The notes beneath the pieces were generated by a model that saw nothing but the letters and a program-made list of their open reading frames with translations, was not told the origin of the DNA and searched no databases. From positions 1-64,000 of the forward strand of contig CAIKTR010000038.1 of NCBI GenBank assembly GCA_903830425.1: a DNA stretch of 64,000 bases. Reading direction: 5' to 3'. The stretch is from an uncultured Opitutia bacterium. Lineage in GTDB: Bacteria; Verrucomicrobiota; Verrucomicrobiia; Opitutales; Opitutaceae. The translations under genes were made by a program, and so were the position numbers. This document shows positions 1 to 64,000 of this stretch, in pieces. The first letter of the stretch is position 1, and every line of letters begins with the position of its first letter.

Positions 1-285
1 CGCGGACGTGGCCGGCGGGGGCGCGGCGGGGGTGGCGACTATTTCGCCCGGCTGGCCAATGGCGCAGAGCGGTGAGCCGATGGCGACCTGCGAGCCCGCA
101 GGGGCAAACAGCCGCAGCAGCGTGCCGTCAAAAAACGACTCCAGCTCCATCGTGGCCTTGTCCGTCTCGACCTCGGCGAGCATGTCGCCGGACTTGACCG
201 GATCGCCTTCCTTTTTGAGCCATTTGACCAGCGTGCCCACCGACATGGTGTCGCTGAGTTTCGGCATATCGATGATTTGGGCCAT
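1..285 (-). CDS. pdhC: Pyruvate dehydrogenase E2 (dihydrolipoamide acetyltransferase), N-terminal lipoyl domain, truncated by window edge
   Basis: Minus-strand reading from ATG at 285: MAQIIDMPKLSDTMSVGTLVKWLKKEGDPVKSGDMLAEVETDKATMELESFFDG; lipoyl motif ETDKATME; follows E1 alpha/beta genes. Confidence 0.9.
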   Translation of the reverse strand, partial: MAQIIDMPKLSDTMSVGTLVKWLKKEGDPVKSGDMLAEVETDKATMELESFFDGTLLRLFAPAGSQVAIGSPLCAIGQPGEIVATPAAPPPATSA

Positions 286-334
286 GGTGTGGGAGCGGAA
301 TTTGCGGGCAGCGGACGGAAAGGGAGCCGGAGGG

Positions 335-1312
335 TCAGGCCATGAGGGCCAGGGCGGCCTGCAGCACGCGGCGGGGGTTGGGGAGCTGCTCGGCCTCGAC
401 GGGCGGGCTGTAGATCGCGGGGGCGTCGACCGTCGTCAGCCGATGGATGGGCGCGTCGAGGTCGTCAAAGCCCTCGCGCTGGATCATGAACGCCAGCTGG
501 GAGCCGACGCTGGCGAAGGGCTTCTGCTCCTCGACGATCAGGACGCGGTGGGTCTTGGCGACGGACGCGAGCACGGTGTCGATGTCGAGCGGGCGGATGG
601 TGCGGAGGTCGACGACCTCGGCGGAAATCTGATGCTCCTGCTGGAGGATCTCGGCGGCGGCGAGGGAGTGGAGGACGGAGCGGCCGTAGGTGACGATGGT
701 GAGGTCGGTGCCCGCGCGCTTGACGTCCGCCAGACCGAGCGGGATGAGGTGTTCGCCCGCGGGCACCTCGCCCTTGTCGCCGTAGAGGATGGTGTTCTCG
801 AGGAAAAAGACCGGATCGTTGTCGCGGATGGCGGACTTGAGCAGGCCCTTGGCGTCGGCGGGGGTGGCGGGGACGACGACCTTCACGCCGGGGTGGTTGG
901 CGAGCACGTTTTCCGGCGTGTGGGAGTGGGTGGCGCCGACGTTGGTGCCGCCGTTGGCCGGGCCGCGGATGACGATGGGGCAGTGGATGAGGCCGCCGGA
1001 CATGTAGCGGACGTTGGCGGCGTTGTTCAGGATCTGGTCGAAGGCGACGGAGTAGAAGCTCCAGAACATCAGCTCCATCACGGGGCGGACGCCGAGCATC
1101 GAGGCGCCGACGCCCAGGCCGATGAAGCCGGCCTCGGAGATCGGGGTGTCGACGATGCGCTTGGGGCCGAACTTGGCGAGCAGGCCCTCGGTGACCTTGT
1201 AGGCGCCGTTGAACTGGCCGACCTCCTCGCCGAGGACGACGACCTGGGCATCACGCTCGAGTTCCTCGGCGAGGGCGTGGCGGATGGCTTCGCGGTAAGT
1301 GATGACGGGCAC
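335..1312 (-). CDS. pdhB: Pyruvate dehydrogenase E1 component, beta subunit
   Basis: 325 aa, MPVITYREAIRHALAEELERD...VVLGEEVGQFNGAYKVTEGLL; transketolase-like beta subunit; GTG start. Confidence 0.93.
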   Translation of the reverse strand: MPVITYREAIRHALAEELERDAQVVVLGEEVGQFNGAYKVTEGLLAKFGPKRIVDTPISEAGFIGLGVGASMLGVRPVMELMFWSFYSVAFDQILNNAANVRYMSGGLIHCPIVIRGPANGGTNVGATHSHTPENVLANHPGVKVVVPATPADAKGLLKSAIRDNDPVFFLENTILYGDKGEVPAGEHLIPLGLADVKRAGTDLTIVTYGRSVLHSLAAAEILQQEHQISAEVVDLRTIRPLDIDTVLASVAKTHRVLIVEEQKPFASVGSQLAFMIQREGFDDLDAPIHRLTTVDAPAIYSPPVEAEQLPNPRRVLQAALALMA

Positions 1313-1363
1313 GGGAGGAGGGGCGGAAGGTGGGCGGTGGGCGAAAGGGTGGCGGGCCGGGGC

Positions 1364-2464
1364 TCAGTCGAAGAAGAGGCGGCCCTGGGACTTGCGCTCG
1401 GCGGGATGGTCGGCCTCCCAATAGACGTCCTTCTGGATGTCCTCGGGCGTGGGGAAGGGGCTGGCCTCGGCGAAGTCCGCGGCGGCGTCGGCCTCGGCGC
1501 GGGCGGCCTGGTCGAGTTGCGCGATCAGGGCGTCGTTGAGCACGCCCTCCGCCACGAGCGTCTGCTGGAAAACCTGGATCGGATCCTTGGTCCGGCGGTA
1601 TTCCTCGACCTCCGCCTTGGCGCGGTAGGTGTTGTCCGGATCGGCGACCGAATGGCCGCGGTAGCGGTAGGTGCGAAGCTCGACGATGGCGGGCTTGGAC
1701 TCCTCGCGGGCGGCGCGCAGGAAGCGATCCATCAGGGCGCGGACGGCGTAGAGATCGTGGCCATCGCAGGAGCCCCACGGCATGTCGTAGCCCTCGGCGC
1801 GTTTGGCGAGGTCGCCAGCGGAGGAGCGCACCTGGCTCGTGCCCATCGAGTAGCCGTTGTTCTCGATGACGAAGATGACGGGCAGCTGCCAGAGCGCGGC
1901 GAGGTTGTAGGCCTCGTGCACGGCGCCCTGGTTGACGGCGCCGTCGCCCATGAACGCCATCACGGCGCCCGGGAGCCCCTGGTACTTCAAGGCGTAGGCC
2001 AGCCCGGTCCCCAGGGGAATCTGGCCGCCGACGATGCCGTGGCCGCCCCAGAAGTTCCGGTCGGGCGCGAAGTAGTGCATCGAGCCGCCCTTGCCCTTCG
2101 AGCAACCGGTGATCTTCCCGTAAAGCTCGGCCATCAGCTCGTTTAAGCCCATGCCGACCGCGATGGCGTGGCCGTGGTCGCGATAGGCTGTGATGACGTG
2201 GTCATTCTTGCCCATCAGCGAACAGCAACCGACGGCCACGGCCTCCTGGCCGATATAGAGGTGGAGAAAACCGCCGATCTTCTTGGCCTGGTAGGCGCGG
2301 AGGGACCGTTCCTCGAAGCGCCTGATCCGCAACATGGTGCGAAACAGTTCAATCCGGCCCTCCCGGCCGAGTTGCTGGTTGATGGCTGCGCTGGCGGCAG
2401 CACCTGCCCCCCGATCGCTGTCGGTGGGTTTTGGGTCTGCGGTAGGACTCGCTTTTTTGGTCAC
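1364..2464 (-). CDS. pdhA: Pyruvate dehydrogenase E1 component, alpha subunit
   Basis: 366 aa; TPP-binding region GDGAVNQGAVHEAYNLAALWQLPVIFVIENNGYSMGT and YRYRGHSVADPDNTYR; GTG start. Confidence 0.93.
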   Translation of the reverse strand: MTKKASPTADPKPTDSDRGAGAAASAAINQQLGREGRIELFRTMLRIRRFEERSLRAYQAKKIGGFLHLYIGQEAVAVGCCSLMGKNDHVITAYRDHGHAIAVGMGLNELMAELYGKITGCSKGKGGSMHYFAPDRNFWGGHGIVGGQIPLGTGLAYALKYQGLPGAVMAFMGDGAVNQGAVHEAYNLAALWQLPVIFVIENNGYSMGTSQVRSSAGDLAKRAEGYDMPWGSCDGHDLYAVRALMDRFLRAAREESKPAIVELRTYRYRGHSVADPDNTYRAKAEVEEYRRTKDPIQVFQQTLVAEGVLNDALIAQLDQAARAEADAAADFAEASPFPTPEDIQKDVYWEADHPAERKSQGRLFFD

Positions 2465-2537
2465 AGGAGAGGGATTTCTAGAGATGAACGGAAAAGTCTT
2501 CGGTGGATGCTCGGGAAATCAAGAGTTTAGTCCCGGT

Positions 2538-3044
2538 TCAGCCGGGCGTGATTTCCTCGATCGTAACCTGCACAGGTTTTCCCGGCGCGCAATCGGCGCG
2601 CAGCGAGACGAAGCGGTCGCGATAGCGGTCGTAGATCGGCCAGAGGGCGCTGCGGTCGGTCTCGGGAATCTCCAGGCGGTCGAGCGCCGCGCGCGCAAAG
2701 AAGCCGAATCGGCCCTCGGCGATGTCGCCGGGGAGCGCGCCAATGGGCCGGCGGCAGCGGAAGAGAAACATCAGCCAGTGGGCCTGTCCCTCGTAGGCCT
2801 TTTCCGCGATCATGGCAAAGAGGTGCAAATCATCGGTGGTGACCTCGAAACCGGTTTCCTCGCGGGTCTCGCGGACCGCGCACTCAAAGGGCGACTCGCC
2901 GATGGCGGTCTCCAGTTTTCCCCCAATGGGGCTCCAGGCCCCGAGGTTCGGCGCCTTCGCCCGGAGCAGGAGGAGCTGCTCGCCGGCGGAGTTTTCAATA
3001 AACACCAGGACCGCGATCTTGTAGGCAAGGGAGGGAGTCTTCAT
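2538..3044 (-). CDS. NUDIX hydrolase
   Basis: MKTPSLAYKIAVLVF...GGKLETAIGESPFECAVRETREETGFE (Nudix box GX5EX7REUXEEXGU). Confidence 0.88.
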   Translation of the reverse strand: MKTPSLAYKIAVLVFIENSAGEQLLLLRAKAPNLGAWSPIGGKLETAIGESPFECAVRETREETGFEVTTDDLHLFAMIAEKAYEGQAHWLMFLFRCRRPIGALPGDIAEGRFGFFARAALDRLEIPETDRSALWPIYDRYRDRFVSLRADCAPGKPVQVTIEEITPG

Positions 3045-3218
3045 CGGCAATAAGCGTGATTCGACCGTAGCGGTCGCCGGGGATGCAACAAGGCTGCAGT
3101 GCAGGGGAAAACTACTGAATACCCGGTAGTCATGGGTGTTGGGGCGGGGGCGGGGCGGCGCTTGCATCCCGGCGTTCAGTTCGCTGCGCCACCTTCCACC
3201 CGGATTCGACCCTGTCCC

Positions 3219-4901
3219 ATGCGTTCCGCCAGTTCGGTCTGTGTCGAAGTGGGTGCCGGCCATGTGGCGTGTGGCGTTTTTTCCCCGGGGACAAGCGGCG
3301 GGCTGGTGCTGGAGGACTTCGCCGTGGAGCGGCATGGCGCGGATCCGCGGGAGGAGGGGGAGTGGTTCGGGCGGACCGCCGAGGCCCTCGCCGTGGTGGC
3401 CAACCGGGTCGGGCGGAGTGATCCGGTCGCGCTCGTGATCCCCGGTCATCTGGCGCTGACCCAGTTTATCAGGACGCCGTCGGTCGCTCCGGCCCAGCGG
3501 GCGAAAATCATCCCGTTCGAAGCCGCGCAGGCCATTCCCTATCCGCTGGGGGAGGTGGGCTGGCATTACCGCGTTCTGGCCGATGATGGCCAGGAGCTCG
3601 AACTCCGGTTCACGGCGGTGAAGCTCGCCGTCATGGAGCGGCTCTGCGCGGCGGCGGGGGCGGCGGGCCTGGTGGTGCAGCAGGCGGTGACGTCGGGCGA
3701 TGCGCTCCAGGCCGCCTTTCGTCGCAACTATGCCGGGGTGAGCGAGCCGGTGCTCTTGGCGGATCTGGGCGCGCACTCGACGGCGCTGCTGCTGGTGGAG
3801 CGGGAGCGCTGCCAGATGCGCACGCTCGCGCTGGCGGGAAACGCGCTCACCCAGGCCTTGGCCGATGAGTTCGGGCTGGAGGTTGCCGCTGCGGAATCGA
3901 TCAAGGTCCGGGCGCTTGGGGTTGCTCCGGCGGGCCGCCCCGCGGCGCGACCCGCGGCCCAGCGCCTCACGGATCGCCACCTCGCCCAACTGCAGGGCGA
4001 GATCCGCCGGTTCACCGCGAGCTGCCAGCGGCAGGCCGGCGCTCCCGCGCCGACGGCCTTGTATGTGACGGGGGGAGGATCGTTGCTGGCGGGATTGCCC
4101 GAGGCCCTGGCCGAACAGCTCGCCGTGCGCGTCGAGCGCTTCGACCCGCTCCGCCGCGTGGAGGTCTCGGCCGGCGCCGCCACGTCGGGGGCGGCCGACT
4201 CGGCGCCCCTGCTGGCCAATCTGGTCGGCCTGGCCGGCTGGCCGGAACGCGACCAGGCGGAGGGGGTGGCCCTGCTGCCGCCGGCTCGCCGGCAGCAGCT
4301 GGTCTTCCGTCGGCGCCAACCTTGGTGGATTGCGGCGGCCGTGCTGCTCGTGCTCGCGCTGATCCCTCCGGCCTGGCAGGGCCGTCGCCTGGCGCGCGAA
4401 ACGGAGGCGAAGGCGGTGGCACTGGAGGCGCGACTGCGGCCGTGGCGTGCGACCGTCCTGCGCAATGCCGACAATCTGGCCAAGCTCCAGCAGGTGCAGG
4501 CGCAGATCGCCGCCCTCCAGGGCGTGGCGGAGGCGAAATCCCGCTGGGTGGGATTGCTCGCCGACCTGCAGGACCAGCTGGGGGAAGTGGAGGACGTCTG
4601 GCTGGATCGTCTGCAACTGGTGCGCCTGCCCCCGCCGGGCCCGGGGCTGCGGGCCGGTTCCGTCCCGGAGGCGCCCGGCCTGGAGCTGGTCCTGAGCGGC
4701 CGCTTGCTCGACGCGGACAATCCCGGTTCGAAGGTCAGCGCGGAGTCGGAGGAGCGGGTCCGGCAGCTGCTGGCGGGCTTCACCCGGTCGCCGTTCATCG
4801 CCGCCGTCAAGGATGAGCGTTTCGACAACTCCCAGCCGGGGCTCCTCCGGTTTGACTGCACCCTGGTTATCAAATCCGCCGCCGCCGTTGCCTCCCGATG
4901 A
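3219..4901 (+). CDS. PilM-like actin-fold pilus assembly protein fused to PilN-like C-terminal region (Amuc_1101-like)
   Basis: Actin-like PilM features (IIPFEAAQAIPYPLGEVGWHYRVL; VLLADLGAHSTALLLVE), then a TM segment WWIAAAVLLVLALIPPAW and coiled coil typical of PilN/GspL; first gene of an operon ending in a secretin. Confidence 0.75.
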   Translation: MRSASSVCVEVGAGHVACGVFSPGTSGGLVLEDFAVERHGADPREEGEWFGRTAEALAVVANRVGRSDPVALVIPGHLALTQFIRTPSVAPAQRAKIIPFEAAQAIPYPLGEVGWHYRVLADDGQELELRFTAVKLAVMERLCAAAGAAGLVVQQAVTSGDALQAAFRRNYAGVSEPVLLADLGAHSTALLLVERERCQMRTLALAGNALTQALADEFGLEVAAAESIKVRALGVAPAGRPAARPAAQRLTDRHLAQLQGEIRRFTASCQRQAGAPAPTALYVTGGGSLLAGLPEALAEQLAVRVERFDPLRRVEVSAGAATSGAADSAPLLANLVGLAGWPERDQAEGVALLPPARRQQLVFRRRQPWWIAAAVLLVLALIPPAWQGRRLARETEAKAVALEARLRPWRATVLRNADNLAKLQQVQAQIAALQGVAEAKSRWVGLLADLQDQLGEVEDVWLDRLQLVRLPPPGPGLRAGSVPEAPGLELVLSGRLLDADNPGSKVSAESEERVRQLLAGFTRSPFIAAVKDERFDNSQPGLLRFDCTLVIKSAAAVASR

Positions 4902-5830
4902 ATGGTCTCCGCCAGCATCCCTTTCTGGTGGCCGGCCTCCTGGTGGCGGGCGGTGCCGTGCTGGTCGAGGGCGCCGTCATGGCCGGCAGTCACCTCGCGG
5001 CGCGCTCGGCCCGCCGGCGGCTGGACCGGGCGGGCCGGGAATGGCGGTCGCTCAACGCCATTGTGCCGACGCCCACCCCGGAGAATACGGCGCGGATCGA
5101 GGCGGAACTCGCCCGCCGGCGCGGGGTGCTGGCCGGCCTGGTGGCGCAGCGGGCGGCGCGTGCGGCGGCCGACGCGGCGGGTCGGCTGGACCCGGATCCG
5201 GTGCCCGCCCTGCGGTCGGAGGCCTTTTTTGCGATCGCGGCGTTTGTGGAAAAAATGCGGGCCGGCGCGGAACGGAGCGGGGTCCGGCTGAAGCCGGATG
5301 AGCGCTTTGGCTTTTCCGCCTACGCCCACGAAGCGCCCGAGGCCGCCCTCCTCGCCGGGGTCCACCGCGAGCGGGTGACCGTGCAGCGCCTGCTGGCCGC
5401 GCTGTTCGAGGCGCGCCCGAGCGAGCTTCTGTCCGTGCAGCGCGAACATCCGAGCCGCCCAGCCGGGCCTCCGGCCGGGACCCCTCCGGCCAGGAGCGGG
5501 TTGGGCCGTGGGGCGGGCGCGGACGGGTCGGACTATTTTGAGCTCGATCCGCGCGCGGCCGGCCAATTTCCGGGCGGGGGGCGGACGACGGCCTTTCGGC
5601 TCTCGTTCACGGGCCGCACGGCGGTGCTGCGGTCGCTGCTGAACACCTTGGCGGCGGCGGAGCCGCCGCTGATTGTGCGATCGGTGGAGGTTGTGCCGGC
5701 GGAAACCACGTCCGCGGGATCAGCGCCCAAGCCCCGGGGGGCCGTTCCGCTTGCGGGGTCCCGGCTGTCCTGCTTCACCGTCGTCGTCGTGGCCATCGAC
5801 TGCGGACCACTCCGGGCGGCCGGTTCCTAG
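4898..5830 (+). CDS. Inner-membrane-anchored pilus-associated protein (Amuc_1100-like position; PilO/GspM-like topology)
   Basis: 310 aa, N-terminal TM (PFLVAGLLVAGGAVLVEGAVMAG) followed by coiled coil; between PilM-like and secretin genes; ATGA overlap with preceding CDS. Confidence 0.6.
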   Translation: MNGLRQHPFLVAGLLVAGGAVLVEGAVMAGSHLAARSARRRLDRAGREWRSLNAIVPTPTPENTARIEAELARRRGVLAGLVAQRAARAAADAAGRLDPDPVPALRSEAFFAIAAFVEKMRAGAERSGVRLKPDERFGFSAYAHEAPEAALLAGVHRERVTVQRLLAALFEARPSELLSVQREHPSRPAGPPAGTPPARSGLGRGAGADGSDYFELDPRAAGQFPGGGRTTAFRLSFTGRTAVLRSLLNTLAAAEPPLIVRSVEVVPAETTSAGSAPKPRGAVPLAGSRLSCFTVVVVAIDCGPLRAAGS

Positions 5831-5833
5831 CCC

Positions 5834-6709
5834 ATGAACCGGCTGACCTCAGAAAAAATCCTGGTCGGAGCGGCGCTGGCGCTCGCGGTGGGGTCGTTCG
5901 CGTGGTTCGGCGGACCGGGGGCCTCACCGGGTCGATCCCGGCGGGCCGCGGAGGCCCAACCCCGTCCGGCCTTCGTGCCGTATGCCCCGGCGGCGGAGGC
6001 GCCGGCCGGACTCGCGTCGCGAATGTGGCATTCGCCCCCGGCCCAAGCACGAGGAACCGGCTGGATCTATGACGTCTTCACGCCGCCCGAGATCTACTAT
6101 GATGCCAGGGCCGGGGAATTCGCCATCAGGCCAGAGTCCAGCGGGACGGAGGCCAGGGCCCTTGCCGCACCCGCTGGGATCGAGCTGGTCGCCGTGAAAC
6201 GGGCGCTGTTTCCCCTGCAACTGCTGGGCTTTGTCGGCGGGGAGGGGCATGTCATGGGGTCATTTGAAAACATCCGCACGGGCGAGGTGTTTCTGGCCGG
6301 GGCTGGCCGGAAACTCCCTGCGCTGGGTTTGGCGATCACGAATTTCACGGTGCAACGGCGCCCCGTGCCGATCGCCGACGGGACGACCTCCAGCCAATGG
6401 GTGGGCCGGGCCGGGGTTCGCGACGAGCGCACGGGCCGGTTGACGCTCCTGACCACGGGGGAACGCGCCCACACGGACGAATGGGTGGCGGTGGTCGCCC
6501 TGCCGTCCGACGGCGACGAAGCGTGGCATGAGCTCCGCCTGGGCGAAGAACTGCAGGGCGCGGGGCAGACCTACCGCGTCGAGGCGCTCGGATCCGATCC
6601 GCCGCTGGCCCGGATCATCGCGACCTCGCCAAGCTCATCCCCGCCCCGGCGGCTCAGCCTGGCCCCGCGCCCGCCGCGGTTGGCGGCCGCACCCGCGTCC
6701 GAGGAATAA
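5834..6709 (+). CDS. Hypothetical operon protein (Amuc_1099-like position)
   Basis: 291 aa, N-terminal TM/signal (ILVGAALALAVGSFAWFGG); directly upstream of secretin. Confidence 0.55.
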   Translation: MNRLTSEKILVGAALALAVGSFAWFGGPGASPGRSRRAAEAQPRPAFVPYAPAAEAPAGLASRMWHSPPAQARGTGWIYDVFTPPEIYYDARAGEFAIRPESSGTEARALAAPAGIELVAVKRALFPLQLLGFVGGEGHVMGSFENIRTGEVFLAGAGRKLPALGLAITNFTVQRRPVPIADGTTSSQWVGRAGVRDERTGRLTLLTTGERAHTDEWVAVVALPSDGDEAWHELRLGEELQGAGQTYRVEALGSDPPLARIIATSPSSSPPRRLSLAPRPPRLAAAPASEE

Positions 6710-6716
6710 TTTTACC

Positions 6717-8687
6717 ATGACACAAATTCCATTTCTTCGGAGGGTGGTGTGGATCGGAGCCCTGCTGGTGTGCGCCGCGCCGCCGCGGATGGCGCGAGGG
6801 ATCGAGCCGGACGCCGCGGGGAGCGAGGACCGTGGCGGCGACCAGGCCCAAGCTCCGGAGGTGGCGCGCGGGACCGGGACCCGGAAGGTCGGCCCGGACG
6901 GTGCCCCGGCGATGACGGAGGCACGATCCCGGGAGCAGACGCGGGCGGAGCTGATCCAGCAAGTGGGCCGGAGCTGGCAGCGTCCGGGAGTTCAGCCGGC
7001 ACCGCGCTGGGGTGGCGTTCCGGCGGGGTCGGTTTCACCGGTGGCGGGCAAGCTGCGCGACATCGTGTTGCCGGCGGTCAGCTTCACCCGGGTGCCCCTG
7101 GGCCAGGTGGTGACGGCGCTGAGCGCGGCCTCCGAGGAATTCGACCCCAGCGGTCCGCCCAAGGGCGTGAATATCATTCTGCTGGATCCGGACAAACAGG
7201 CGGCGGCGGTCACCCTCATGCTGCGCAATCTGTCGCTGGCGCGGGTGCTCGACTTCGTGGCGGAGGCGGCCGGCTGCGAGTACGAGGTGCAGGTCGATGC
7301 GGTGGTGCTGCGGCCCGCGGGGGAGGCGGGACCGCTGGCGACCGCCTGTTTTCCGGTCACCCGCGCCACCGTCCTGCGCATGACCGGACCCGGGCCGGCG
7401 ACCGGGGCGGCAGGAGCGGGGAAACACGCCCCGCTGGTCGCGGCCGAGCCGTCGAAGGATTTGGCGGGCGGGGTCGGGGGCGGCGAGACGGCGTTGGTGC
7501 GGCGATTTCTGCAACTGGCCGGGGTCGATTTTGAGGACCCGCCAGAGGCGAGCCTGGCCTACGATGGCTCGGCCATCATCGTCACGCAGACCCAGCGAAA
7601 CCTGGCGCGCATCCGGACTATCCTGTCCCGGTACCACGAGGTCCGGCAGGTCGAGATCGAGGCGAAGTTCATGGAAGTGCAGGACGGTGCGCTGGAGGAA
7701 CTGGGGGTGAACTGGAATGTGACGACCCAGGCGCTCCGGGCCGGGGGCGGGGTGCGCGCGGCCTATGCCACGGGCAACCGGTCCCTGACGGGCGCCTTCA
7801 CCAGCCGCGCGAGCAGCTCGCAGGGGGGAATCATCCGCCCGGAAGGGACGGCGGTGTCGGCAGACGGGACGGTCACGGTGTCGCCCGAATTCAACCTGCC
7901 GATCGTCAACAACGCCCCCCTGATGCCCGGCGCGCCGGATTTGGGGGCGGCGACGGGCCCGCTCGCGTCGGTCACGGGGGTGGTGGGGGAGTTTGACGTC
8001 AACGCGATCGTGCGGGCGCTGGCGCAGCGGCAGGGCACCGATCTGCTCAGTGCGCCGAAGGTCACGGTGCTGTCGGGCAGTCTGGCGACCATCACGGTGG
8101 CGCAGGAGATGCGTTACCCGCAGAGCTTCGGGCAGACGCAGAGCCAGGTCGGCACGGGCAACGCGAGCGGCGGCGGCTCGGCGGGGGTGGCGATCACGGC
8201 GGGAACCCCACAGGACTTCACGGCGCGCAACGTCGGGGTGGAACTCAAGGTCACGCCGACCGTTGAGGAGGATGACTTCAGCATCAGCCTGGAACTCAAC
8301 CCCAAGGTAACCGAATTCGACGGTTTCGTGGAGTACGGCGGGCCGAGCATCGCCATCTCGGGTAGCACGACGGTGACCGTGCCCTCGGGATTCTATCAGC
8401 CGATTTTCTCGGTCCGGGACATCTCGACCAAAGTCACGATCTGGGACGGCGCCACGCTGATGATGGGCGGCCTGACGCGGGAGGAGGTGAAGAAAGTCAC
8501 GGACAAGGTGCCGATCCTCGGCGACCTGCCGCTGCTCGGGCGGCTGTTTCGATCCAAGGGCCAGACGACGCAGAAACGGAACCTGCTTATCTTTGTGACG
8601 GCGCGCCTGGTCAATCCGGGTGGCGGGCCGCGGCATCAGGCATCAGCGGCCGCGTCGGGCGGCGGCGAGCCGAGGGTCACCCCTTGA
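6717..8687 (+). CDS. Secretin (type II/III secretion / type IV pilus PilQ-GspD family; Amuc_1098-like)
   Basis: Signal peptide; STN/N-domain; VEIEAKFMEVQDGALEELGVNW; secretin core LLSAPKVTVLSGSLATI...VTDKVPILGDLPLLGRLFRSKGQTTQKRNLLIFVTARLV. Confidence 0.88.
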   Translation: MTQIPFLRRVVWIGALLVCAAPPRMARGIEPDAAGSEDRGGDQAQAPEVARGTGTRKVGPDGAPAMTEARSREQTRAELIQQVGRSWQRPGVQPAPRWGGVPAGSVSPVAGKLRDIVLPAVSFTRVPLGQVVTALSAASEEFDPSGPPKGVNIILLDPDKQAAAVTLMLRNLSLARVLDFVAEAAGCEYEVQVDAVVLRPAGEAGPLATACFPVTRATVLRMTGPGPATGAAGAGKHAPLVAAEPSKDLAGGVGGGETALVRRFLQLAGVDFEDPPEASLAYDGSAIIVTQTQRNLARIRTILSRYHEVRQVEIEAKFMEVQDGALEELGVNWNVTTQALRAGGGVRAAYATGNRSLTGAFTSRASSSQGGIIRPEGTAVSADGTVTVSPEFNLPIVNNAPLMPGAPDLGAATGPLASVTGVVGEFDVNAIVRALAQRQGTDLLSAPKVTVLSGSLATITVAQEMRYPQSFGQTQSQVGTGNASGGGSAGVAITAGTPQDFTARNVGVELKVTPTVEEDDFSISLELNPKVTEFDGFVEYGGPSIAISGSTTVTVPSGFYQPIFSVRDISTKVTIWDGATLMMGGLTREEVKKVTDKVPILGDLPLLGRLFRSKGQTTQKRNLLIFVTARLVNPGGGPRHQASAAASGGGEPRVTP

Positions 8688-8717
8688 CGCGTTTCCGCGC
8701 CAAGGTTCTGCTCCGGC

Positions 8718-9599
8718 ATGGCGAAATGGCTGCTCGTGGACGGATTCAACCTGGCGTACCGCTGCTTTTACGCGGTGCCCGAACTGACACGCAGCGATGG
8801 CTTCCCCACCGGCGCGCTGCATGGCTGGGTGAAGTCCCTCTGGCGCCTGGCCGATCAGGAGAAGCCGGTGGCCACGCTCGTGTTTTTTGATCTCGGTGGC
8901 TCGCAGGACCGCCTGGCCCTGCATGCCGAATACAAGGCGCAACGCGCCGAGATGCCCGAGCCGCTGCGGCAGCAGATCGCGCCGATCAAGGAGTTCACCC
9001 GCGCCATGGGCCTCGTGGGCATCGAGCGGGAAGGGATCGAGTCGGACGACCTGCTGGCGTCGCAGGCGGTGGCCCTGGCCCGGGAGGGGCACGAGGTGCT
9101 GATCGTCAGCGCCGACAAGGACTTCGCGCAGGTCGTGGACGAGCACATCAAGCTGCTGCTGCCGCCGCCCACCGCCAATCCCAAGCTCGGCTGGCGCGTG
9201 CTGGACGCGGCGGGGGTGACGGAAAAATTCGGGGTGCCGCCGGCCCAGATTGCAGACTACCTGGCGCTGGTGGGGGACACGGCGGACAACATTCCAGGCC
9301 TGATGGGGGTGGGGCCGAAGACGGCGGCCAAGTGGCTGGCGGAGTTCGGCGGGCTCGAAGGCGTGATCGCCCATGCGGAGGCGCTGAAACCCGAGCGGTT
9401 TCAGGCGGCGGTGCGGACCGACGCCGACCGCCTGCGGATGAACCTGAAGCTCACGACCCTCAACCTCGGCTTGCCGACGGTCGCGGCGACCCCGACCCAG
9501 GTGCAGGCCGGGGAACTGTACCGCCTGCTGGGCGAGATGGAGATGCGAAGTGCGCTGGCCGAGGCGCGGACCCGCTACGAACAGCCCGAGCTGTTTTGA
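8718..9599 (+). CDS. 5'-3' exonuclease (PolI-like/FEN family), stand-alone
   Basis: 293 aa MAKWLLVDGFNLAYRCFYAVP...GIESDDLLASQAV...VLIVSADKDFAQVV...GDTADNIPGLMGVGPKTAAKWL (H3TH). Confidence 0.9.
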   Translation: MAKWLLVDGFNLAYRCFYAVPELTRSDGFPTGALHGWVKSLWRLADQEKPVATLVFFDLGGSQDRLALHAEYKAQRAEMPEPLRQQIAPIKEFTRAMGLVGIEREGIESDDLLASQAVALAREGHEVLIVSADKDFAQVVDEHIKLLLPPPTANPKLGWRVLDAAGVTEKFGVPPAQIADYLALVGDTADNIPGLMGVGPKTAAKWLAEFGGLEGVIAHAEALKPERFQAAVRTDADRLRMNLKLTTLNLGLPTVAATPTQVQAGELYRLLGEMEMRSALAEARTRYEQPELF

Positions 9600-9727
9600 A
9601 CCGCGGTCCCGGGGCCTTCGCCAGGGAGAAACGCCCCGGCGCGGGGTGGTAGCGCCCGGCCCGTTTTCCCAACGCCGACCTTGCAAAACGACCGGGAAAT
9701 CACGACAAACACGGCAGACGCTTCGCC

Positions 9728-9937
9728 ATGGATAAAAAATTACTGATGAAAAGCATCACCGACAAAGTGGGTCGGGAGAAAGGCATCGAGATGGTGATGC
9801 AGGCCTACAACACGGAGTTGCTGACGACCTGGATTGCCCGCATCGAGGCGAACAAGCCGCTCGGCGGGCCGCAGCGGCACGATCACTTGGGCGACGCCTT
9901 GGAGCGCGTGTCCGAGGTCTGCAAGCTGGCGCCGTAA
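9728..9937 (+). CDS. Small conserved-looking hypothetical protein (69 aa)
   Basis: ATG ORF MDKKLLMKSITDKVGREKGIEMVMQAYNTELLTTWIARIEANKPLGG...; codon usage looks coding; no family recognised. Confidence 0.5.
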   Translation: MDKKLLMKSITDKVGREKGIEMVMQAYNTELLTTWIARIEANKPLGGPQRHDHLGDALERVSEVCKLAP

Positions 9938-9980
9938 ACCGCGCGGGCGAGCGCCGACGCGGGTGGGGGTGCGAGGCCGC

Positions 9981-10751
9981 TCAGCGGCCGGCCTGGGAGA
10001 CACCCTGGGGATCGAAGATGTAGCCGACCCCGTGGATGGTCCGGAAGGCGTCGAGCGTCAGCCCGTGCGCGGCATAAAGTTCGCGCACCTTGACGATGTA
10101 CTGGTCGAGCGAGCGGCTCTTGGTGTCGGCGTGCACGCCCCAGACCGAGTGAATGAGCGCCTGGCGGGTGATGACCGCGCCCGGGTGGGCCTGCAGGTAG
10201 GCGAGGATGCCGAGTTCCTTGCGGCCCAGCTTCCGCACCGGCTGGCTGGGAAAGGTGATCTCGAGCCGGATCGGGTTGACCTGCGCCCCGCAGAAGTCGA
10301 ACGGCTCGTCGCTCAGCCGGACGTTCTTGGTGACATTCTGGTCGCGAATGGACTCGGTGCGGCGCAGGACGGCCTGGATGCGCGCGACCAGTTCGGCGTA
10401 GCTGAAGGGCTTGGTGATGTAGTCATCGCCGCCCATGTTGAGGCCCTTGACCTTGTTGAGCTCGTCGACCTGGCCGGTCAGGAAAATGGTCGGCACGGCG
10501 ATATCCGCCGCCTTCAGTTCCGCCAGCAGGGAAAAGCCGGACTGATCGGGCAGGTTGATGTCGAGCAGGATGAGGTTGGCGAAGTTCTTCTTGAGGAAGG
10601 TCAGCGCGTGGGCGGCCCGGTTGCAGATCTGGGTCTGCATGCCGGCGCGCTCCAGATGGATGGCGACGAGCTTGGCCAGCTCCGCCTCATCCTCGACGAC
10701 CACGATGAGCGGCTTGGGTTCGGCCCGCAGCGGTGGTTTTTTGCTTGTCAC
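9981..10751 (-). CDS. OmpR-family DNA-binding response regulator
   Basis: Receiver PLIVVVEDEAELAKLVAIHLERAGM...LILLDINLPDQSGFSLL...VPTIFLTGQ plus winged-helix C-terminus; start uncertain (GTG at 10751 chosen; ATG at 10868 also in frame). Confidence 0.85.
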   Translation of the reverse strand: MTSKKPPLRAEPKPLIVVVEDEAELAKLVAIHLERAGMQTQICNRAAHALTFLKKNFANLILLDINLPDQSGFSLLAELKAADIAVPTIFLTGQVDELNKVKGLNMGGDDYITKPFSYAELVARIQAVLRRTESIRDQNVTKNVRLSDEPFDFCGAQVNPIRLEITFPSQPVRKLGRKELGILAYLQAHPGAVITRQALIHSVWGVHADTKSRSLDQYIVKVRELYAAHGLTLDAFRTIHGVGYIFDPQGVSQAGR

Positions 10752-10866
10752 CACGCCCTTACTAGGTGCGGCCCCGGGTTTGTCAATAGGTGGGCGGCGG
10801 CCCGGCGGGCCCGCGAATTTACTTGAAGCTTCAAAAGCCCGAGTGTCCTTTGGCCGCGTGTCCGAC

Positions 10867-11742
10867 ATGAAGCCATTGCTGATGCTGGGCCTGCCCAAAG
10901 GCAGCCTGGAGGAATCGACCAAGAGCCTGTTCGCCAAGGCAGGGTGGAAAATCACCACGAGCTCCCGCTCCTACAAGCCCTCGATCGACGACGCGGAACT
11001 CGACGGGCGCTTTGTGCGCGCCCAGGAAGTGAGCCGGTACGTGGAGCACGGATTTTTTGACTGCGGCCTGACCGGCTACGACTGGATCCAGGAAAACGCC
11101 TCGGACGTCGTGGAGGTCTGCGACCTCATCTACAGCCGCGCCTCGATGCAGAAATCCCGCTGGGTGCTCTGCGTCCCCGAGTCCTCGGCGATCACCCGGC
11201 CCGAGCAGCTGGCGGGCAAGCGCGTGGCCACCGAGCTGGTCGGCACGGTCCGGCGCTATTTCGCCGCGCGGAACATCCCCGCGGAGATCGAGTTCTCGTG
11301 GGGCGCGACGGAGGTCAAGGTGCCCGATCTGGTCGACGCCATCGTGGACATCACGGAGACCGGCAACTCGATCCGCGCGAACAAGCTCCGCATCATCGAC
11401 ACGCTGCTCGAGACCAACACGAAGTTGATCGCCAACAAGGCGAGCTGGGCGAACCCCGCCAAGCGGAAGAAGATCGAGACCATCGCCCTGCTGCTGCGCG
11501 GGGCGCTCGAGGCCGAGAGCAAGGTCGGCCTGAAGATGAACCTGCCCAAGGCTGCGCTGGATGCGGTGGTGCGGGCGCTGCCCGCGCTGCGCAACCCCAC
11601 CATCTCGCAGCTGAGCTCGCCGGACTGGATCGCGCTCGAGACGATCATCGACGAGAGCGTCGCCCGCGAAATCATCCCGCAGCTCAAGGCGCTCGGCGCC
11701 GAGGGCATTGTCGAGTATCCGCTGAACAAGGTCGTGTATTGA
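10867..11742 (+). CDS. hisG: ATP phosphoribosyltransferase (long form)
   Basis: MKPLLMLGLPKGSLEESTKSLFAKAGW...FDCGLTGYDWIQE...GATEVKVPDLVDAIVDITETGNSIRAN. Confidence 0.93.
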   Translation: MKPLLMLGLPKGSLEESTKSLFAKAGWKITTSSRSYKPSIDDAELDGRFVRAQEVSRYVEHGFFDCGLTGYDWIQENASDVVEVCDLIYSRASMQKSRWVLCVPESSAITRPEQLAGKRVATELVGTVRRYFAARNIPAEIEFSWGATEVKVPDLVDAIVDITETGNSIRANKLRIIDTLLETNTKLIANKASWANPAKRKKIETIALLLRGALEAESKVGLKMNLPKAALDAVVRALPALRNPTISQLSSPDWIALETIIDESVAREIIPQLKALGAEGIVEYPLNKVVY

Positions 11743-11761
11743 GGGACGTCCCGCCGCCGCC

Positions 11762-12637
11762 ATGAAGGTCACGCTTGGTCTGATCCAGCATGCCTGCGCC
11801 GCCCGGCCTGCGGCCAACCTCAAGCAGACCCTGGCGCTGGCGGAGCAGGCGGCGAAGCGCGGCGCCCAGATCATCTGCACGCAGGAGCTGTGCGGCTCGC
11901 AGTATTTCTGCCAGAGCGAGGACCACGCGAATTTCCGGCTGGCCGAGCCGATCCCGGGGCCCAGCACCCGGGCGTTTCAGCGGCTCGCGAAAAAATACCA
12001 GGTGGTGATCGTCGCCTCGCTCTTCGAGAAGCGTTCCGCCGGCCTCTACCACAACACCGCGGTCATCATCGACGCCGACGGGAAGCTGCTCGGCCGCTAC
12101 CGGAAGATGCACATCCCGGACGACCCGCTGTACTACGAGAAGTTCTATTTCACGCCCGGGGACACGGGCTTCCGGGCCTGGTCGACGAAGTATGGCCGGA
12201 TCGGCGTGCTGATCTGCTGGGACCAGTGGTATCCGGAGGCCGCGCGACTCACGGCCCTGCGGGGCGCGGAGATCCTGTTTTATCCCACGGCCATCGGCTG
12301 GCATCCGCAGGAAAAGCGGGTCCACGGCGCGAGCCAGCACGGCGCCTGGCAGATCAGCCACCAGGGGCACGCGGTCGCGAACGGCTGCTTCGTGGCGGCG
12401 GTCAACCGCATCGGGCTCGAGACGCCGGTCGGCGGCGACGGCCTTGAGTTCTGGGGGCAGAGTTTTGTGGCGGGGACCAGCGGCCAGATTCTGGCGCGGG
12501 CCAGCGTGGACCGGGAGGAGATTCTCCTCGTGCCGGTTGACCTCGCCCAGGTCGATGTCACCCGCACGCACTGGCCGTTCCTGCGGGACCGGCGCATCGA
12601 CGCCTACGGCGACCTGACCAAGCGGTTCGTCGACTGA
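11762..12637 (+). CDS. aguB: N-carbamoylputrescine amidase (nitrilase family)
   Basis: MKVTLGLIQHACAARPAANLKQTLALAEQAAKRGAQIICTQELC...YRKMHIPDDPLYYEKFYFTPGD...VLICWDQWYPEAARL; adjacent to agmatine deiminase. Confidence 0.9.
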   Translation: MKVTLGLIQHACAARPAANLKQTLALAEQAAKRGAQIICTQELCGSQYFCQSEDHANFRLAEPIPGPSTRAFQRLAKKYQVVIVASLFEKRSAGLYHNTAVIIDADGKLLGRYRKMHIPDDPLYYEKFYFTPGDTGFRAWSTKYGRIGVLICWDQWYPEAARLTALRGAEILFYPTAIGWHPQEKRVHGASQHGAWQISHQGHAVANGCFVAAVNRIGLETPVGGDGLEFWGQSFVAGTSGQILARASVDREEILLVPVDLAQVDVTRTHWPFLRDRRIDAYGDLTKRFVD

Positions 12638-12640
12638 ACC

Positions 12641-13690
12641 ATGGCTGTGTCGAAAACGCCGACCCCCGCCGCTCTCGGCTTCCGGATGCCGGCGGAGTGG
12701 GAGCCCCAGGCCGCAGTCTGGCTGTCCTGGCCGCACAACCGGCGGACCTGGCCGGGGCATTTCCGGCCGATCCCGGCGAAGTTCGCCGCGCTGGTGGCGG
12801 CGATCAGCCGGTTTGAGCCGGTCCGCCTCAACCTCGCGCGGCCGCGCCAGGCGCGCGCCCGGGTGCTGCTCAACCGCGCCAAGGCGGACCTCCGCCAGGT
12901 GACCTTCTACGATCACCCGACCAACGACGCCTGGTGCCGCGACCATGGCCCGATTTTTGTGAAGCACGATGGGACGGGGGAGGTGGCCGTCACGGATTGG
13001 GGCCACAACGCGTGGGGTGGAAAATATCCGCCCTACGACCTGGACAACGCCATCCCCGCGAAAATCGCCCGGGCGCTCGGCCTGCGGCGGATGGTCGTCG
13101 ACCGGATCCTGGAGGGCGGGTCGATTGACGTGAACGGCGCCGGTGCGCTGCTCACCACGGAATCCTGCCTGCTGAACCCTAACCGCAATCCCGCGCTGTC
13201 GCGGGCGGGGATCGAGCAGATGCTCCGGGATCACCTTGGCGTCCGGCAGATCCTGTGGCTCGGCGATGGCATTGCCGGTGATGACACCGACGGCCATGTC
13301 GACGACCTGAGCCGATTCTACCGGGTCGACGGCATCGTCACCGCCGTCGAGCGGAATCAGCGGGACCGGAACTATGCGGCCCTGCGGGAGAACCGCGAGC
13401 GGCTGGGCAGCCTGCGGACGCCGGCCGGCGGCAAGTTCCAGATCATCGAACTGCCGATGCCGCGGGCCTGTTATTGCGAGGGCCAGAGGCTGCCCGCGAG
13501 TTATGCGAACTTTCTCGTGATTAACGGCGCGGTCCTGCTGCCGGTGTTTGGCCAGCCGCGGCGCGACGCGGCGGCCGCGGAGATCCTGGCGCACTGTTTC
13601 CCGGGCCGGGTGGTGCTGCCGATCGACTGCCGCGACCTGGTGTGGGGCCTGGGCACGGTCCACTGCCTGTCCCAGCAGCAGCCCGCCTGA
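12641..13690 (+). CDS. aguA: Agmatine deiminase
   Basis: GFRMPAEWEPQAAVWLSWPHNRRTWPG...DAWCRDHGPIFV...EGGSIDVNGAG...WGLGTVHCLSQQQP (catalytic Cys motif). Confidence 0.93.
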   Translation: MAVSKTPTPAALGFRMPAEWEPQAAVWLSWPHNRRTWPGHFRPIPAKFAALVAAISRFEPVRLNLARPRQARARVLLNRAKADLRQVTFYDHPTNDAWCRDHGPIFVKHDGTGEVAVTDWGHNAWGGKYPPYDLDNAIPAKIARALGLRRMVVDRILEGGSIDVNGAGALLTTESCLLNPNRNPALSRAGIEQMLRDHLGVRQILWLGDGIAGDDTDGHVDDLSRFYRVDGIVTAVERNQRDRNYAALRENRERLGSLRTPAGGKFQIIELPMPRACYCEGQRLPASYANFLVINGAVLLPVFGQPRRDAAAAEILAHCFPGRVVLPIDCRDLVWGLGTVHCLSQQQPA

Positions 13691-14038
13691 TCCGCCGGCG
13701 CGCCAGCTTTGTTGCGGCAGCGCGCGGCAGCCTTGCGGGATAGGCCGTTGGCCGTGACCCATAGCATTTATGATTAGCGCGTTGCGACGGTCCAACCAGC
13801 GCCCGTGCGAGGGGTTTGGGACCGGGCGGAAGGCTAAATTAGGGCTTGCCGGTGGAGTGATGAGTCGGCGATTCTGACCGTTCGCGGCAAAGTTATTGGT
13901 CAAGCTGGCGTCGCCGCGATGCTCCCGCCGGCTTTTCACGTCAGTTCAACAGTCAACCCACGGCTCCGCTTAACGGCGGGGTCATCACCGGTGGGCGGGT
14001 GCTTCTGGAGCAGGGTGCTTGTTCGCCGGTCTCCGCAT

Positions 14039-15709
<1,671 letters not shown>

Positions 15710-15737
15710 GCCCCGCGCGAATTCCCGCTTCTCTTCC

Positions 15738-15768
15738 AGCCGCCCGGAGCAATCCGGGCGGCTTTTTG
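15738..15768 (+). terminator. Rho-independent terminator of rpsA
   Basis: agccgcccgg-agcaat-ccgggcggct followed by TTTTT, 29 bp after the rpsA stop. Confidence 0.88.
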
Positions 15769-15820
15769 TTGGGTCGGCGCCGGGGCCCGGGCGGTGCCGG
15801 AGCGGACCGGTCCACTCCGG

Positions 15821-15854
15821 CAAAGCAAAGAGGCCGGCGGGGAGGCCGGCCTCT
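15821..15854 (-). terminator. Rho-independent terminator of the sigma factor gene
   Basis: Perfect 10-bp stem AGAGGCCGGC/GCCGGCCTCT with a T-rich run on the minus strand, downstream of the sigma factor stop (15879). Confidence 0.7.
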
Positions 15855-15878
15855 GACGAGCGAATCTCGCCCAGGGGG

Positions 15879-16937
15879 TCAGTTGCGCCCGGCCTTGCGG
15901 GCCTTGGTCTCGACGAATTCGCGGATGATCGCGTTGCGCTGGCGAACCCGTTCGTCCTCGTCAATCTCCTCGACGGTCCGGACGGCCTCGTGCTTCGCCA
16001 TGGCCCGGCGCATCTTGGCGAGGGCGAGATACTCGAGCTGGCGGATGCGCTCGCGGGTGACATTGAACTTCCGGCCGACCTCCTCGAGGGTGAGCTCGTC
16101 CTTGCCGTCGAGGCCAAAGCGGAGGCGGATGATCTCCGCTTCGCGCTCGTCGAGGGAGTTCACCATCGCATGCAGATCGGAGTTCTGGTTCTTGTCCCGC
16201 AGTCCGTCGTAGGGACTGATGGCGTTATCATCGCCGACGATTTCGCCGAATGTGGCGGAGCCGCCCTCTTCGCCGACCGGGGCGTCGAGGGACGCGGGGC
16301 GGACGCTGACCGATTTCAGGTGGGCGACCTTGCTGGTCGGGATCTGCAACTCGATGGCCAACTCCTCGTCGGTGGGCTCACGGCCGAGTTCCTCGGTGAG
16401 TTTCATGGCCATCCGGCGCATCTTGGAAATTTTGTCCACGAGGTGGACGGGCAGTCGGATGGTCTTGGACTGGTTGGCGAGGGCGCGCTTGATGGACTGC
16501 TTGATCCACCAGGCGGCGTAGGTGGAGAGTTTGCCGCCTTTGCGGGGGTCGAAGCGTTCGACGGCCTTGATCAGGCCGATGTTGCCCTCGCTGATGAGGT
16601 CAAGCAGCGGCAGGCCGAAGTCCTTGTAATCCATGGCGATCTTCACGACCAGGCGCAGGTTGGCCGAGATCATGTGATCCCGGGCGGCCTTGTCGCCGCG
16701 GCGGATGCGCCCGGCCAGCTGGATTTCCTCCTGGATGGTCAGGAGGGGGGTCTTGCCGATTTCCTGAAGGTACAGTTGGAGGTTGCTGCGTTCGCCATGG
16801 GCAATGGGGGGCTCGGGGGCGGCCGGCTCGGCCCGCTCGAGGAACGAGGGCGGGGCATCCGGCTGTTCCGCACGCAGGCGAGTGCTAGACTCTTCGGAAT
16901 CGACGCTGGCACTGGTGGATTTGAATTTGGCAGGCAT
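15879..16937 (-). CDS. RNA polymerase sigma factor, sigma-70 family (RpoD/RpoS-like, lacks region 1.1)
   Basis: 352 aa; NLQLYLQEIGKTPLLT; ANLRLVVKIAMDYKDFGLPLLDLISEGNIGLIKAVERFDPRKGGKLSTYAAWWIKQSIKRAL; C-terminal HTH. Confidence 0.92.
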   Translation of the reverse strand: MPAKFKSTSASVDSEESSTRLRAEQPDAPPSFLERAEPAAPEPPIAHGERSNLQLYLQEIGKTPLLTIQEEIQLAGRIRRGDKAARDHMISANLRLVVKIAMDYKDFGLPLLDLISEGNIGLIKAVERFDPRKGGKLSTYAAWWIKQSIKRALANQSKTIRLPVHLVDKISKMRRMAMKLTEELGREPTDEELAIELQIPTSKVAHLKSVSVRPASLDAPVGEEGGSATFGEIVGDDNAISPYDGLRDKNQNSDLHAMVNSLDEREAEIIRLRFGLDGKDELTLEEVGRKFNVTRERIRQLEYLALAKMRRAMAKHEAVRTVEEIDEDERVRQRNAIIREFVETKARKAGRN

Positions 16938-16990
16938 GTGGAAAGGGAGTCTTAGGGAAGAGACGCAGAAGATGGATTTGTTCCGGCCGC

Positions 16991-17024
16991 TAGCTAGTTT
17001 TGATCGGGACGTTAGCTAGTATTG
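16991..17024. repeat. Near-identical 12-bp direct repeats upstream of the sigma factor gene
   Basis: TAGCTAGTTTTG (16991-17002) and TAGCTAGTATTG (17013-17024), 22 bp start-to-start. Confidence 0.6.
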
Positions 17025-17145
17025 TTCCAAAAGTGGACATATTTCCACGGGGCTTGGGTAGCATAAGCTCCCCAACAGACGCGTTTATTGACGCACTCTG
17101 CTTACTTATAGCGCCAGAGTGGCGCAAAACTGGGCCTATGCCGGA

Positions 17146-18633
17146 CTAGAACTGCTCAGCCATGGAAACGGCCTTAAACAAGGCTGAGGCCTTGTTGATC
17201 GTCTCCTGGTATTCGTCCGCCGGCAGGGAATCCGCGACCCAGCCGCCGCCGGCCTGGATATAAACCTGGCCGTTTTTCAGCAGGGCGGTGCGCAGCATGA
17301 TGCAGGTGTCCATATTGCCGTCATACCCAAAGTAGCCCAAGGCCCCGGCATAAAACCCGCGCTGCTGCTGCTCGATCGTGGCAATGATCTGCATCGCCCG
17401 GATTTTGGGGGCGCCGCTCACGGTGCCCGCCGGAAAGGTGGCGCGCATGAGATCGTAGGCATTCTTGTCAGGCGCGATCCGGCCTTCGACCTGGGATACG
17501 ATATGCATCACATGCGAGTAGCGCTCCACGGTCATGAAGTCGGGAACGGTGATGCTGCCGAACTGGCAGACCCGGCCGATGTCGTTCCGGGCGAGGTCGA
17601 CCAGCATGAGGTGCTCGGCCTTTTCCTTGGCGTCGGCCAGCAGTTCCTGTTCGAGGGCCGCGTCCTCGGCGGGGTTGGCCCCGCGCTTGCGCGTGCCGGC
17701 GATCGGCCGGATCTCAACGAGGCCATCGGTCAGCCGCACGTGGACTTCGGGCGAGGCGCCGACGATGGAAAAATCGCCCGCCTCGAGGATGAACATGTAG
17801 GGGGACGGATTGACGGTCCGGAGCGCCCGGTAGAGGTCGAGCGGGGACTTGGTGAAGGGCTGCGAGAAGCGCTGGGCCCCGACGACCTGGATGATGTCGC
17901 CGGCGCGGATGAACTCCTTCGAATCCTCGACGCATTGCTCGAAGCGCTGGCGGGTGAAGTTGCCCGGCGGCACCTCGATCCGGGCGGGCTCCACCAAGGG
18001 CGCGGGGGCGAGTTCGCGCGGCTGCTTGAGCAGGTCGTGCAGGGCGCGCACCTCGGCGATCGCGGCGTCGTAGGCCGCGCCGGCGTCGCCGCCGACGTGG
18101 GCGTTGACGCAGAGGCGGAGGGTTTGCTTGGCGCGGTCGAAGATCAGGAGCGAGTCCGACAGCATGAAGTAGAGCAGGGGCACCTGCAGGTCGTCGGTCG
18201 GGGCGGCCGGCACGGTCGGCTCGATCCGGGTGATGTACTCGTAGCCGACGAAGCCGACGGCGCCGCCGGTAAAACGGGGCAGGCCGGGCAGGATCACGGG
18301 GCGGTAGCCGCTCATCTCCGCCTCGATCAGGGTCAGGGGATCCGCCGGGGTGCGGACGACCTGGGTGGGCCGGCCGGGCTGGCGGATTTCGGTCGTGTCC
18401 GGTCGGCACACGAAAACCTTACGCGGCCGGCAGCCGATGAAACTGTAGCGCGAAAGCCGTTCCCCTCCCTCGATCGACTCCAGCAAGTAGGACGGCCCGG
18501 CCTCCTTGAGCTTTGCATAGGCGGAGACGGGGGTCTCGAAGTCCGCCATGAGGTCGGTATAGACCGGGATGACATTGCCCTGCGTGGCCAGACGGAGAAA
18601 GGCGTCGCGGGTCGGGTGGATGTTCATCGGCAA
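17146..18633 (-). CDS. trpE: Anthranilate synthase component I
   Basis: 495 aa; SYLLESIEGGERLSRYSFIG; NPSPYMFILEAGDFSIVGASPEVHVRL; GTRKRGANPAEDAALEQELLADAKEKAEHLMLVDLARNDIGRV. Confidence 0.94.
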   Translation of the reverse strand: MPMNIHPTRDAFLRLATQGNVIPVYTDLMADFETPVSAYAKLKEAGPSYLLESIEGGERLSRYSFIGCRPRKVFVCRPDTTEIRQPGRPTQVVRTPADPLTLIEAEMSGYRPVILPGLPRFTGGAVGFVGYEYITRIEPTVPAAPTDDLQVPLLYFMLSDSLLIFDRAKQTLRLCVNAHVGGDAGAAYDAAIAEVRALHDLLKQPRELAPAPLVEPARIEVPPGNFTRQRFEQCVEDSKEFIRAGDIIQVVGAQRFSQPFTKSPLDLYRALRTVNPSPYMFILEAGDFSIVGASPEVHVRLTDGLVEIRPIAGTRKRGANPAEDAALEQELLADAKEKAEHLMLVDLARNDIGRVCQFGSITVPDFMTVERYSHVMHIVSQVEGRIAPDKNAYDLMRATFPAGTVSGAPKIRAMQIIATIEQQQRGFYAGALGYFGYDGNMDTCIMLRTALLKNGQVYIQAGGGWVADSLPADEYQETINKASALFKAVSMAEQF

Positions 18634-18901
18634 AGGTTGGGCTTATGCGAGCCGAGTGGCGGCGCGGCAAGGCGAATGCAAGGGGACCTCCAGTCGACCC
18701 CCTGATGGCCCCGCCGCAAGACTGGATTTGACCGTTCCAGCCGGACGCTTGATTCCACTCGGGTCTGGCAGGCGGCGTGCGCGGACGACGCATCAACATG
18801 CCAGGGAGTGAGATAAAATTACTGCTGAAGTACACCGGATTAAGAGTATCGTCACATCCGTCTTGCCCCACTCGCGACCGACCTGCCAGCCGCGTTATTT
18901 T

Positions 18902-19678
18902 ATGCACATGAGCTTCTCGATTTTTTCCGCTGATCGGCGGTTTAGGTTATTGTCCCGCCTGCTCTGTGGCGCCGTGCTGGCCTGCGGCGTGGGTGATCGG
19001 GCAGGCGCGACCGAAGACTGGGACGCGGCCGACCGGCTGCTGGTGCTGACGATGGATCTGACGCGCGAGGGGAAACAGGTGCCGCGGCCGACCCCGAGCC
19101 AGCCGGTCTATTACGTTCCCGTCGTGCTCGGTTATCAGGAGCGCGGCGAAATCGTGAAGCACTACGAGCGACAGCCGAAGGAAGAGGTCATCCTGCGGAC
19201 GCTGATCACCACGCTGGAGCAGCAGGGGTACCGCATCGCCTCGAAGGAATCGCCGCCCACGCTCACGCTCACGTTTGAGTGGGGCACGGTGGCGCCGATC
19301 TTCTATCGGAACCGCGTCCTGAACGCGGGGGAAATGCGGATGATCATCCTCGGGGAATCCGAATGGGATGTGAGCAACCAGCACGCCTGGTATAGCGCCG
19401 AAATGAAGAGCCTCACGGCGCGCCATTATCTCCTCGTGTCCGCCTTTCGCTACCAGCGCACGGCGGAGAAAGGGAAGGAGGACGTGTTGCTGTGGCGCGC
19501 CCATGCGACGACGAGCGCCTGGGGCGACTATCTCGAGGAGGTGATCCAGCCCATGATCAAAATCGCTTCCCGAGGTTTCGGCCGCGCCGTCAAACCCGGC
19601 GCCTCCTGGTTCAACGAGCGCACCGGCACGGTGAAACTCGGTGAGCTGAAAGTGATCGAGGAGCCGCCGGCGAAATAA
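18902..19678 (+). CDS. Hypothetical secreted/periplasmic protein
   Basis: Signal-peptide-like N-terminus MHMSFSIFSADRRFRLLSRLLCGAVLACGVGDRAGA; no family recognised. Confidence 0.6.
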   Translation: MHMSFSIFSADRRFRLLSRLLCGAVLACGVGDRAGATEDWDAADRLLVLTMDLTREGKQVPRPTPSQPVYYVPVVLGYQERGEIVKHYERQPKEEVILRTLITTLEQQGYRIASKESPPTLTLTFEWGTVAPIFYRNRVLNAGEMRMIILGESEWDVSNQHAWYSAEMKSLTARHYLLVSAFRYQRTAEKGKEDVLLWRAHATTSAWGDYLEEVIQPMIKIASRGFGRAVKPGASWFNERTGTVKLGELKVIEEPPAK

Positions 19679-19805
19679 ATGGCGCAAGCGCCGTCCGGAT
19701 CATGAGCGCACTGCGGCGTCCGGTATTTCCGGCCGTGCGGATGCCCCGGCAGGAATCAGGGATCAGGCGTGCGGCCCGGCAGGAGATCGCCGGGTGGCGG
19801 GTCGG

Positions 19806-20381
19806 TCACTGCCTCGCCTGAAGCTCGATATCCGCGGTGATGATGCCGATGATGCGGCCACCCTTGCGAACCGGGGCGGAGAAGGTGATCATTTCCACTT
19901 CACCGCCGCCCTTGTCGAAGTAGGGTTCGGACCAAAGGGTCTTTCCCGACTTCAGCGGCACGCTGAACCAAGTTTGATGGGGATAATCGTAGCTGTCGGA
20001 CGCGAGACTGCGGTGGGCGATTTTGCCCGATGCCCGATAGGCGTAGGGAGCGAGCGGTGACCCGACGGCGGCCGGATCGAGGGCGAACGTGCTGCCATAG
20101 GCGTCCGGGTGCTTGGCGAGAAGCGCGTCGAGCACGGGGTAAATCGCCGCCTCCGTGAGCGGGACGGCCGCGAGCATTTCGGTTTCGGCGAGGATGGACT
20201 GCTCCAAGCCTGCGCGCTCGGCGGCCGTGGGTAAGACATACTGACTCGTCTGGCAGGCGGCCAAGGCCAGGAACAGAGGCGCCGCCACCAGTGCCTTCCA
20301 GGCGTGGAGGGGTAGGCGACGGGCGGCCTTGGCGCGTGAGCACAGCGTGACAAAGTGGCGAACGTTCATGGGACGCGACAT
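19806..20381 (-). CDS. Cache-domain (PDC-type sensor) lipoprotein
   Basis: Lipobox LFLALAACQ; HQTWFSVPLKSGKTLWSEPYFDKGGGEVEMITFSAPVRKGGRIIGIITADI is typical of dCache sensors; start uncertain (20381 or 20369). Confidence 0.7.
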   Translation of the reverse strand: MSRPMNVRHFVTLCSRAKAARRLPLHAWKALVAAPLFLALAACQTSQYVLPTAAERAGLEQSILAETEMLAAVPLTEAAIYPVLDALLAKHPDAYGSTFALDPAAVGSPLAPYAYRASGKIAHRSLASDSYDYPHQTWFSVPLKSGKTLWSEPYFDKGGGEVEMITFSAPVRKGGRIIGIITADIELQARQ

Positions 20382-20680
20382 GGTGGAAGACATGGGGTTT
20401 GCTGACCATTTCCTCCGGAAAATCCAGCCGCTCGCTTGGGTGAAGTATTGGGCTAGGCCAGAGAAGTTAGGCCTATTCAGATGCTCACGCAGGATGTATT
20501 TCAACCGTAATTTCAGGCGAGAAATGGAGGGCCGGGCAGCTGTCACGAGCGTGGATGAGGTTCCCGCGCCGTAACGCTCCAGATTCGTCAATGGAACTGC
20601 AGTTCAGTCCAAGGCTCCGCGCCTCAACAATCGCCGCGAAGATGGCGAACACCTTCCCCTGCGGGAGTGTGAGAGGGAAT

Positions 20681-22537
<1,857 letters not shown>

Positions 22538-22626
22538 GATGATTGGTGGTGATTTTGACTGGCGAAATTAGCCCCGTGCGCAAACGTGGTGTCTAGTCCT
22601 AAAACTCTGACCATTACTTCCCTCCC

Positions 22627-23916
22627 ATGACTACACAAAAACGCGTGCTGGCCGTCATCATGGGCGGTGGTCGTGGCACCCGGCTGCATCCGCTGACCAC
22701 CGAGCGCTGCAAGCCCGCCGTGCCGCTCGCCGGCAAGTACCGCCTGGTCGACATCCCGATCAGCAACTGCCTCAACTCCGACATCAACCGGATCTTCCTG
22801 CTCACGCAGTTTCAGACGGCGTCGCTGCACCGCCACGTGCAGGGCACCTACCACTTCGATCCCTTCGGCGGCGGGTTTGTCGACGTCATGTCGGCCGAGC
22901 AGACCGAGAAGGGCTCCGACTGGTACCAGGGCACGGCGGATGCGGTGCGCCGCAACCTGATCCACTTCCGCTCCTTCCCGCACGACCTCGTGCTGATCCT
23001 CTCCGGGGACCAGCTCTACCGGATGGACTACCGGAAAATCATCGACCAGCACCTGGCGACTGGAGCCGACGTCACGATCGCCGCCATTCCCTTTCCCGTC
23101 TCGAAGGTCGCCGGCTTGGGCCTCATGCAGGTCAACGACGACCTCTCCATCGGACGGTTTGTGGAGAAGCCCAAGGATCCCGCGGTCATCAACAGCCTGA
23201 CGCTCAGTCCGGTGCTCGAGTCGCGGCTGGAGACGCCGTCGCAGGAGAAGCACTGCCTCGCCTCGATGGGCATCTACGTCTTCAACCGGGCCGCGCTGGC
23301 CGAGGCGCTGGACAACACGATGACGGACTTTGGCCGGGAGATCATCCCCGGCCTGCTCGGGAAAAAGGGCCTCTACGCGCACATCTTCGAGGGCTACTGG
23401 GAGGACATCGGGACGGTGCGGGCCTTCTTTGACGCCAACCTGGCGCTCGCCCAGCCGCTGCCCCCGTTCAATTTCTTCGATCCCACCGCGCCGATCTACA
23501 CGCAGGACCGCTACCTGCCGGCGTCCAAGCTGAACAAATGCGCCATTGACCACGTGGTCATTGGCGACGGCTCCATCCTGACGAATTCCGCGATCAAGCA
23601 CAGCGTGCTCGGCATCCGGTCGTATGTGGGCGAGAATTCCGTCCTCGAGGACACCGTCCTCATGGGGGCGGATTACTACGAGACCGAAGAGCAGCTGGCG
23701 GCGAATCGCGTCCAGGGCCGGCCGCATCTGGGCGTGGGCAAGAACTGCCGCGTCAAGGGGGCGATCATCGACAAGAACGCCCGCATCGGCGATGGCTGCG
23801 TGCTGCTGGCCGCGGGCAAGGCCGACGGCACCTACGCCAACGGGGCGGTGGTGGTCCGTGACGGCGTTCTCGTGGTGCCGAAAGGCGCCACGTTGCCGCC
23901 GGGAACGGTGGTCTGA
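22627..23916 (+). CDS. glgC: Glucose-1-phosphate adenylyltransferase
   Basis: 429 aa VLAVIMGGGRGTRLHPLTTERCKPAVPLAGKYRLVDIPISNCLNSDI...QGTADAVRRN. Confidence 0.95.
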   Translation: MTTQKRVLAVIMGGGRGTRLHPLTTERCKPAVPLAGKYRLVDIPISNCLNSDINRIFLLTQFQTASLHRHVQGTYHFDPFGGGFVDVMSAEQTEKGSDWYQGTADAVRRNLIHFRSFPHDLVLILSGDQLYRMDYRKIIDQHLATGADVTIAAIPFPVSKVAGLGLMQVNDDLSIGRFVEKPKDPAVINSLTLSPVLESRLETPSQEKHCLASMGIYVFNRAALAEALDNTMTDFGREIIPGLLGKKGLYAHIFEGYWEDIGTVRAFFDANLALAQPLPPFNFFDPTAPIYTQDRYLPASKLNKCAIDHVVIGDGSILTNSAIKHSVLGIRSYVGENSVLEDTVLMGADYYETEEQLAANRVQGRPHLGVGKNCRVKGAIIDKNARIGDGCVLLAAGKADGTYANGAVVVRDGVLVVPKGATLPPGTVV

Positions 23917-23984
23917 GTTGGGCCCGGCGGTGCCCGGTCCAGCACCCGCTGGCCGACGACCGGGCGGCGGGCCCGCGTCCCGTG

Positions 23985-24791
23985 CTATTTCCCCTCGAGG
24001 GGCGCTGATTTCCGCAGGATCAGCGCGAGCCCGGCCACGATGAAGAACAGCGAGTAGAACGTCCCGCGGCTCAGGCCGAGGATCAGGGAGGCGTCGGGCT
24101 CGCGGAAGAGCTCGCCGACGGCCCGGGCGACGGCGTAGGCGAGCAGAAACTCTCCGCTCAGGCGGCCGGGGCTTTTCGCCACGGCCGGGCTGCGCCAGAA
24201 GCGCCATTGCATGAGGGCCAGCAGCAGCGCGCCCTCGAGCAGGGCCTCGTAGAGCTGGGAGGGGTGGCGGGGCATGAGCGGGTGGGGGCTGGCGGGGAAA
24301 ATCACGGCCCACGCGACCCGGGTGGGGGTGCCCCAGAGTTCGCCGTTGATGAAGTTGGCGATCCGCCCGAAGAGCAGTCCGGCCGGGGCGACCGACGTGA
24401 TCAGGTCGGCGAGGTGGAGAAAGCGAATTTTCTCCGTGCGGCTGAACCAGGCCAGGGTCACGGCCACGCCGAGCATGCCGCCATGGCTCGCCATGCCGCC
24501 TTCCCAGACCCGGAAAAAGCTGAGGGGATCGCGCCAGATGTCCGCGGGATGGTAGAGCAGGAACGACCCGATCCGTCCGCCGAGCATGACCCCGACCACG
24601 AGCGCGACGATGAAGTCGGCGATCCGCTCCGGGGGCAGTTGCGAGCGGCCGGCGCGGGCATAACGCGCCAGCAGCCAGGCGGCGGCGAGGAAGCCCAGCA
24701 GGTAGGACAGCCCATAGTAGCGCAGGCCGAAATTCCCCCAGTGCGGCCCGAGGAACGGGCTCAGGTCATGGACATAAAAGGCGAGGGGCAT
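23985..24791 (-). CDS. lgt: Prolipoprotein diacylglyceryl transferase
   Basis: GLRYYGLSYLLGF...VWEGGMASHGGMLGV...PAGLLFGRIANFINGELWG...RHPSQLYEALLEG. Confidence 0.95.
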   Translation of the reverse strand: MPLAFYVHDLSPFLGPHWGNFGLRYYGLSYLLGFLAAAWLLARYARAGRSQLPPERIADFIVALVVGVMLGGRIGSFLLYHPADIWRDPLSFFRVWEGGMASHGGMLGVAVTLAWFSRTEKIRFLHLADLITSVAPAGLLFGRIANFINGELWGTPTRVAWAVIFPASPHPLMPRHPSQLYEALLEGALLLALMQWRFWRSPAVAKSPGRLSGEFLLAYAVARAVGELFREPDASLILGLSRGTFYSLFFIVAGLALILRKSAPLEGK

Positions 24792-24812
24792 GGCGCGGGT
24801 CGGTTCGGGGCT

Positions 24813-25886
24813 TCAGGGGGCCGGGGCAAGGGGGGCGGTGCTGGCGGGGCCGGGTTTCCGGGCGCGGGTGATCTTCTGCTGCCGGCTGCGCGCCAGCTCG
24901 CGCATGTCCACCGCGATGTCATCCTTCTCGAAGATTTCCCGCCCGAGCAGCTGTTCCATGACATCCTCCATCGTCACCACGCCGGCGGTGGAGCCAAACT
25001 CATCCACCACCACCAGCAGCTGCTGGTGGGTCTTGAGGAAGACCTGCAGCGCGTTCGCCACGGTCACGGTCTGGGGGATAAAATGAATCTCGTGCCGCAC
25101 CGACTCCACCAGAACCTGGTCCTGGTCGTTGGCCTTGGCTTTGAGGAGGTCCCGGCGGCGGGCGAGGCCGGTGATGTCGTCGAGGTTGCGGCCGTAGACC
25201 GGCATGCGCCCGAAGGGCAGGTTGGGGTACTCGCGGAAAACCTCGCCGATGGTGGCCGACTGCCGCAGGGCGGTCACGACCGTGCGCGGCGTCATGATCT
25301 CGCCCACCCGGATGTCATCGAGCGCGAGCGCGTTGGCGATGATGCTGGACTCGCTCTTGCTGAGGGTGCCCTGCTCCGCGCCGCGCTCGGCGAGGAGGAT
25401 GATCTCCTCGTCGGAAGCCTGGGCGTCGTGCCGGGCGGGGATGAAGGGGCGCACGACGAGGTTGCAGAGATAGGTCACGGGCAGGAGGAGCCGGCGCATC
25501 CACCACAGGGGATAGACCACCTGCGGCTGCAGCGTCTGGCGGTAGGCGACCCCGAGGTTCTTGGGCAGGACCTCGGAGAAAACCAGGATGGTCAGGGTCA
25601 GGGCCGCGGTGAGGCAGCCGAGCTGGGTGTCGTCCAGCAGGTGGGCGGCGAGGCCGCCGACCAGCATGGAGCCGAGGGTGTTGGCGATGGTGTTGAGGGT
25701 GAGGATGGCCGCGACGGTCTGGTGGAGGCTGTGCTTGAGCAGGGCCAGCAGTTCGCCGCGCCGGGGATGGCGGCGCTTGAGCGCCTGGATGTCGGCCGTG
25801 GTGGTGCTCAGCACCACGGCTTCCACCAGCGAGCAGAGGAACGACAAGCCCACAGTCAGGATGATGGCGGTGACCAACCAGTGCAT
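24813..25886 (-). CDS. DUF21 + CBS-pair membrane protein (CNNM/CorC-like hemolysin family)
   Basis: 357 aa; N-terminal DUF21 TM domain; VGEIMTPRTVVTALRQSATIGEVFREYPNLPFGRMPVYGRNLDDITGL; VDEFGSTAGVVTMEDVMEQLLGREI. Confidence 0.9.
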   Translation of the reverse strand: MHWLVTAIILTVGLSFLCSLVEAVVLSTTTADIQALKRRHPRRGELLALLKHSLHQTVAAILTLNTIANTLGSMLVGGLAAHLLDDTQLGCLTAALTLTILVFSEVLPKNLGVAYRQTLQPQVVYPLWWMRRLLLPVTYLCNLVVRPFIPARHDAQASDEEIILLAERGAEQGTLSKSESSIIANALALDDIRVGEIMTPRTVVTALRQSATIGEVFREYPNLPFGRMPVYGRNLDDITGLARRRDLLKAKANDQDQVLVESVRHEIHFIPQTVTVANALQVFLKTHQQLLVVVDEFGSTAGVVTMEDVMEQLLGREIFEKDDIAVDMRELARSRQQKITRARKPGPASTAPLAPAP

Positions 25887-25993
25887 GACCCCAGTTTATG
25901 CAGTGGGCGCGCGTTGCGAATATAAACTGCCGGCCCCGCCCCCGCGCCAAAACAGCCTTGCCGCCGTTTGGGGCAGCGCGCGTAGTCTTCCGC

Positions 25994-27097
25994 ATGAGCG
26001 ATCTCCAGCGCACGCCCCTCCGCGATTTCCACGCTGCCCACGGCGGCCGGCTGGTGGACTTTGCCGGCTGGGAGATGCCGGTGCAGTACCAGAGCATTCT
26101 GGAGGAGCACAAGGCCGTGCGCCGCGCGGCGGGCCTCTTTGATGTCAGTCACATGGGTGAGGTCGATGTGCGCGGCCCGGAGGCCAGCCGGTTCCTCAAC
26201 CACCTTGTGACGAACGACGTCGCCAAGCTCTTCCCCGGCCGCGTGCTCTACTCGCCGATGTGCTATCCGACCGGCGGGGTGGTGGATGACCTGCTCGTCT
26301 ACCAGCGCGGGCCCGAGGACTATTTTCTCTGCATCAACGCGGGCAACATCGCCAAGGACCTCGCGTGGATCCGCGCCCAGGCGGCGCCGTTCCAGGTGAC
26401 CATCACGGACCGCAGCGCCGACTACGCGCTGATCGCGGTGCAGGGTCCGCGCGCCGCCGCCATCGTGCAGTCCCTGACCCCGGTCGCGCTCGACCGCGTG
26501 AAGTACTACCACTTCACCGAGGGGGCGGTGGCGGGGGTGCCCTGCCTCATCAGCCGCACGGGTTATACCGGCGAGGACGGCTTCGAGCTGTACCACCCCG
26601 CCGCCGCCGCCCGGGAACTGGCCGAGGCCGTGCTGGCCGCGGGCACGCCGCACGGGCTGGTGCTGACGGGCCTCGGGGCGCGCGACAGCCTCCGCCTCGA
26701 GGCGGGTTATCCGCTCTACGGTCACGAAATCACCCAGGATATCTCCCCGCTGGCGGCCGGCCTGGGCTGGACGGTGAAGCTCGAGAAAGGCGCCGACTTC
26801 ATCGGCCGGGCCGCGCTGGTGGCGGAGCGGCAGGAGGGTCCGCGGCAGCAGATCGTCTACTTCAAGACGGGCGATCGCCGCATCGTGCGCGCCGACACGC
26901 CGGTGCTCGGCCCCGCGGGCGCCGCGGTGGGCCGGGTCGTATCCGGCACCCTTTCGCCGGTGCTCAACGAGGCGATCGGCTCCGCGCTGGTAAGCTCCAC
27001 CGCGGCGACGGCCGCGCTCACCGTGGACATCCGCGGCACCAAGCTGAATTTGCAACTGGTCAAACCTCCCTTCGTCGCACTAAAAAAATCCCCATGA
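25994..27097 (+). CDS. gcvT: Aminomethyltransferase (glycine cleavage T protein)
   Basis: MSDLQRTPLRDFHAAHGGRLVDFAGWEMPVQYQS...FDVSHMGEVDVRG...ISRTGYTGEDGFELY. Confidence 0.95.
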   Translation: MSDLQRTPLRDFHAAHGGRLVDFAGWEMPVQYQSILEEHKAVRRAAGLFDVSHMGEVDVRGPEASRFLNHLVTNDVAKLFPGRVLYSPMCYPTGGVVDDLLVYQRGPEDYFLCINAGNIAKDLAWIRAQAAPFQVTITDRSADYALIAVQGPRAAAIVQSLTPVALDRVKYYHFTEGAVAGVPCLISRTGYTGEDGFELYHPAAAARELAEAVLAAGTPHGLVLTGLGARDSLRLEAGYPLYGHEITQDISPLAAGLGWTVKLEKGADFIGRAALVAERQEGPRQQIVYFKTGDRRIVRADTPVLGPAGAAVGRVVSGTLSPVLNEAIGSALVSSTAATAALTVDIRGTKLNLQLVKPPFVALKKSP

Positions 27098-27477
27098 GCA
27101 ACGTCCCCGCCGGTCTCCGCTACGCAAAATCCCATGAATGGCTGAAGCTCGAGGGTGATGGCACCGCGACGGTTGGCATCAGCGATTATGCCCAAAACTC
27201 GCTCGGCGACATCACCTACGTCCAACTGCCCAAGGTGGGCACGGTGTTCAAGGCCGGCGAGACCTTCGGGGTGGTGGAGTCGGTCAAGGCCGCCAGCGAT
27301 CTCTACGCACCGGTCGCCGGCACCGTGGTGGCCGTCAATCCCGTGCTGGAGCGCACCCCGGAAACCGTGAACACCGCCCCGTTCGACGGCGGCTGGATCA
27401 TGCAGCTCCAACTCGCCAATCCTGCCGAGGCCTCCGGCCTGCTGGATGCTGAGGCGTACACGAAGCTGATCGGCTGA
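27094..27477 (+). CDS. gcvH: Glycine cleavage system H protein
   Basis: LRYAKSHEWLKLEGDGTATVGISDYAQNSLGDITYVQLPKVG...ESVKAASDLYAPVAG; 4-bp ATGA overlap with gcvT. Confidence 0.96.
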   Translation: MSNVPAGLRYAKSHEWLKLEGDGTATVGISDYAQNSLGDITYVQLPKVGTVFKAGETFGVVESVKAASDLYAPVAGTVVAVNPVLERTPETVNTAPFDGGWIMQLQLANPAEASGLLDAEAYTKLIG

Positions 27478-27639
27478 GCCAGACGGACGGGTGTCCGCCA
27501 CCCGCCAGCGAACGGCCGCAGGGTGGGGCCGCCCGGTCGAACAGGCCGGCCAGCGTCGGGTGCATCCGGCGAAATGTAACTCGGGTGGACACTTTCACGG
27601 TTGCGACTGTCGCGCGTCCGTCCCTGAATTCCGGTTCTC

Positions 27640-28755
27640 ATGCGATCCCTTCTCCCCCGTGGCGCCGCCGGTCTCCTGCTGGCCGTCATGCTGGTCGCGG
27701 CCGGCTGTGCGCGCCGGGCGAAATCCACGGCGGTGGCGACCAATGCGACCGTGCAGCCGGTGGAGGTCGTGGCCGTCAGCCGCCGCGACCTGACCGAGTC
27801 GATCAATCTGGTCGGGTCGGTGGCGGCCAACGAGACCGCGCAGATCCGGGCCGAGATCGCCGGCCAGGTGAGAAAAATCCTGTTCAACGAGGGCGAACGG
27901 GTCACCCGCGGCCAAGTACTCGTTAAAATTGACGACTCCGAGCTCGTCGCGCAGTCGGCGCAGGCCGCGGCCGCGTTCCGGCTGGCCGAGCTGAACCTGG
28001 AGCGCACCGAGAACCTCGTGAAGGGCAACCTGATCTCCCAGGCCGATGCCGACGGGGTCCGGTCGGAGTACGCCTCCAACAAGGCGGCGCTCGCCCTGAT
28101 CCGCACCCGCCTGGCCAAGACGGAGCTGAAGGCACCCTTCGACGGCCTGGCCGGCTCCCGCTCGGTGTCGCTCGGCGACTACGTCAGCTCCAGCACCGCC
28201 ACGCCCGCGATCACCACCATCAACGACCTCTCGCGCCTCAAGATCGAGTTCCAGGTGCCGGAGCGTTTTCTGGACAAGGTGCGGCCGGGCTCGACCTTTG
28301 AGATCCAGGCCCGCAGCGGCGGCGGGCCGGCGCGGCTGATGGGCGAGGTCTATTTCGTCAGCGCGGTGATCGACCGCACGACCCGCTCCAGCGAGGTGAA
28401 GGGCTACCTGACCAACCCGCCGGAGCAGATCAAGCCGGGCATGTTCGCCAACGTCCTGCTCGTGCTCACCGTGCACCCTGGCGTGCTCACCGTCCCGGAA
28501 GGGGCGATCCTGGTCACGCCGCGGGGCCCGCAGCTGATCACGGTGACCCAGCGGGACGGGGCCGCCACGGCTGAGTTTGTCCCGGTCACCCTCGGCCTGC
28601 GGTCGCGCGGGGTGGTCGAGGTCGCGGCGTCGGACCCTGCGCGGCTGCGCGAGGGCCAGCCGGTGGTGGCCGCCGGGGTCGGCGCCCTGATCCTCTATCC
28701 CGGGGCCAAGCTGGATCCCCGGCCCCTGCGTCCGGAGTTCTCCCCCGGGAACTGA
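27640..28755 (+). CDS. RND efflux periplasmic adaptor (membrane fusion protein)
   Basis: Lipoprotein-like N-terminus; GSVAANETAQIRAEIAGQVRKILFNEGERVTRGQVLVKIDDSEL. Confidence 0.92.
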   Translation: MRSLLPRGAAGLLLAVMLVAAGCARRAKSTAVATNATVQPVEVVAVSRRDLTESINLVGSVAANETAQIRAEIAGQVRKILFNEGERVTRGQVLVKIDDSELVAQSAQAAAAFRLAELNLERTENLVKGNLISQADADGVRSEYASNKAALALIRTRLAKTELKAPFDGLAGSRSVSLGDYVSSSTATPAITTINDLSRLKIEFQVPERFLDKVRPGSTFEIQARSGGGPARLMGEVYFVSAVIDRTTRSSEVKGYLTNPPEQIKPGMFANVLLVLTVHPGVLTVPEGAILVTPRGPQLITVTQRDGAATAEFVPVTLGLRSRGVVEVAASDPARLREGQPVVAAGVGALILYPGAKLDPRPLRPEFSPGN

Positions 28756-28758
28756 CCG

Positions 28759-31700
28759 ATGATCCTTTCGGACCTTTCCATCAAGCGGCCGGTGGTCTGC
28801 GTGGTGGCGTCGATCTTCATCGTGCTCGTGGGCGGGCTGCTCTTTCTGCGCCTGCCGGTGCGGGAATACCCGAACATCGACTCGCCGATCGTCTCCGTCG
28901 AGGTCAGCTACCCCGGGGCTTCGGCGGAGGTGATGGAGTCGAAGGTGACGGAGCCGCTGGAAAAGGAGCTGTCGTCGATCGACGGCATCCGCACCCTCCG
29001 CTCGGCGTCGGCCGAGCAGCGCACCAACATCACGCTCGAGTTCAACACCGACAAGAACATCGACGAGGCGGCCAACGACGTCCGCGACCGCGTCAGCCGG
29101 GTGCGCTCCAAGCTCCCGGAGAACATGAACGAGCCCCAGGTGACCAAGGCCGACGCCGACTCGTCCCCCATCATCTCCGTCTCGTTCTACTCCGACCGCT
29201 ACAGCCGCCTGGAGCTGACCGAGATGGTCGACCGCCTCGCGGTCCAGCGCATCCAGACCGTGCCGGGGGTCGGCGCCGTCAACGTCCGGGGCCCGCGCTA
29301 TGCGATGCGGCTGTGGGTGGATCCCGACCGGCTGGCGGCCTACAACTTGACGGTGAGCGACGTGGCCAGCGCGCTCCAGCAGCAGAACATCGACGTGCCG
29401 AGCGGCCGCATCGAGTCGCTCTCGCGCGAGTTCCCCGTGCGCCTCGAGGGCACCATGACGACCCCGGTCGAATTCGAGAATCTGGTCCTGGCCACCCGCG
29501 CCGGCTACCAGGTGAAATTCGGCGACATCGGCCGCGTGGAGCTGGGTGCGGCGGACTACCGGAACGACGCTTTTTTCCGGGGGCGCTCGTCGGTCAGCGT
29601 GTCGGTCCAGCGGCAGTCGCAGTCGAACCTTCTGGCGGTGGCCAACGAGGTCAAGGCGCTGCTGCCGCACATCCGCCGGGACATGCCGGAGGGCGTGCAG
29701 GTGGAGGTCAGCTACGACACCAGCGTGTTCGTCGACCGCTCGATCCGCGAGGTGTACGTCACGCTGGTCGAGGCGGCCCTGCTCGTGATCCTGATGATCT
29801 TTCTCTTTTTGCGCGACTGGCGCGCCACCCTGATCCCGCTGCTGGCGATCCCGATCTCGATCATCGGGACGTTTGCGGTGATGAGCTGGCTGGGCTTCAC
29901 GCTGAACGTGCTGACGCTGCTGGCGCTGGTGCTGGCGGTGGGGCTCGTGGTGGATGACGCGATCGTGGTGCTGGAGAACATTTATCGGCGCATGGAGGGA
30001 GGGGAGCTGGCGATCCGGGCCGCGGTGTTCGGCACGCGGCAGGTCGCGTTTGCGGTGATCGCGACCACGCTGACGCTGGTGGCGGTGTTCGTGCCGGTTG
30101 CCTTCCAGTCGGGCCAGATCGGCCGCCTGTTCTACGAGTTTGGCCTGACGCTCGCGATCGCGGTGCTGGTCTCGGCCTTTGTCGCCCTCACGCTGACGCC
30201 GATGCTGTGCTCGCGCCTGCTGCATGTCCGGCTGGTGGCGGGTCAGCGGCAGCACGGGTGGCTCTACACCTGGAGCGAGCCGTTCTTTGTCGCGCTCAAC
30301 CGCTTCTACTCGGGCCTGCTGCAGGGCGCCCTGCGGCGGCGGTTCCGGGTGCTCGCCGGCGTGGTGCTGTTCACCGCCGCCGGTCTTTATTCCTACACCC
30401 GGCTGCAGCGCGAACTGGCGCCGCTGGAGGACCGCGGCATATTCGTCGCGAACTTCATTTCCCCTGTGGGCTCCACCCCGGCCTACAACATTTCGTACGC
30501 CAAGGAAATGGAGCAGCTGATCCTGAAGGTGCCGGAAGTGGACCGGACCTTCAACCGGGCCGGCGAGGGCACCCGGGGCTTCATTTTCGTCACGCTCAAG
30601 CCCTGGGAGGAGCGCACCCGGAAGACCCAGGAGATCATTGGGGAACTGCGGCGGAAATTCCAGCAGACCATCACGGGCGGTCAGGCCACGGTGAGCCCGG
30701 CGGGCACCCTGGGCGGCGGCGGCGGCGGCGGTGTGCAGATCGTGCTCCAGGGCAGCGACTTCAACAAGCTTCAGGACGTGGGCAGCCGGTTGATCGAGCG
30801 GATGCGCGGCAGCCCGATCTTCAACCAACCGCGGCTGGACCCGTCGCCGACCAAGCCACAGTTGCTGGTCCGGATCGACCGCGCGAAGGCCGCCGACATG
30901 AGCGTGTCCATTTCCGACATCGGCACGGCGCTGGAGACGCTCCTGGGCGGCCGCCGCGTGACGGAGTTCCAGCGCGGCAACCAGCAGTACGACGTGATTG
31001 TGCAGGTGGAGGATGCCGACCGCACCACGCCACGCGACCTGGCCCGGCTCTACGTCAAGTCGCGCACGGGCAATTTGGTGCAGTTGAACAACCTCGTCTC
31101 CTACCGCGAGAACGTCGTGCCGGAGAGCTACCCGCACTTCAACCGCCTGCGGTCGGTGACGGTGTCCGCGCAGGTCAACCTGGGCTCGACGCTGGGCGAC
31201 GGCGTGGACTTCCTCTCCCGGGAGGCCAAGACGCTGCTGCCCGAGGGTTACAGCTACGCCTGGGACGGGGGCACGCGCGACTTCGTCGACGGCCGCAACG
31301 ACACCTTCACGATCTTTGCCCTCGCCCTGATCTTCACCTTCCTGATCCTGGCCGCGCAGTTCGAATCCTGGATCCATCCGGTCACCATCTTCACCGGCGT
31401 GGTCATCGCGGTGGCGGGCGGCCTCCTGGTGCTGTACTGCACGCGGTGGTGGGGCCCGCCGGTGACGGACAACCTGTTTTCCCGGTTTGGCCTGATCATG
31501 CTCATCGGGCTGGTCGCCAAGAACGGCATCCTGATCGTGGAGTTCGCGAACCAGCTCCAGCTGCAGGGCAAGAACGCCTTCGACGCGGCGTTTGAGGCGG
31601 CGTCGGTGCGGTTCCGGCCGATCCTGATGACGGCGATCGCCACGATTCTGGGCGCCGTGCCGCTGGCGCTGGCGACCGGGGCCGGTGCGGAGACCCGCAA

Positions 31701-31890
31701 CGCCATGGGCATCGTGGTGGTGGGCGGCCTCACGCTGTCCACGCTGCTGACCCTGTTCGTGGTGCCCATCGTCTACGTGCTCATGGACGGCCTGAGCGTG
31801 CGCCTGACCGGCAAGTCCAGCGCGCACGGCCTGCTCAAGGCGCGGGACATTGAGCGGGACGTGGCCACACCGTCACCGGACGCGGAGTGA
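28759..31890 (+). CDS. RND efflux transporter, inner-membrane permease (AcrB/MexF family)
   Basis: 1043 aa MILSDLSIKRPVVCVVASIFIVLVGGLLFLRLPVREYPNIDSPIVSVEVSYPGASAEVMESKVTEPLE... Confidence 0.95.
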   Translation: MILSDLSIKRPVVCVVASIFIVLVGGLLFLRLPVREYPNIDSPIVSVEVSYPGASAEVMESKVTEPLEKELSSIDGIRTLRSASAEQRTNITLEFNTDKNIDEAANDVRDRVSRVRSKLPENMNEPQVTKADADSSPIISVSFYSDRYSRLELTEMVDRLAVQRIQTVPGVGAVNVRGPRYAMRLWVDPDRLAAYNLTVSDVASALQQQNIDVPSGRIESLSREFPVRLEGTMTTPVEFENLVLATRAGYQVKFGDIGRVELGAADYRNDAFFRGRSSVSVSVQRQSQSNLLAVANEVKALLPHIRRDMPEGVQVEVSYDTSVFVDRSIREVYVTLVEAALLVILMIFLFLRDWRATLIPLLAIPISIIGTFAVMSWLGFTLNVLTLLALVLAVGLVVDDAIVVLENIYRRMEGGELAIRAAVFGTRQVAFAVIATTLTLVAVFVPVAFQSGQIGRLFYEFGLTLAIAVLVSAFVALTLTPMLCSRLLHVRLVAGQRQHGWLYTWSEPFFVALNRFYSGLLQGALRRRFRVLAGVVLFTAAGLYSYTRLQRELAPLEDRGIFVANFISPVGSTPAYNISYAKEMEQLILKVPEVDRTFNRAGEGTRGFIFVTLKPWEERTRKTQEIIGELRRKFQQTITGGQATVSPAGTLGGGGGGGVQIVLQGSDFNKLQDVGSRLIERMRGSPIFNQPRLDPSPTKPQLLVRIDRAKAADMSVSISDIGTALETLLGGRRVTEFQRGNQQYDVIVQVEDADRTTPRDLARLYVKSRTGNLVQLNNLVSYRENVVPESYPHFNRLRSVTVSAQVNLGSTLGDGVDFLSREAKTLLPEGYSYAWDGGTRDFVDGRNDTFTIFALALIFTFLILAAQFESWIHPVTIFTGVVIAVAGGLLVLYCTRWWGPPVTDNLFSRFGLIMLIGLVAKNGILIVEFANQLQLQGKNAFDAAFEAASVRFRPILMTAIATILGAVPLALATGAGAETRNAMGIVVVGGLTLSTLLTLFVVPIVYVLMDGLSVRLTGKSSAHGLLKARDIERDVATPSPDAE

Positions 31891-31950
31891 CGGTTGCGGA
31901 CCTGGGTCGGTGGCAGTCCGTCGGCGCGGCGCGGTCGGGGTGGCGTGGAC

Positions 31951-31982
31951 AAAAAAAGGCCCCACCGGGGGAGGGTGGGGCC
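31951..31982 (-). terminator. Rho-independent terminator of typA
   Basis: ggccccacc-gggggag-ggtggggcc stem with a 7-nt T tract on the minus strand, downstream of the typA stop. Confidence 0.85.
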
Positions 31983-32028
31983 GGGACCCGCCCCACAGTT
32001 GGGGCGGAAGGTTGTTAAGCCGGACGGG

Positions 32029-33843
32029 TTACTTGGCCTTCTTGGCGGCCTTCTGGCGCTCGCCCTGGTTCAGGATGCGCTTGCGGAGCCGCAGGCTCTT
32101 GGGCGTGACTTCGACCAGTTCGTCGATCGCCACGTACTCGATCGCGCGCTCGAGCGACAGCTTGGTCGCGGGAGTCAGGCCGGTGGCGACGCCGTCGCCC
32201 TGGGAGCGGAAGTTGGTGAGCTTCTTCTCGCGGACGGCATTCACGGAGATGTCCTCGTTGCGGGGATTCTCGCCGACGATCATGCCTTCGTAGACGGCCT
32301 CGCCCGGGCTGACGAAGAGCTTGCCGCGCTCCTGCACCATCACGAGGGCGTAGGGGGTGGTGATGCCGGCCTCGGTGGCGATGAGGGTGCCGCTGAGGCG
32401 CGTGAGCACCTCGCCGGCATAGGGCCCGTATTCCTTGAAGAGATGGCTGAGCACGCCGCGGCCGCTGGTGGCGTTGACGACGTCGATTTCCATGCCGATG
32501 AGGCCGCGCGTGGTGATGGTCGCCTCGATCATCGTCGTGTGCGGGAGCTTCTCCATGTTGGTGAGCAGGCCCTTGCGGTTGGCGAGGTTCTGCATGATCG
32601 CCCCCACGCACTCGTCGGGCACTTCGATCCAGACCGTCTCGAAGGGCTCGTGACGGGCACCGTCGACCAGCTGCTCGATCACGGTCGGGCGGGAGACGAG
32701 GAGTTCGAACCCCTCGCGCCGCATGGTCTCGACGAGCACGGCGACCTGCATGGCGCCGCGGGCCTTCACATTGAAGATGCCGGCCTTGTCGGTGTCCTCG
32801 ATGTTGATGGAAACGTTGGTCTTCAACTCGCGCATGAGGCGCTCGCGGAGCTGGCGCGACGTGACGAGCTTGCCTTCCTGGCCGACGAGCGGCCCGTCGT
32901 TGACGCAGAACTGCATCTCGAGGGTCGGCGGGTCGATCTGGGTGAAGGGCAGGGCGTGGCCGGCCTCGTCGGCGGTGAGGGTGTCACCGATGTCGATGTC
33001 CTCGAACCCGGACAGGCCGACGATATTGCCGGCGACCGCGGTCTGGGTCTCGGTGGTGCCGAGGCCGGTGAATTCAAAGACCTTGGTGATCTTGGCGCGG
33101 ACGCGCTTGCCGTCGCTGTGGCGGACGACGAACACGGTCTCGCCGATGCTGGCGGAGCCGCCGAGGATCTTGCCGACCGCGATCCGGCCGACGTAGTCGC
33201 TCCAGTCGATGTTCGACACCAGCATGTGGAACGGCTCGTTGGGCTTCGCGAACGGCGGCGGAATGTGGTCGAGGATCGTCTGGAAGAGCGGGGACATATC
33301 CTTCTTTTCCTCGCCGAGGTGCATCATCATGTAGCCGTCGCGGCCGGAACCGTACACCACGGGGGCGTCGAACTGCTCCTCGGTCGCGTTGAGCTCCATG
33401 AGGAGCTCGAGCACCTTGTCGTACATCTTGGCGGGCTCGGCGTTGTCGCGGTCGATCTTGTTGATGACGATCACCACCTTGAGACCGTGGGCGAGGGCCT
33501 TGCGCAGCACGAAACGGGTCTGGGCCTGGGGGCCGTCGTAGGCATCGATGACCAGCAGCACGCCGTCGACCATGCGCAGTGCGCGCTCCACCTCGCCGCC
33601 GAAGTCGGCGTGCCCGGGGGTGTCGACGATGTTGATCGTCTTGTCCTTCCAGTGCACGGAGGTGTTCTTGGCCTTGATCGTGATGCCCTTTTCCTTCTCC
33701 AGGTCCATGGAGTCCATGGCGCGCTCCTCGACCTGCTGGTTGGCGCGGTAGACGCCGCCTTCCTTGAGCAATTTGTCGACGAGGGTGGTTTTCCCATGGT
33801 CGACGTGGGCAATAATGGCAATGTTACGGATGTTCTGGTTCAT
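32029..33843 (-). CDS. typA: Ribosome-associated GTPase TypA/BipA
   Basis: 604 aa [56 protein letters not shown]...[16 protein letters not shown]. Confidence 0.96.
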
Positions 33844-33969
33844 GGCGCGCACGCTGTTCTGGTCTTTGGAAAAAAGAAGAAAGTGCTGAGCGCCCGCGGC
33901 GAAAGCAAGGCCGAAGGCGCGAGATGAATCGGTTCTTGCGCGGCGGCCCCCGCCTGACTCTCTGGCGGC

Positions 33970-34785
33970 ATGGCTGCCGATTTGGTTTCCACCCCCCTGG
34001 CCCGTGGCCGCAAAGTCACCGCCGAGACGCTGACCGTGGCGCCGGCCGTGCTGGGCCAGCCGCTGGCCGAGCCCTGGCGGCGCCTGGCGGCCATGCTGGT
34101 GGACTTGGCGGCGATCGGGGTGCTTTCCTTCCTGTCCCGGCCGTTCCTCGGCCTCGGCACCGGGCTGCTGCTGCTCGTGCTGCTGGGCAACGCCCCGGCG
34201 GCGCCGGTGGCGCTCCGGACCTTTCGCTGGATCGCCCGCGGCCTGGGGCTCGTCGTCCTGCTGCTGGCGGCCCTGGCCCTGGGCCATGGCTCGTTCCTGC
34301 GGGCTCCCCAGCTCAAGCTCGACGCGCTGACGGGCCGCGCCCCGAGTGCGGCGATGGCCCAGACCGTGCCGGTCTCGCCCCAGGCCTCCTGGGCCGAGTT
34401 GCGGACGGCCAGCGGCCGGCTGCAGGAGCAGGTCGACCAGCTGAAGGACGAGTTGCGGGCGCGGGAGGCGGCGGGGGCGTCGTGGCTCAACCAGGCCCGG
34501 GCGTTCACCGGTGCGCTGGGGGTCACCTTTGGCTGGTCGGGCCTATATTTTACCCTGCTGGTGGGTGGGTGGAACGGCCGGACGCTCGGCAAGCTCCTGC
34601 TGGGAACCCGGGTGGTGCGGATCAACGGGGCGCCGCTGACCTTCTTTGACGCCTTTATCCGCAACGGCGGTTATGTCGCCGGCCTCGCGATGGGCCTGAT
34701 CGGCTTCCTGAAGCTGCTCTGGGAACCGAACCGGCAGACGGTCGAGGACCGCATTGCAGGCACCGTGGTCATCCGGTCCGCCTGA
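33970..34785 (+). CDS. RDD-family membrane protein
   Basis: PWRRLAAMLVDLAAIGVLSF ... WNGRTLGKLLLGTRVVRINGAPLTFFDAFIRNGGYVAGLAMG...NRQTVEDRIAGTVVI. Confidence 0.85.
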   Translation: MAADLVSTPLARGRKVTAETLTVAPAVLGQPLAEPWRRLAAMLVDLAAIGVLSFLSRPFLGLGTGLLLLVLLGNAPAAPVALRTFRWIARGLGLVVLLLAALALGHGSFLRAPQLKLDALTGRAPSAAMAQTVPVSPQASWAELRTASGRLQEQVDQLKDELRAREAAGASWLNQARAFTGALGVTFGWSGLYFTLLVGGWNGRTLGKLLLGTRVVRINGAPLTFFDAFIRNGGYVAGLAMGLIGFLKLLWEPNRQTVEDRIAGTVVIRSA

Positions 34786-34852
34786 CCCGCCGGGGCGGGG
34801 GGCGAAGCCTCGGGGTGGGGGTGGGGCCGGCCCTGCGACGGTTGAAGACGGT

Positions 34853-34889
34853 AAAAAATAAGGCCCCGAGACCTTGCGGTCCCGGGGCC
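34853..34889 (-). terminator. Strong intrinsic terminator with no protein gene upstream on its strand
   Basis: Minus strand GGCCCCGGGACC-GCAA-GGTCTCGGGGCC (12 bp, one G-U) followed by TTATTTTTT; no minus-strand CDS lies upstream until past hrpB (38.5 kb). Confidence 0.85.
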
Positions 34890-35825
34890 AAATTTGGGGG
34901 TGGGCGTTCGCCACGCGCTCTTTCCCAGTGGCACACGATTGGGCGCGCTCGCTTTCGCGGGCTGTGTGCTTCCCGACGCCACTCTCCGCGGCAGGCGGAT
35001 GTTTCGGTCTCATGGCGGGACCGTCCTGACCGTTGCCGGTCGGGATCTTTTGAGTGAGGCCTCTTCGCCCAGTTCGGTCGCTCCCTGCCGGGAGCGGCAC
35101 GCCGGACGTGGTGCGGACACGTCTGCAATCTTACTTCGCGTCGGCACCCTTACCACGGGGACGGCGCCAGCTTTTGGCTGGCCGTTGGCCCTGCGTTACG
35201 GGTCTGACCTCTTAACTCTCAGGTTGCGTTCGCTTTTGCAGTGTGGCGGCGTGCTTTTTCACGCTGCCCCATTGAGGAGGTTGACGGGCCTTGCCTGGTC
35301 CGCTCACTCCCCGCCGCCGTGTCGCCCTTGCGCGCCCTGCTCGCTTTGGGCGAACCGGGCCTTTTGGCGGGGGTTGTCCCGCCGGGAAACGCGACTGCGT
35401 TCTGGTCTGCACAGTAGCAACCATAACCCTCTGGGGTAACTGTGTCGGCGCACGGGTCGAAACGGCCCGTGGACCTGACTCGGCTTGGACGCGGTTTCTA
35501 ATCACGCCTTGCCGCTCAGCTCCTGATTCGTGGATGAACTGACCGGACACGACTCCGGCCAGAGGAGCTGGTGATATCTGCCTGCCAGCACCGCTAACGC
35601 GGCATTGGAGGGGCCGGCAGCACCAGCTGCCACCGACCATTCCCCGGTCACCCGGGATTATCCCAGTCGTGCTCGCGGCGGGTTTTTCATACCGCCGCGC
35701 TGCGACTGTTCTATCAAGGAACGAGGCCAACCTGTCCCCTCCGCCTGGAAAGTGAAGGTTTTGTTCTCCACAACTTCTTCACCGCGCGCCTCGGTGAATA
35801 ACTTGGGAGTAATCCGACTCACCGG
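34853..35825 (-). ncRNA. Candidate large structured noncoding RNA (about 0.95 kb)
   Basis: No credible ORF on either strand; at least a dozen perfect stems; four tetraloops are GNRA only in the minus orientation (GAAA 34953-34956, GCAA 35033-35036, GUGA 35648-35651, GCAA 34874-34877); ends at a strong minus-strand terminator; 5' end not defined. Confidence 0.5.
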
Positions 35826-35834
35826 TTGTTCACA
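35764..35834. promoter_or_regulatory. Cluster of DnaA-box-like 9-mers
   Basis: TTCTCCACA (+, 35764-35772), TTATTCACC (-, 35793-35801) and TTGTTCACA (+, 35826-35834), each one mismatch from TTATNCACA. Confidence 0.3.
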
Positions 35835-35960
35835 ATCGCGCCGGGCGCGGCGCACCCCCCTGCCGCACCCCCTCGGACCGACCCACCGTGGCGCTTGCAA
35901 CCCGCGCGGGGGAATCAGACTTTCGCCTCCCCCTTTTCCCGCCACGCCCTGACCCGCCCG

Positions 35961-38522
35961 ATGCCCGCCCCCCGCGACCTGCCCATCTACGAACTCGAGC
36001 CCGCCCTCGTCGCCGCCTTGCGCGCCTCGGGCCGGCTCATCGTGCAGGCGCCGACCGGCTCGGGCAAGTCGACCCAGATCCCGCAGATCCTGCTCCGCCA
36101 CGGGCTGCTGGGCGAGCGGGGCGAGGTCGTCGTGCTCCAGCCCCGGCGCCTGGCGGCGCGGCTGCTCGCCAAGCGCGTCGCCGAGGAGGTCGGCACCCCC
36201 CTCGGCGGCATCGTCGGCTACCAGATCCGGCTCGAATCCCGGGTCAGCGCCCAGACGCGCATCCGGTTTGTGACCGAGGGCATCCTGTTGCGCCAGATGT
36301 CCTTCGACGACCAACTCCGCGGCGTTAACACGATCGTCTTCGATGAATTCCACGAGCGGCACCTGTATGGGGACATCTCGCTCGCCCGGGCCGTGCAGCT
36401 CCAGCAGACGACTCGGCCCGACCTGAAATTGATCGTGATGTCCGCCACGCTCGATGCCGGCCTGCTCCAGGCGTATCTGGCCCCCTGCGAGGTCCTGGTC
36501 TCGCAGGGGCGCAGCTTCCCGGTGCGGATCGAGTACCTGCCAAAGTCTGTGAACTTTGACGATGAGCCGGTCTGGGACGTGGCGGCCCGGGAGTGTGCCC
36601 GCGTGGCGGCCGAGTCGACCGGCGACCTGCTGGTCTTCATGCCGGGGGCCTACGAGATCAACCGCACCGTCCAGGCGATCCAGGGCGCGCGGGCCTTGCG
36701 GGAGTTTGTGACCTTTCCCCTCCATGGGGAGCTGCCGCCCGAGCAGCAGGACCGCGCCGTGGCCCGCTACGAGGCGCGGAAGATCATCGTCTCCACCAAC
36801 GTGGCGGAAACCTCGCTGACGATCGACGGTGTCACGACCGTGATCGACTGCGGCCTGGCGCGCCGGGCGCGGTTCGACCCGCACCGCGGCATCAACACGC
36901 TGCTGATCGAGAAGATCTCCGCCGCGAGTGCGGACCAGCGGGCGGGCCGGGCCGGACGCACGGCCCCCGGGGTGTGTGTCCGGCTGTGGACCGAGCGCGA
37001 GCACGGCCAGCGGGCGCCGCAGGAGGTGCCGGAGGTGAAGCGGCTCGACCTGTCCGAGGTCGTGCTCACCCTCAAGGCCAGCGGCATCGACGACGTCGCC
37101 CGTTTCCCCTGGCTGGAGCCGCCCGAGCCGAAGGCGCTGGAGCGCGCGGAACTGCTGCTGGCGGATCTCGGGGCGATCGGGCCGGTCGCCGGCCGGGCGG
37201 CGGCCCGCATCACGGAGCTCGGCCGCCGGATGCTGCGCTTCCCGCTGCACCCCCGCTACGCCCGCATGCTGCTGGCGGCGGAGGAGCGCGGCTGCGTCCG
37301 GACCGTGGCGCTGATGGCGGCGCTGACCCAGGGGCGGAATTTTCTGCTGCGCAACGTGCCCAAGGAGGTCGAGCAGGCGCGCGAGGAGGCGCTGGGCGAG
37401 GAGCATGAGAGCGATTTTTTCCGGCTGCTGCGGGCCTGGCGCTTTGCGGACCGCGCGAACTACGCGCTCGAGGCCTGCCGCCGGCTGGGGATCCACGCGC
37501 AGGGGGCCCGCCAGGTTGGGCCGCTGTTCGAGCAATTCCTGGCGATCGCGCAGCAGGAGGGCCTGGACGTCGCGGAGCGCCGCCCGGCCGATGCCGAGGT
37601 GCGGAAGTGCGTGCTGGCCGGCTTTTCCGACCAGCTGGCCCGGCGGCTCGACGGCGGGACGCTGCGGTGCGAGCTGGTCCACCAGCGGCGCGGCGTCCTG
37701 GCGCGGGAGAGCGCCATCGGTTCGGCGCCGCTGCTCGTGGCGGCCGAGATCAGCGAGGTCGAGGGGCGCGGCGGCGAGGTCAGCGTGCTCCTCTCCCTGG
37801 CGACGGCGATCGAGGAGCCGTGGCTGCGGGAGATCTTTCCGGAGGACTACCGGGAGGTGCGCAGCGTGACCTACGACGAGACGATCAAGCGCGTGGTTTC
37901 GCGGCGGGAGCGCCGCTTCCGCGACCTGGTGCTGGAGGCCCGGGCGAGCAGCGACGAGGCCCCGCTGAACGAGGCGGCGGCGCTGCTGACCAAGGAAGTC
38001 ATGGCGGGCCGGCTGAAGCTCGAGGCGTGGGACGAGGCGGTGGAGCAGTGGATCATCCGCGTGAACCGGCTGGCGGAGTGGTTCCCGGAGCTGGAGGTCA
38101 ACGTGCTCACCGAGGCCGATCGCGCGACCCTGGTGGAGCAGATCTGCTATGGGGAGCTCGGCTATCGCGACCTCAAGGACAAGCCGGTGATGCCCGTGCT
38201 GCGGGACTGGCTGACGGCCGAGCAATTCGCCGTGCTGGACGACTACCTGCCGGAAAAGCTGACGATGGCCAACGGCCGCAAGGCGCGGCTGACGTATGCG
38301 AAGGAGGGGCCGCCGGTGCTCAGCGCCCGGATCCAGGAACTCTATGGCATTGAGGGCCGGTTCACGCTCGGCCACGGCCGCGTGCCGGTGAAGTTCGAGG
38401 TGCTGGCCCCCAATCACCGCCCGATCCAGGTGACCGAGGACCTGGGCGCCTTCTGGCGCGACATGTACCCCAAGGTGAAGGCGGAGCTCTCCCGCCGCTA
38501 CCCGCGCCACGAGTGGCGCTAG
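35961..38522 (+). CDS. hrpB: ATP-dependent RNA helicase HrpB (DEAH family)
   Basis: MPAPRDLPIYELEPALVAALRASGRLIVQAPTGSGKSTQIPQILL; C-terminal HRPIQVTEDLGAFWRDMYPKVKAELSRRYPRHEWR. Confidence 0.93.
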   Translation: MPAPRDLPIYELEPALVAALRASGRLIVQAPTGSGKSTQIPQILLRHGLLGERGEVVVLQPRRLAARLLAKRVAEEVGTPLGGIVGYQIRLESRVSAQTRIRFVTEGILLRQMSFDDQLRGVNTIVFDEFHERHLYGDISLARAVQLQQTTRPDLKLIVMSATLDAGLLQAYLAPCEVLVSQGRSFPVRIEYLPKSVNFDDEPVWDVAARECARVAAESTGDLLVFMPGAYEINRTVQAIQGARALREFVTFPLHGELPPEQQDRAVARYEARKIIVSTNVAETSLTIDGVTTVIDCGLARRARFDPHRGINTLLIEKISAASADQRAGRAGRTAPGVCVRLWTEREHGQRAPQEVPEVKRLDLSEVVLTLKASGIDDVARFPWLEPPEPKALERAELLLADLGAIGPVAGRAAARITELGRRMLRFPLHPRYARMLLAAEERGCVRTVALMAALTQGRNFLLRNVPKEVEQAREEALGEEHESDFFRLLRAWRFADRANYALEACRRLGIHAQGARQVGPLFEQFLAIAQQEGLDVAERRPADAEVRKCVLAGFSDQLARRLDGGTLRCELVHQRRGVLARESAIGSAPLLVAAEISEVEGRGGEVSVLLSLATAIEEPWLREIFPEDYREVRSVTYDETIKRVVSRRERRFRDLVLEARASSDEAPLNEAAALLTKEVMAGRLKLEAWDEAVEQWIIRVNRLAEWFPELEVNVLTEADRATLVEQICYGELGYRDLKDKPVMPVLRDWLTAEQFAVLDDYLPEKLTMANGRKARLTYAKEGPPVLSARIQELYGIEGRFTLGHGRVPVKFEVLAPNHRPIQVTEDLGAFWRDMYPKVKAELSRRYPRHEWR

Positions 38523-38567
38523 GCGCGGGCGCTCCGCCGCCGGGTTGAGCCCGGCCGGCGGCCGGGC

Positions 38568-40775
38568 CTACCGGAGGGTGGTGGTGAAGCGGATCTCCGC
38601 CGCCGGGTGGGTCCAGACGATCGTCTCGCCGTCGGGCAGGAGGCGCGCCGCCGGGTCGTCGACCGCGGCGAGCTTCCGCCCCTCCGGCAGGCGCACATGG
38701 ATCTGGAGGCTGGCCGGCTCCCGGCCGGGGGTGAGGGAGACCTGGCCGCGCACGCGGCCCGCGGCGGGCTCGAGCGCCAGCTGGTACGACACCGGGCCGA
38801 AGTGGCTGCGGAAGCCCTGGCCGCCGACGGGGCCGCGGGCCAGCCACGACCGGTCCGTCCCGCGGGCCAGGTGCAGCGTGTCGCCGTCCTCAAACACGAG
38901 GAGGTCGCGGATCAGGCGGGTGACGGCGATGGGGGTCCAGAGATGCTGGCGGTCGCCGGTGGTCTTGGTGGACCCCGGCTCGGGCCCGCGCTCCTCGCAC
39001 CAGGAGTAGAGCGGGGTGCCGTGGTTGAGGGTGGCGTAGAGGTACTTGGCCGCGCTGTCGCCGTCGTCGCGGAAGAGCTGGGTCTCGGCGAGGTTGTCGA
39101 GCGTGATGGCGACCCACATGCCGTTCTCCATCCAGCCGGTGTGGATGGGGAGGCCGCCGGGGCTCAGCTTGGTTTCGATCCGGCGGATCGTGCCCGTGAT
39201 GAGGGGGTCGTCGGCGGGCAGCACGCGGCAGGGATAGGCGGCGTTCAGCGCCCCCCAGGTGCTGCCGGAAGTCTTGCCGGCGACGCCCGGGATCCAGCGA
39301 TAGCCGTCCGCGACAATCGACCCGCGGTGGAGGGTGTCGAGCAGGTCGGTGCGGGCCGTTTCAAAGATCTGCTGCAGTTCCCGCGCCTCGGCGGTGCGGC
39401 CCAGGTCCGTGGCGGCGAGCATCGCCTGCTGGTCCGCGTAGACCGCCCAGATGTTGTGCGGGAGGAAGACGCCGTAGAGGCTGGCGTCGTTCTTCAGGCC
39501 GCCGTCGCCCATGCCCGGGGGCAGCAGCCCGGCATTGAGGGGCTTGGGGCCGCTCCCGAACTCGCGGGTCCGCTGGCGGGCGCGCTCCTGCCAGCGGCTG
39601 CTGGCGAGCATGCGCGGAAACACGTTCGCGAGGAAGTCGCGGTCCCGGGTCATGCGGTAGTGCTCCATCACGAACCAGGTCTTGAACCCGGAGGCGATCC
39701 AGTTGGAGCGGGACCAGCCCTGGGGCTCGGCCCAGCAGCCGTCGAAGTTCTGCAGGTCCAGGGCGAGGCGGTAGCCCTCGGCCGCCTCCAGCGGCAGGCC
39801 GGCCTGGTCGAGCGCGATGCAGGCGATCGCGGCCTCGGCGCAGTTCGCGCAGCGGTACAGCTCGGTGCCGGGCAGCGTGCCGAGGTAGCTGCCGGGGACG
39901 GGCTCGCGCATGATGAAGATGTCGGCCAGGCCGGCATAATAGGCGTCGCGCACGCCGGCGTCGGGCAGGGTGAGGCGCGTGGTCTGGCCGATGAGCCGGG
40001 TCCAGACCTCCTGCCCCTCGGTGAATTCCCGCGCCCAGTCGCGCCGGCGCAGTTCCGGCAGCATGGATTCATAGACGCTGTAGGGGCGGACGAGCCAGAC
40101 CACCTTGGTTTCGCCCGGCTGCAGCCGCACGGTGGGGTGGAGCGTGTTGGTCGCGACCGGGTACTCCTCGGCCCCGACCGCCGCGAGGATCACGCGGTCG
40201 GCGCGGGCCATCCAGCCCGCCACCAGCGCATCGCGGGCCTGGTCGGGCTGGGCGGGGTCGACGCCGGCCGGGTTCACGCCGCGCCAGTTGCCGGGCACGG
40301 AGCAGTCGAGCGCCGCGGTGTGCGGCTGCGCCGCGTCGGTGTTCGTGAACTCGGCGCGCACGAGGGCGGCGCGGGCCCCGCCGACGACCTCCAGCTTGGT
40401 CCGCACGGGGGAGCCGGTGAAGTCCGCGGTCAGGGCGGGCCGCCAGCCGTCGGTGCGCCGCCAGGTGGACTGGGTGAGCCGCGCGCCGTCCACCTCGGGC
40501 CGGAGCACCACCTTCCATTGCGTGGCCGGGCCGAAGAAATTGGCGACGGGAAAGCTGAGCAGGTTGTCGAAGCTCCAGGAGAGCATGACCTGGCCGGGCT
40601 CGCAGTCGACGAGGGTCTTGTCGCTGCTGTCCGGCATCGCGACGGTGACCCGGTGGGGATAGCCGAACGCGTAGCTGAAATCGACGCGCGGGGCCGGGGG
40701 CACCGCGGGACCGGCCGCCATGGCGGCGGGCGCAAAGAGGGCGAGGAGGGCGAGGAGGGGGAGGGAGCGTGGCAT
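38568..40775 (-). CDS. Secreted six-hairpin (alpha/alpha)6 glycosidase-like protein, family unassigned
   Basis: 735 aa, signal peptide MPRSLPLLALLALFAPAAMA; toroid-like pattern (CWAEPQGWSRSNWIASGFKTWFVMEHYRMTRDRDFLANVFPRML); next to a GH36-like gene. Confidence 0.6.
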   Translation of the reverse strand: MPRSLPLLALLALFAPAAMAAGPAVPPAPRVDFSYAFGYPHRVTVAMPDSSDKTLVDCEPGQVMLSWSFDNLLSFPVANFFGPATQWKVVLRPEVDGARLTQSTWRRTDGWRPALTADFTGSPVRTKLEVVGGARAALVRAEFTNTDAAQPHTAALDCSVPGNWRGVNPAGVDPAQPDQARDALVAGWMARADRVILAAVGAEEYPVATNTLHPTVRLQPGETKVVWLVRPYSVYESMLPELRRRDWAREFTEGQEVWTRLIGQTTRLTLPDAGVRDAYYAGLADIFIMREPVPGSYLGTLPGTELYRCANCAEAAIACIALDQAGLPLEAAEGYRLALDLQNFDGCWAEPQGWSRSNWIASGFKTWFVMEHYRMTRDRDFLANVFPRMLASSRWQERARQRTREFGSGPKPLNAGLLPPGMGDGGLKNDASLYGVFLPHNIWAVYADQQAMLAATDLGRTAEARELQQIFETARTDLLDTLHRGSIVADGYRWIPGVAGKTSGSTWGALNAAYPCRVLPADDPLITGTIRRIETKLSPGGLPIHTGWMENGMWVAITLDNLAETQLFRDDGDSAAKYLYATLNHGTPLYSWCEERGPEPGSTKTTGDRQHLWTPIAVTRLIRDLLVFEDGDTLHLARGTDRSWLARGPVGGQGFRSHFGPVSYQLALEPAAGRVRGQVSLTPGREPASLQIHVRLPEGRKLAAVDDPAARLLPDGETIVWTHPAAEIRFTTTLR

Positions 40776-40822
40776 GGGAAGGGAGGAAGGGGTGGCGGGG
40801 GAAGAGGGATTACGGACGGGGC

Positions 40823-42871
40823 TCAGGGGAGTCGTTCATAGGTCAGGACGGCCGATCCGGGGCGCGCCTGCAGGGTCAGGTCGAACCCGGCGGTCATGAG
40901 TTCGCGGCCGGTGGCCTCCCAGGGGGCTCCGGGCGCATCGAGATCGGTGAAGCGATAGCGGGCGGCGGGCTCCAGGCCGCGGAGCTGCACGTGGGCGGTC
41001 TGGTAGATGCTCCCGGCCCGGCGAAAGGCCTGCACGACCCCGCGTCCGGCCTCGGGCCGGTGGTACTGCCAGGCGAGCCAGACATCCGCGCCCAGGCTGC
41101 AGGGGGTGAGGGGATAGAAATCGCCGAAATAGTTCGGCGCGTAGTCGCGCCACTCGCGGACGGCCTGCCGCAGGGTGTCGTAGGGGAGCGTGCGATCGCG
41201 CAGGTCCCACGAGGGCAGGACGACCGGGCCGGCGAAGTTGGAGCGGAGCTCGTAGGGGGTGAACTGCCGCGCGCCGGGGCAGGTGCCATGGAAGGGAATC
41301 CAGAGCGCAAAACCGTAGCTCTGGCACTGGTTGGAGACGACGTCGAAGACGTAGTCGGAGCGGTAAAACGGCAGCGCCCGGCGCATTGTCTCGAGATCGT
41401 TGCGCGAGCCGCCGCCGGCGCAGGAGTCGATCACCAGGCCCGGATGGCGCCGGCGGAGGTCGTCGAAGAGCTTGAGGTAGCCGACGACGTGATGGTTTTC
41501 CGTGATGCCCTGCCGCTCCGCGGTGTCGTGGCTGCGCCAGAGCTCGACCGGCTCGACCACGTTGAAGTCATTCCGGTAAATATCGATGCCCTCCTCGTCG
41601 AGGATGGTGACGATCCGGTCGGTGAGCCAGGCGGCCGCCGCGGGGTTGCCGAGGTAGAACAGGCGGGAGAGCCGCTTGGTGATGAGGTTTGGCAGCAGCC
41701 AGTCGGGGTGGTCGCGGAACAGCTCGTTGGTCGGCATGATCCGCTCGGGTTCGAACCACAGCAGGGTCTTGAGCCCGCGGGCGTGGGCGTGGTCGGTCAC
41801 GGCCCGGAGCCCGCGGGGAAAACGCTTCCGGTCCACGCGCAGCGCGATGGGCTCCTGCCAGCGGCCCGCGTTCTCGTACCAGCCGGCATCCATCCACCAG
41901 CAGTCGACGGGAAATTTCTCCTCCAGGTAGCGGTCGATGAATGCGAGCTGATTGGCCTCGGTGGCCTGGACCATGATGTCGAACTGCTCGGAGCTGGACG
42001 GCATGAACAGCGGGCGATGCGGCTGGCCGAAGGGCTGCGGCAGGTTGTGCGCCCGCATCCAGCGCCGCCACCCATTCTGGGCGCCGATCCAGTCGCCCCG
42101 CCAGAACTGGAGCGCCATGAGCGGCGAGCGGATCTCCTCGCCGGGGTGGAGGCGCAGGTGCACCCGTTCCTGGCCGGCGGTGACGCGGAGGCCGGCCTGG
42201 TCGTCGCGGTCGAAGGCGATGGCCCACGCGCCGGGCCAGCCGACGGCGAGGATGACGCCGGCGTCGCCGCCGCGCTCCAGGTTGAAGTAGGGCATGACGC
42301 CGGCCGAAGGCCGGCCCTTGTCGGGGATCAGGCGCAGGTGCTGGCCCGGCTCGAGCCTGCTCTCCTGCGGCTGGAAGTCGGCCGGCGACAGCGGAAAGAA
42401 CGTTCCGAACGAGTGGTGGAGCAGAAATTCCCCGGCGCCGGAGCGCGCCCAGCGGGCAGCGAGCGCCGCGACGTCCGCGAGAATGGGCGTGTCGGTCGGG
42501 CCGGTGTTCTTGAAATAGAGGGTCCACTCGACCGTGGGGAAGTCGCGGTAGCTGACCGCGACGCAGCGCACCTCCAGGCCGGTCGCGGGATCGGCATAGG
42601 TCAGGACGCGCTCGTGGCGCTGGGCGTCGAGGTCCCGCTCGGTCTGGCGGGACGGCCAGGCGGCCAGCAGCTCGGCGGCGGGGCGGCCGCCGTAGGTGAA
42701 GGAAAACGGGAGCTGGACGGCGGCACCGGGGGCGGCGGCGCGAAACTGGTCGAACCAGGCGCGCGCCTCGGCGAACTCGTCGGGCGCGGCGGTGGCGGGC
42801 GGCGGCTGGGACGCCAGGGCGGCGCCGGCCAGGCTGGCGAAAATCAGGCGGAGCAGCGGGAGGCGCACCAT
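40823..42871 (-). CDS. GH36-like alpha-galactosidase, secreted
   Basis: Signal peptide; DCWWMDAGWYENAG; GLKTLLWFEPERIMP; nucleophile region IDIYRNDFN; acid/base region IDSCAGGGSRNDLE. Confidence 0.85.
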   Translation of the reverse strand: MVRLPLLRLIFASLAGAALASQPPPATAAPDEFAEARAWFDQFRAAAPGAAVQLPFSFTYGGRPAAELLAAWPSRQTERDLDAQRHERVLTYADPATGLEVRCVAVSYRDFPTVEWTLYFKNTGPTDTPILADVAALAARWARSGAGEFLLHHSFGTFFPLSPADFQPQESRLEPGQHLRLIPDKGRPSAGVMPYFNLERGGDAGVILAVGWPGAWAIAFDRDDQAGLRVTAGQERVHLRLHPGEEIRSPLMALQFWRGDWIGAQNGWRRWMRAHNLPQPFGQPHRPLFMPSSSEQFDIMVQATEANQLAFIDRYLEEKFPVDCWWMDAGWYENAGRWQEPIALRVDRKRFPRGLRAVTDHAHARGLKTLLWFEPERIMPTNELFRDHPDWLLPNLITKRLSRLFYLGNPAAAAWLTDRIVTILDEEGIDIYRNDFNVVEPVELWRSHDTAERQGITENHHVVGYLKLFDDLRRRHPGLVIDSCAGGGSRNDLETMRRALPFYRSDYVFDVVSNQCQSYGFALWIPFHGTCPGARQFTPYELRSNFAGPVVLPSWDLRDRTLPYDTLRQAVREWRDYAPNYFGDFYPLTPCSLGADVWLAWQYHRPEAGRGVVQAFRRAGSIYQTAHVQLRGLEPAARYRFTDLDAPGAPWEATGRELMTAGFDLTLQARPGSAVLTYERLP

Positions 42872-42959
42872 GGGAAGAGCGCAGCGGCTGGGACCGCCGG
42901 AGGCAAGACGGCGCCAGCGATTAATCAGGCGGGCGCGGCAGCCCGGGGCGGGGCGGCGG

Positions 42960-44903
42960 CTAGGGCTTCTTCCGCCGCGCGTGCTTCGGCTCGATGTTCA
43001 GGTAGGTCTTGTTGAGCATCTGGCTCTCGTAGAGTTCGAGGAGGCGGACGCCCTCGCGGGGCTTGACCATGTCCTTGCGCGTGGCGGCGTCGATCTGGGC
43101 CTTCATCTTCCGGCACAGCTCCTCCTGCTGGTACTGCACGCCCTCGATCACGTCCGCGATGCGGCTGCCGGTGAGGGCCTCCTCGATGTAGAAACCGTTG
43201 GGCTCGTCGGCCTCGAGGAAGACGTGGACCTCGTTGACGCGGCCGAAGAGGTTGTGCAGGTCGCCCATGATGTCCTGGTAGGCGCCGGTCAGGAACACGC
43301 CGAGGTAGTACGGCTTGCTGTTCAGCGGGTGCAGCGTGATGTAGTCCTTCACGTCCTGCAGGTCGATGAACGAGGAGATCTTGCCATCGGAGTCGCAGGT
43401 GATGTCGACGAGGATGGCGTTGACCGAGGGCTTTTCGTTGAGCCGGTGGAGCGGGGCGACGGGGAAGAGCTGCTTCAGGGCCCAGTGGTCGAGCAGGGAC
43501 TGGAAGACGGAGAAATTGCAGACGTACTGGTCGGCGAGCAGCTTGTCCAAGTCGTGCAGTTCCTCGGGCTGGTAGCCGGTCTGGCGGCCCTCCTTGGCGA
43601 TCTGCTCGCAGATCTGCCAGAAGATGGACTCGGCGGCGGCCCGGTTCTCGAGGTCGAGGTACCCGAGGTTGAAGAGGGAGAAGGCCTCCTCCTTTTTCTG
43701 GAGCGAGTCGTGGAAGCGCTCGAGCCGGCCGAGCTTGGTCTTGTTCTTCAGCATGACCTCGAGGTCGGTCACGACCTTGTGCTTCACCTTGGGCTGGTGC
43801 TGGTGGCCGAGGGACTCGCGCTTGTTGATCCGCTCGAAGACCTCGACGACGAGGAGGGAGTGGGGGGCGACGACGGCGCGGCCGGACTCGCTGACGATGT
43901 CGGGCACGGGCACGCCGGAGGCGGCGCAGATCTCGCGGATGTTGAAGACCACGTCGCGGGCGTACTCGTCGAGCGAGTAGTTCATCGAGCTCTCGAAATT
44001 GGTGCGGGAGCCGTCGTAGTCGATGCCGAGGCCGCCGCCGACGTCGAGGTAGCCCATGGGGAAGCCCATTTTCGCGAGCTGGCAGTAGAAGCGCGAGGCC
44101 TCGATCACGGCGTTCTTGATCGTGATGATGTTCGGCACCTGCGAGCCGATGTGGAAGTGGACCAGCTTGAGGCAGGCGCCGAGCTTGACGGCCTTGAGCT
44201 TCTCGCAGGCGAAGAGGATTTCCGCGGTGTTGAGGCCGAACTTGGCGTTGTCGCCGGTGGACATGGCCCACTTGCCCTCGCCGCGGGTCTGCAGCTTGCA
44301 GCGGAAGCCGATCATCGGCTTGACGCCGGTTTCCTGGGAGATGCGGATGATGTCATCGAGCTCGGCCAGCTGCTCGACGACGAGGATGATCTTTTTGCCG
44401 AGTTTGCGGCCGAGGAGGGCGAGGCGGATGTAGTCGTGGTCCTTGTAGCCGTTGCAGATGATGAGGCGCTGGGCGCCCTCGTGCATGGCGAGGGCGATCA
44501 TCAGCTCGGGCTTGGAGCCGGCCTCGAGGCCGTAGTGGTAGTCCTTGCCTGCCAAGATGATCTCGTCGACGACCTCCCGGAGCTGGTTGACCTTGATCGG
44601 GAAGACGCCGCGGTAGTTGCCCTTGTAGCCTTCCTCCTTGATGGCCTTGGCGAAGCACTCGTTGAGCTGGATGACGCGGTGGCGCAGCAGGTCCTGGAAG
44701 CGGATGACCATCGGCGCCTTGAGGCCCATGCCCAGCGCCTCGTCGACCACGTCCATGATCCGGATGCCGCGGCCGTCGGCCCGGGGCTGGACCTGAACGA
44801 ACCCCGCGTCGTCCACCGCGATGTGGCCGGACCCCCAGCGCTTGAAGCCATAATGCTCCTCGGATTTGGCGGCGGACCAGGCGGATGCGGATTTACTTTT
44901 CAA
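42960..44903 (-). CDS. speA: Biosynthetic arginine decarboxylase
   Basis: 647 aa; FPIKVNQLREVVDEII (PLP Lys), GLEAGSKPELMIALA, LKLVHFHIGSQVPNI, YLDVGGGLGIDYDGS. Confidence 0.95.
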   Translation of the reverse strand: MKSKSASAWSAAKSEEHYGFKRWGSGHIAVDDAGFVQVQPRADGRGIRIMDVVDEALGMGLKAPMVIRFQDLLRHRVIQLNECFAKAIKEEGYKGNYRGVFPIKVNQLREVVDEIILAGKDYHYGLEAGSKPELMIALAMHEGAQRLIICNGYKDHDYIRLALLGRKLGKKIILVVEQLAELDDIIRISQETGVKPMIGFRCKLQTRGEGKWAMSTGDNAKFGLNTAEILFACEKLKAVKLGACLKLVHFHIGSQVPNIITIKNAVIEASRFYCQLAKMGFPMGYLDVGGGLGIDYDGSRTNFESSMNYSLDEYARDVVFNIREICAASGVPVPDIVSESGRAVVAPHSLLVVEVFERINKRESLGHQHQPKVKHKVVTDLEVMLKNKTKLGRLERFHDSLQKKEEAFSLFNLGYLDLENRAAAESIFWQICEQIAKEGRQTGYQPEELHDLDKLLADQYVCNFSVFQSLLDHWALKQLFPVAPLHRLNEKPSVNAILVDITCDSDGKISSFIDLQDVKDYITLHPLNSKPYYLGVFLTGAYQDIMGDLHNLFGRVNEVHVFLEADEPNGFYIEEALTGSRIADVIEGVQYQQEELCRKMKAQIDAATRKDMVKPREGVRLLELYESQMLNKTYLNIEPKHARRKKP

Positions 44904-44996
44904 TGCGGGGTGGGGTGGGGGGAGTTATGGCTTGCTATCGCTGGCGGGGAGTCGGTTAGGATAGATGTTTTCTTTTTTCAAAACCCTCAACACGCA

Positions 44997-45341
44997 ATGA
45001 TGAAAATGTCCCTCACGAACGACGCGACCGCCTTTTTTGCCCAGCAAGCTGCTCCCTCGGCCGGAGCTGCGTTGCCGCAGCTCATGTTTTTCGGCCTGCT
45101 GTTTGCGGCGATGTACTTCCTGATGATCGCCCCCCAGCGCAAGAAACAGAAGGCGCACGAGAAGATGCTCGCGGCCCTGACGTCCGGGGACGAGATCGTG
45201 ACCAGCGGCGGCATCTACGGCACGATCACCAACGTGAAGGAAGACCGGTTTGTCGTGCGCATCGCCGACAACACCAAGATCGAGATTGGCAAGGCCTTCG
45301 TCGGCTCCGTCCTCAACAAGAGCGACGGCGAGAAGAAGTGA
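44997..45341 (+). CDS. yajC: Preprotein translocase subunit YajC
   Basis: LPQLMFFGLLFAAMYFLMIAPQRKKQKAHEKMLAALTSGDEIVTSGGIYGTI; upstream of secDF. Confidence 0.95.
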   Translation: MMKMSLTNDATAFFAQQAAPSAGAALPQLMFFGLLFAAMYFLMIAPQRKKQKAHEKMLAALTSGDEIVTSGGIYGTITNVKEDRFVVRIADNTKIEIGKAFVGSVLNKSDGEKK

Positions 45342-45408
45342 CCCCCGCTGGCGCCGTTCCCCGCGCCGCGCTTGCCTGAGTGACCCCGCTTTAAACCAAA
45401 AAACCACC

Positions 45409-47967
45409 ATGCTCCGACGCAACCTCTGGAAGATCGCCCTCAGCCTCCTGATTCTGGCCTGGGCCGTCTCGACCCTGCTCCCCCTCCAAGACCAAGACTT
45501 CGCCGCCTACGCCAAGGCTCACGCCGGCGCCAAGCCCGCGGAGTTTGCCAAGCTCGTGGACGAAGCCGCCGTCATCAAGAAATCCGGCTACGCCCCGAGC
45601 GAATACGTGGCGCTCAAGCAGATCGGCAAGGACCGCAAGATCGACTTCGCGCAGTTCTTCCCCGACCTCCAGCTGGAGGGTAAGCTCACCAACATCGAGA
45701 AGCGGAACAACATCCTGCTCACCGAGCTGCTCCGCCGCTCCAAGAGCAAGCTCCAGCTCGGCCTCGACCTCAAGGGCGGCGTGGCCTTCACCCTCGAGGT
45801 CGACCCCAAGGCCGCGACCAAGTACACCGACGACGTCCGCAAGGAGAAGCTGTCCAAGGCGATCGAGATCATCGCCGCCCGCATCAACTCCTTCGGCATC
45901 GCCGAGCCCATCATCCGCCCGGTCGGCGAGAACCGCATCGAGGTCCAGCTCCCCGGCGTCAACACCAAGGACAACCCGGATGTGGTCGACAACGTGAAGA
46001 AGCCCGCGCGGCTCGACTTCCGCATCGTGCACCCGACGCTGACCCCCGCCCTGGCGGCCCCCGGCGAGGTGCCCCCCGGCTATGAGATCCTGACCCTCGA
46101 GCAGGACGGCCAGCGCGGCGAGAGCCTCAGCGAGGATGTCTTCGTCAAGCGCATCCCCGAGATGGGCGGCGAGTCCATTTCCGAGTCCCGCGTGCAGGCC
46201 GACATGTACGGCAAGCCCGAGGTCACCCTGCGCTTCACCAAGGAGGGCCGGAAGCACTTCGCCGACGTCACCCGGGAGATCGCCAGCGGGGGCCGCCAGG
46301 CCGGCCGCCTGGGCCGCCTCGCCATCGTGCTCGACGGCAAGCTCTACTCCGCGCCGACGGTCAAGGAGGAGATCGACAGCGACTCCGCCCAGATCAGCGG
46401 CGGCTCCATGACCGAGCGCGAGGCCTTCAACCTCTCGAACGTGCTCAACAACCCCCTCGACCTTCCGCTCGTCGTGAAGGAACAGAAGGAGGTCGGCCCC
46501 TCGCTCGCCGAGGACGCCATCTCCAGCGGCGTGCGCGCCTCCGTCATCGGCACCGCGCTGGTCGCGGCGTTCATGGTCACGTTCTACACCACCGGCGGCG
46601 TCGTCGCTGTCGTCATGCTCGCGGTCAACGTGCTCATCATCTTCGGCGTCATGGCCAGCCTCGGCGCGACCATGACCCTGCCCGGCCTCGCCGGCATCGT
46701 GCTCACCATCGGCATGGCGGTGGACGCGAACATCCTGATCTTCGAGCGCATGCGCGAGGAGCTGGCCGCCGGCAAGTCGCTCATGATCTCGAATCAGACC
46801 GGCTACATGAAGGCGCTGATGACCATTCTCGATGCGCACTTCGTCCAGCTGATCATCTGCGCGATCATGATCCTCCTCGGCACGGGCCCGATCAAGGGCT
46901 TCGGCGTGACCCTCGCGATCGGCGTGCTCTCCACCCTGTTCTCGGTGCTGATCACCTCGCACCTGCTGATGGAGGTCCTGATCGATTCCCAGCTGCTCAA
47001 GCGTTTCACGATGCGGCGGATGCTCAAGGACCTGCACGTCGACTTCGTGAAGTACGGCAAGCCGGCCTTCATCGGCGGCTGGCTGATCGTGGCGCTCGGC
47101 GTCAGCGTGGTGCTCTACAAGGGCGACCGCATCTACGGCATCGACTTTGCCGGCGGCGAGCTGATCACCGTCCAGTTCACCCAGCGCCTGGACAGCGCGA
47201 AGATCCGCCAGGTGGCCGAGGCCGCCCGGATCGGCGAAATCAGCCCGCGCTACGTCAGCGCGCTCGGTGGCGGCAAGGAAGTGCTCGAGATCGAGACCAC
47301 CGAGGGCAAGTCCGAGGTCCTGATGAACGTGCTCAAGCAGGCCTTCCCCCAGGCCGGCCTCGAGAAGGTCGGCGAGAGCCACATCGGCGCCTCCATCGGC
47401 AAGGAAATCGAGTGGAACGCCCTGCTCGCGATCAGCGTCTCGATGCTGACCATCCTCGGCTACATCGCCTTCCGCTTTGAGTTCGGCTTCGGCATCGGCG
47501 CCATGGTCTCGTCGCTGCACGACATCCTGATGACCATCGGCATCTTCGTGCTCACCGGCCACCAGTTCTCCGCGCCCATGGTCGCGGCCATCCTCTGCAT
47601 CGCCGGCTACTCCATCAACGAAACCGTCGTCGTCTTCGACCGCATCCGCGAGGAGCTGAAGCTCAACCCGACCGGCTCGCTCCGGGACATCGTCAACTCC
47701 GCCATCAACAAGGTCTTCGCCCGCACCATCATGACGGCGACCACCACCTTTCTGGCGGCCCTCGCGCTGTACCTGTTCGGCGGCGGCGTCCTCCGGGACA
47801 TCTCGTTCACCTTCCTCGTCGGCATCGTCACCTCGACCTTCTCCGCCATCTTCGTCGCCGCCCAGGTGTTCTACTGGTGGCACAAGGGCGACCGGAAGCA
47901 CGTCGAGGCGCACGCCGACGTCGCGCCGAAGTACGAGTGGACCGGCTCCAGCAAGGCCTCGGAGTAA
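45409..47967 (+). CDS. secDF: Protein translocase SecDF fusion
   Basis: LGLDLKGGVAFTLEVDPKA (SecD), IGMAVDANILIFERMREEL, then SecF part GIDFAGGELITVQF ... INETVVVFDRIREEL. Confidence 0.95.
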   Translation: MLRRNLWKIALSLLILAWAVSTLLPLQDQDFAAYAKAHAGAKPAEFAKLVDEAAVIKKSGYAPSEYVALKQIGKDRKIDFAQFFPDLQLEGKLTNIEKRNNILLTELLRRSKSKLQLGLDLKGGVAFTLEVDPKAATKYTDDVRKEKLSKAIEIIAARINSFGIAEPIIRPVGENRIEVQLPGVNTKDNPDVVDNVKKPARLDFRIVHPTLTPALAAPGEVPPGYEILTLEQDGQRGESLSEDVFVKRIPEMGGESISESRVQADMYGKPEVTLRFTKEGRKHFADVTREIASGGRQAGRLGRLAIVLDGKLYSAPTVKEEIDSDSAQISGGSMTEREAFNLSNVLNNPLDLPLVVKEQKEVGPSLAEDAISSGVRASVIGTALVAAFMVTFYTTGGVVAVVMLAVNVLIIFGVMASLGATMTLPGLAGIVLTIGMAVDANILIFERMREELAAGKSLMISNQTGYMKALMTILDAHFVQLIICAIMILLGTGPIKGFGVTLAIGVLSTLFSVLITSHLLMEVLIDSQLLKRFTMRRMLKDLHVDFVKYGKPAFIGGWLIVALGVSVVLYKGDRIYGIDFAGGELITVQFTQRLDSAKIRQVAEAARIGEISPRYVSALGGGKEVLEIETTEGKSEVLMNVLKQAFPQAGLEKVGESHIGASIGKEIEWNALLAISVSMLTILGYIAFRFEFGFGIGAMVSSLHDILMTIGIFVLTGHQFSAPMVAAILCIAGYSINETVVVFDRIREELKLNPTGSLRDIVNSAINKVFARTIMTATTTFLAALALYLFGGGVLRDISFTFLVGIVTSTFSAIFVAAQVFYWWHKGDRKHVEAHADVAPKYEWTGSSKASE

Positions 47968-47989
47968 CGGCCGGAAGCCCGCGGGGCTG

Positions 47990-48062
47990 AACCCGAACTT
48001 CGCGTCCTGACTGCCGCCCGCCGGAGGGCAGGACGCGAGCTTCGGCCTTCCGCCGCCGGGTT
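47990..48062. repeat. Intergenic nested inverted repeat between secDF and recJ
   Basis: CGCGTCCTG (48001-48009)/CAGGACGCG (48029-48037) perfect 9 bp; outer AACCCG (47990-47995)/CGGGTT (48057-48062). Confidence 0.55.
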
Positions 48063-48085
48063 TCGGGCGACCGATCTCGAACTGC

Positions 48086-49810
48086 ATGCGCTGGACCTAC
48101 ACGCCGCTCCCGGCCGCCGAGGTCGAGGCGATGAGCCACCGCACCGGCGTGAGCCGGGTGCTGGCGGAGCTGCTGCTGCGCGCCGGCCACCACGAGCCCG
48201 CGGCCACGGCCTCCTTCCTCACCCCGGTCCTGGCCGGCCTGGGCGACCCCTTCCTCCTCCGCAGCCTGGAGGCGGCGGCGACCCGCCTGCGCCGCGCCAT
48301 CGCCGGCCGCGAGTCCATCGTGGTGCTGGGCGACTACGACGTCGACGGGGTCAGCAGCACCGCCCTGCTGGTCAGCGTGCTGCGCCGCTTCGGGCTCGCG
48401 CCGCGCTTCGTCGTGCCCCGGCGCTCGGCGGACGGCTACGGGCTGTCGCGCAGCGCCATTGACCGGGCGCTGGAGGGCGGCAAGCCGGCGCTGTTCATCG
48501 CGCTGGACTGCGGCACCAATTCGCACGACGAGGTCGCCTACCTCGCCGCGCAGGGCATCGACGTCATGGTCATCGACCACCACCGGTCGAAGGACGCGGC
48601 GCTCGTGCAGGGCCTGCTGATCAACCCGCACGTCGAGGCCGACGAGACCGGCGCCGATGCGGCGTGGCGCAACCTCTGCACCGTCGGGCTCGTCTTCAAG
48701 CTCGCCCACGGCCTGGTCAAGCAGCTCCGCGCCGAGCAGCACCCGGTGGCGCTGGCGCTCAAGCTCCGCGACGACCTGGACCTGGTGGCCCTGGGCACGG
48801 TGGCCGACCTCGTGCCGCTGCTCGGCGAGAACCGCATCCTCGCCCGCCACGGCCTGCGCATCCTGCAGGAGACCCGCCGCCCCGGCCTGCGGGCGCTGAT
48901 GAGCGTCGCCGGCGTCAAGCCGGCCAACGGCATCCATCCCGTCGACATCTCCTTCCGCCTGGGCCCGCGGATCAACGCCTCCGGCCGCCTGGCCGACGCG
49001 GCGCTGTCCGTGGAGCTGCTGCTCAGCGACGACCTCAAGTTTTGCACCGAGACGGCGGCCCAGCTCGACGCCTTCAACCGCGAGCGGCAGGAGATCGAGC
49101 GCAAGATCACGGAGGAGGCGGAGCGCATCATCGAGACCCAGTACGCGGATGCGCCCGGGATCGTGCTGTTCAGCGAGGACTGGCATCCGGGCGTGGTGGG
49201 GATCGTGGCGGGCCGGGTGACGCGCAAGTACCACCGCCCCTGCGTGGTGCTGGGCAACGAGGGCGAACTGGCCAAGGGCTCCGGGCGCAGCATCGACGGC
49301 CTGAGCCTGGTGGAGATCCTGGCGGTCTGCGGCGGCCCGCTGACGAGCTGGGGCGGCCATCCCATGGCGGTCGGGGTCGCGATCGAGAAGACGCGGCTGG
49401 AGGCCTTTCGGGCCCATTTTGCGGAGACGGTGCGGGTGCAGGCCGGCGGGGACATCGCGCAGCGCCAGTTGGCGCTGGCGGCGTGGCTGGAGGCCGAGCA
49501 GGTGACCGAGCAGCTCATGACCGAGTTGGAGGCGCTGCATCCGTTCGGGCAGGGCAACCCGGAGCCCGTGTTCGGCGTGAGCGGGGTGGTGTTCCGGCAG
49601 CCGCCGGAGGTTTTCAAGGGCCAGCACTTCCGCTTTCAGGTGGACAATGGCCGCGGTCGCCGGCTGCACGGCGTGGCGTGGAAAATGGCGGATCGGGTGC
49701 CGCCGGCGGGGGTGCCGCTGGACCTCGCGGTGCAGATTACGTGGAACCACTTTAACGATCGGAAGTTGCTCCAGCTCGAGCTCATCGACTGGCGCGAGGC
49801 CGAAGCCTAA
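48086..49810 (+). CDS. recJ: Single-stranded-DNA-specific exonuclease RecJ
   Basis: 574 aa; VVLGDYDVDGVSSTALLVSVLRRFG; IDVMVIDHHRS; LGPRINASGRL; GRSIDGLSLVEIL. Confidence 0.94.
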   Translation: MRWTYTPLPAAEVEAMSHRTGVSRVLAELLLRAGHHEPAATASFLTPVLAGLGDPFLLRSLEAAATRLRRAIAGRESIVVLGDYDVDGVSSTALLVSVLRRFGLAPRFVVPRRSADGYGLSRSAIDRALEGGKPALFIALDCGTNSHDEVAYLAAQGIDVMVIDHHRSKDAALVQGLLINPHVEADETGADAAWRNLCTVGLVFKLAHGLVKQLRAEQHPVALALKLRDDLDLVALGTVADLVPLLGENRILARHGLRILQETRRPGLRALMSVAGVKPANGIHPVDISFRLGPRINASGRLADAALSVELLLSDDLKFCTETAAQLDAFNRERQEIERKITEEAERIIETQYADAPGIVLFSEDWHPGVVGIVAGRVTRKYHRPCVVLGNEGELAKGSGRSIDGLSLVEILAVCGGPLTSWGGHPMAVGVAIEKTRLEAFRAHFAETVRVQAGGDIAQRQLALAAWLEAEQVTEQLMTELEALHPFGQGNPEPVFGVSGVVFRQPPEVFKGQHFRFQVDNGRGRRLHGVAWKMADRVPPAGVPLDLAVQITWNHFNDRKLLQLELIDWREAEA

Positions 49811-49858
49811 ATTCTCGCTTGCACTTGGCCACCAATCCCTGCTTTTTCGCACCCTCGC

Positions 49859-49935
49859 GCGGCCATAGCTCAACTGGATAGAGCGCCAGACTACGAATCT
49901 GGAGGTTTGGGGTTCGACTCCCTATGGCCGCACCA
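49859..49935 (+). tRNA. tRNA-Arg (anticodon ACG), CCA encoded
   Basis: GCGGCCATAGCTCAACTGGATAGAGCGCCAGACTACGAATCTGGAGGTTTGGGGTTCGACTCCCTATGGCCGCACCA; 7-bp acceptor, anticodon loop CTACGAA. Confidence 0.97.
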
Positions 49936-49942
49936 TTTTTGG

Positions 49943-49972
49943 TCCTCCTTCTCACCAAGGAGGATTTTTTTT
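49943..49972 (+). terminator. Rho-independent terminator of tRNA-Arg
   Basis: TCCTCCTT-ctcacc-AAGGAGGA followed by TTTTTTTT. Confidence 0.92.
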
Positions 49973-50090
49973 GCCTCCTCCCGGAGGTGCCTGGGTTACC
50001 CGACCGAAGTGGGAGGGGCGCTGGCGGGTGCGGTGGGGCAAAAATCCAAGTCGCGGGCGAATCGCCCGGGCCCGTTCGCTCCCCCTGCGC

Positions 50091-50921
50091 CTAGCTGGGC
50101 CGACTGGTGGGAGCGCGCGAGGCCCGCGCCCGCCGGGTGACCACGCCTAGCAGCAGGAGACCGGGGGCGAGCAGCAGCGCCGAGGAGGGCTCGGGCACGG
50201 CCAGCAACTGCACGTTGGCGAACCCGACATGGGCGTAGTAATTGTCGGCGTCCAAGCCGGACAAGCCGGCAAAAGTCAGGTAGCGGGTGGTGCCGCTCAG
50301 CGTGAGCGAGAACGTGCTCAGGGTGTTGCCGGCGCCGGCTTGCCAGTCGAAGACTGCCAGCTGGGTGCTGTCGGCGATAATCGCGCCGCTGGTGGGCGCG
50401 AGGCTGGTGTTCGCGATGCCGGCGATGCCGCTGAGCGTCAGCGGGGCATCGGCCGTCAGCCCGGCGCTGGCCCGGATCACGCCGAGGTCGAAGGTGATGA
50501 ACGTGTCGCCGTGCATGCCGAAGCCGGGCAGGGGAGCCTCGTTGGCGAAGGATCCGGTATTATGGGTGTCGAGGATGAGCGGCCCCGTGGAACTGCTGTC
50601 GTATTTCAGGTCCGCCCAGACGTTCGGCGCCCCGGCGGTGCTGCCGGTGGCGCGGTCGAGCGTGTCGCTGAACCCGGTGTTGAAGTCGAAGGCCGAAGCG
50701 CCGCTGCTGCCGGCCGCCGTGAGCACGGTGGCGCCGCTGTTGGAGGCATAGCCGGTGAGATTGACGGCATTGCCGGCACCCGCGACGGTCGCGGCGTTGG
50801 TGCCGGTTATCCCGATGACCCAATTGAGCGGAATGATCACCTGGGCGTGGGAGAGGACCGGGGTAACCAATCCTGCGGACAAGGCGAGGATCACAGCCAA
50901 GGAGGGGTGACGGCACGACAT
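50091..50921 (-). CDS. PEP-CTERM sorting-domain protein
   Basis: Signal peptide (LAVILALSAGLVTPVLSHA) and C-terminal VPEPSSALLLAPGLLLLGVVTRRARAS. Confidence 0.85.
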   Translation of the reverse strand: MSCRHPSLAVILALSAGLVTPVLSHAQVIIPLNWVIGITGTNAATVAGAGNAVNLTGYASNSGATVLTAAGSSGASAFDFNTGFSDTLDRATGSTAGAPNVWADLKYDSSSTGPLILDTHNTGSFANEAPLPGFGMHGDTFITFDLGVIRASAGLTADAPLTLSGIAGIANTSLAPTSGAIIADSTQLAVFDWQAGAGNTLSTFSLTLSGTTRYLTFAGLSGLDADNYYAHVGFANVQLLAVPEPSSALLLAPGLLLLGVVTRRARASRAPTSRPS

Positions 50922-51164
50922 GGGGGCTGAAGCTATTATTACGGACGTAGCTGGCAAGCCGGCAATTACGCAAAATACAGGCGTCATTCCTCCGGGATTA
51001 AATCGGGGCACTCTGAGCTAGGAGGCAATCTCGCCACGTGATGTTCCCACGCCTTCGTGCTGGGTAAATTCCCCTGCAGCTGATTGGAAATTCTCCAGTC
51101 CAAAATACTTGTCGCTAACCGACCGCAAACCCACGTTCCGCGTCGCGATTCTCATTTTACCCCT

Positions 51165-51356
51165 ATGAATTTCAATGCGTTTCTCGGTTTGTTCGTGTTG
51201 GCGGCCATGGTTGCCCTGGCTTTGTTGATCAAACCCCTCCGGAAAACCATGGGGCTTCTGCTCGTGATTCTCGGCGGCATCTTTTGCCTCACGGCCATCG
51301 GACTGGTCATTGGGGTTCCGATGATTCTCGTGGGAGGAATCCTGCTCTTTGTCTAG
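51165..51356 (+). CDS. Small two-TM membrane protein (63 aa), hypothetical
   Basis: MNFNAFLGLFVLAAMVALALLIKPLRKTMGLLLVILGGIFCLTAIGLVIGVPMILVGGILLFV. Confidence 0.6.
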   Translation: MNFNAFLGLFVLAAMVALALLIKPLRKTMGLLLVILGGIFCLTAIGLVIGVPMILVGGILLFV

Positions 51357-51520
51357 CCGATCGGTCGCCACCGGTCTGGCTCGTGGCATTTGCCTCTTGC
51401 CCAGTTTGCGGTGGGTGCATCACAAACCGCGCCGGCTAAGCCCATGGAACATTCCGAGAGGTTTCGAAGTCACTTAAAAATTCGCTCCTGCACTCGCCGC
51501 GCATCCTTACCCCTGGATTC

Positions 51521-53995
51521 ATGAATTTCCCCTGCTGGCTGGTTGAACTCAGGTTGCTCACCCGCGGTGAACGTTTCCGCGCCCCCGTCGCCGTGCTCGC
51601 GGCGATCCTGCACGGGACCCCGGCGGTCCGGACCACGGTCGCGGCCGCCGACTATGTCCTGGCCTCTCCCATCGTGGCGCTGCTCCGCGCGGTCGTGGCG
51701 TCATCGGCGGTGCTGGGCGCGTACGACTCCTTGGCCGGGGCCACCAGCACGGCGGCCGTTCTGACCTCGGATATCCCCTTTCCCGCGAAGATCGATGCCG
51801 GGCAGCCGTTCAAAATGGTGCTGTCCGTGTCCGGCACGGCGGTGAGCTTTGCCCAGTCCTGGGACGTCAACAACACCCTGCCGCCCGGCCTCACCGTGGA
51901 GGGCGCCGTGCTTACCGGCGGCATTTGGGTGATCAATGACGCGAATCCCACGAAAGGCATCCTGACCATCTCGGGCACGCCGACGACTCCCGGCGTCTAC
52001 AGTCTCGTGGCGCATGCGTGGCAGGGCACCTACCGGTCGGGCAGCGTGACCTCCGGCCTGAGCACGATCACGGTCAACGCCGTCGTCGGCACGGTGCCCG
52101 CGCTCACGTCGCAGCCGGTCAGCCAGTCCGTCTATGAGGATGCCCGCGTCACGTTCAGCGTCACCGCGACCGGTTATCCCACGCCCAGCTACCAGTGGCG
52201 CAAGGACGGCCAGCCGCTGGCCGGGGCGACCAGTTCCTCCTTCGCCCTGGCGGCCGCCCTGGTCGCCGACAGCGGCAGTTACACCGTCGTGGTGAGCAAT
52301 TCCACCGGGAGCGTCACGAGCAATGCGGCGGCGCTGACGGTCACGGCGGTCAACCGGGTCCAGACCCTCACCGGCCAGCCGTGTGCGCTGACCGTCCTGG
52401 CGGGGAGCAGCCTCAGCCTGAAGGTGGGGGCCGGCGGCACGCCGCCGCTGACTTACCAGTGGTACAAGAATGGCACGGCGATCAGCGGGGCCACCGCGAC
52501 AACCTACACGATCGGAACGGTGGCCGTCGCGGATGCCGGCAGCTACACGGTCGTGGTCAGCAATTCCTCGGGTAGTGTGACCAGTGGCGCCGCCGCGCTC
52601 ACCGTCGACGCGTTTGCCACCGCCCCCGTCCTCACCAGTCAGCCGAGTGCGCAGGCGGTGACGGCCGGAGGCAGCGTCAGCTTCACCGTGGCCGCCGCGG
52701 GCACCGCGCCCCTGGCCTACCAATGGCGGCGCGAGGGCCAGGCGATCAGCGGGGCCACCGCGGCCACCTACACGATCGCCGCCGCCGCCGCCGGCGATGC
52801 CGGCAGCTACACGGTGGTGGTGAGCAATGCCCAGGGCAGCGTCACGAGCAGCGCCGCGCTCCTCACCGTCCACGCCTCCATCGTGTCCCCGGCCATCAGC
52901 AGCCACCCGAGCTCGCTGGCCGTGACGGCCGGCAGCAGCACGAGCCTGACCGTCGGCGCCAGCGGCACGGCGCCCCTGACTTACCAGTGGTACAAAAATG
53001 GCTCGGCCCTCGGCGGGGCCACCGCGGCCACGTACCTGATCCCGGCGACGGCGGTCGCGGACGCCGGCAGCTACACGGTGACGGTGGTCAATGCGGCGGG
53101 CAGCGCGACAAGCCATGCCGCGACCCTCACGGTGAGCGCCGCCGCTCCCGGCGACGTTCCGACCCGGCTGACGAATTTGTCGGTGCGGACCGGTGCCGGC
53201 ACGGGCGACAGCACGCTGATCGTCGGGCTGGTGGTCGGCGGGGCGGGCACCGGTGGTTCCAAGCCGCTGCTCCTCCGCGCGGTGGGGCCCACGCTGGCCA
53301 GCTACGGGGTGACCGGCACGCTGACGGACCCGAACCTCGACTTCATCCCGCAGGGGGCGGCGACCCCCCTGGCGACGGATGACAACTGGGCCGGCGACGC
53401 CCAGATCAGCTCGGTGGCCAACGCCCTCGGCGCCTTTCCCATGGTCAGCCCCACCAGCAAGGACGCGGCGCTGAGCCTGACCCCGGCCAGCGGGGTTTAC
53501 TCCGTGAAAGTCACCGGGGTCGGCGGCACCACCGGCATCACGCTGGCGGAGATTTACGACGCCTCCGGCACGGCGTTCACCGCCAGCACCCCGCGGCTCA
53601 TCAATGTCTCGGCCCGCGCCCAGGTCGGCACCGGCGACGGCGTGCTGATCGCCGGTTTTGTGATCGACGGCACCGCGTCCCGCACCGTGCTCATCCGCGC
53701 GGTCGGGCCCACCCTGGGAGCCTATGGGGTGGGGGGCGCGCTGGCCGATCCCCAGTTGGAACTGACCCACACCGTCAGCGGGGCCACCGTGGTCGTGGCC
53801 AGCAACGACAACTGGGGCGGGGACGCGACGATCTCATCGGTGGCGTCCGCCGTCGGGGCTTTCGCGCTCAGCAGTGCGAACAGTCAGGACGCCGCGATCC
53901 TCGTGACCCTGCCGCCGGGTGTCTATTCGGCCAAGGCCTCGGGCACCGGCAGCACCACCGGCGTGGCCCTGATTGAGGTGTATGAGGTGCCGTAG
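51521..53995 (+). CDS. Ig-like repeat surface/extracellular protein with two C-terminal tandem repeats
   Basis: At least four Ig I-set-like repeats (LTYQWYKNGTAISGATATTYTIGTVAVADAGSYTVVVSNSSGSVTS) then two copies of an about 130-aa module (LIVGLVVGG...LLLRAVGPTLASYGVTGTLTDPNL / VLIAGFVIDG...VLIRAVGPTLGAYGVGGALADPQL). Confidence 0.85.
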   Translation: MNFPCWLVELRLLTRGERFRAPVAVLAAILHGTPAVRTTVAAADYVLASPIVALLRAVVASSAVLGAYDSLAGATSTAAVLTSDIPFPAKIDAGQPFKMVLSVSGTAVSFAQSWDVNNTLPPGLTVEGAVLTGGIWVINDANPTKGILTISGTPTTPGVYSLVAHAWQGTYRSGSVTSGLSTITVNAVVGTVPALTSQPVSQSVYEDARVTFSVTATGYPTPSYQWRKDGQPLAGATSSSFALAAALVADSGSYTVVVSNSTGSVTSNAAALTVTAVNRVQTLTGQPCALTVLAGSSLSLKVGAGGTPPLTYQWYKNGTAISGATATTYTIGTVAVADAGSYTVVVSNSSGSVTSGAAALTVDAFATAPVLTSQPSAQAVTAGGSVSFTVAAAGTAPLAYQWRREGQAISGATAATYTIAAAAAGDAGSYTVVVSNAQGSVTSSAALLTVHASIVSPAISSHPSSLAVTAGSSTSLTVGASGTAPLTYQWYKNGSALGGATAATYLIPATAVADAGSYTVTVVNAAGSATSHAATLTVSAAAPGDVPTRLTNLSVRTGAGTGDSTLIVGLVVGGAGTGGSKPLLLRAVGPTLASYGVTGTLTDPNLDFIPQGAATPLATDDNWAGDAQISSVANALGAFPMVSPTSKDAALSLTPASGVYSVKVTGVGGTTGITLAEIYDASGTAFTASTPRLINVSARAQVGTGDGVLIAGFVIDGTASRTVLIRAVGPTLGAYGVGGALADPQLELTHTVSGATVVVASNDNWGGDATISSVASAVGAFALSSANSQDAAILVTLPPGVYSAKASGTGSTTGVALIEVYEVP
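52105..53140 (+). repeat. Tandem Ig-domain coding repeats, about 260-bp period
   Basis: Near-identical DNA blocks cttaccagtggtacaaRaatggc and gatgccggcagctacacggt recur within the gene. Confidence 0.75.
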
Positions 53996-54089
53996 GTGGA
54001 CGCCTCGCCGGGTGCGACCAGACGGCGGGCCGGTGGGGGGAACTGATTCGAGGGTTGCGCTGAAAACGCGACTCGGACACGGTGTGCCG

Positions 54090-54728
54090 ATGATCAAAAA
54101 GGCCAAGGCCGGCGCCAAACGGAATCCCGAACGGACCAAGGGGCGTCTGTTGCGGGCGGCGATCCGGTTGTATTCGGCCAAGGGTTTTCATGGGGTCGCG
54201 GTCGACGAGATTGTCGAGCTGGCCGGGACGAACAAGCGGATGGTCTACCACTATTTCGGCAGCAAGCAGGGCATCTACCTCGCCGCGCTCGTCGAGGTGT
54301 TCAGCCGGCTTGCCCAGGTGGAGATCCACGCGCTGGAGGATACGGCGCCACCGGACGAGAAGCTGCAGCACCTGCTGGCGGCCAACTTCAAGTTTCTCGA
54401 TGAGAACCCGGAGTTTGTCCGCTTGCTGCTGTGGGAAAACCTGGCGGAAGGCCGGCACATCAGCCGCCACCCCGAGCTGGTGAACAAGAATCCGTTCATG
54501 GACCGCTTCCGCGCCATCATCCACGAGGGCGTGGCCCAGGGGATCTTCCACGCGCCGCGCGACATCAAGCACCTCCTGATCAATATCATCGCGCTCTGCT
54601 TCATCTACTACTCCAACCACTTTTCGCTCGCGATCAGCCTGCGGGTGAAGCTCGACAGTCCGCGAAATCGCGCGCTGCGCCTCACCCAGGCGACCGACCT
54701 GCTGTTCCGCGGGCTCAAGGCCAAGTAG
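54090..54728 (+). CDS. TetR-family transcriptional regulator
   Basis: GRLLRAAIRLYSAKGFHGVAVDEIVELAGTNKRMVYHYFGSKQGIYLAAL. Confidence 0.93.
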   Translation: MIKKAKAGAKRNPERTKGRLLRAAIRLYSAKGFHGVAVDEIVELAGTNKRMVYHYFGSKQGIYLAALVEVFSRLAQVEIHALEDTAPPDEKLQHLLAANFKFLDENPEFVRLLLWENLAEGRHISRHPELVNKNPFMDRFRAIIHEGVAQGIFHAPRDIKHLLINIIALCFIYYSNHFSLAISLRVKLDSPRNRALRLTQATDLLFRGLKAK

Positions 54729-54808
54729 GCCGCGCCGCGGGCCGCCGCGGAGATCGGCACGGACCGGTGCCGCCGGACGATTGGCTTGAACTTAATCGAC
54801 GGGAGATT

Positions 54809-54822
54809 TAACCATCTGGTTA
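54809..54822. promoter_or_regulatory. Perfect 6-2-6 palindrome, operator candidate
   Basis: TAACCA-TC-TGGTTA between the TetR gene and the Tat-exported protein start (54828). Confidence 0.4.
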
Positions 54823-54827
54823 CCCCC

Positions 54828-56738
54828 ATGGCTAATCTCACGCGCCGCGCTTTCGTCCGCACCACCTCCTTGCTGGCCGCCAGTCTGCCCGCGGCCTCGC
54901 TGCTCCTGCCGCGCCTGGGCCTGGCTGCCCCCGCCTCGGCCCGGGTTGGCGGCGGCATCGAGCGTCAGGCCTTCCGGGCCTACCTGGTGCGGGCGCTCGA
55001 GGCCAAGCTGGGCCCGATCCTCGCCCTGGCCCGGCCGAACGGCCAGTTCGGCACCGAGCCGTGGATCGTGCGCGACCAGGATGCCATCCTGACCCTGGCG
55101 CTGCTCTACCAGTGCGAGGGCGGCCCGCACTACAAGGACCCGCAGCTGCTCGAACGCATTGCGGCGGGCGGGCGCTACCTGCGGGCCCGGCAGGATGCCA
55201 AGGGCATGTACCCCTTCGACAAGAAGGACGGATCCAACTGGGGGCCGATCTACATGCCGTGGACCTATCTCCGCTGGATCGTCACCTTCCAGCTCATGGC
55301 GGCCGACTTCGCCCCGGCGGATCGCGCGATTTGGGCCGAGGGCCTGAAACTCGGCTACGCCGGGATCGCCGCGACCGAGCTCTCATCGCGCAGCGGCATC
55401 TATCCCGGCCCGCTGACCGGCCATCCGCCGCTCAAGCCGGGCGAGGTCATCCCGTGGATTCATAACATCCCCTGCCACCACGCCGCCGGCCTGTTCATCG
55501 CGGGGCGTCATTTCGGCCGGCCCGACTGGCAGCAGCAGGCCCGGGAGTACATCCAGCTGGTGGTGGCCGCCCAGTCGGAGCATGGCTGGTGGACCGAGCA
55601 CAGCGGCCCGGTCGTGCTCTACAACCGCGTCTACCTCGAGGCGCTCGGGGTCTATTACGCGCTCAGCGGCGACGCCGGCGTGCTGCCTGCGCTGGAGCGC
55701 GGCAACCGCTACCACCTCAACTACCTCTACCCCAACGGGGCGATGATCGAGACGGTGGACGAGCGCAATCCCTCCGAGCCGCTCAAACTGGTTCGCGGTC
55801 CCCAGGGCGCCGCCCGCTACCTCCCGCCGCACATCGGCATTCATCCGGGCCTGTATTGCACCGACGAGGGCCGGGCGCTGCTGGCGCACCAGTTTCCGCT
55901 CGTGGCGGAGCGGGATCCGGCGGAACTCGATTCCGCGGAGTTCCTGTATCTGTTCCTGCCGGCGACCGACGCCGGGCTGGCCTACACCACCGCGCCGGCC
56001 CGCCGGTTCCGCATGGGGGGCGACGCCCTGATCGCCCGCGAAGACCCGTGGCTGGTCAGCCTTTCCGCCTACTGCTGCCCGCGCACCGGCAACCGCTTCA
56101 TCCAGGACCGGCAGAACCTGATCAGCATTTATCACCGCGACGCCGGCCTGATCCTCGGCGGCGGCAACACCAAGCTGCAGCCGCTCTGGAGCACCCTGAC
56201 AGTGGGCGACCCCCGCCTCCTCACGCCGGTGGGGGCCAAGCGCGACACGAACCTGGCCCCGACCGTGGCGGTGGCCTACACCCCGGAACACTGCGTCATC
56301 GCCGAACCCGGCCCCCAGCGCTGGACGCAACGGATCTCCGCCGCCGGTGCCGTGGTCGAACTGGCCTGCGAGATCGTCTCGGCCACCGCGCTGCGCCTCG
56401 GCGCCACCCTCGTGCAGGCCGCGCCGGATGGACGCCCGGCGGCGGTCCACCTCACCTTCCTGCCTTACCCGGAATCCCCGGTGGTGTTTTCCGACGGCGC
56501 GCGAGCGGACATCGCCGGCGCCTGGTGGGAAAAGACCGGGGTCACCCAGCTGCGGCATCATGTCTGGCAGCTGGACCTGCCAGCCGCGGCGCGCATCGCC
56601 TGCCCCGTGCTGCCGCACAACCCGTACACGACGGACGGCCATGCCGAGGCGGCGGAGGGTCGCCTCGTCGTCTCCCTGCCGCTGGAGCGCCTCGGCGTGA
56701 CCTGCCCGCTGACGCTGACCATCGGTCGTCCCGCCTAG
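54828..56738 (+). CDS. Tat-exported putative glycan-active (alpha/alpha-toroid, heparinase/lyase-like) protein
   Basis: Tat signal NLTRRAFVRTTSLLAASLPAASLL; toroid-like helical region plus beta-rich C-terminus; family uncertain. Confidence 0.6.
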   Translation: MANLTRRAFVRTTSLLAASLPAASLLLPRLGLAAPASARVGGGIERQAFRAYLVRALEAKLGPILALARPNGQFGTEPWIVRDQDAILTLALLYQCEGGPHYKDPQLLERIAAGGRYLRARQDAKGMYPFDKKDGSNWGPIYMPWTYLRWIVTFQLMAADFAPADRAIWAEGLKLGYAGIAATELSSRSGIYPGPLTGHPPLKPGEVIPWIHNIPCHHAAGLFIAGRHFGRPDWQQQAREYIQLVVAAQSEHGWWTEHSGPVVLYNRVYLEALGVYYALSGDAGVLPALERGNRYHLNYLYPNGAMIETVDERNPSEPLKLVRGPQGAARYLPPHIGIHPGLYCTDEGRALLAHQFPLVAERDPAELDSAEFLYLFLPATDAGLAYTTAPARRFRMGGDALIAREDPWLVSLSAYCCPRTGNRFIQDRQNLISIYHRDAGLILGGGNTKLQPLWSTLTVGDPRLLTPVGAKRDTNLAPTVAVAYTPEHCVIAEPGPQRWTQRISAAGAVVELACEIVSATALRLGATLVQAAPDGRPAAVHLTFLPYPESPVVFSDGARADIAGAWWEKTGVTQLRHHVWQLDLPAAARIACPVLPHNPYTTDGHAEAAEGRLVVSLPLERLGVTCPLTLTIGRPA

Positions 56739-56763
56739 TCGCTGCCCCGCCTCGCCCCGCGCC

Positions 56764-57579
56764 ATGCCTCCCGACCTGCCGCCCTCCGCCGGCCCGCCGG
56801 CCCAGCCCTCGGATCCGGCGGTTCATTCCCTGCGCGGACGCTGTGCCATCGTCACCGGCGCGTCCCGCGGCATCGGCCGGGCCATTGCGCTGGCCTACAC
56901 TCGCGCCGGCGCCCAAGTCGTGATCAACCACGCCCCGGACCAGGCCGTGCCCCAGGACCTGCTCGACCTCATCGCCGCCGAAGGCGGCCAGGCAGTGGCG
57001 GTCCAGGCGGACGTCGGCCGGTCCGCCGACCAGGAGCGGCTGCTCGCCGCCGCCCTCACGCACTTCGGCCGGATCGACATCCTCGTCAACAACGCCGCGA
57101 TCAAGGGCAAGGCCTCGTTTTTGGAGGTGACCGAGGCGACCTGGGACGAGGTCATGCGCACCAACCTGCAGGGCCCCTACTTCCTCGCCCAGCGGGTCGC
57201 CCGGGAGATGCTCCGGGCGGGCACGCGCGGCCGCATCATCAATTTGTCGAGCCTGCACGAGTCCAAGCCGCTGCGCGGATCCTCGGTCTACAGCATCTCC
57301 AAAAGCGGCCTGGCCATGCTGACGATGACGCTGGCCCTCGAGCTCGCCCGCCAGGGGATCACGGTCAACAGCATCCTGCCGGGGTCGTATCTGACCCAGA
57401 TGAACCTGCTGGCGCTGAACGATCCCGCCCGCAAGGCCGACGCAGACAACTGGGTCCCGGTCGGGCGCATGGGCCTGCCGGAGGATCTGGTCGCGACGGC
57501 CGTCTTCCTCGCCGGACCGAATTCCGACTACATCACGGGCAGCTGCATCCGGGTCGATGGCGGCCTGAGCCTGGTCTAG
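56764..57579 (+). CDS. SDR-family oxidoreductase (3-oxoacyl-ACP reductase/glucose dehydrogenase-like)
   Basis: GRCAIVTGASRGIGRAIALAY; ILVNNAA; YSISKSGLAMLTMTLALELA; DYITGSCIRVDGGLSLV. Confidence 0.92.
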   Translation: MPPDLPPSAGPPAQPSDPAVHSLRGRCAIVTGASRGIGRAIALAYTRAGAQVVINHAPDQAVPQDLLDLIAAEGGQAVAVQADVGRSADQERLLAAALTHFGRIDILVNNAAIKGKASFLEVTEATWDEVMRTNLQGPYFLAQRVAREMLRAGTRGRIINLSSLHESKPLRGSSVYSISKSGLAMLTMTLALELARQGITVNSILPGSYLTQMNLLALNDPARKADADNWVPVGRMGLPEDLVATAVFLAGPNSDYITGSCIRVDGGLSLV

Positions 57580-57607
57580 GCCGAGTCGCGCCGGGCTCAG
57601 ATGATAG

Positions 57608-57621
57608 TAACCGTTCGGTGC
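57608..57621. promoter_or_regulatory. Degenerate copy of the 6-2-6 palindrome upstream of the UroD-like gene
   Basis: TAACCG-TT-CGGTGC, core ACCG-TT-CGGT perfect. Confidence 0.25.
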
Positions 57622-57726
57622 GGATAATGCGCGGAACGCCGGGTGTGCGCTCGACAGGCCCCCGGGGGGCAGGCAGGATGACGGCCGTCGGTCAGGAGCG
57701 CGGGGCTTCCGGACCGCCCCAGCCCC

Positions 57727-58866
57727 ATGGCGAAAACCACTATGACCGGTCGGCAACGCATCCTCACCACCATCCGGCACGAGGAGCCGGACCGGGTCCC
57801 CGTCGCCCCGCGCGTCTGGGCGTGGCTGATGGCCGAATACGGCGCGCAGGACCTCGCCACGCACCTCCGCGCCTTCCCGGACCTCGATCAAATGTACCCG
57901 GTCGACGACGGGACGCTGAACACGCTGGATGTGTTTCCCGACACCTACGACCTGCCGGAGGTCCGGGTGGAACAACGCAAGTACCCGGAGGGTGATTTTG
58001 TCGCGGTTGAGCGCACCTTCCACACGCCCGCCGGAAAATTGTCCGACCGCATCCTCGTCCCCCCCGACGGCCGCGAGTTCGGGGTGACACCGAATCCGGT
58101 GCGGACGGAGCACCTGGTGAAGGGCCCGGAGGACCTGGCCGCGCTGCCCTACGTGCTCGCGCCGGTGAACACGCGGTACGACTTCCTGGCGGCCCTGCGC
58201 ACGCAGCTGGGCGACCGCGGGGTGCTGATGGTGGTGGTCCGTTGCGCGCTCGACCACAATGCGGGGCATGCCCGCGAGCTGGCGGACCTGATGGTCGACT
58301 ACTACGACAACCGGCCGTTATTCGACGCGTTGATCGGCCTGTTTCACCGCCGGTCCCTGGCCCAGGTCCGGGCCGCGCTCGAGGGCGGCGCCGAGGTGAT
58401 TTTCGGCACGTGGTACTTCGCCTCGCTGTCCGCCGGCTGGTCCCCGGCGATCTTCGCCGAGGTCTTCGTGCCGCTGATCCGCGAGCACGTGGAACTGACG
58501 CACCGCTACGGGGCGCTCTATGACTACTATGACGATGGCCGGCTGGCGGACTCGATGGAGCTGATCGCCGGCACGGGGGTGGATGTGCTCGAAACCTGCA
58601 CGCCGCCCCCGACGGGCGATTTCGATCTGGCGCGCGCGAAGCGGGTGATCGGCCGCACCACCACGCTGAAGGGCTACATGGACCTGCTCCATGTGATCAA
58701 GAACGGGACGCCGGACACGATCGATGCGGCGGTGCGCGTCGCGATGGAGGTCGGCAAGCCGGGCGGCGGCTTCATCATCGGCAGCTCGGACAGCATCCGC
58801 GAAGGCACGTCGCGGGAAAACCTCGCGGCCTATTTTTCCGCGTGCCGCCGGCATGGGGCGTACTGA
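57727..58866 (+). CDS. Uroporphyrinogen decarboxylase (URO-D)/MtaA-like family protein
   Basis: TGRQRILTTIRHEEPDRVPVAPRVWAWLM...; URO-D fold C-terminus TTTLKGYMDLLHVIKNGTPDTIDAAVRVAMEVGKPGGGFIIGSSDSI. Confidence 0.85.
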   Translation: MAKTTMTGRQRILTTIRHEEPDRVPVAPRVWAWLMAEYGAQDLATHLRAFPDLDQMYPVDDGTLNTLDVFPDTYDLPEVRVEQRKYPEGDFVAVERTFHTPAGKLSDRILVPPDGREFGVTPNPVRTEHLVKGPEDLAALPYVLAPVNTRYDFLAALRTQLGDRGVLMVVVRCALDHNAGHARELADLMVDYYDNRPLFDALIGLFHRRSLAQVRAALEGGAEVIFGTWYFASLSAGWSPAIFAEVFVPLIREHVELTHRYGALYDYYDDGRLADSMELIAGTGVDVLETCTPPPTGDFDLARAKRVIGRTTTLKGYMDLLHVIKNGTPDTIDAAVRVAMEVGKPGGGFIIGSSDSIREGTSRENLAAYFSACRRHGAY

Positions 58867-58918
58867 CCGTCCGAGCCGGGGATTTGACTTGCGGCCCGCA
58901 CTCGGCCATCACCACGCC

Positions 58919-60238
58919 ATGCGTCGCCTACTCCTGTCGTTGTGCGCCTTGGTTGGACTGTGGTTGATCGGTGTCGGCCCCGCAGGCGCCAAGCCTCCCC
59001 TCGCTGAGGTCACGGAGCGCGCGGAAAAGGGCAATGCCAAGGCCCAGTTTACCCTCGGCGAGATCTATGCGAACGGCGACGGCGTCGTCGAGGACCCGGT
59101 CGAGGCGGTGCGCTGGTATCAGAAATCCGCCGCGCAGGACTACACCCGGGCGCAGGCCGCCCTCGGCTACATGTACAGCGTCGGCCACGGGGTGGGGAAG
59201 GACAGCGCCGAGGCCGTGCGGTGGTTCCGGCTGGCGGCGGAGAAGGGCCACGCCACCGCCCAATACAATCTCGGGATCAAGTATCAGACGGGCGACGGGG
59301 TGGAGAAGGACAGCGCCGAGGCGGCGAAGTGGTACCTGCTGGCGGCCGACCAGGGCACGGGGCACGCCAAGGCCCGGTACAATCTCGGGGTGATGTACGC
59401 GACCGGCGACGGGGTGCAGAAGGATCCCCTCGAGGCGGTCCTGTGGTATCGGAAGGCGGCGGAGCTCAATTACGCCAAGGCCCAGGCCAATCTCGGCTTC
59501 ATGTATGCCACGGGCGACGGCGTCCGGCGGGATCCGGCGGAAGCGGTGGCCTGGTACCGCAAGGCGGCCGACCAGGGTGACGCGACCGCACTGTACAATC
59601 TCGGGGTCATGGCCGCGGTGGGCGACGGCGTGCCGAAGGATCTGGTGCAGGCCCACGTGTGGATGAAGGAAGCCGGCGCGCAGGGCGACAAGAACGCCCG
59701 TCCCAACCTGGAGGCGATCGAGCAAAAGATGACCGCGGAGCAGAAGGCGGAAGCCCAGCAGCTGACGTCCACGGCCCGGAAGGCCGAACACAAGGCTCGT
59801 CCGTCCGGCTGGTATGCCAAATTTCGACCGGGGGCGGGTGCCCGCCTCAGGTTCCAGGCCGACGGCCGCTGCACGACAGCGGAGGAAGGCGCCTTCTGCC
59901 GCTTCGGGATCTGGGTGGCCGCGGCGGGTCCCGAGGCGGAGGTGGAACTCTTGCCCACGGCGGAAGATCCGGCGGCGGCCGACGCCAAACTCGCGACCTA
60001 TCGTGCGATTGTGCTGCAGCGCTCGGATGAGATGGTCGTGCTGAAGGTGGTGACGGATCCGGCCCGGCAGGAGCAGAGCGTGGAGATCTTCACTGTCTTT
60101 CCGAAGACCGGCCTCGGTTTTGTGACGATCTGCAGCGCGGACGGCCAGAGCCGGGTGGATCCGCGCAACCCGGGTGCGGCGGACACGACGAAGGCGGGAG
60201 CGAGCGGATCCGTCACGCCGCTGGTCCGGGCGGACTGA
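58919..60238 (+). CDS. Secreted Sel1-like repeat (TPR-type) protein with extra C-terminal domain
   Basis: Signal peptide; repeats such as AKAQANLGFMYATGDGVRRDPAEAVAWYRKAADQGD; last about 140 aa unassigned. Confidence 0.88.
   Translation: MRRLLLSLCALVGLWLIGVGPAGAKPPLAEVTERAEKGNAKAQFTLGEIYANGDGVVEDPVEAVRWYQKSAAQDYTRAQAALGYMYSVGHGVGKDSAEAVRWFRLAAEKGHATAQYNLGIKYQTGDGVEKDSAEAAKWYLLAADQGTGHAKARYNLGVMYATGDGVQKDPLEAVLWYRKAAELNYAKAQANLGFMYATGDGVRRDPAEAVAWYRKAADQGDATALYNLGVMAAVGDGVPKDLVQAHVWMKEAGAQGDKNARPNLEAIEQKMTAEQKAEAQQLTSTARKAEHKARPSGWYAKFRPGAGARLRFQADGRCTTAEEGAFCRFGIWVAAAGPEAEVELLPTAEDPAAADAKLATYRAIVLQRSDEMVVLKVVTDPARQEQSVEIFTVFPKTGLGFVTICSADGQSRVDPRNPGAADTTKAGASGSVTPLVRAD
58995..59700 (+). repeat. 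Sel1 coding repeats, 108-bp period (one unit longer)
   Basis: About six 36-aa units; one unit carries a 2-aa insertion (ADQGTGHAKARYNLG). Confidence 0.75.
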
Positions 60239-60285
60239 GTCCGAGCCGGACGCTGGGAGCGCTGCCCTGCCGGTGATCCGGCCGA

Positions 60286-61674
60286 CTACGTGCGGGCCGG
60301 ATTGGCCGGCCGCCACCAGACTTGGTTGTTGAGCTCGCGCTCATGCAGGCCCGTGCCGCCGCTGCCGGCGGTGTAGAGAATCCCGGGCAGCTCGGGAATC
60401 GCGTGGTGCCCGGTGGCGCGCTCCAGGTTGGGCAGCCAGTGCGGCCCGTGCCCGTCGTACGGTTGCAGGACCTCGCTCTGAAAGGTCCGGGCGCCGTCAT
60501 CGGACCACAGGCGCACGATCTGGCTGCTGGGATGCGCCCAGTCGGTCTCGCCGGGTGCGAGCTTCACCAGCGTCCCGATGATCGTCGCCCGGCCGGAGGC
60601 GCTGAAGGTGACGGCGCCGGTCATCACCAGGTCGTGATCGCGCCAGGCGGCGGGGAGAAACGGATGCAGGTCGCGGCGGGTCCAGCCGCCGCCGGGCGCG
60701 GGGGTCGCGAGGTAGGAATGGGCCACGCCCTGTTCCCGGACGCTGTGCAGCAGGTGGGGCACCCCCGCCGGGCTGACCGCGAGGGCCCCCGCGTAGAGCG
60801 TCCGGCCGGTGGTGTCGCCGCCGTGCAGCAGCCCGTCGATCGTCTCGGCGGTGGCGGGCAGCGTCACCGGCGTGCCGTCGGAGCGGCGCCAGGTGACCCC
60901 GGCATCCGGGCTCACCAGATACCCGAGCGTCTCGATCGGTTTCCCGCCGGGCCGGGGATTGGTCTCATAGACCCGGCAGCTCAGGTGGATGGTGCGGTGA
61001 TCGGGGCCCCAGGCCGTCGAGTCCTGAAAGTGCGCGTAGTCGAGATAACGCGACCGCATGATCGCCCCCTGGCGCTGCCACGCGGCGCCCGGCGGCTTCC
61101 GCCAGAGCTCCATTTCATTGCGCTGGTCGTTGGCCTCGTAGTAGCGGCGGCACGTCATGATCAGCGTGTCGTCGGGGGCGCAGAGCAGCACCGGATAGGA
61201 CAGGCTCTCGCCAAACTGGATTTCCGGTCCCCACGCGGAGCTGTCGTTGGGCCGCAGGGACCGGCGGTAGCGGAAAGGCCGGTGGTGCGGATAATAGACG
61301 ATGTGGAGGAAGCCCTGGCGATCGATCGTCAGGGCCGGCCCGCCGTGGTTGTCGAGCGCCTCGCCGACGGTCACGGTCGGCGACCATTGCCCCGTCCGCC
61401 GGTCGAGGCTGCGCGCCCGCACCCAGAAGCCCGTCAGTTCCGCGTCCAGCCACGCGACGTGGGTCCGGTCGCCGCACGTGATGATCTTGCTCGACTCGCC
61501 GTACCCGGTGGCCCGGCCGCTGCCTGCGGCGGAGAGGACCACGGGCGCGTCAGTCGCCGTGGCCGGCGGGGACGCCGCGCGTCCGGCCGCGCCGAGCAAG
61601 GTGGCGGCCAGCGCGCCGCTGCCGAGGAGGCGGACGAAATCGCGGCGATCGAGGGGCGGCAGGGGCGGGGACAT
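60286..61674 (-). CDS. Tat-exported BNR-repeat beta-propeller protein (BNR_4-like; possible polysaccharide lyase or sialidase-like)
   Basis: Tat signal PPLDRRDFVRLLGSGALAATLLG; DNHGGPALTIDRQGFLHIVYYPHHRPFRYRRSL; propeller-like repeats. Confidence 0.7.
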   Translation of the reverse strand: MSPPLPPLDRRDFVRLLGSGALAATLLGAAGRAASPPATATDAPVVLSAAGSGRATGYGESSKIITCGDRTHVAWLDAELTGFWVRARSLDRRTGQWSPTVTVGEALDNHGGPALTIDRQGFLHIVYYPHHRPFRYRRSLRPNDSSAWGPEIQFGESLSYPVLLCAPDDTLIMTCRRYYEANDQRNEMELWRKPPGAAWQRQGAIMRSRYLDYAHFQDSTAWGPDHRTIHLSCRVYETNPRPGGKPIETLGYLVSPDAGVTWRRSDGTPVTLPATAETIDGLLHGGDTTGRTLYAGALAVSPAGVPHLLHSVREQGVAHSYLATPAPGGGWTRRDLHPFLPAAWRDHDLVMTGAVTFSASGRATIIGTLVKLAPGETDWAHPSSQIVRLWSDDGARTFQSEVLQPYDGHGPHWLPNLERATGHHAIPELPGILYTAGSGGTGLHERELNNQVWWRPANPART

Positions 61675-61715
61675 GGGCGAGGGTGTCGGGGGTTTGGTGC
61701 GGCGGCGCCCGTTCG

Positions 61716-63746
61716 TCAAATGAGGAGCGCGGGTACGGCCGGTCCGACGGGATCGGTCAGGCTGAGGCGCACCGTCTGGCCCCGGTGCGAACCCGCTACG
61801 TGCCAGGCTCCGCCCACGTGGGTCACGTCGAGCCGGCCGTGGTCCGCGCCGTGCGGCGCCGCGGTGCAGACGGTCAGGAAGGTGTGGGCGAGGGCGGAGT
61901 CGGACTGGAACTCGGCGTAGGGATAGACGCCGCTGGCCTCCGGCAACGCCAGTCGGCCGGCGGCGACGCGTCCCGGGCCGGCGGCAGTCACCTGGGCGTG
62001 GAGCGTCGCGTGGGGCCGCTCAATCACGAAGGTGTCGCCGTCATGGCGGACGCGTCCGGCGCCATCCTCGTTGTAGACCTGAAACCGCGCCTGCACCGGC
62101 TGGGCCGCATCCAGGACCACCCGATCGAGCAGGACCAGCACGTCCGGCTTGAGGAAGACCACGGTGCGCTGCACCACCTGCGCGGGCAGGCCGGCGCGGC
62201 GGTAGGCGTCGGCCGCGTCACTGGTGGCGGCCATCCAGCCGAGCCCGGTGCGGAAATCCAGCAACTGGGCCCGGGCGACCGAGGCGTTGGTGCCATCGTG
62301 GCCGTCGTGGTACACATGCCCCCGCCCGCCGATGAGCACCGCGGTGTGCGCCTCGGTCAGGCGCAGCAGCCAGCGGGGGTCGGTGGTGGCGTAGGCGGCG
62401 TGGAGCGGGTCGTTCAGGAGCCGTTCGCCGTGCGCCTTGAAAATCACGCTGTTCCGGTCGGCGTGCTCGTGGTTCTCGGGCCCGCCGCTGCGGAGCGAGA
62501 CGACGCTGTCCGCCTCGCCCCAGCCGGACCGGGACAGGACGATGCCGAGGGCCTGATGGGAATCGAGCGGCTCCGCCGTGGCCGGCCGGCCGGGGAGTTC
62601 CGGGTCGAACCAGATGGCCCCCCAGCTCGTCGACCAGGTCGGCGGGAAGGCGTGGGGATGTTGGGTGAAGGCCTGCGCCGCGCCGTCGCGAAACTCGCGG
62701 GCGATCCACGCCAGGGGCACGCCCAGCGCGGCGACGCTGCCATCGCCGAGGTTGATGCAGTCGTCCGGATGGCCGACAGTCGGCATCGTCATGCTGCGGG
62801 CGTACCGCGCCTGGGCGGGAAAATCCAGCAGGCCCCGCTCGTCGATCCCGAGCCGGCGCCGCAGGAGCTCGAGGATGAAGACATAGTGGGTGAACGTGAA
62901 GTCCCAGTAGCCGATGCCCTCGCCGAAGGTGCTGTCGGCGGGTTGCCAGGCGGCGTAGCGCTGCAGGCTGTCCCGGGTCAGGTCCACCCACTGCGCCGCA
63001 TCCGGATGGCGGCCGTGCAGGTGGCAGGCGGCGGCGGCGAGTCCGGCGGTGGTGATGATGCGGAGATTGCTGGTGTTGAGAATCGTGGCCCAGCGGGCGA
63101 CGTCGACCGGCGGCAGGCCCTCCTCGCCGGGCTGCAGGCTCCACGGCGGCACCGTGTCGTGGTGCGTCATGTCGTCGAGGCCCCGGTAGCAGGCCGGCCC
63201 GCCGACGGTGCCTAAGCCCCGGTCAATCGCCGCCAGCTCCGCCGCCGTGAGGTCGGCCGCGAGCCAGTCGGCCGCCAGGGCGACCGCGATGCAGGAGCCG
63301 GCGCCGCGCATGACGGTGACGGGTTGCTGGCGGGAGTTCAGGATCCAGTCCCAGTGCGGATACCGCAGCACCGCCTGCAGCGCGGTGCGCGCGAGGGCCA
63401 GATGCCGGGCATCGGGGGCGAGGACATGGGCGAAGGCCGAGCGCATCAGGATGCCCTGGGCGCGAAACTGGTGGGCGGCGTGGTTGGTCAGGCGGAGCTC
63501 GTGGCGCAAAAACTGGTCGTCCGCGGCGAAATCCACCGTGCTCAGGTAGGTCCAGAACAGCTGGAACTCGGGGCGCCGCACCGTCGCGCGGATGCGCGGC
63601 AGGTCGGCGGCGTCAAACAGCAGCCCGTGCGGGCCGCTGGTGGCGGCGGGTAGGCTGGCCCCAGCGGCGCGCGCGGGGCGGTCGAGGGCCAGCAGGGCGC
63701 CGAGGCTGAGGCCGGTGCGGAGAAACTGGCGGCGGGTGTGTGACAT
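61716..63746 (-). CDS. Tat-exported heparinase II/III-like protein (putative polysaccharide lyase)
   Basis: MSHTRRQFLRTGLSLGALLAL; GLLFDAADLPRIRATV; motif GGPENHEHADRNSVIFKAHGERLLNDPLHAAY. Confidence 0.82.
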   Translation of the reverse strand: MSHTRRQFLRTGLSLGALLALDRPARAAGASLPAATSGPHGLLFDAADLPRIRATVRRPEFQLFWTYLSTVDFAADDQFLRHELRLTNHAAHQFRAQGILMRSAFAHVLAPDARHLALARTALQAVLRYPHWDWILNSRQQPVTVMRGAGSCIAVALAADWLAADLTAAELAAIDRGLGTVGGPACYRGLDDMTHHDTVPPWSLQPGEEGLPPVDVARWATILNTSNLRIITTAGLAAAACHLHGRHPDAAQWVDLTRDSLQRYAAWQPADSTFGEGIGYWDFTFTHYVFILELLRRRLGIDERGLLDFPAQARYARSMTMPTVGHPDDCINLGDGSVAALGVPLAWIAREFRDGAAQAFTQHPHAFPPTWSTSWGAIWFDPELPGRPATAEPLDSHQALGIVLSRSGWGEADSVVSLRSGGPENHEHADRNSVIFKAHGERLLNDPLHAAYATTDPRWLLRLTEAHTAVLIGGRGHVYHDGHDGTNASVARAQLLDFRTGLGWMAATSDAADAYRRAGLPAQVVQRTVVFLKPDVLVLLDRVVLDAAQPVQARFQVYNEDGAGRVRHDGDTFVIERPHATLHAQVTAAGPGRVAAGRLALPEASGVYPYAEFQSDSALAHTFLTVCTAAPHGADHGRLDVTHVGGAWHVAGSHRGQTVRLSLTDPVGPAVPALLI

Positions 63747-63876
63747 GGCAGCGGGCTGGGGGGGCGGAAGCGAAGGGGCAAGTCCGGCGACGGCCGGTCT
63801 GCGGCGCCCTCCACTTCCGTTGGGAGCGCGTCCCGGTCACGCTGTCGCGGTCCAAGCGCTCTGGCCAGCAAAACAG

Positions 63877-63890
63877 TATCCAATAGGTTA
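63877..63890. promoter_or_regulatory. 6-2-6 palindrome-like element in divergent promoter region
   Basis: TATCCA-AT-AGGTTA, 10/14 identical to TAACCATCTGGTTA; flanked by aaacag...ctgttt. Confidence 0.3.
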
Positions 63891-63965
63891 CTTGCTGTTT
63901 GACCTCGGCGGGCCGGGGTATTGGGTGCAGTTCGTCCGCTGCCTCGCCACCCCCCATTCCCCGCC

Positions 63966-64000
63966 ATGAAGCAGTCCCGCCGCGCCTTCCTGCAAACCTC
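63966..64000 (+). CDS. Start of a Tat-exported protein, truncated by window edge
   Basis: MKQSRRAFLQTS twin-arginine motif. Confidence 0.6.
   Translation, partial: MKQSRRAFLQT

Follow-up and report, generated by a model that had tools for sequence, protein, structure and literature searches.

What lies in the long gap between the RDD open reading frame, which ends at 34785, and hrpB, which starts at about 35961? In the window (the whole stretch of 64,000 nucleotides analysed here), an earlier note had read from the gap a large structured non-coding RNA, encoded on the minus strand, and had hoped for a new class. The gap is present and it does encode such an RNA. A search of the window against Rfam 15 gave a match to the MISL family (RF03079) at 34903-35663 on the minus strand, with 522.7 bits and an E value of 1e-157. 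The gathering cut-off of the family is 274.6 bits, and the score is nearly twice that. The match covers the full length of the model (positions 1-751 of 751) and is not cut off (cmscan). It is thus virtually certain that the RNA belongs to MISL. Since the match is full-length and to a known family, the RNA is real and not novel: it is an ordinary member of an already catalogued family, which is what the cmscan run proposed in the note revealed, and the hope of a new class has to be given up. The RNA is present as a single copy in the genome of the window. A permissive Rfam scan of 34700-36000 returned no match besides MISL at E <= 1. RNase P RNA, tmRNA, SRP and 6S RNA, whose motifs the note had not found by eye either, are thereby excluded.

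The fold could be judged independently of the score. The Rfam structure was laid over a structure-blind MAFFT alignment, made from sequence only, of 59 MISL copies less than 85% alike. Standard pairs fill 83.1% of the cells, compared with 37-41% after a shift of the 3′ partner by 1-3 columns, and cells with two-sided changes number 1715, compared with 343-560 after the shift. The covariation that the note had proposed to look for was seen in 155 of the 172 pairs as compensatory, two-sided changes, counts across the copies not being independent since the copies are related. The window sequence itself has standard pairs at 160 of the 172 mapped consensus positions. Ten of the 13 stems picked out by eye are helices of the Rfam model (34931-34969, 35028-35041, 35079-35096, 35249-35264, 35366-35383, 35410-35444, 35451-35471, 35517-35570 with its inner hairpin, 35616-35631 and 35643-35656), and an eleventh (35674-35699) is a conserved 5′ hairpin immediately outside the model. 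The remaining two do not belong to the RNA consensus. The stem at 35105-35123 is absent from it and clashes with a supported helix (35146-35137/35121-35112). The one at 35778-35798 consists of two inverted TTCACC boxes, which are DnaA-box-like, and is a DNA element because it is upstream of the transcript. The GNRA loops of the minus-strand reading are real; for example, GUGA at 35648-35651 becomes GCAA, GCGA or GUAA in other copies. The gap does hold long low-complexity open reading frames, and the region could be thought to code for protein or to be GC-rich DNA with chance palindromes, a caveat that the note itself had raised. The covariance-model E value and the compensatory changes leave such a reading practically no probability, and they dispose of the caveat.

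The RNA extends beyond the Rfam model on both sides (Table 1). A hairpin of the CAGTCG...CGACTG type is found immediately 5′ of GGATAAT in nearly all copies. Shuffled sequences would give its closing helix in about 39 copies; the prediction finds it in 107 of 108, with letters that differ between clades. Downstream of MISL, the terminator scan identified CACCCCCAAATTTGGCCCCGGG...CCGGGGCC-TTATTTTTT as an intrinsic terminator at 34862-34889. The arrangement is found likewise directly past the model end in other aligned copies, and a U-run lies at most 75 nt away in 95 of 113 copies. The start of the transcript is probably near 35725, as judged from the position of a BoxA-like element and from a −10-like GATAAT that precedes this element by 7-8 nt in other clades; a consensus scan for sigma-70 promoters in the window passed none. 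The 5′ hairpin and the terminator, both conserved, appear to bound a transcript some 870 nt long, which on the minus strand would begin near 35725 and end near 34853. In the extent given earlier (34853-35825) the direction was right, and the 5′ limit at 35825 was about 100 nt too far.

Table 1. Features at the MISL locus, in order of position in the window
Feature	Position	Strand	Basis or remark
typA/bipA GTPase, downstream, same strand as MISL	32029..34287	-	same neighbour in 36/113 copies
Intrinsic terminator, GGCCCCGGGACC-GCAA-GGTCTCGGGGCC then TTATTTTTT	34853..34889	-	terminator scan; transcript 3′ end
MISL RNA (RF03079)	34903..35663	-	cmscan score and covariation across 59 copies
Conserved 5′ hairpin, CAGTCG...CGCGGCGG / CCGCCGCG...CGACTG	35664..35709	-	outside the Rfam model
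BoxA-like element, GTTCCTTGATAGAACAG	35706..35722	-	5′ end of predicted transcript; rrn-BoxA PWM
DnaA-box-like, TTCTCCACA	35764-35772	+	one mismatch from TTWTNCACA
DnaA-box-like, TTATTCACC	35793-35801	-	one mismatch from TTWTNCACA
DnaA-box-like, TTGTTCACA	35826-35834	+	one mismatch from TTWTNCACA
hrpB (DEAH helicase), divergent	35961..38522	+	same neighbour in 38/113 copies

In the family of the window, MISL is usually located between divergent hrpB and co-directional typA. Among all 113 copies, one or the other is beside it in 48. In other clades an M23-type peptidase, cysteine synthase or rho is found nearby (these names are from reading of the sequence, not from family searches). Because the adjoining genes change between clades, MISL is free-standing; a protein partner gene was considered and rejected on the same variation. 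A Rho-like gene is found shortly downstream of MISL in about nine genomes (cluster c6, e.g., L173), which is curious beside a BoxA-like antitermination signal.

At the stricter setting, MISL was found in 24 of the 291 sampled genomes of the phylum, and 16 of the 24 belong to the family of the window. Nine family genomes, some of them single-contig, had no match (G045, G080, G086, G089, G117, G141, G209, G225, and G263), so not every member of the family needs the RNA. A conserved-core pattern picked up at least 118 stretches in GTDB species genomes. Of the 80 matches listed, all carry verrucomicrobial names but one, which is titled simply as a bacterium, and among these MISL is nearly confined to Verrucomicrobiota. 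In IMG/VR there is one 2.3-kb contig with a partial MISL (L236, IMGVR_UViG_3300034676_001488), which is probably a misfiled bacterial fragment; a phage-borne RNA was rejected given this single viral contig. Some Opitutaceae genomes have two copies: L025 (G156:C33) with L011 (G156:C5), and L128 with L186 (both JAEUGX). The second copy of G156 has a lower score (405 bits), keeps BoxA and the 5′ hairpin and has no DnaA-like sites, and so may be a paralogue that is decaying or under different control.

The 5′ flank of the RNA is where the locus becomes less ordinary. In nearly all of about 110 copies, the sequence GTTCNTTGAWAGAACAG is found about 58 nt before the start of the MISL model, and outside it, and it is similar to the BoxA in the rrn operons of those genomes. 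A PWM was built independently of MISL from 16 BoxAs of the rRNA leaders and spacers of eleven sampled verrucomicrobial genomes. It reaches at least 10 bits in 100 of the 110 MISL upstream regions, with the site nearly always between −60 and −70, compared with 8 of 110 on the opposite strand, none of 110 in shuffles and downstream, and none in internal controls. With one mismatch permitted, a search of 24 genomes finds the GTTCNTTGAWAGAACAG pattern at MISL and just once elsewhere. When compared with the rrn BoxA of its own genome, the MISL core is close or identical in G159 (where GTTCTTTGAAAG is common to both) and G296 (GTTCATTGAAAA in the 16S leader vs. GTTCATTGAAAG at its MISL, L160), and is one or more mismatches away elsewhere, as in G307 (GCTCTTTGAAAA in the leader vs. 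GTTCATTGAAAG). The clade variants of the MISL element thus appear to track in part the rrn sequence of the same genome. In the family of the window, the element GTTCCTTGATAG is two positions off the BoxA GTTCTTTGACAG of G274, a comparison that rests on the single rrn spacer readable, the 16S leaders of the family being masked as N. We consider the assignment of the element 5′ of MISL to BoxA to be good, not proven.

Further upstream of the BoxA-like element, and also outside the Rfam model, there is a cluster of DnaA-box-like 9-mers (35764..35834). Exact TTWTNCACA sites between about −240 and −70 number 49 in 110 usable copies, compared with 1-2 in shuffled sequences and 0 further upstream. 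When up to one mismatch is allowed, the count is 254, compared with 17-30 on shuffling and 4 in the control further upstream, and 101 of the 110 copies have at least one such site. The sites are present with an hrpB or typA neighbour (44 of 48 copies) or without one (57 of 62), and therefore belong to MISL. Several 9-mers of this type above chance make the region a candidate DnaA box cluster, to which DnaA may bind. In the family of the window, the sites are mostly of the one-mismatch form TTATTCACC, often as an inverted repeat, and not of the canonical form TTATTCACA found at dnaA.

Both upstream signals can be read differently. The BoxA-like letters, GTTCNTTGAWAGAAC, might instead serve as a 5′-terminal hairpin (GUUC-NUUGAWA-GAAC) that shields the transcript from decay. 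The GTTC and GAAC arms are complementary in most copies and in some they are longer (CAGTTC/GAACTG), as such a role would predict. In several copies (GCTCTTTGACAGAAC, GATCTTTGACAGAAA, GTTCCTTGATAGCAC, and GTTCTTTGAGATAAC), however, the arms no longer match while the TTGA core is kept, and it is the core that has the likeness to rrn BoxA. We therefore find the decay-shielding role rather unlikely, and continue to read the element as a putative BoxA. The verrucomicrobial LexA box is TGTTC-N4-GAACA. A LexA operator was rejected since, in the copies with both arms, the spacer between GTTC and GAAC is seven bases rather than four.

As for the 9-mers, they could be an operator for a different transcription factor, or a site that titrates DnaA, MISL being only the nearest gene. 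The inverted TTATTCACC repeat in the family of the window lends itself to this interpretation; in the 5 of 16 family genomes where the repeat matches exactly, it is at the MISL locus only. Yet in other clades canonical TTATTCACA/TTATGCACA sites are placed likewise next to quite different neighbours, which means that the sites travel with MISL. An alternative operator or a titration site is a serious possibility that falls somewhat short of an even chance. It could also be imagined that the locus is the replication origin itself and MISL an origin RNA, given that the DnaA-like cluster adjoins the RNA. In two complete genomes where GC skew was sampled coarsely, however, the switch expected at an origin is far from MISL: at about 1.6-1.9 Mb vs. 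4.39 Mb in G100, and at about 3.6-3.9 Mb vs. 1.67 Mb in G092. dnaA is also far off in several genomes. By coarse skew and dnaA position, oriC at the MISL locus was rejected, and an origin RNA seems very improbable. In G100 and G092, both from the family of the window, the dnaA gene is itself away from the coarse skew switch, and hence the origin may not adjoin dnaA.

In sum, we favor the view that MISL is a free-standing chromosomal gene of about 870 nt, with BoxA-assisted transcription from a DnaA-box-type promoter and a stable, probably abundant product. As far as can be told from conserved signals, this account as a whole is reasonably likely. MISL would be transcribed from its own promoter, at a level set through the upstream cluster by DnaA or by a regulator that recognises the same 9-mer. 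A BoxA right at the 5′ end of the transcript would load NusB/S10 and, much as in rRNA operons, keep Rho from stopping RNA polymerase on its way across the long, untranslated and highly structured template. The RNA so made may serve as a structural RNA or an RNP scaffold. A bolder proposal links MISL synthesis to the machinery of ribosome building, through BoxA and NusB/S10, and also to replication initiation, through DnaA; MISL would then be a candidate for an RNA of Verrucomicrobiota that is coupled to growth or the cell cycle. This we offer tentatively, as something speculative and on present signals doubtful.

What seems to be new is the control region of MISL, with predicted signals of both rRNA type and replication-initiator type, throughout the phylum. 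These features were not found discussed for MISL in the literature, which was covered thinly and with the founding description outside it; what was found is a structure-mapping data set in which a MISL RNA serves as an example. MISL may have been first described in a survey from 2017 that put forward 224 candidate structured RNAs. MISL is an orphan among large RNAs, and the conserved control region offers starting points for learning when it is made and by what means. If the BoxA reading is true, MISL would be a BoxA user that neither is rRNA nor codes for protein, a category that a survey of BoxA states to be outside its consideration (PMC5725501).

Finally, how does the locus compare with known systems? 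The RNA of the window has the full-length structure and strand logic of the MISL family, and there is no difference in the RNA itself. The 5′ hairpin, the BoxA-like element, the DnaA-like sites and the terminator all fall outside the Rfam model. OLE, GOLLD and ROOL are, like MISL, large and highly structured, and their function is poorly understood (PMC12286853). They are other families, and none of them matches the region at E <= 1. All three have been seen to form RNA-only oligomers. GOLLD and ROOL were described from phages and prophages near tRNA islands, whereas MISL is chromosomal and has ordinary gene neighbours. The leaders of rRNA operons likewise have, close to where a long, structured and untranslated transcript begins, a BoxA-like element of similar letters. 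MISL differs from them in having an extra symmetric GAAC arm and its own hairpin at once, and it is not rRNA.
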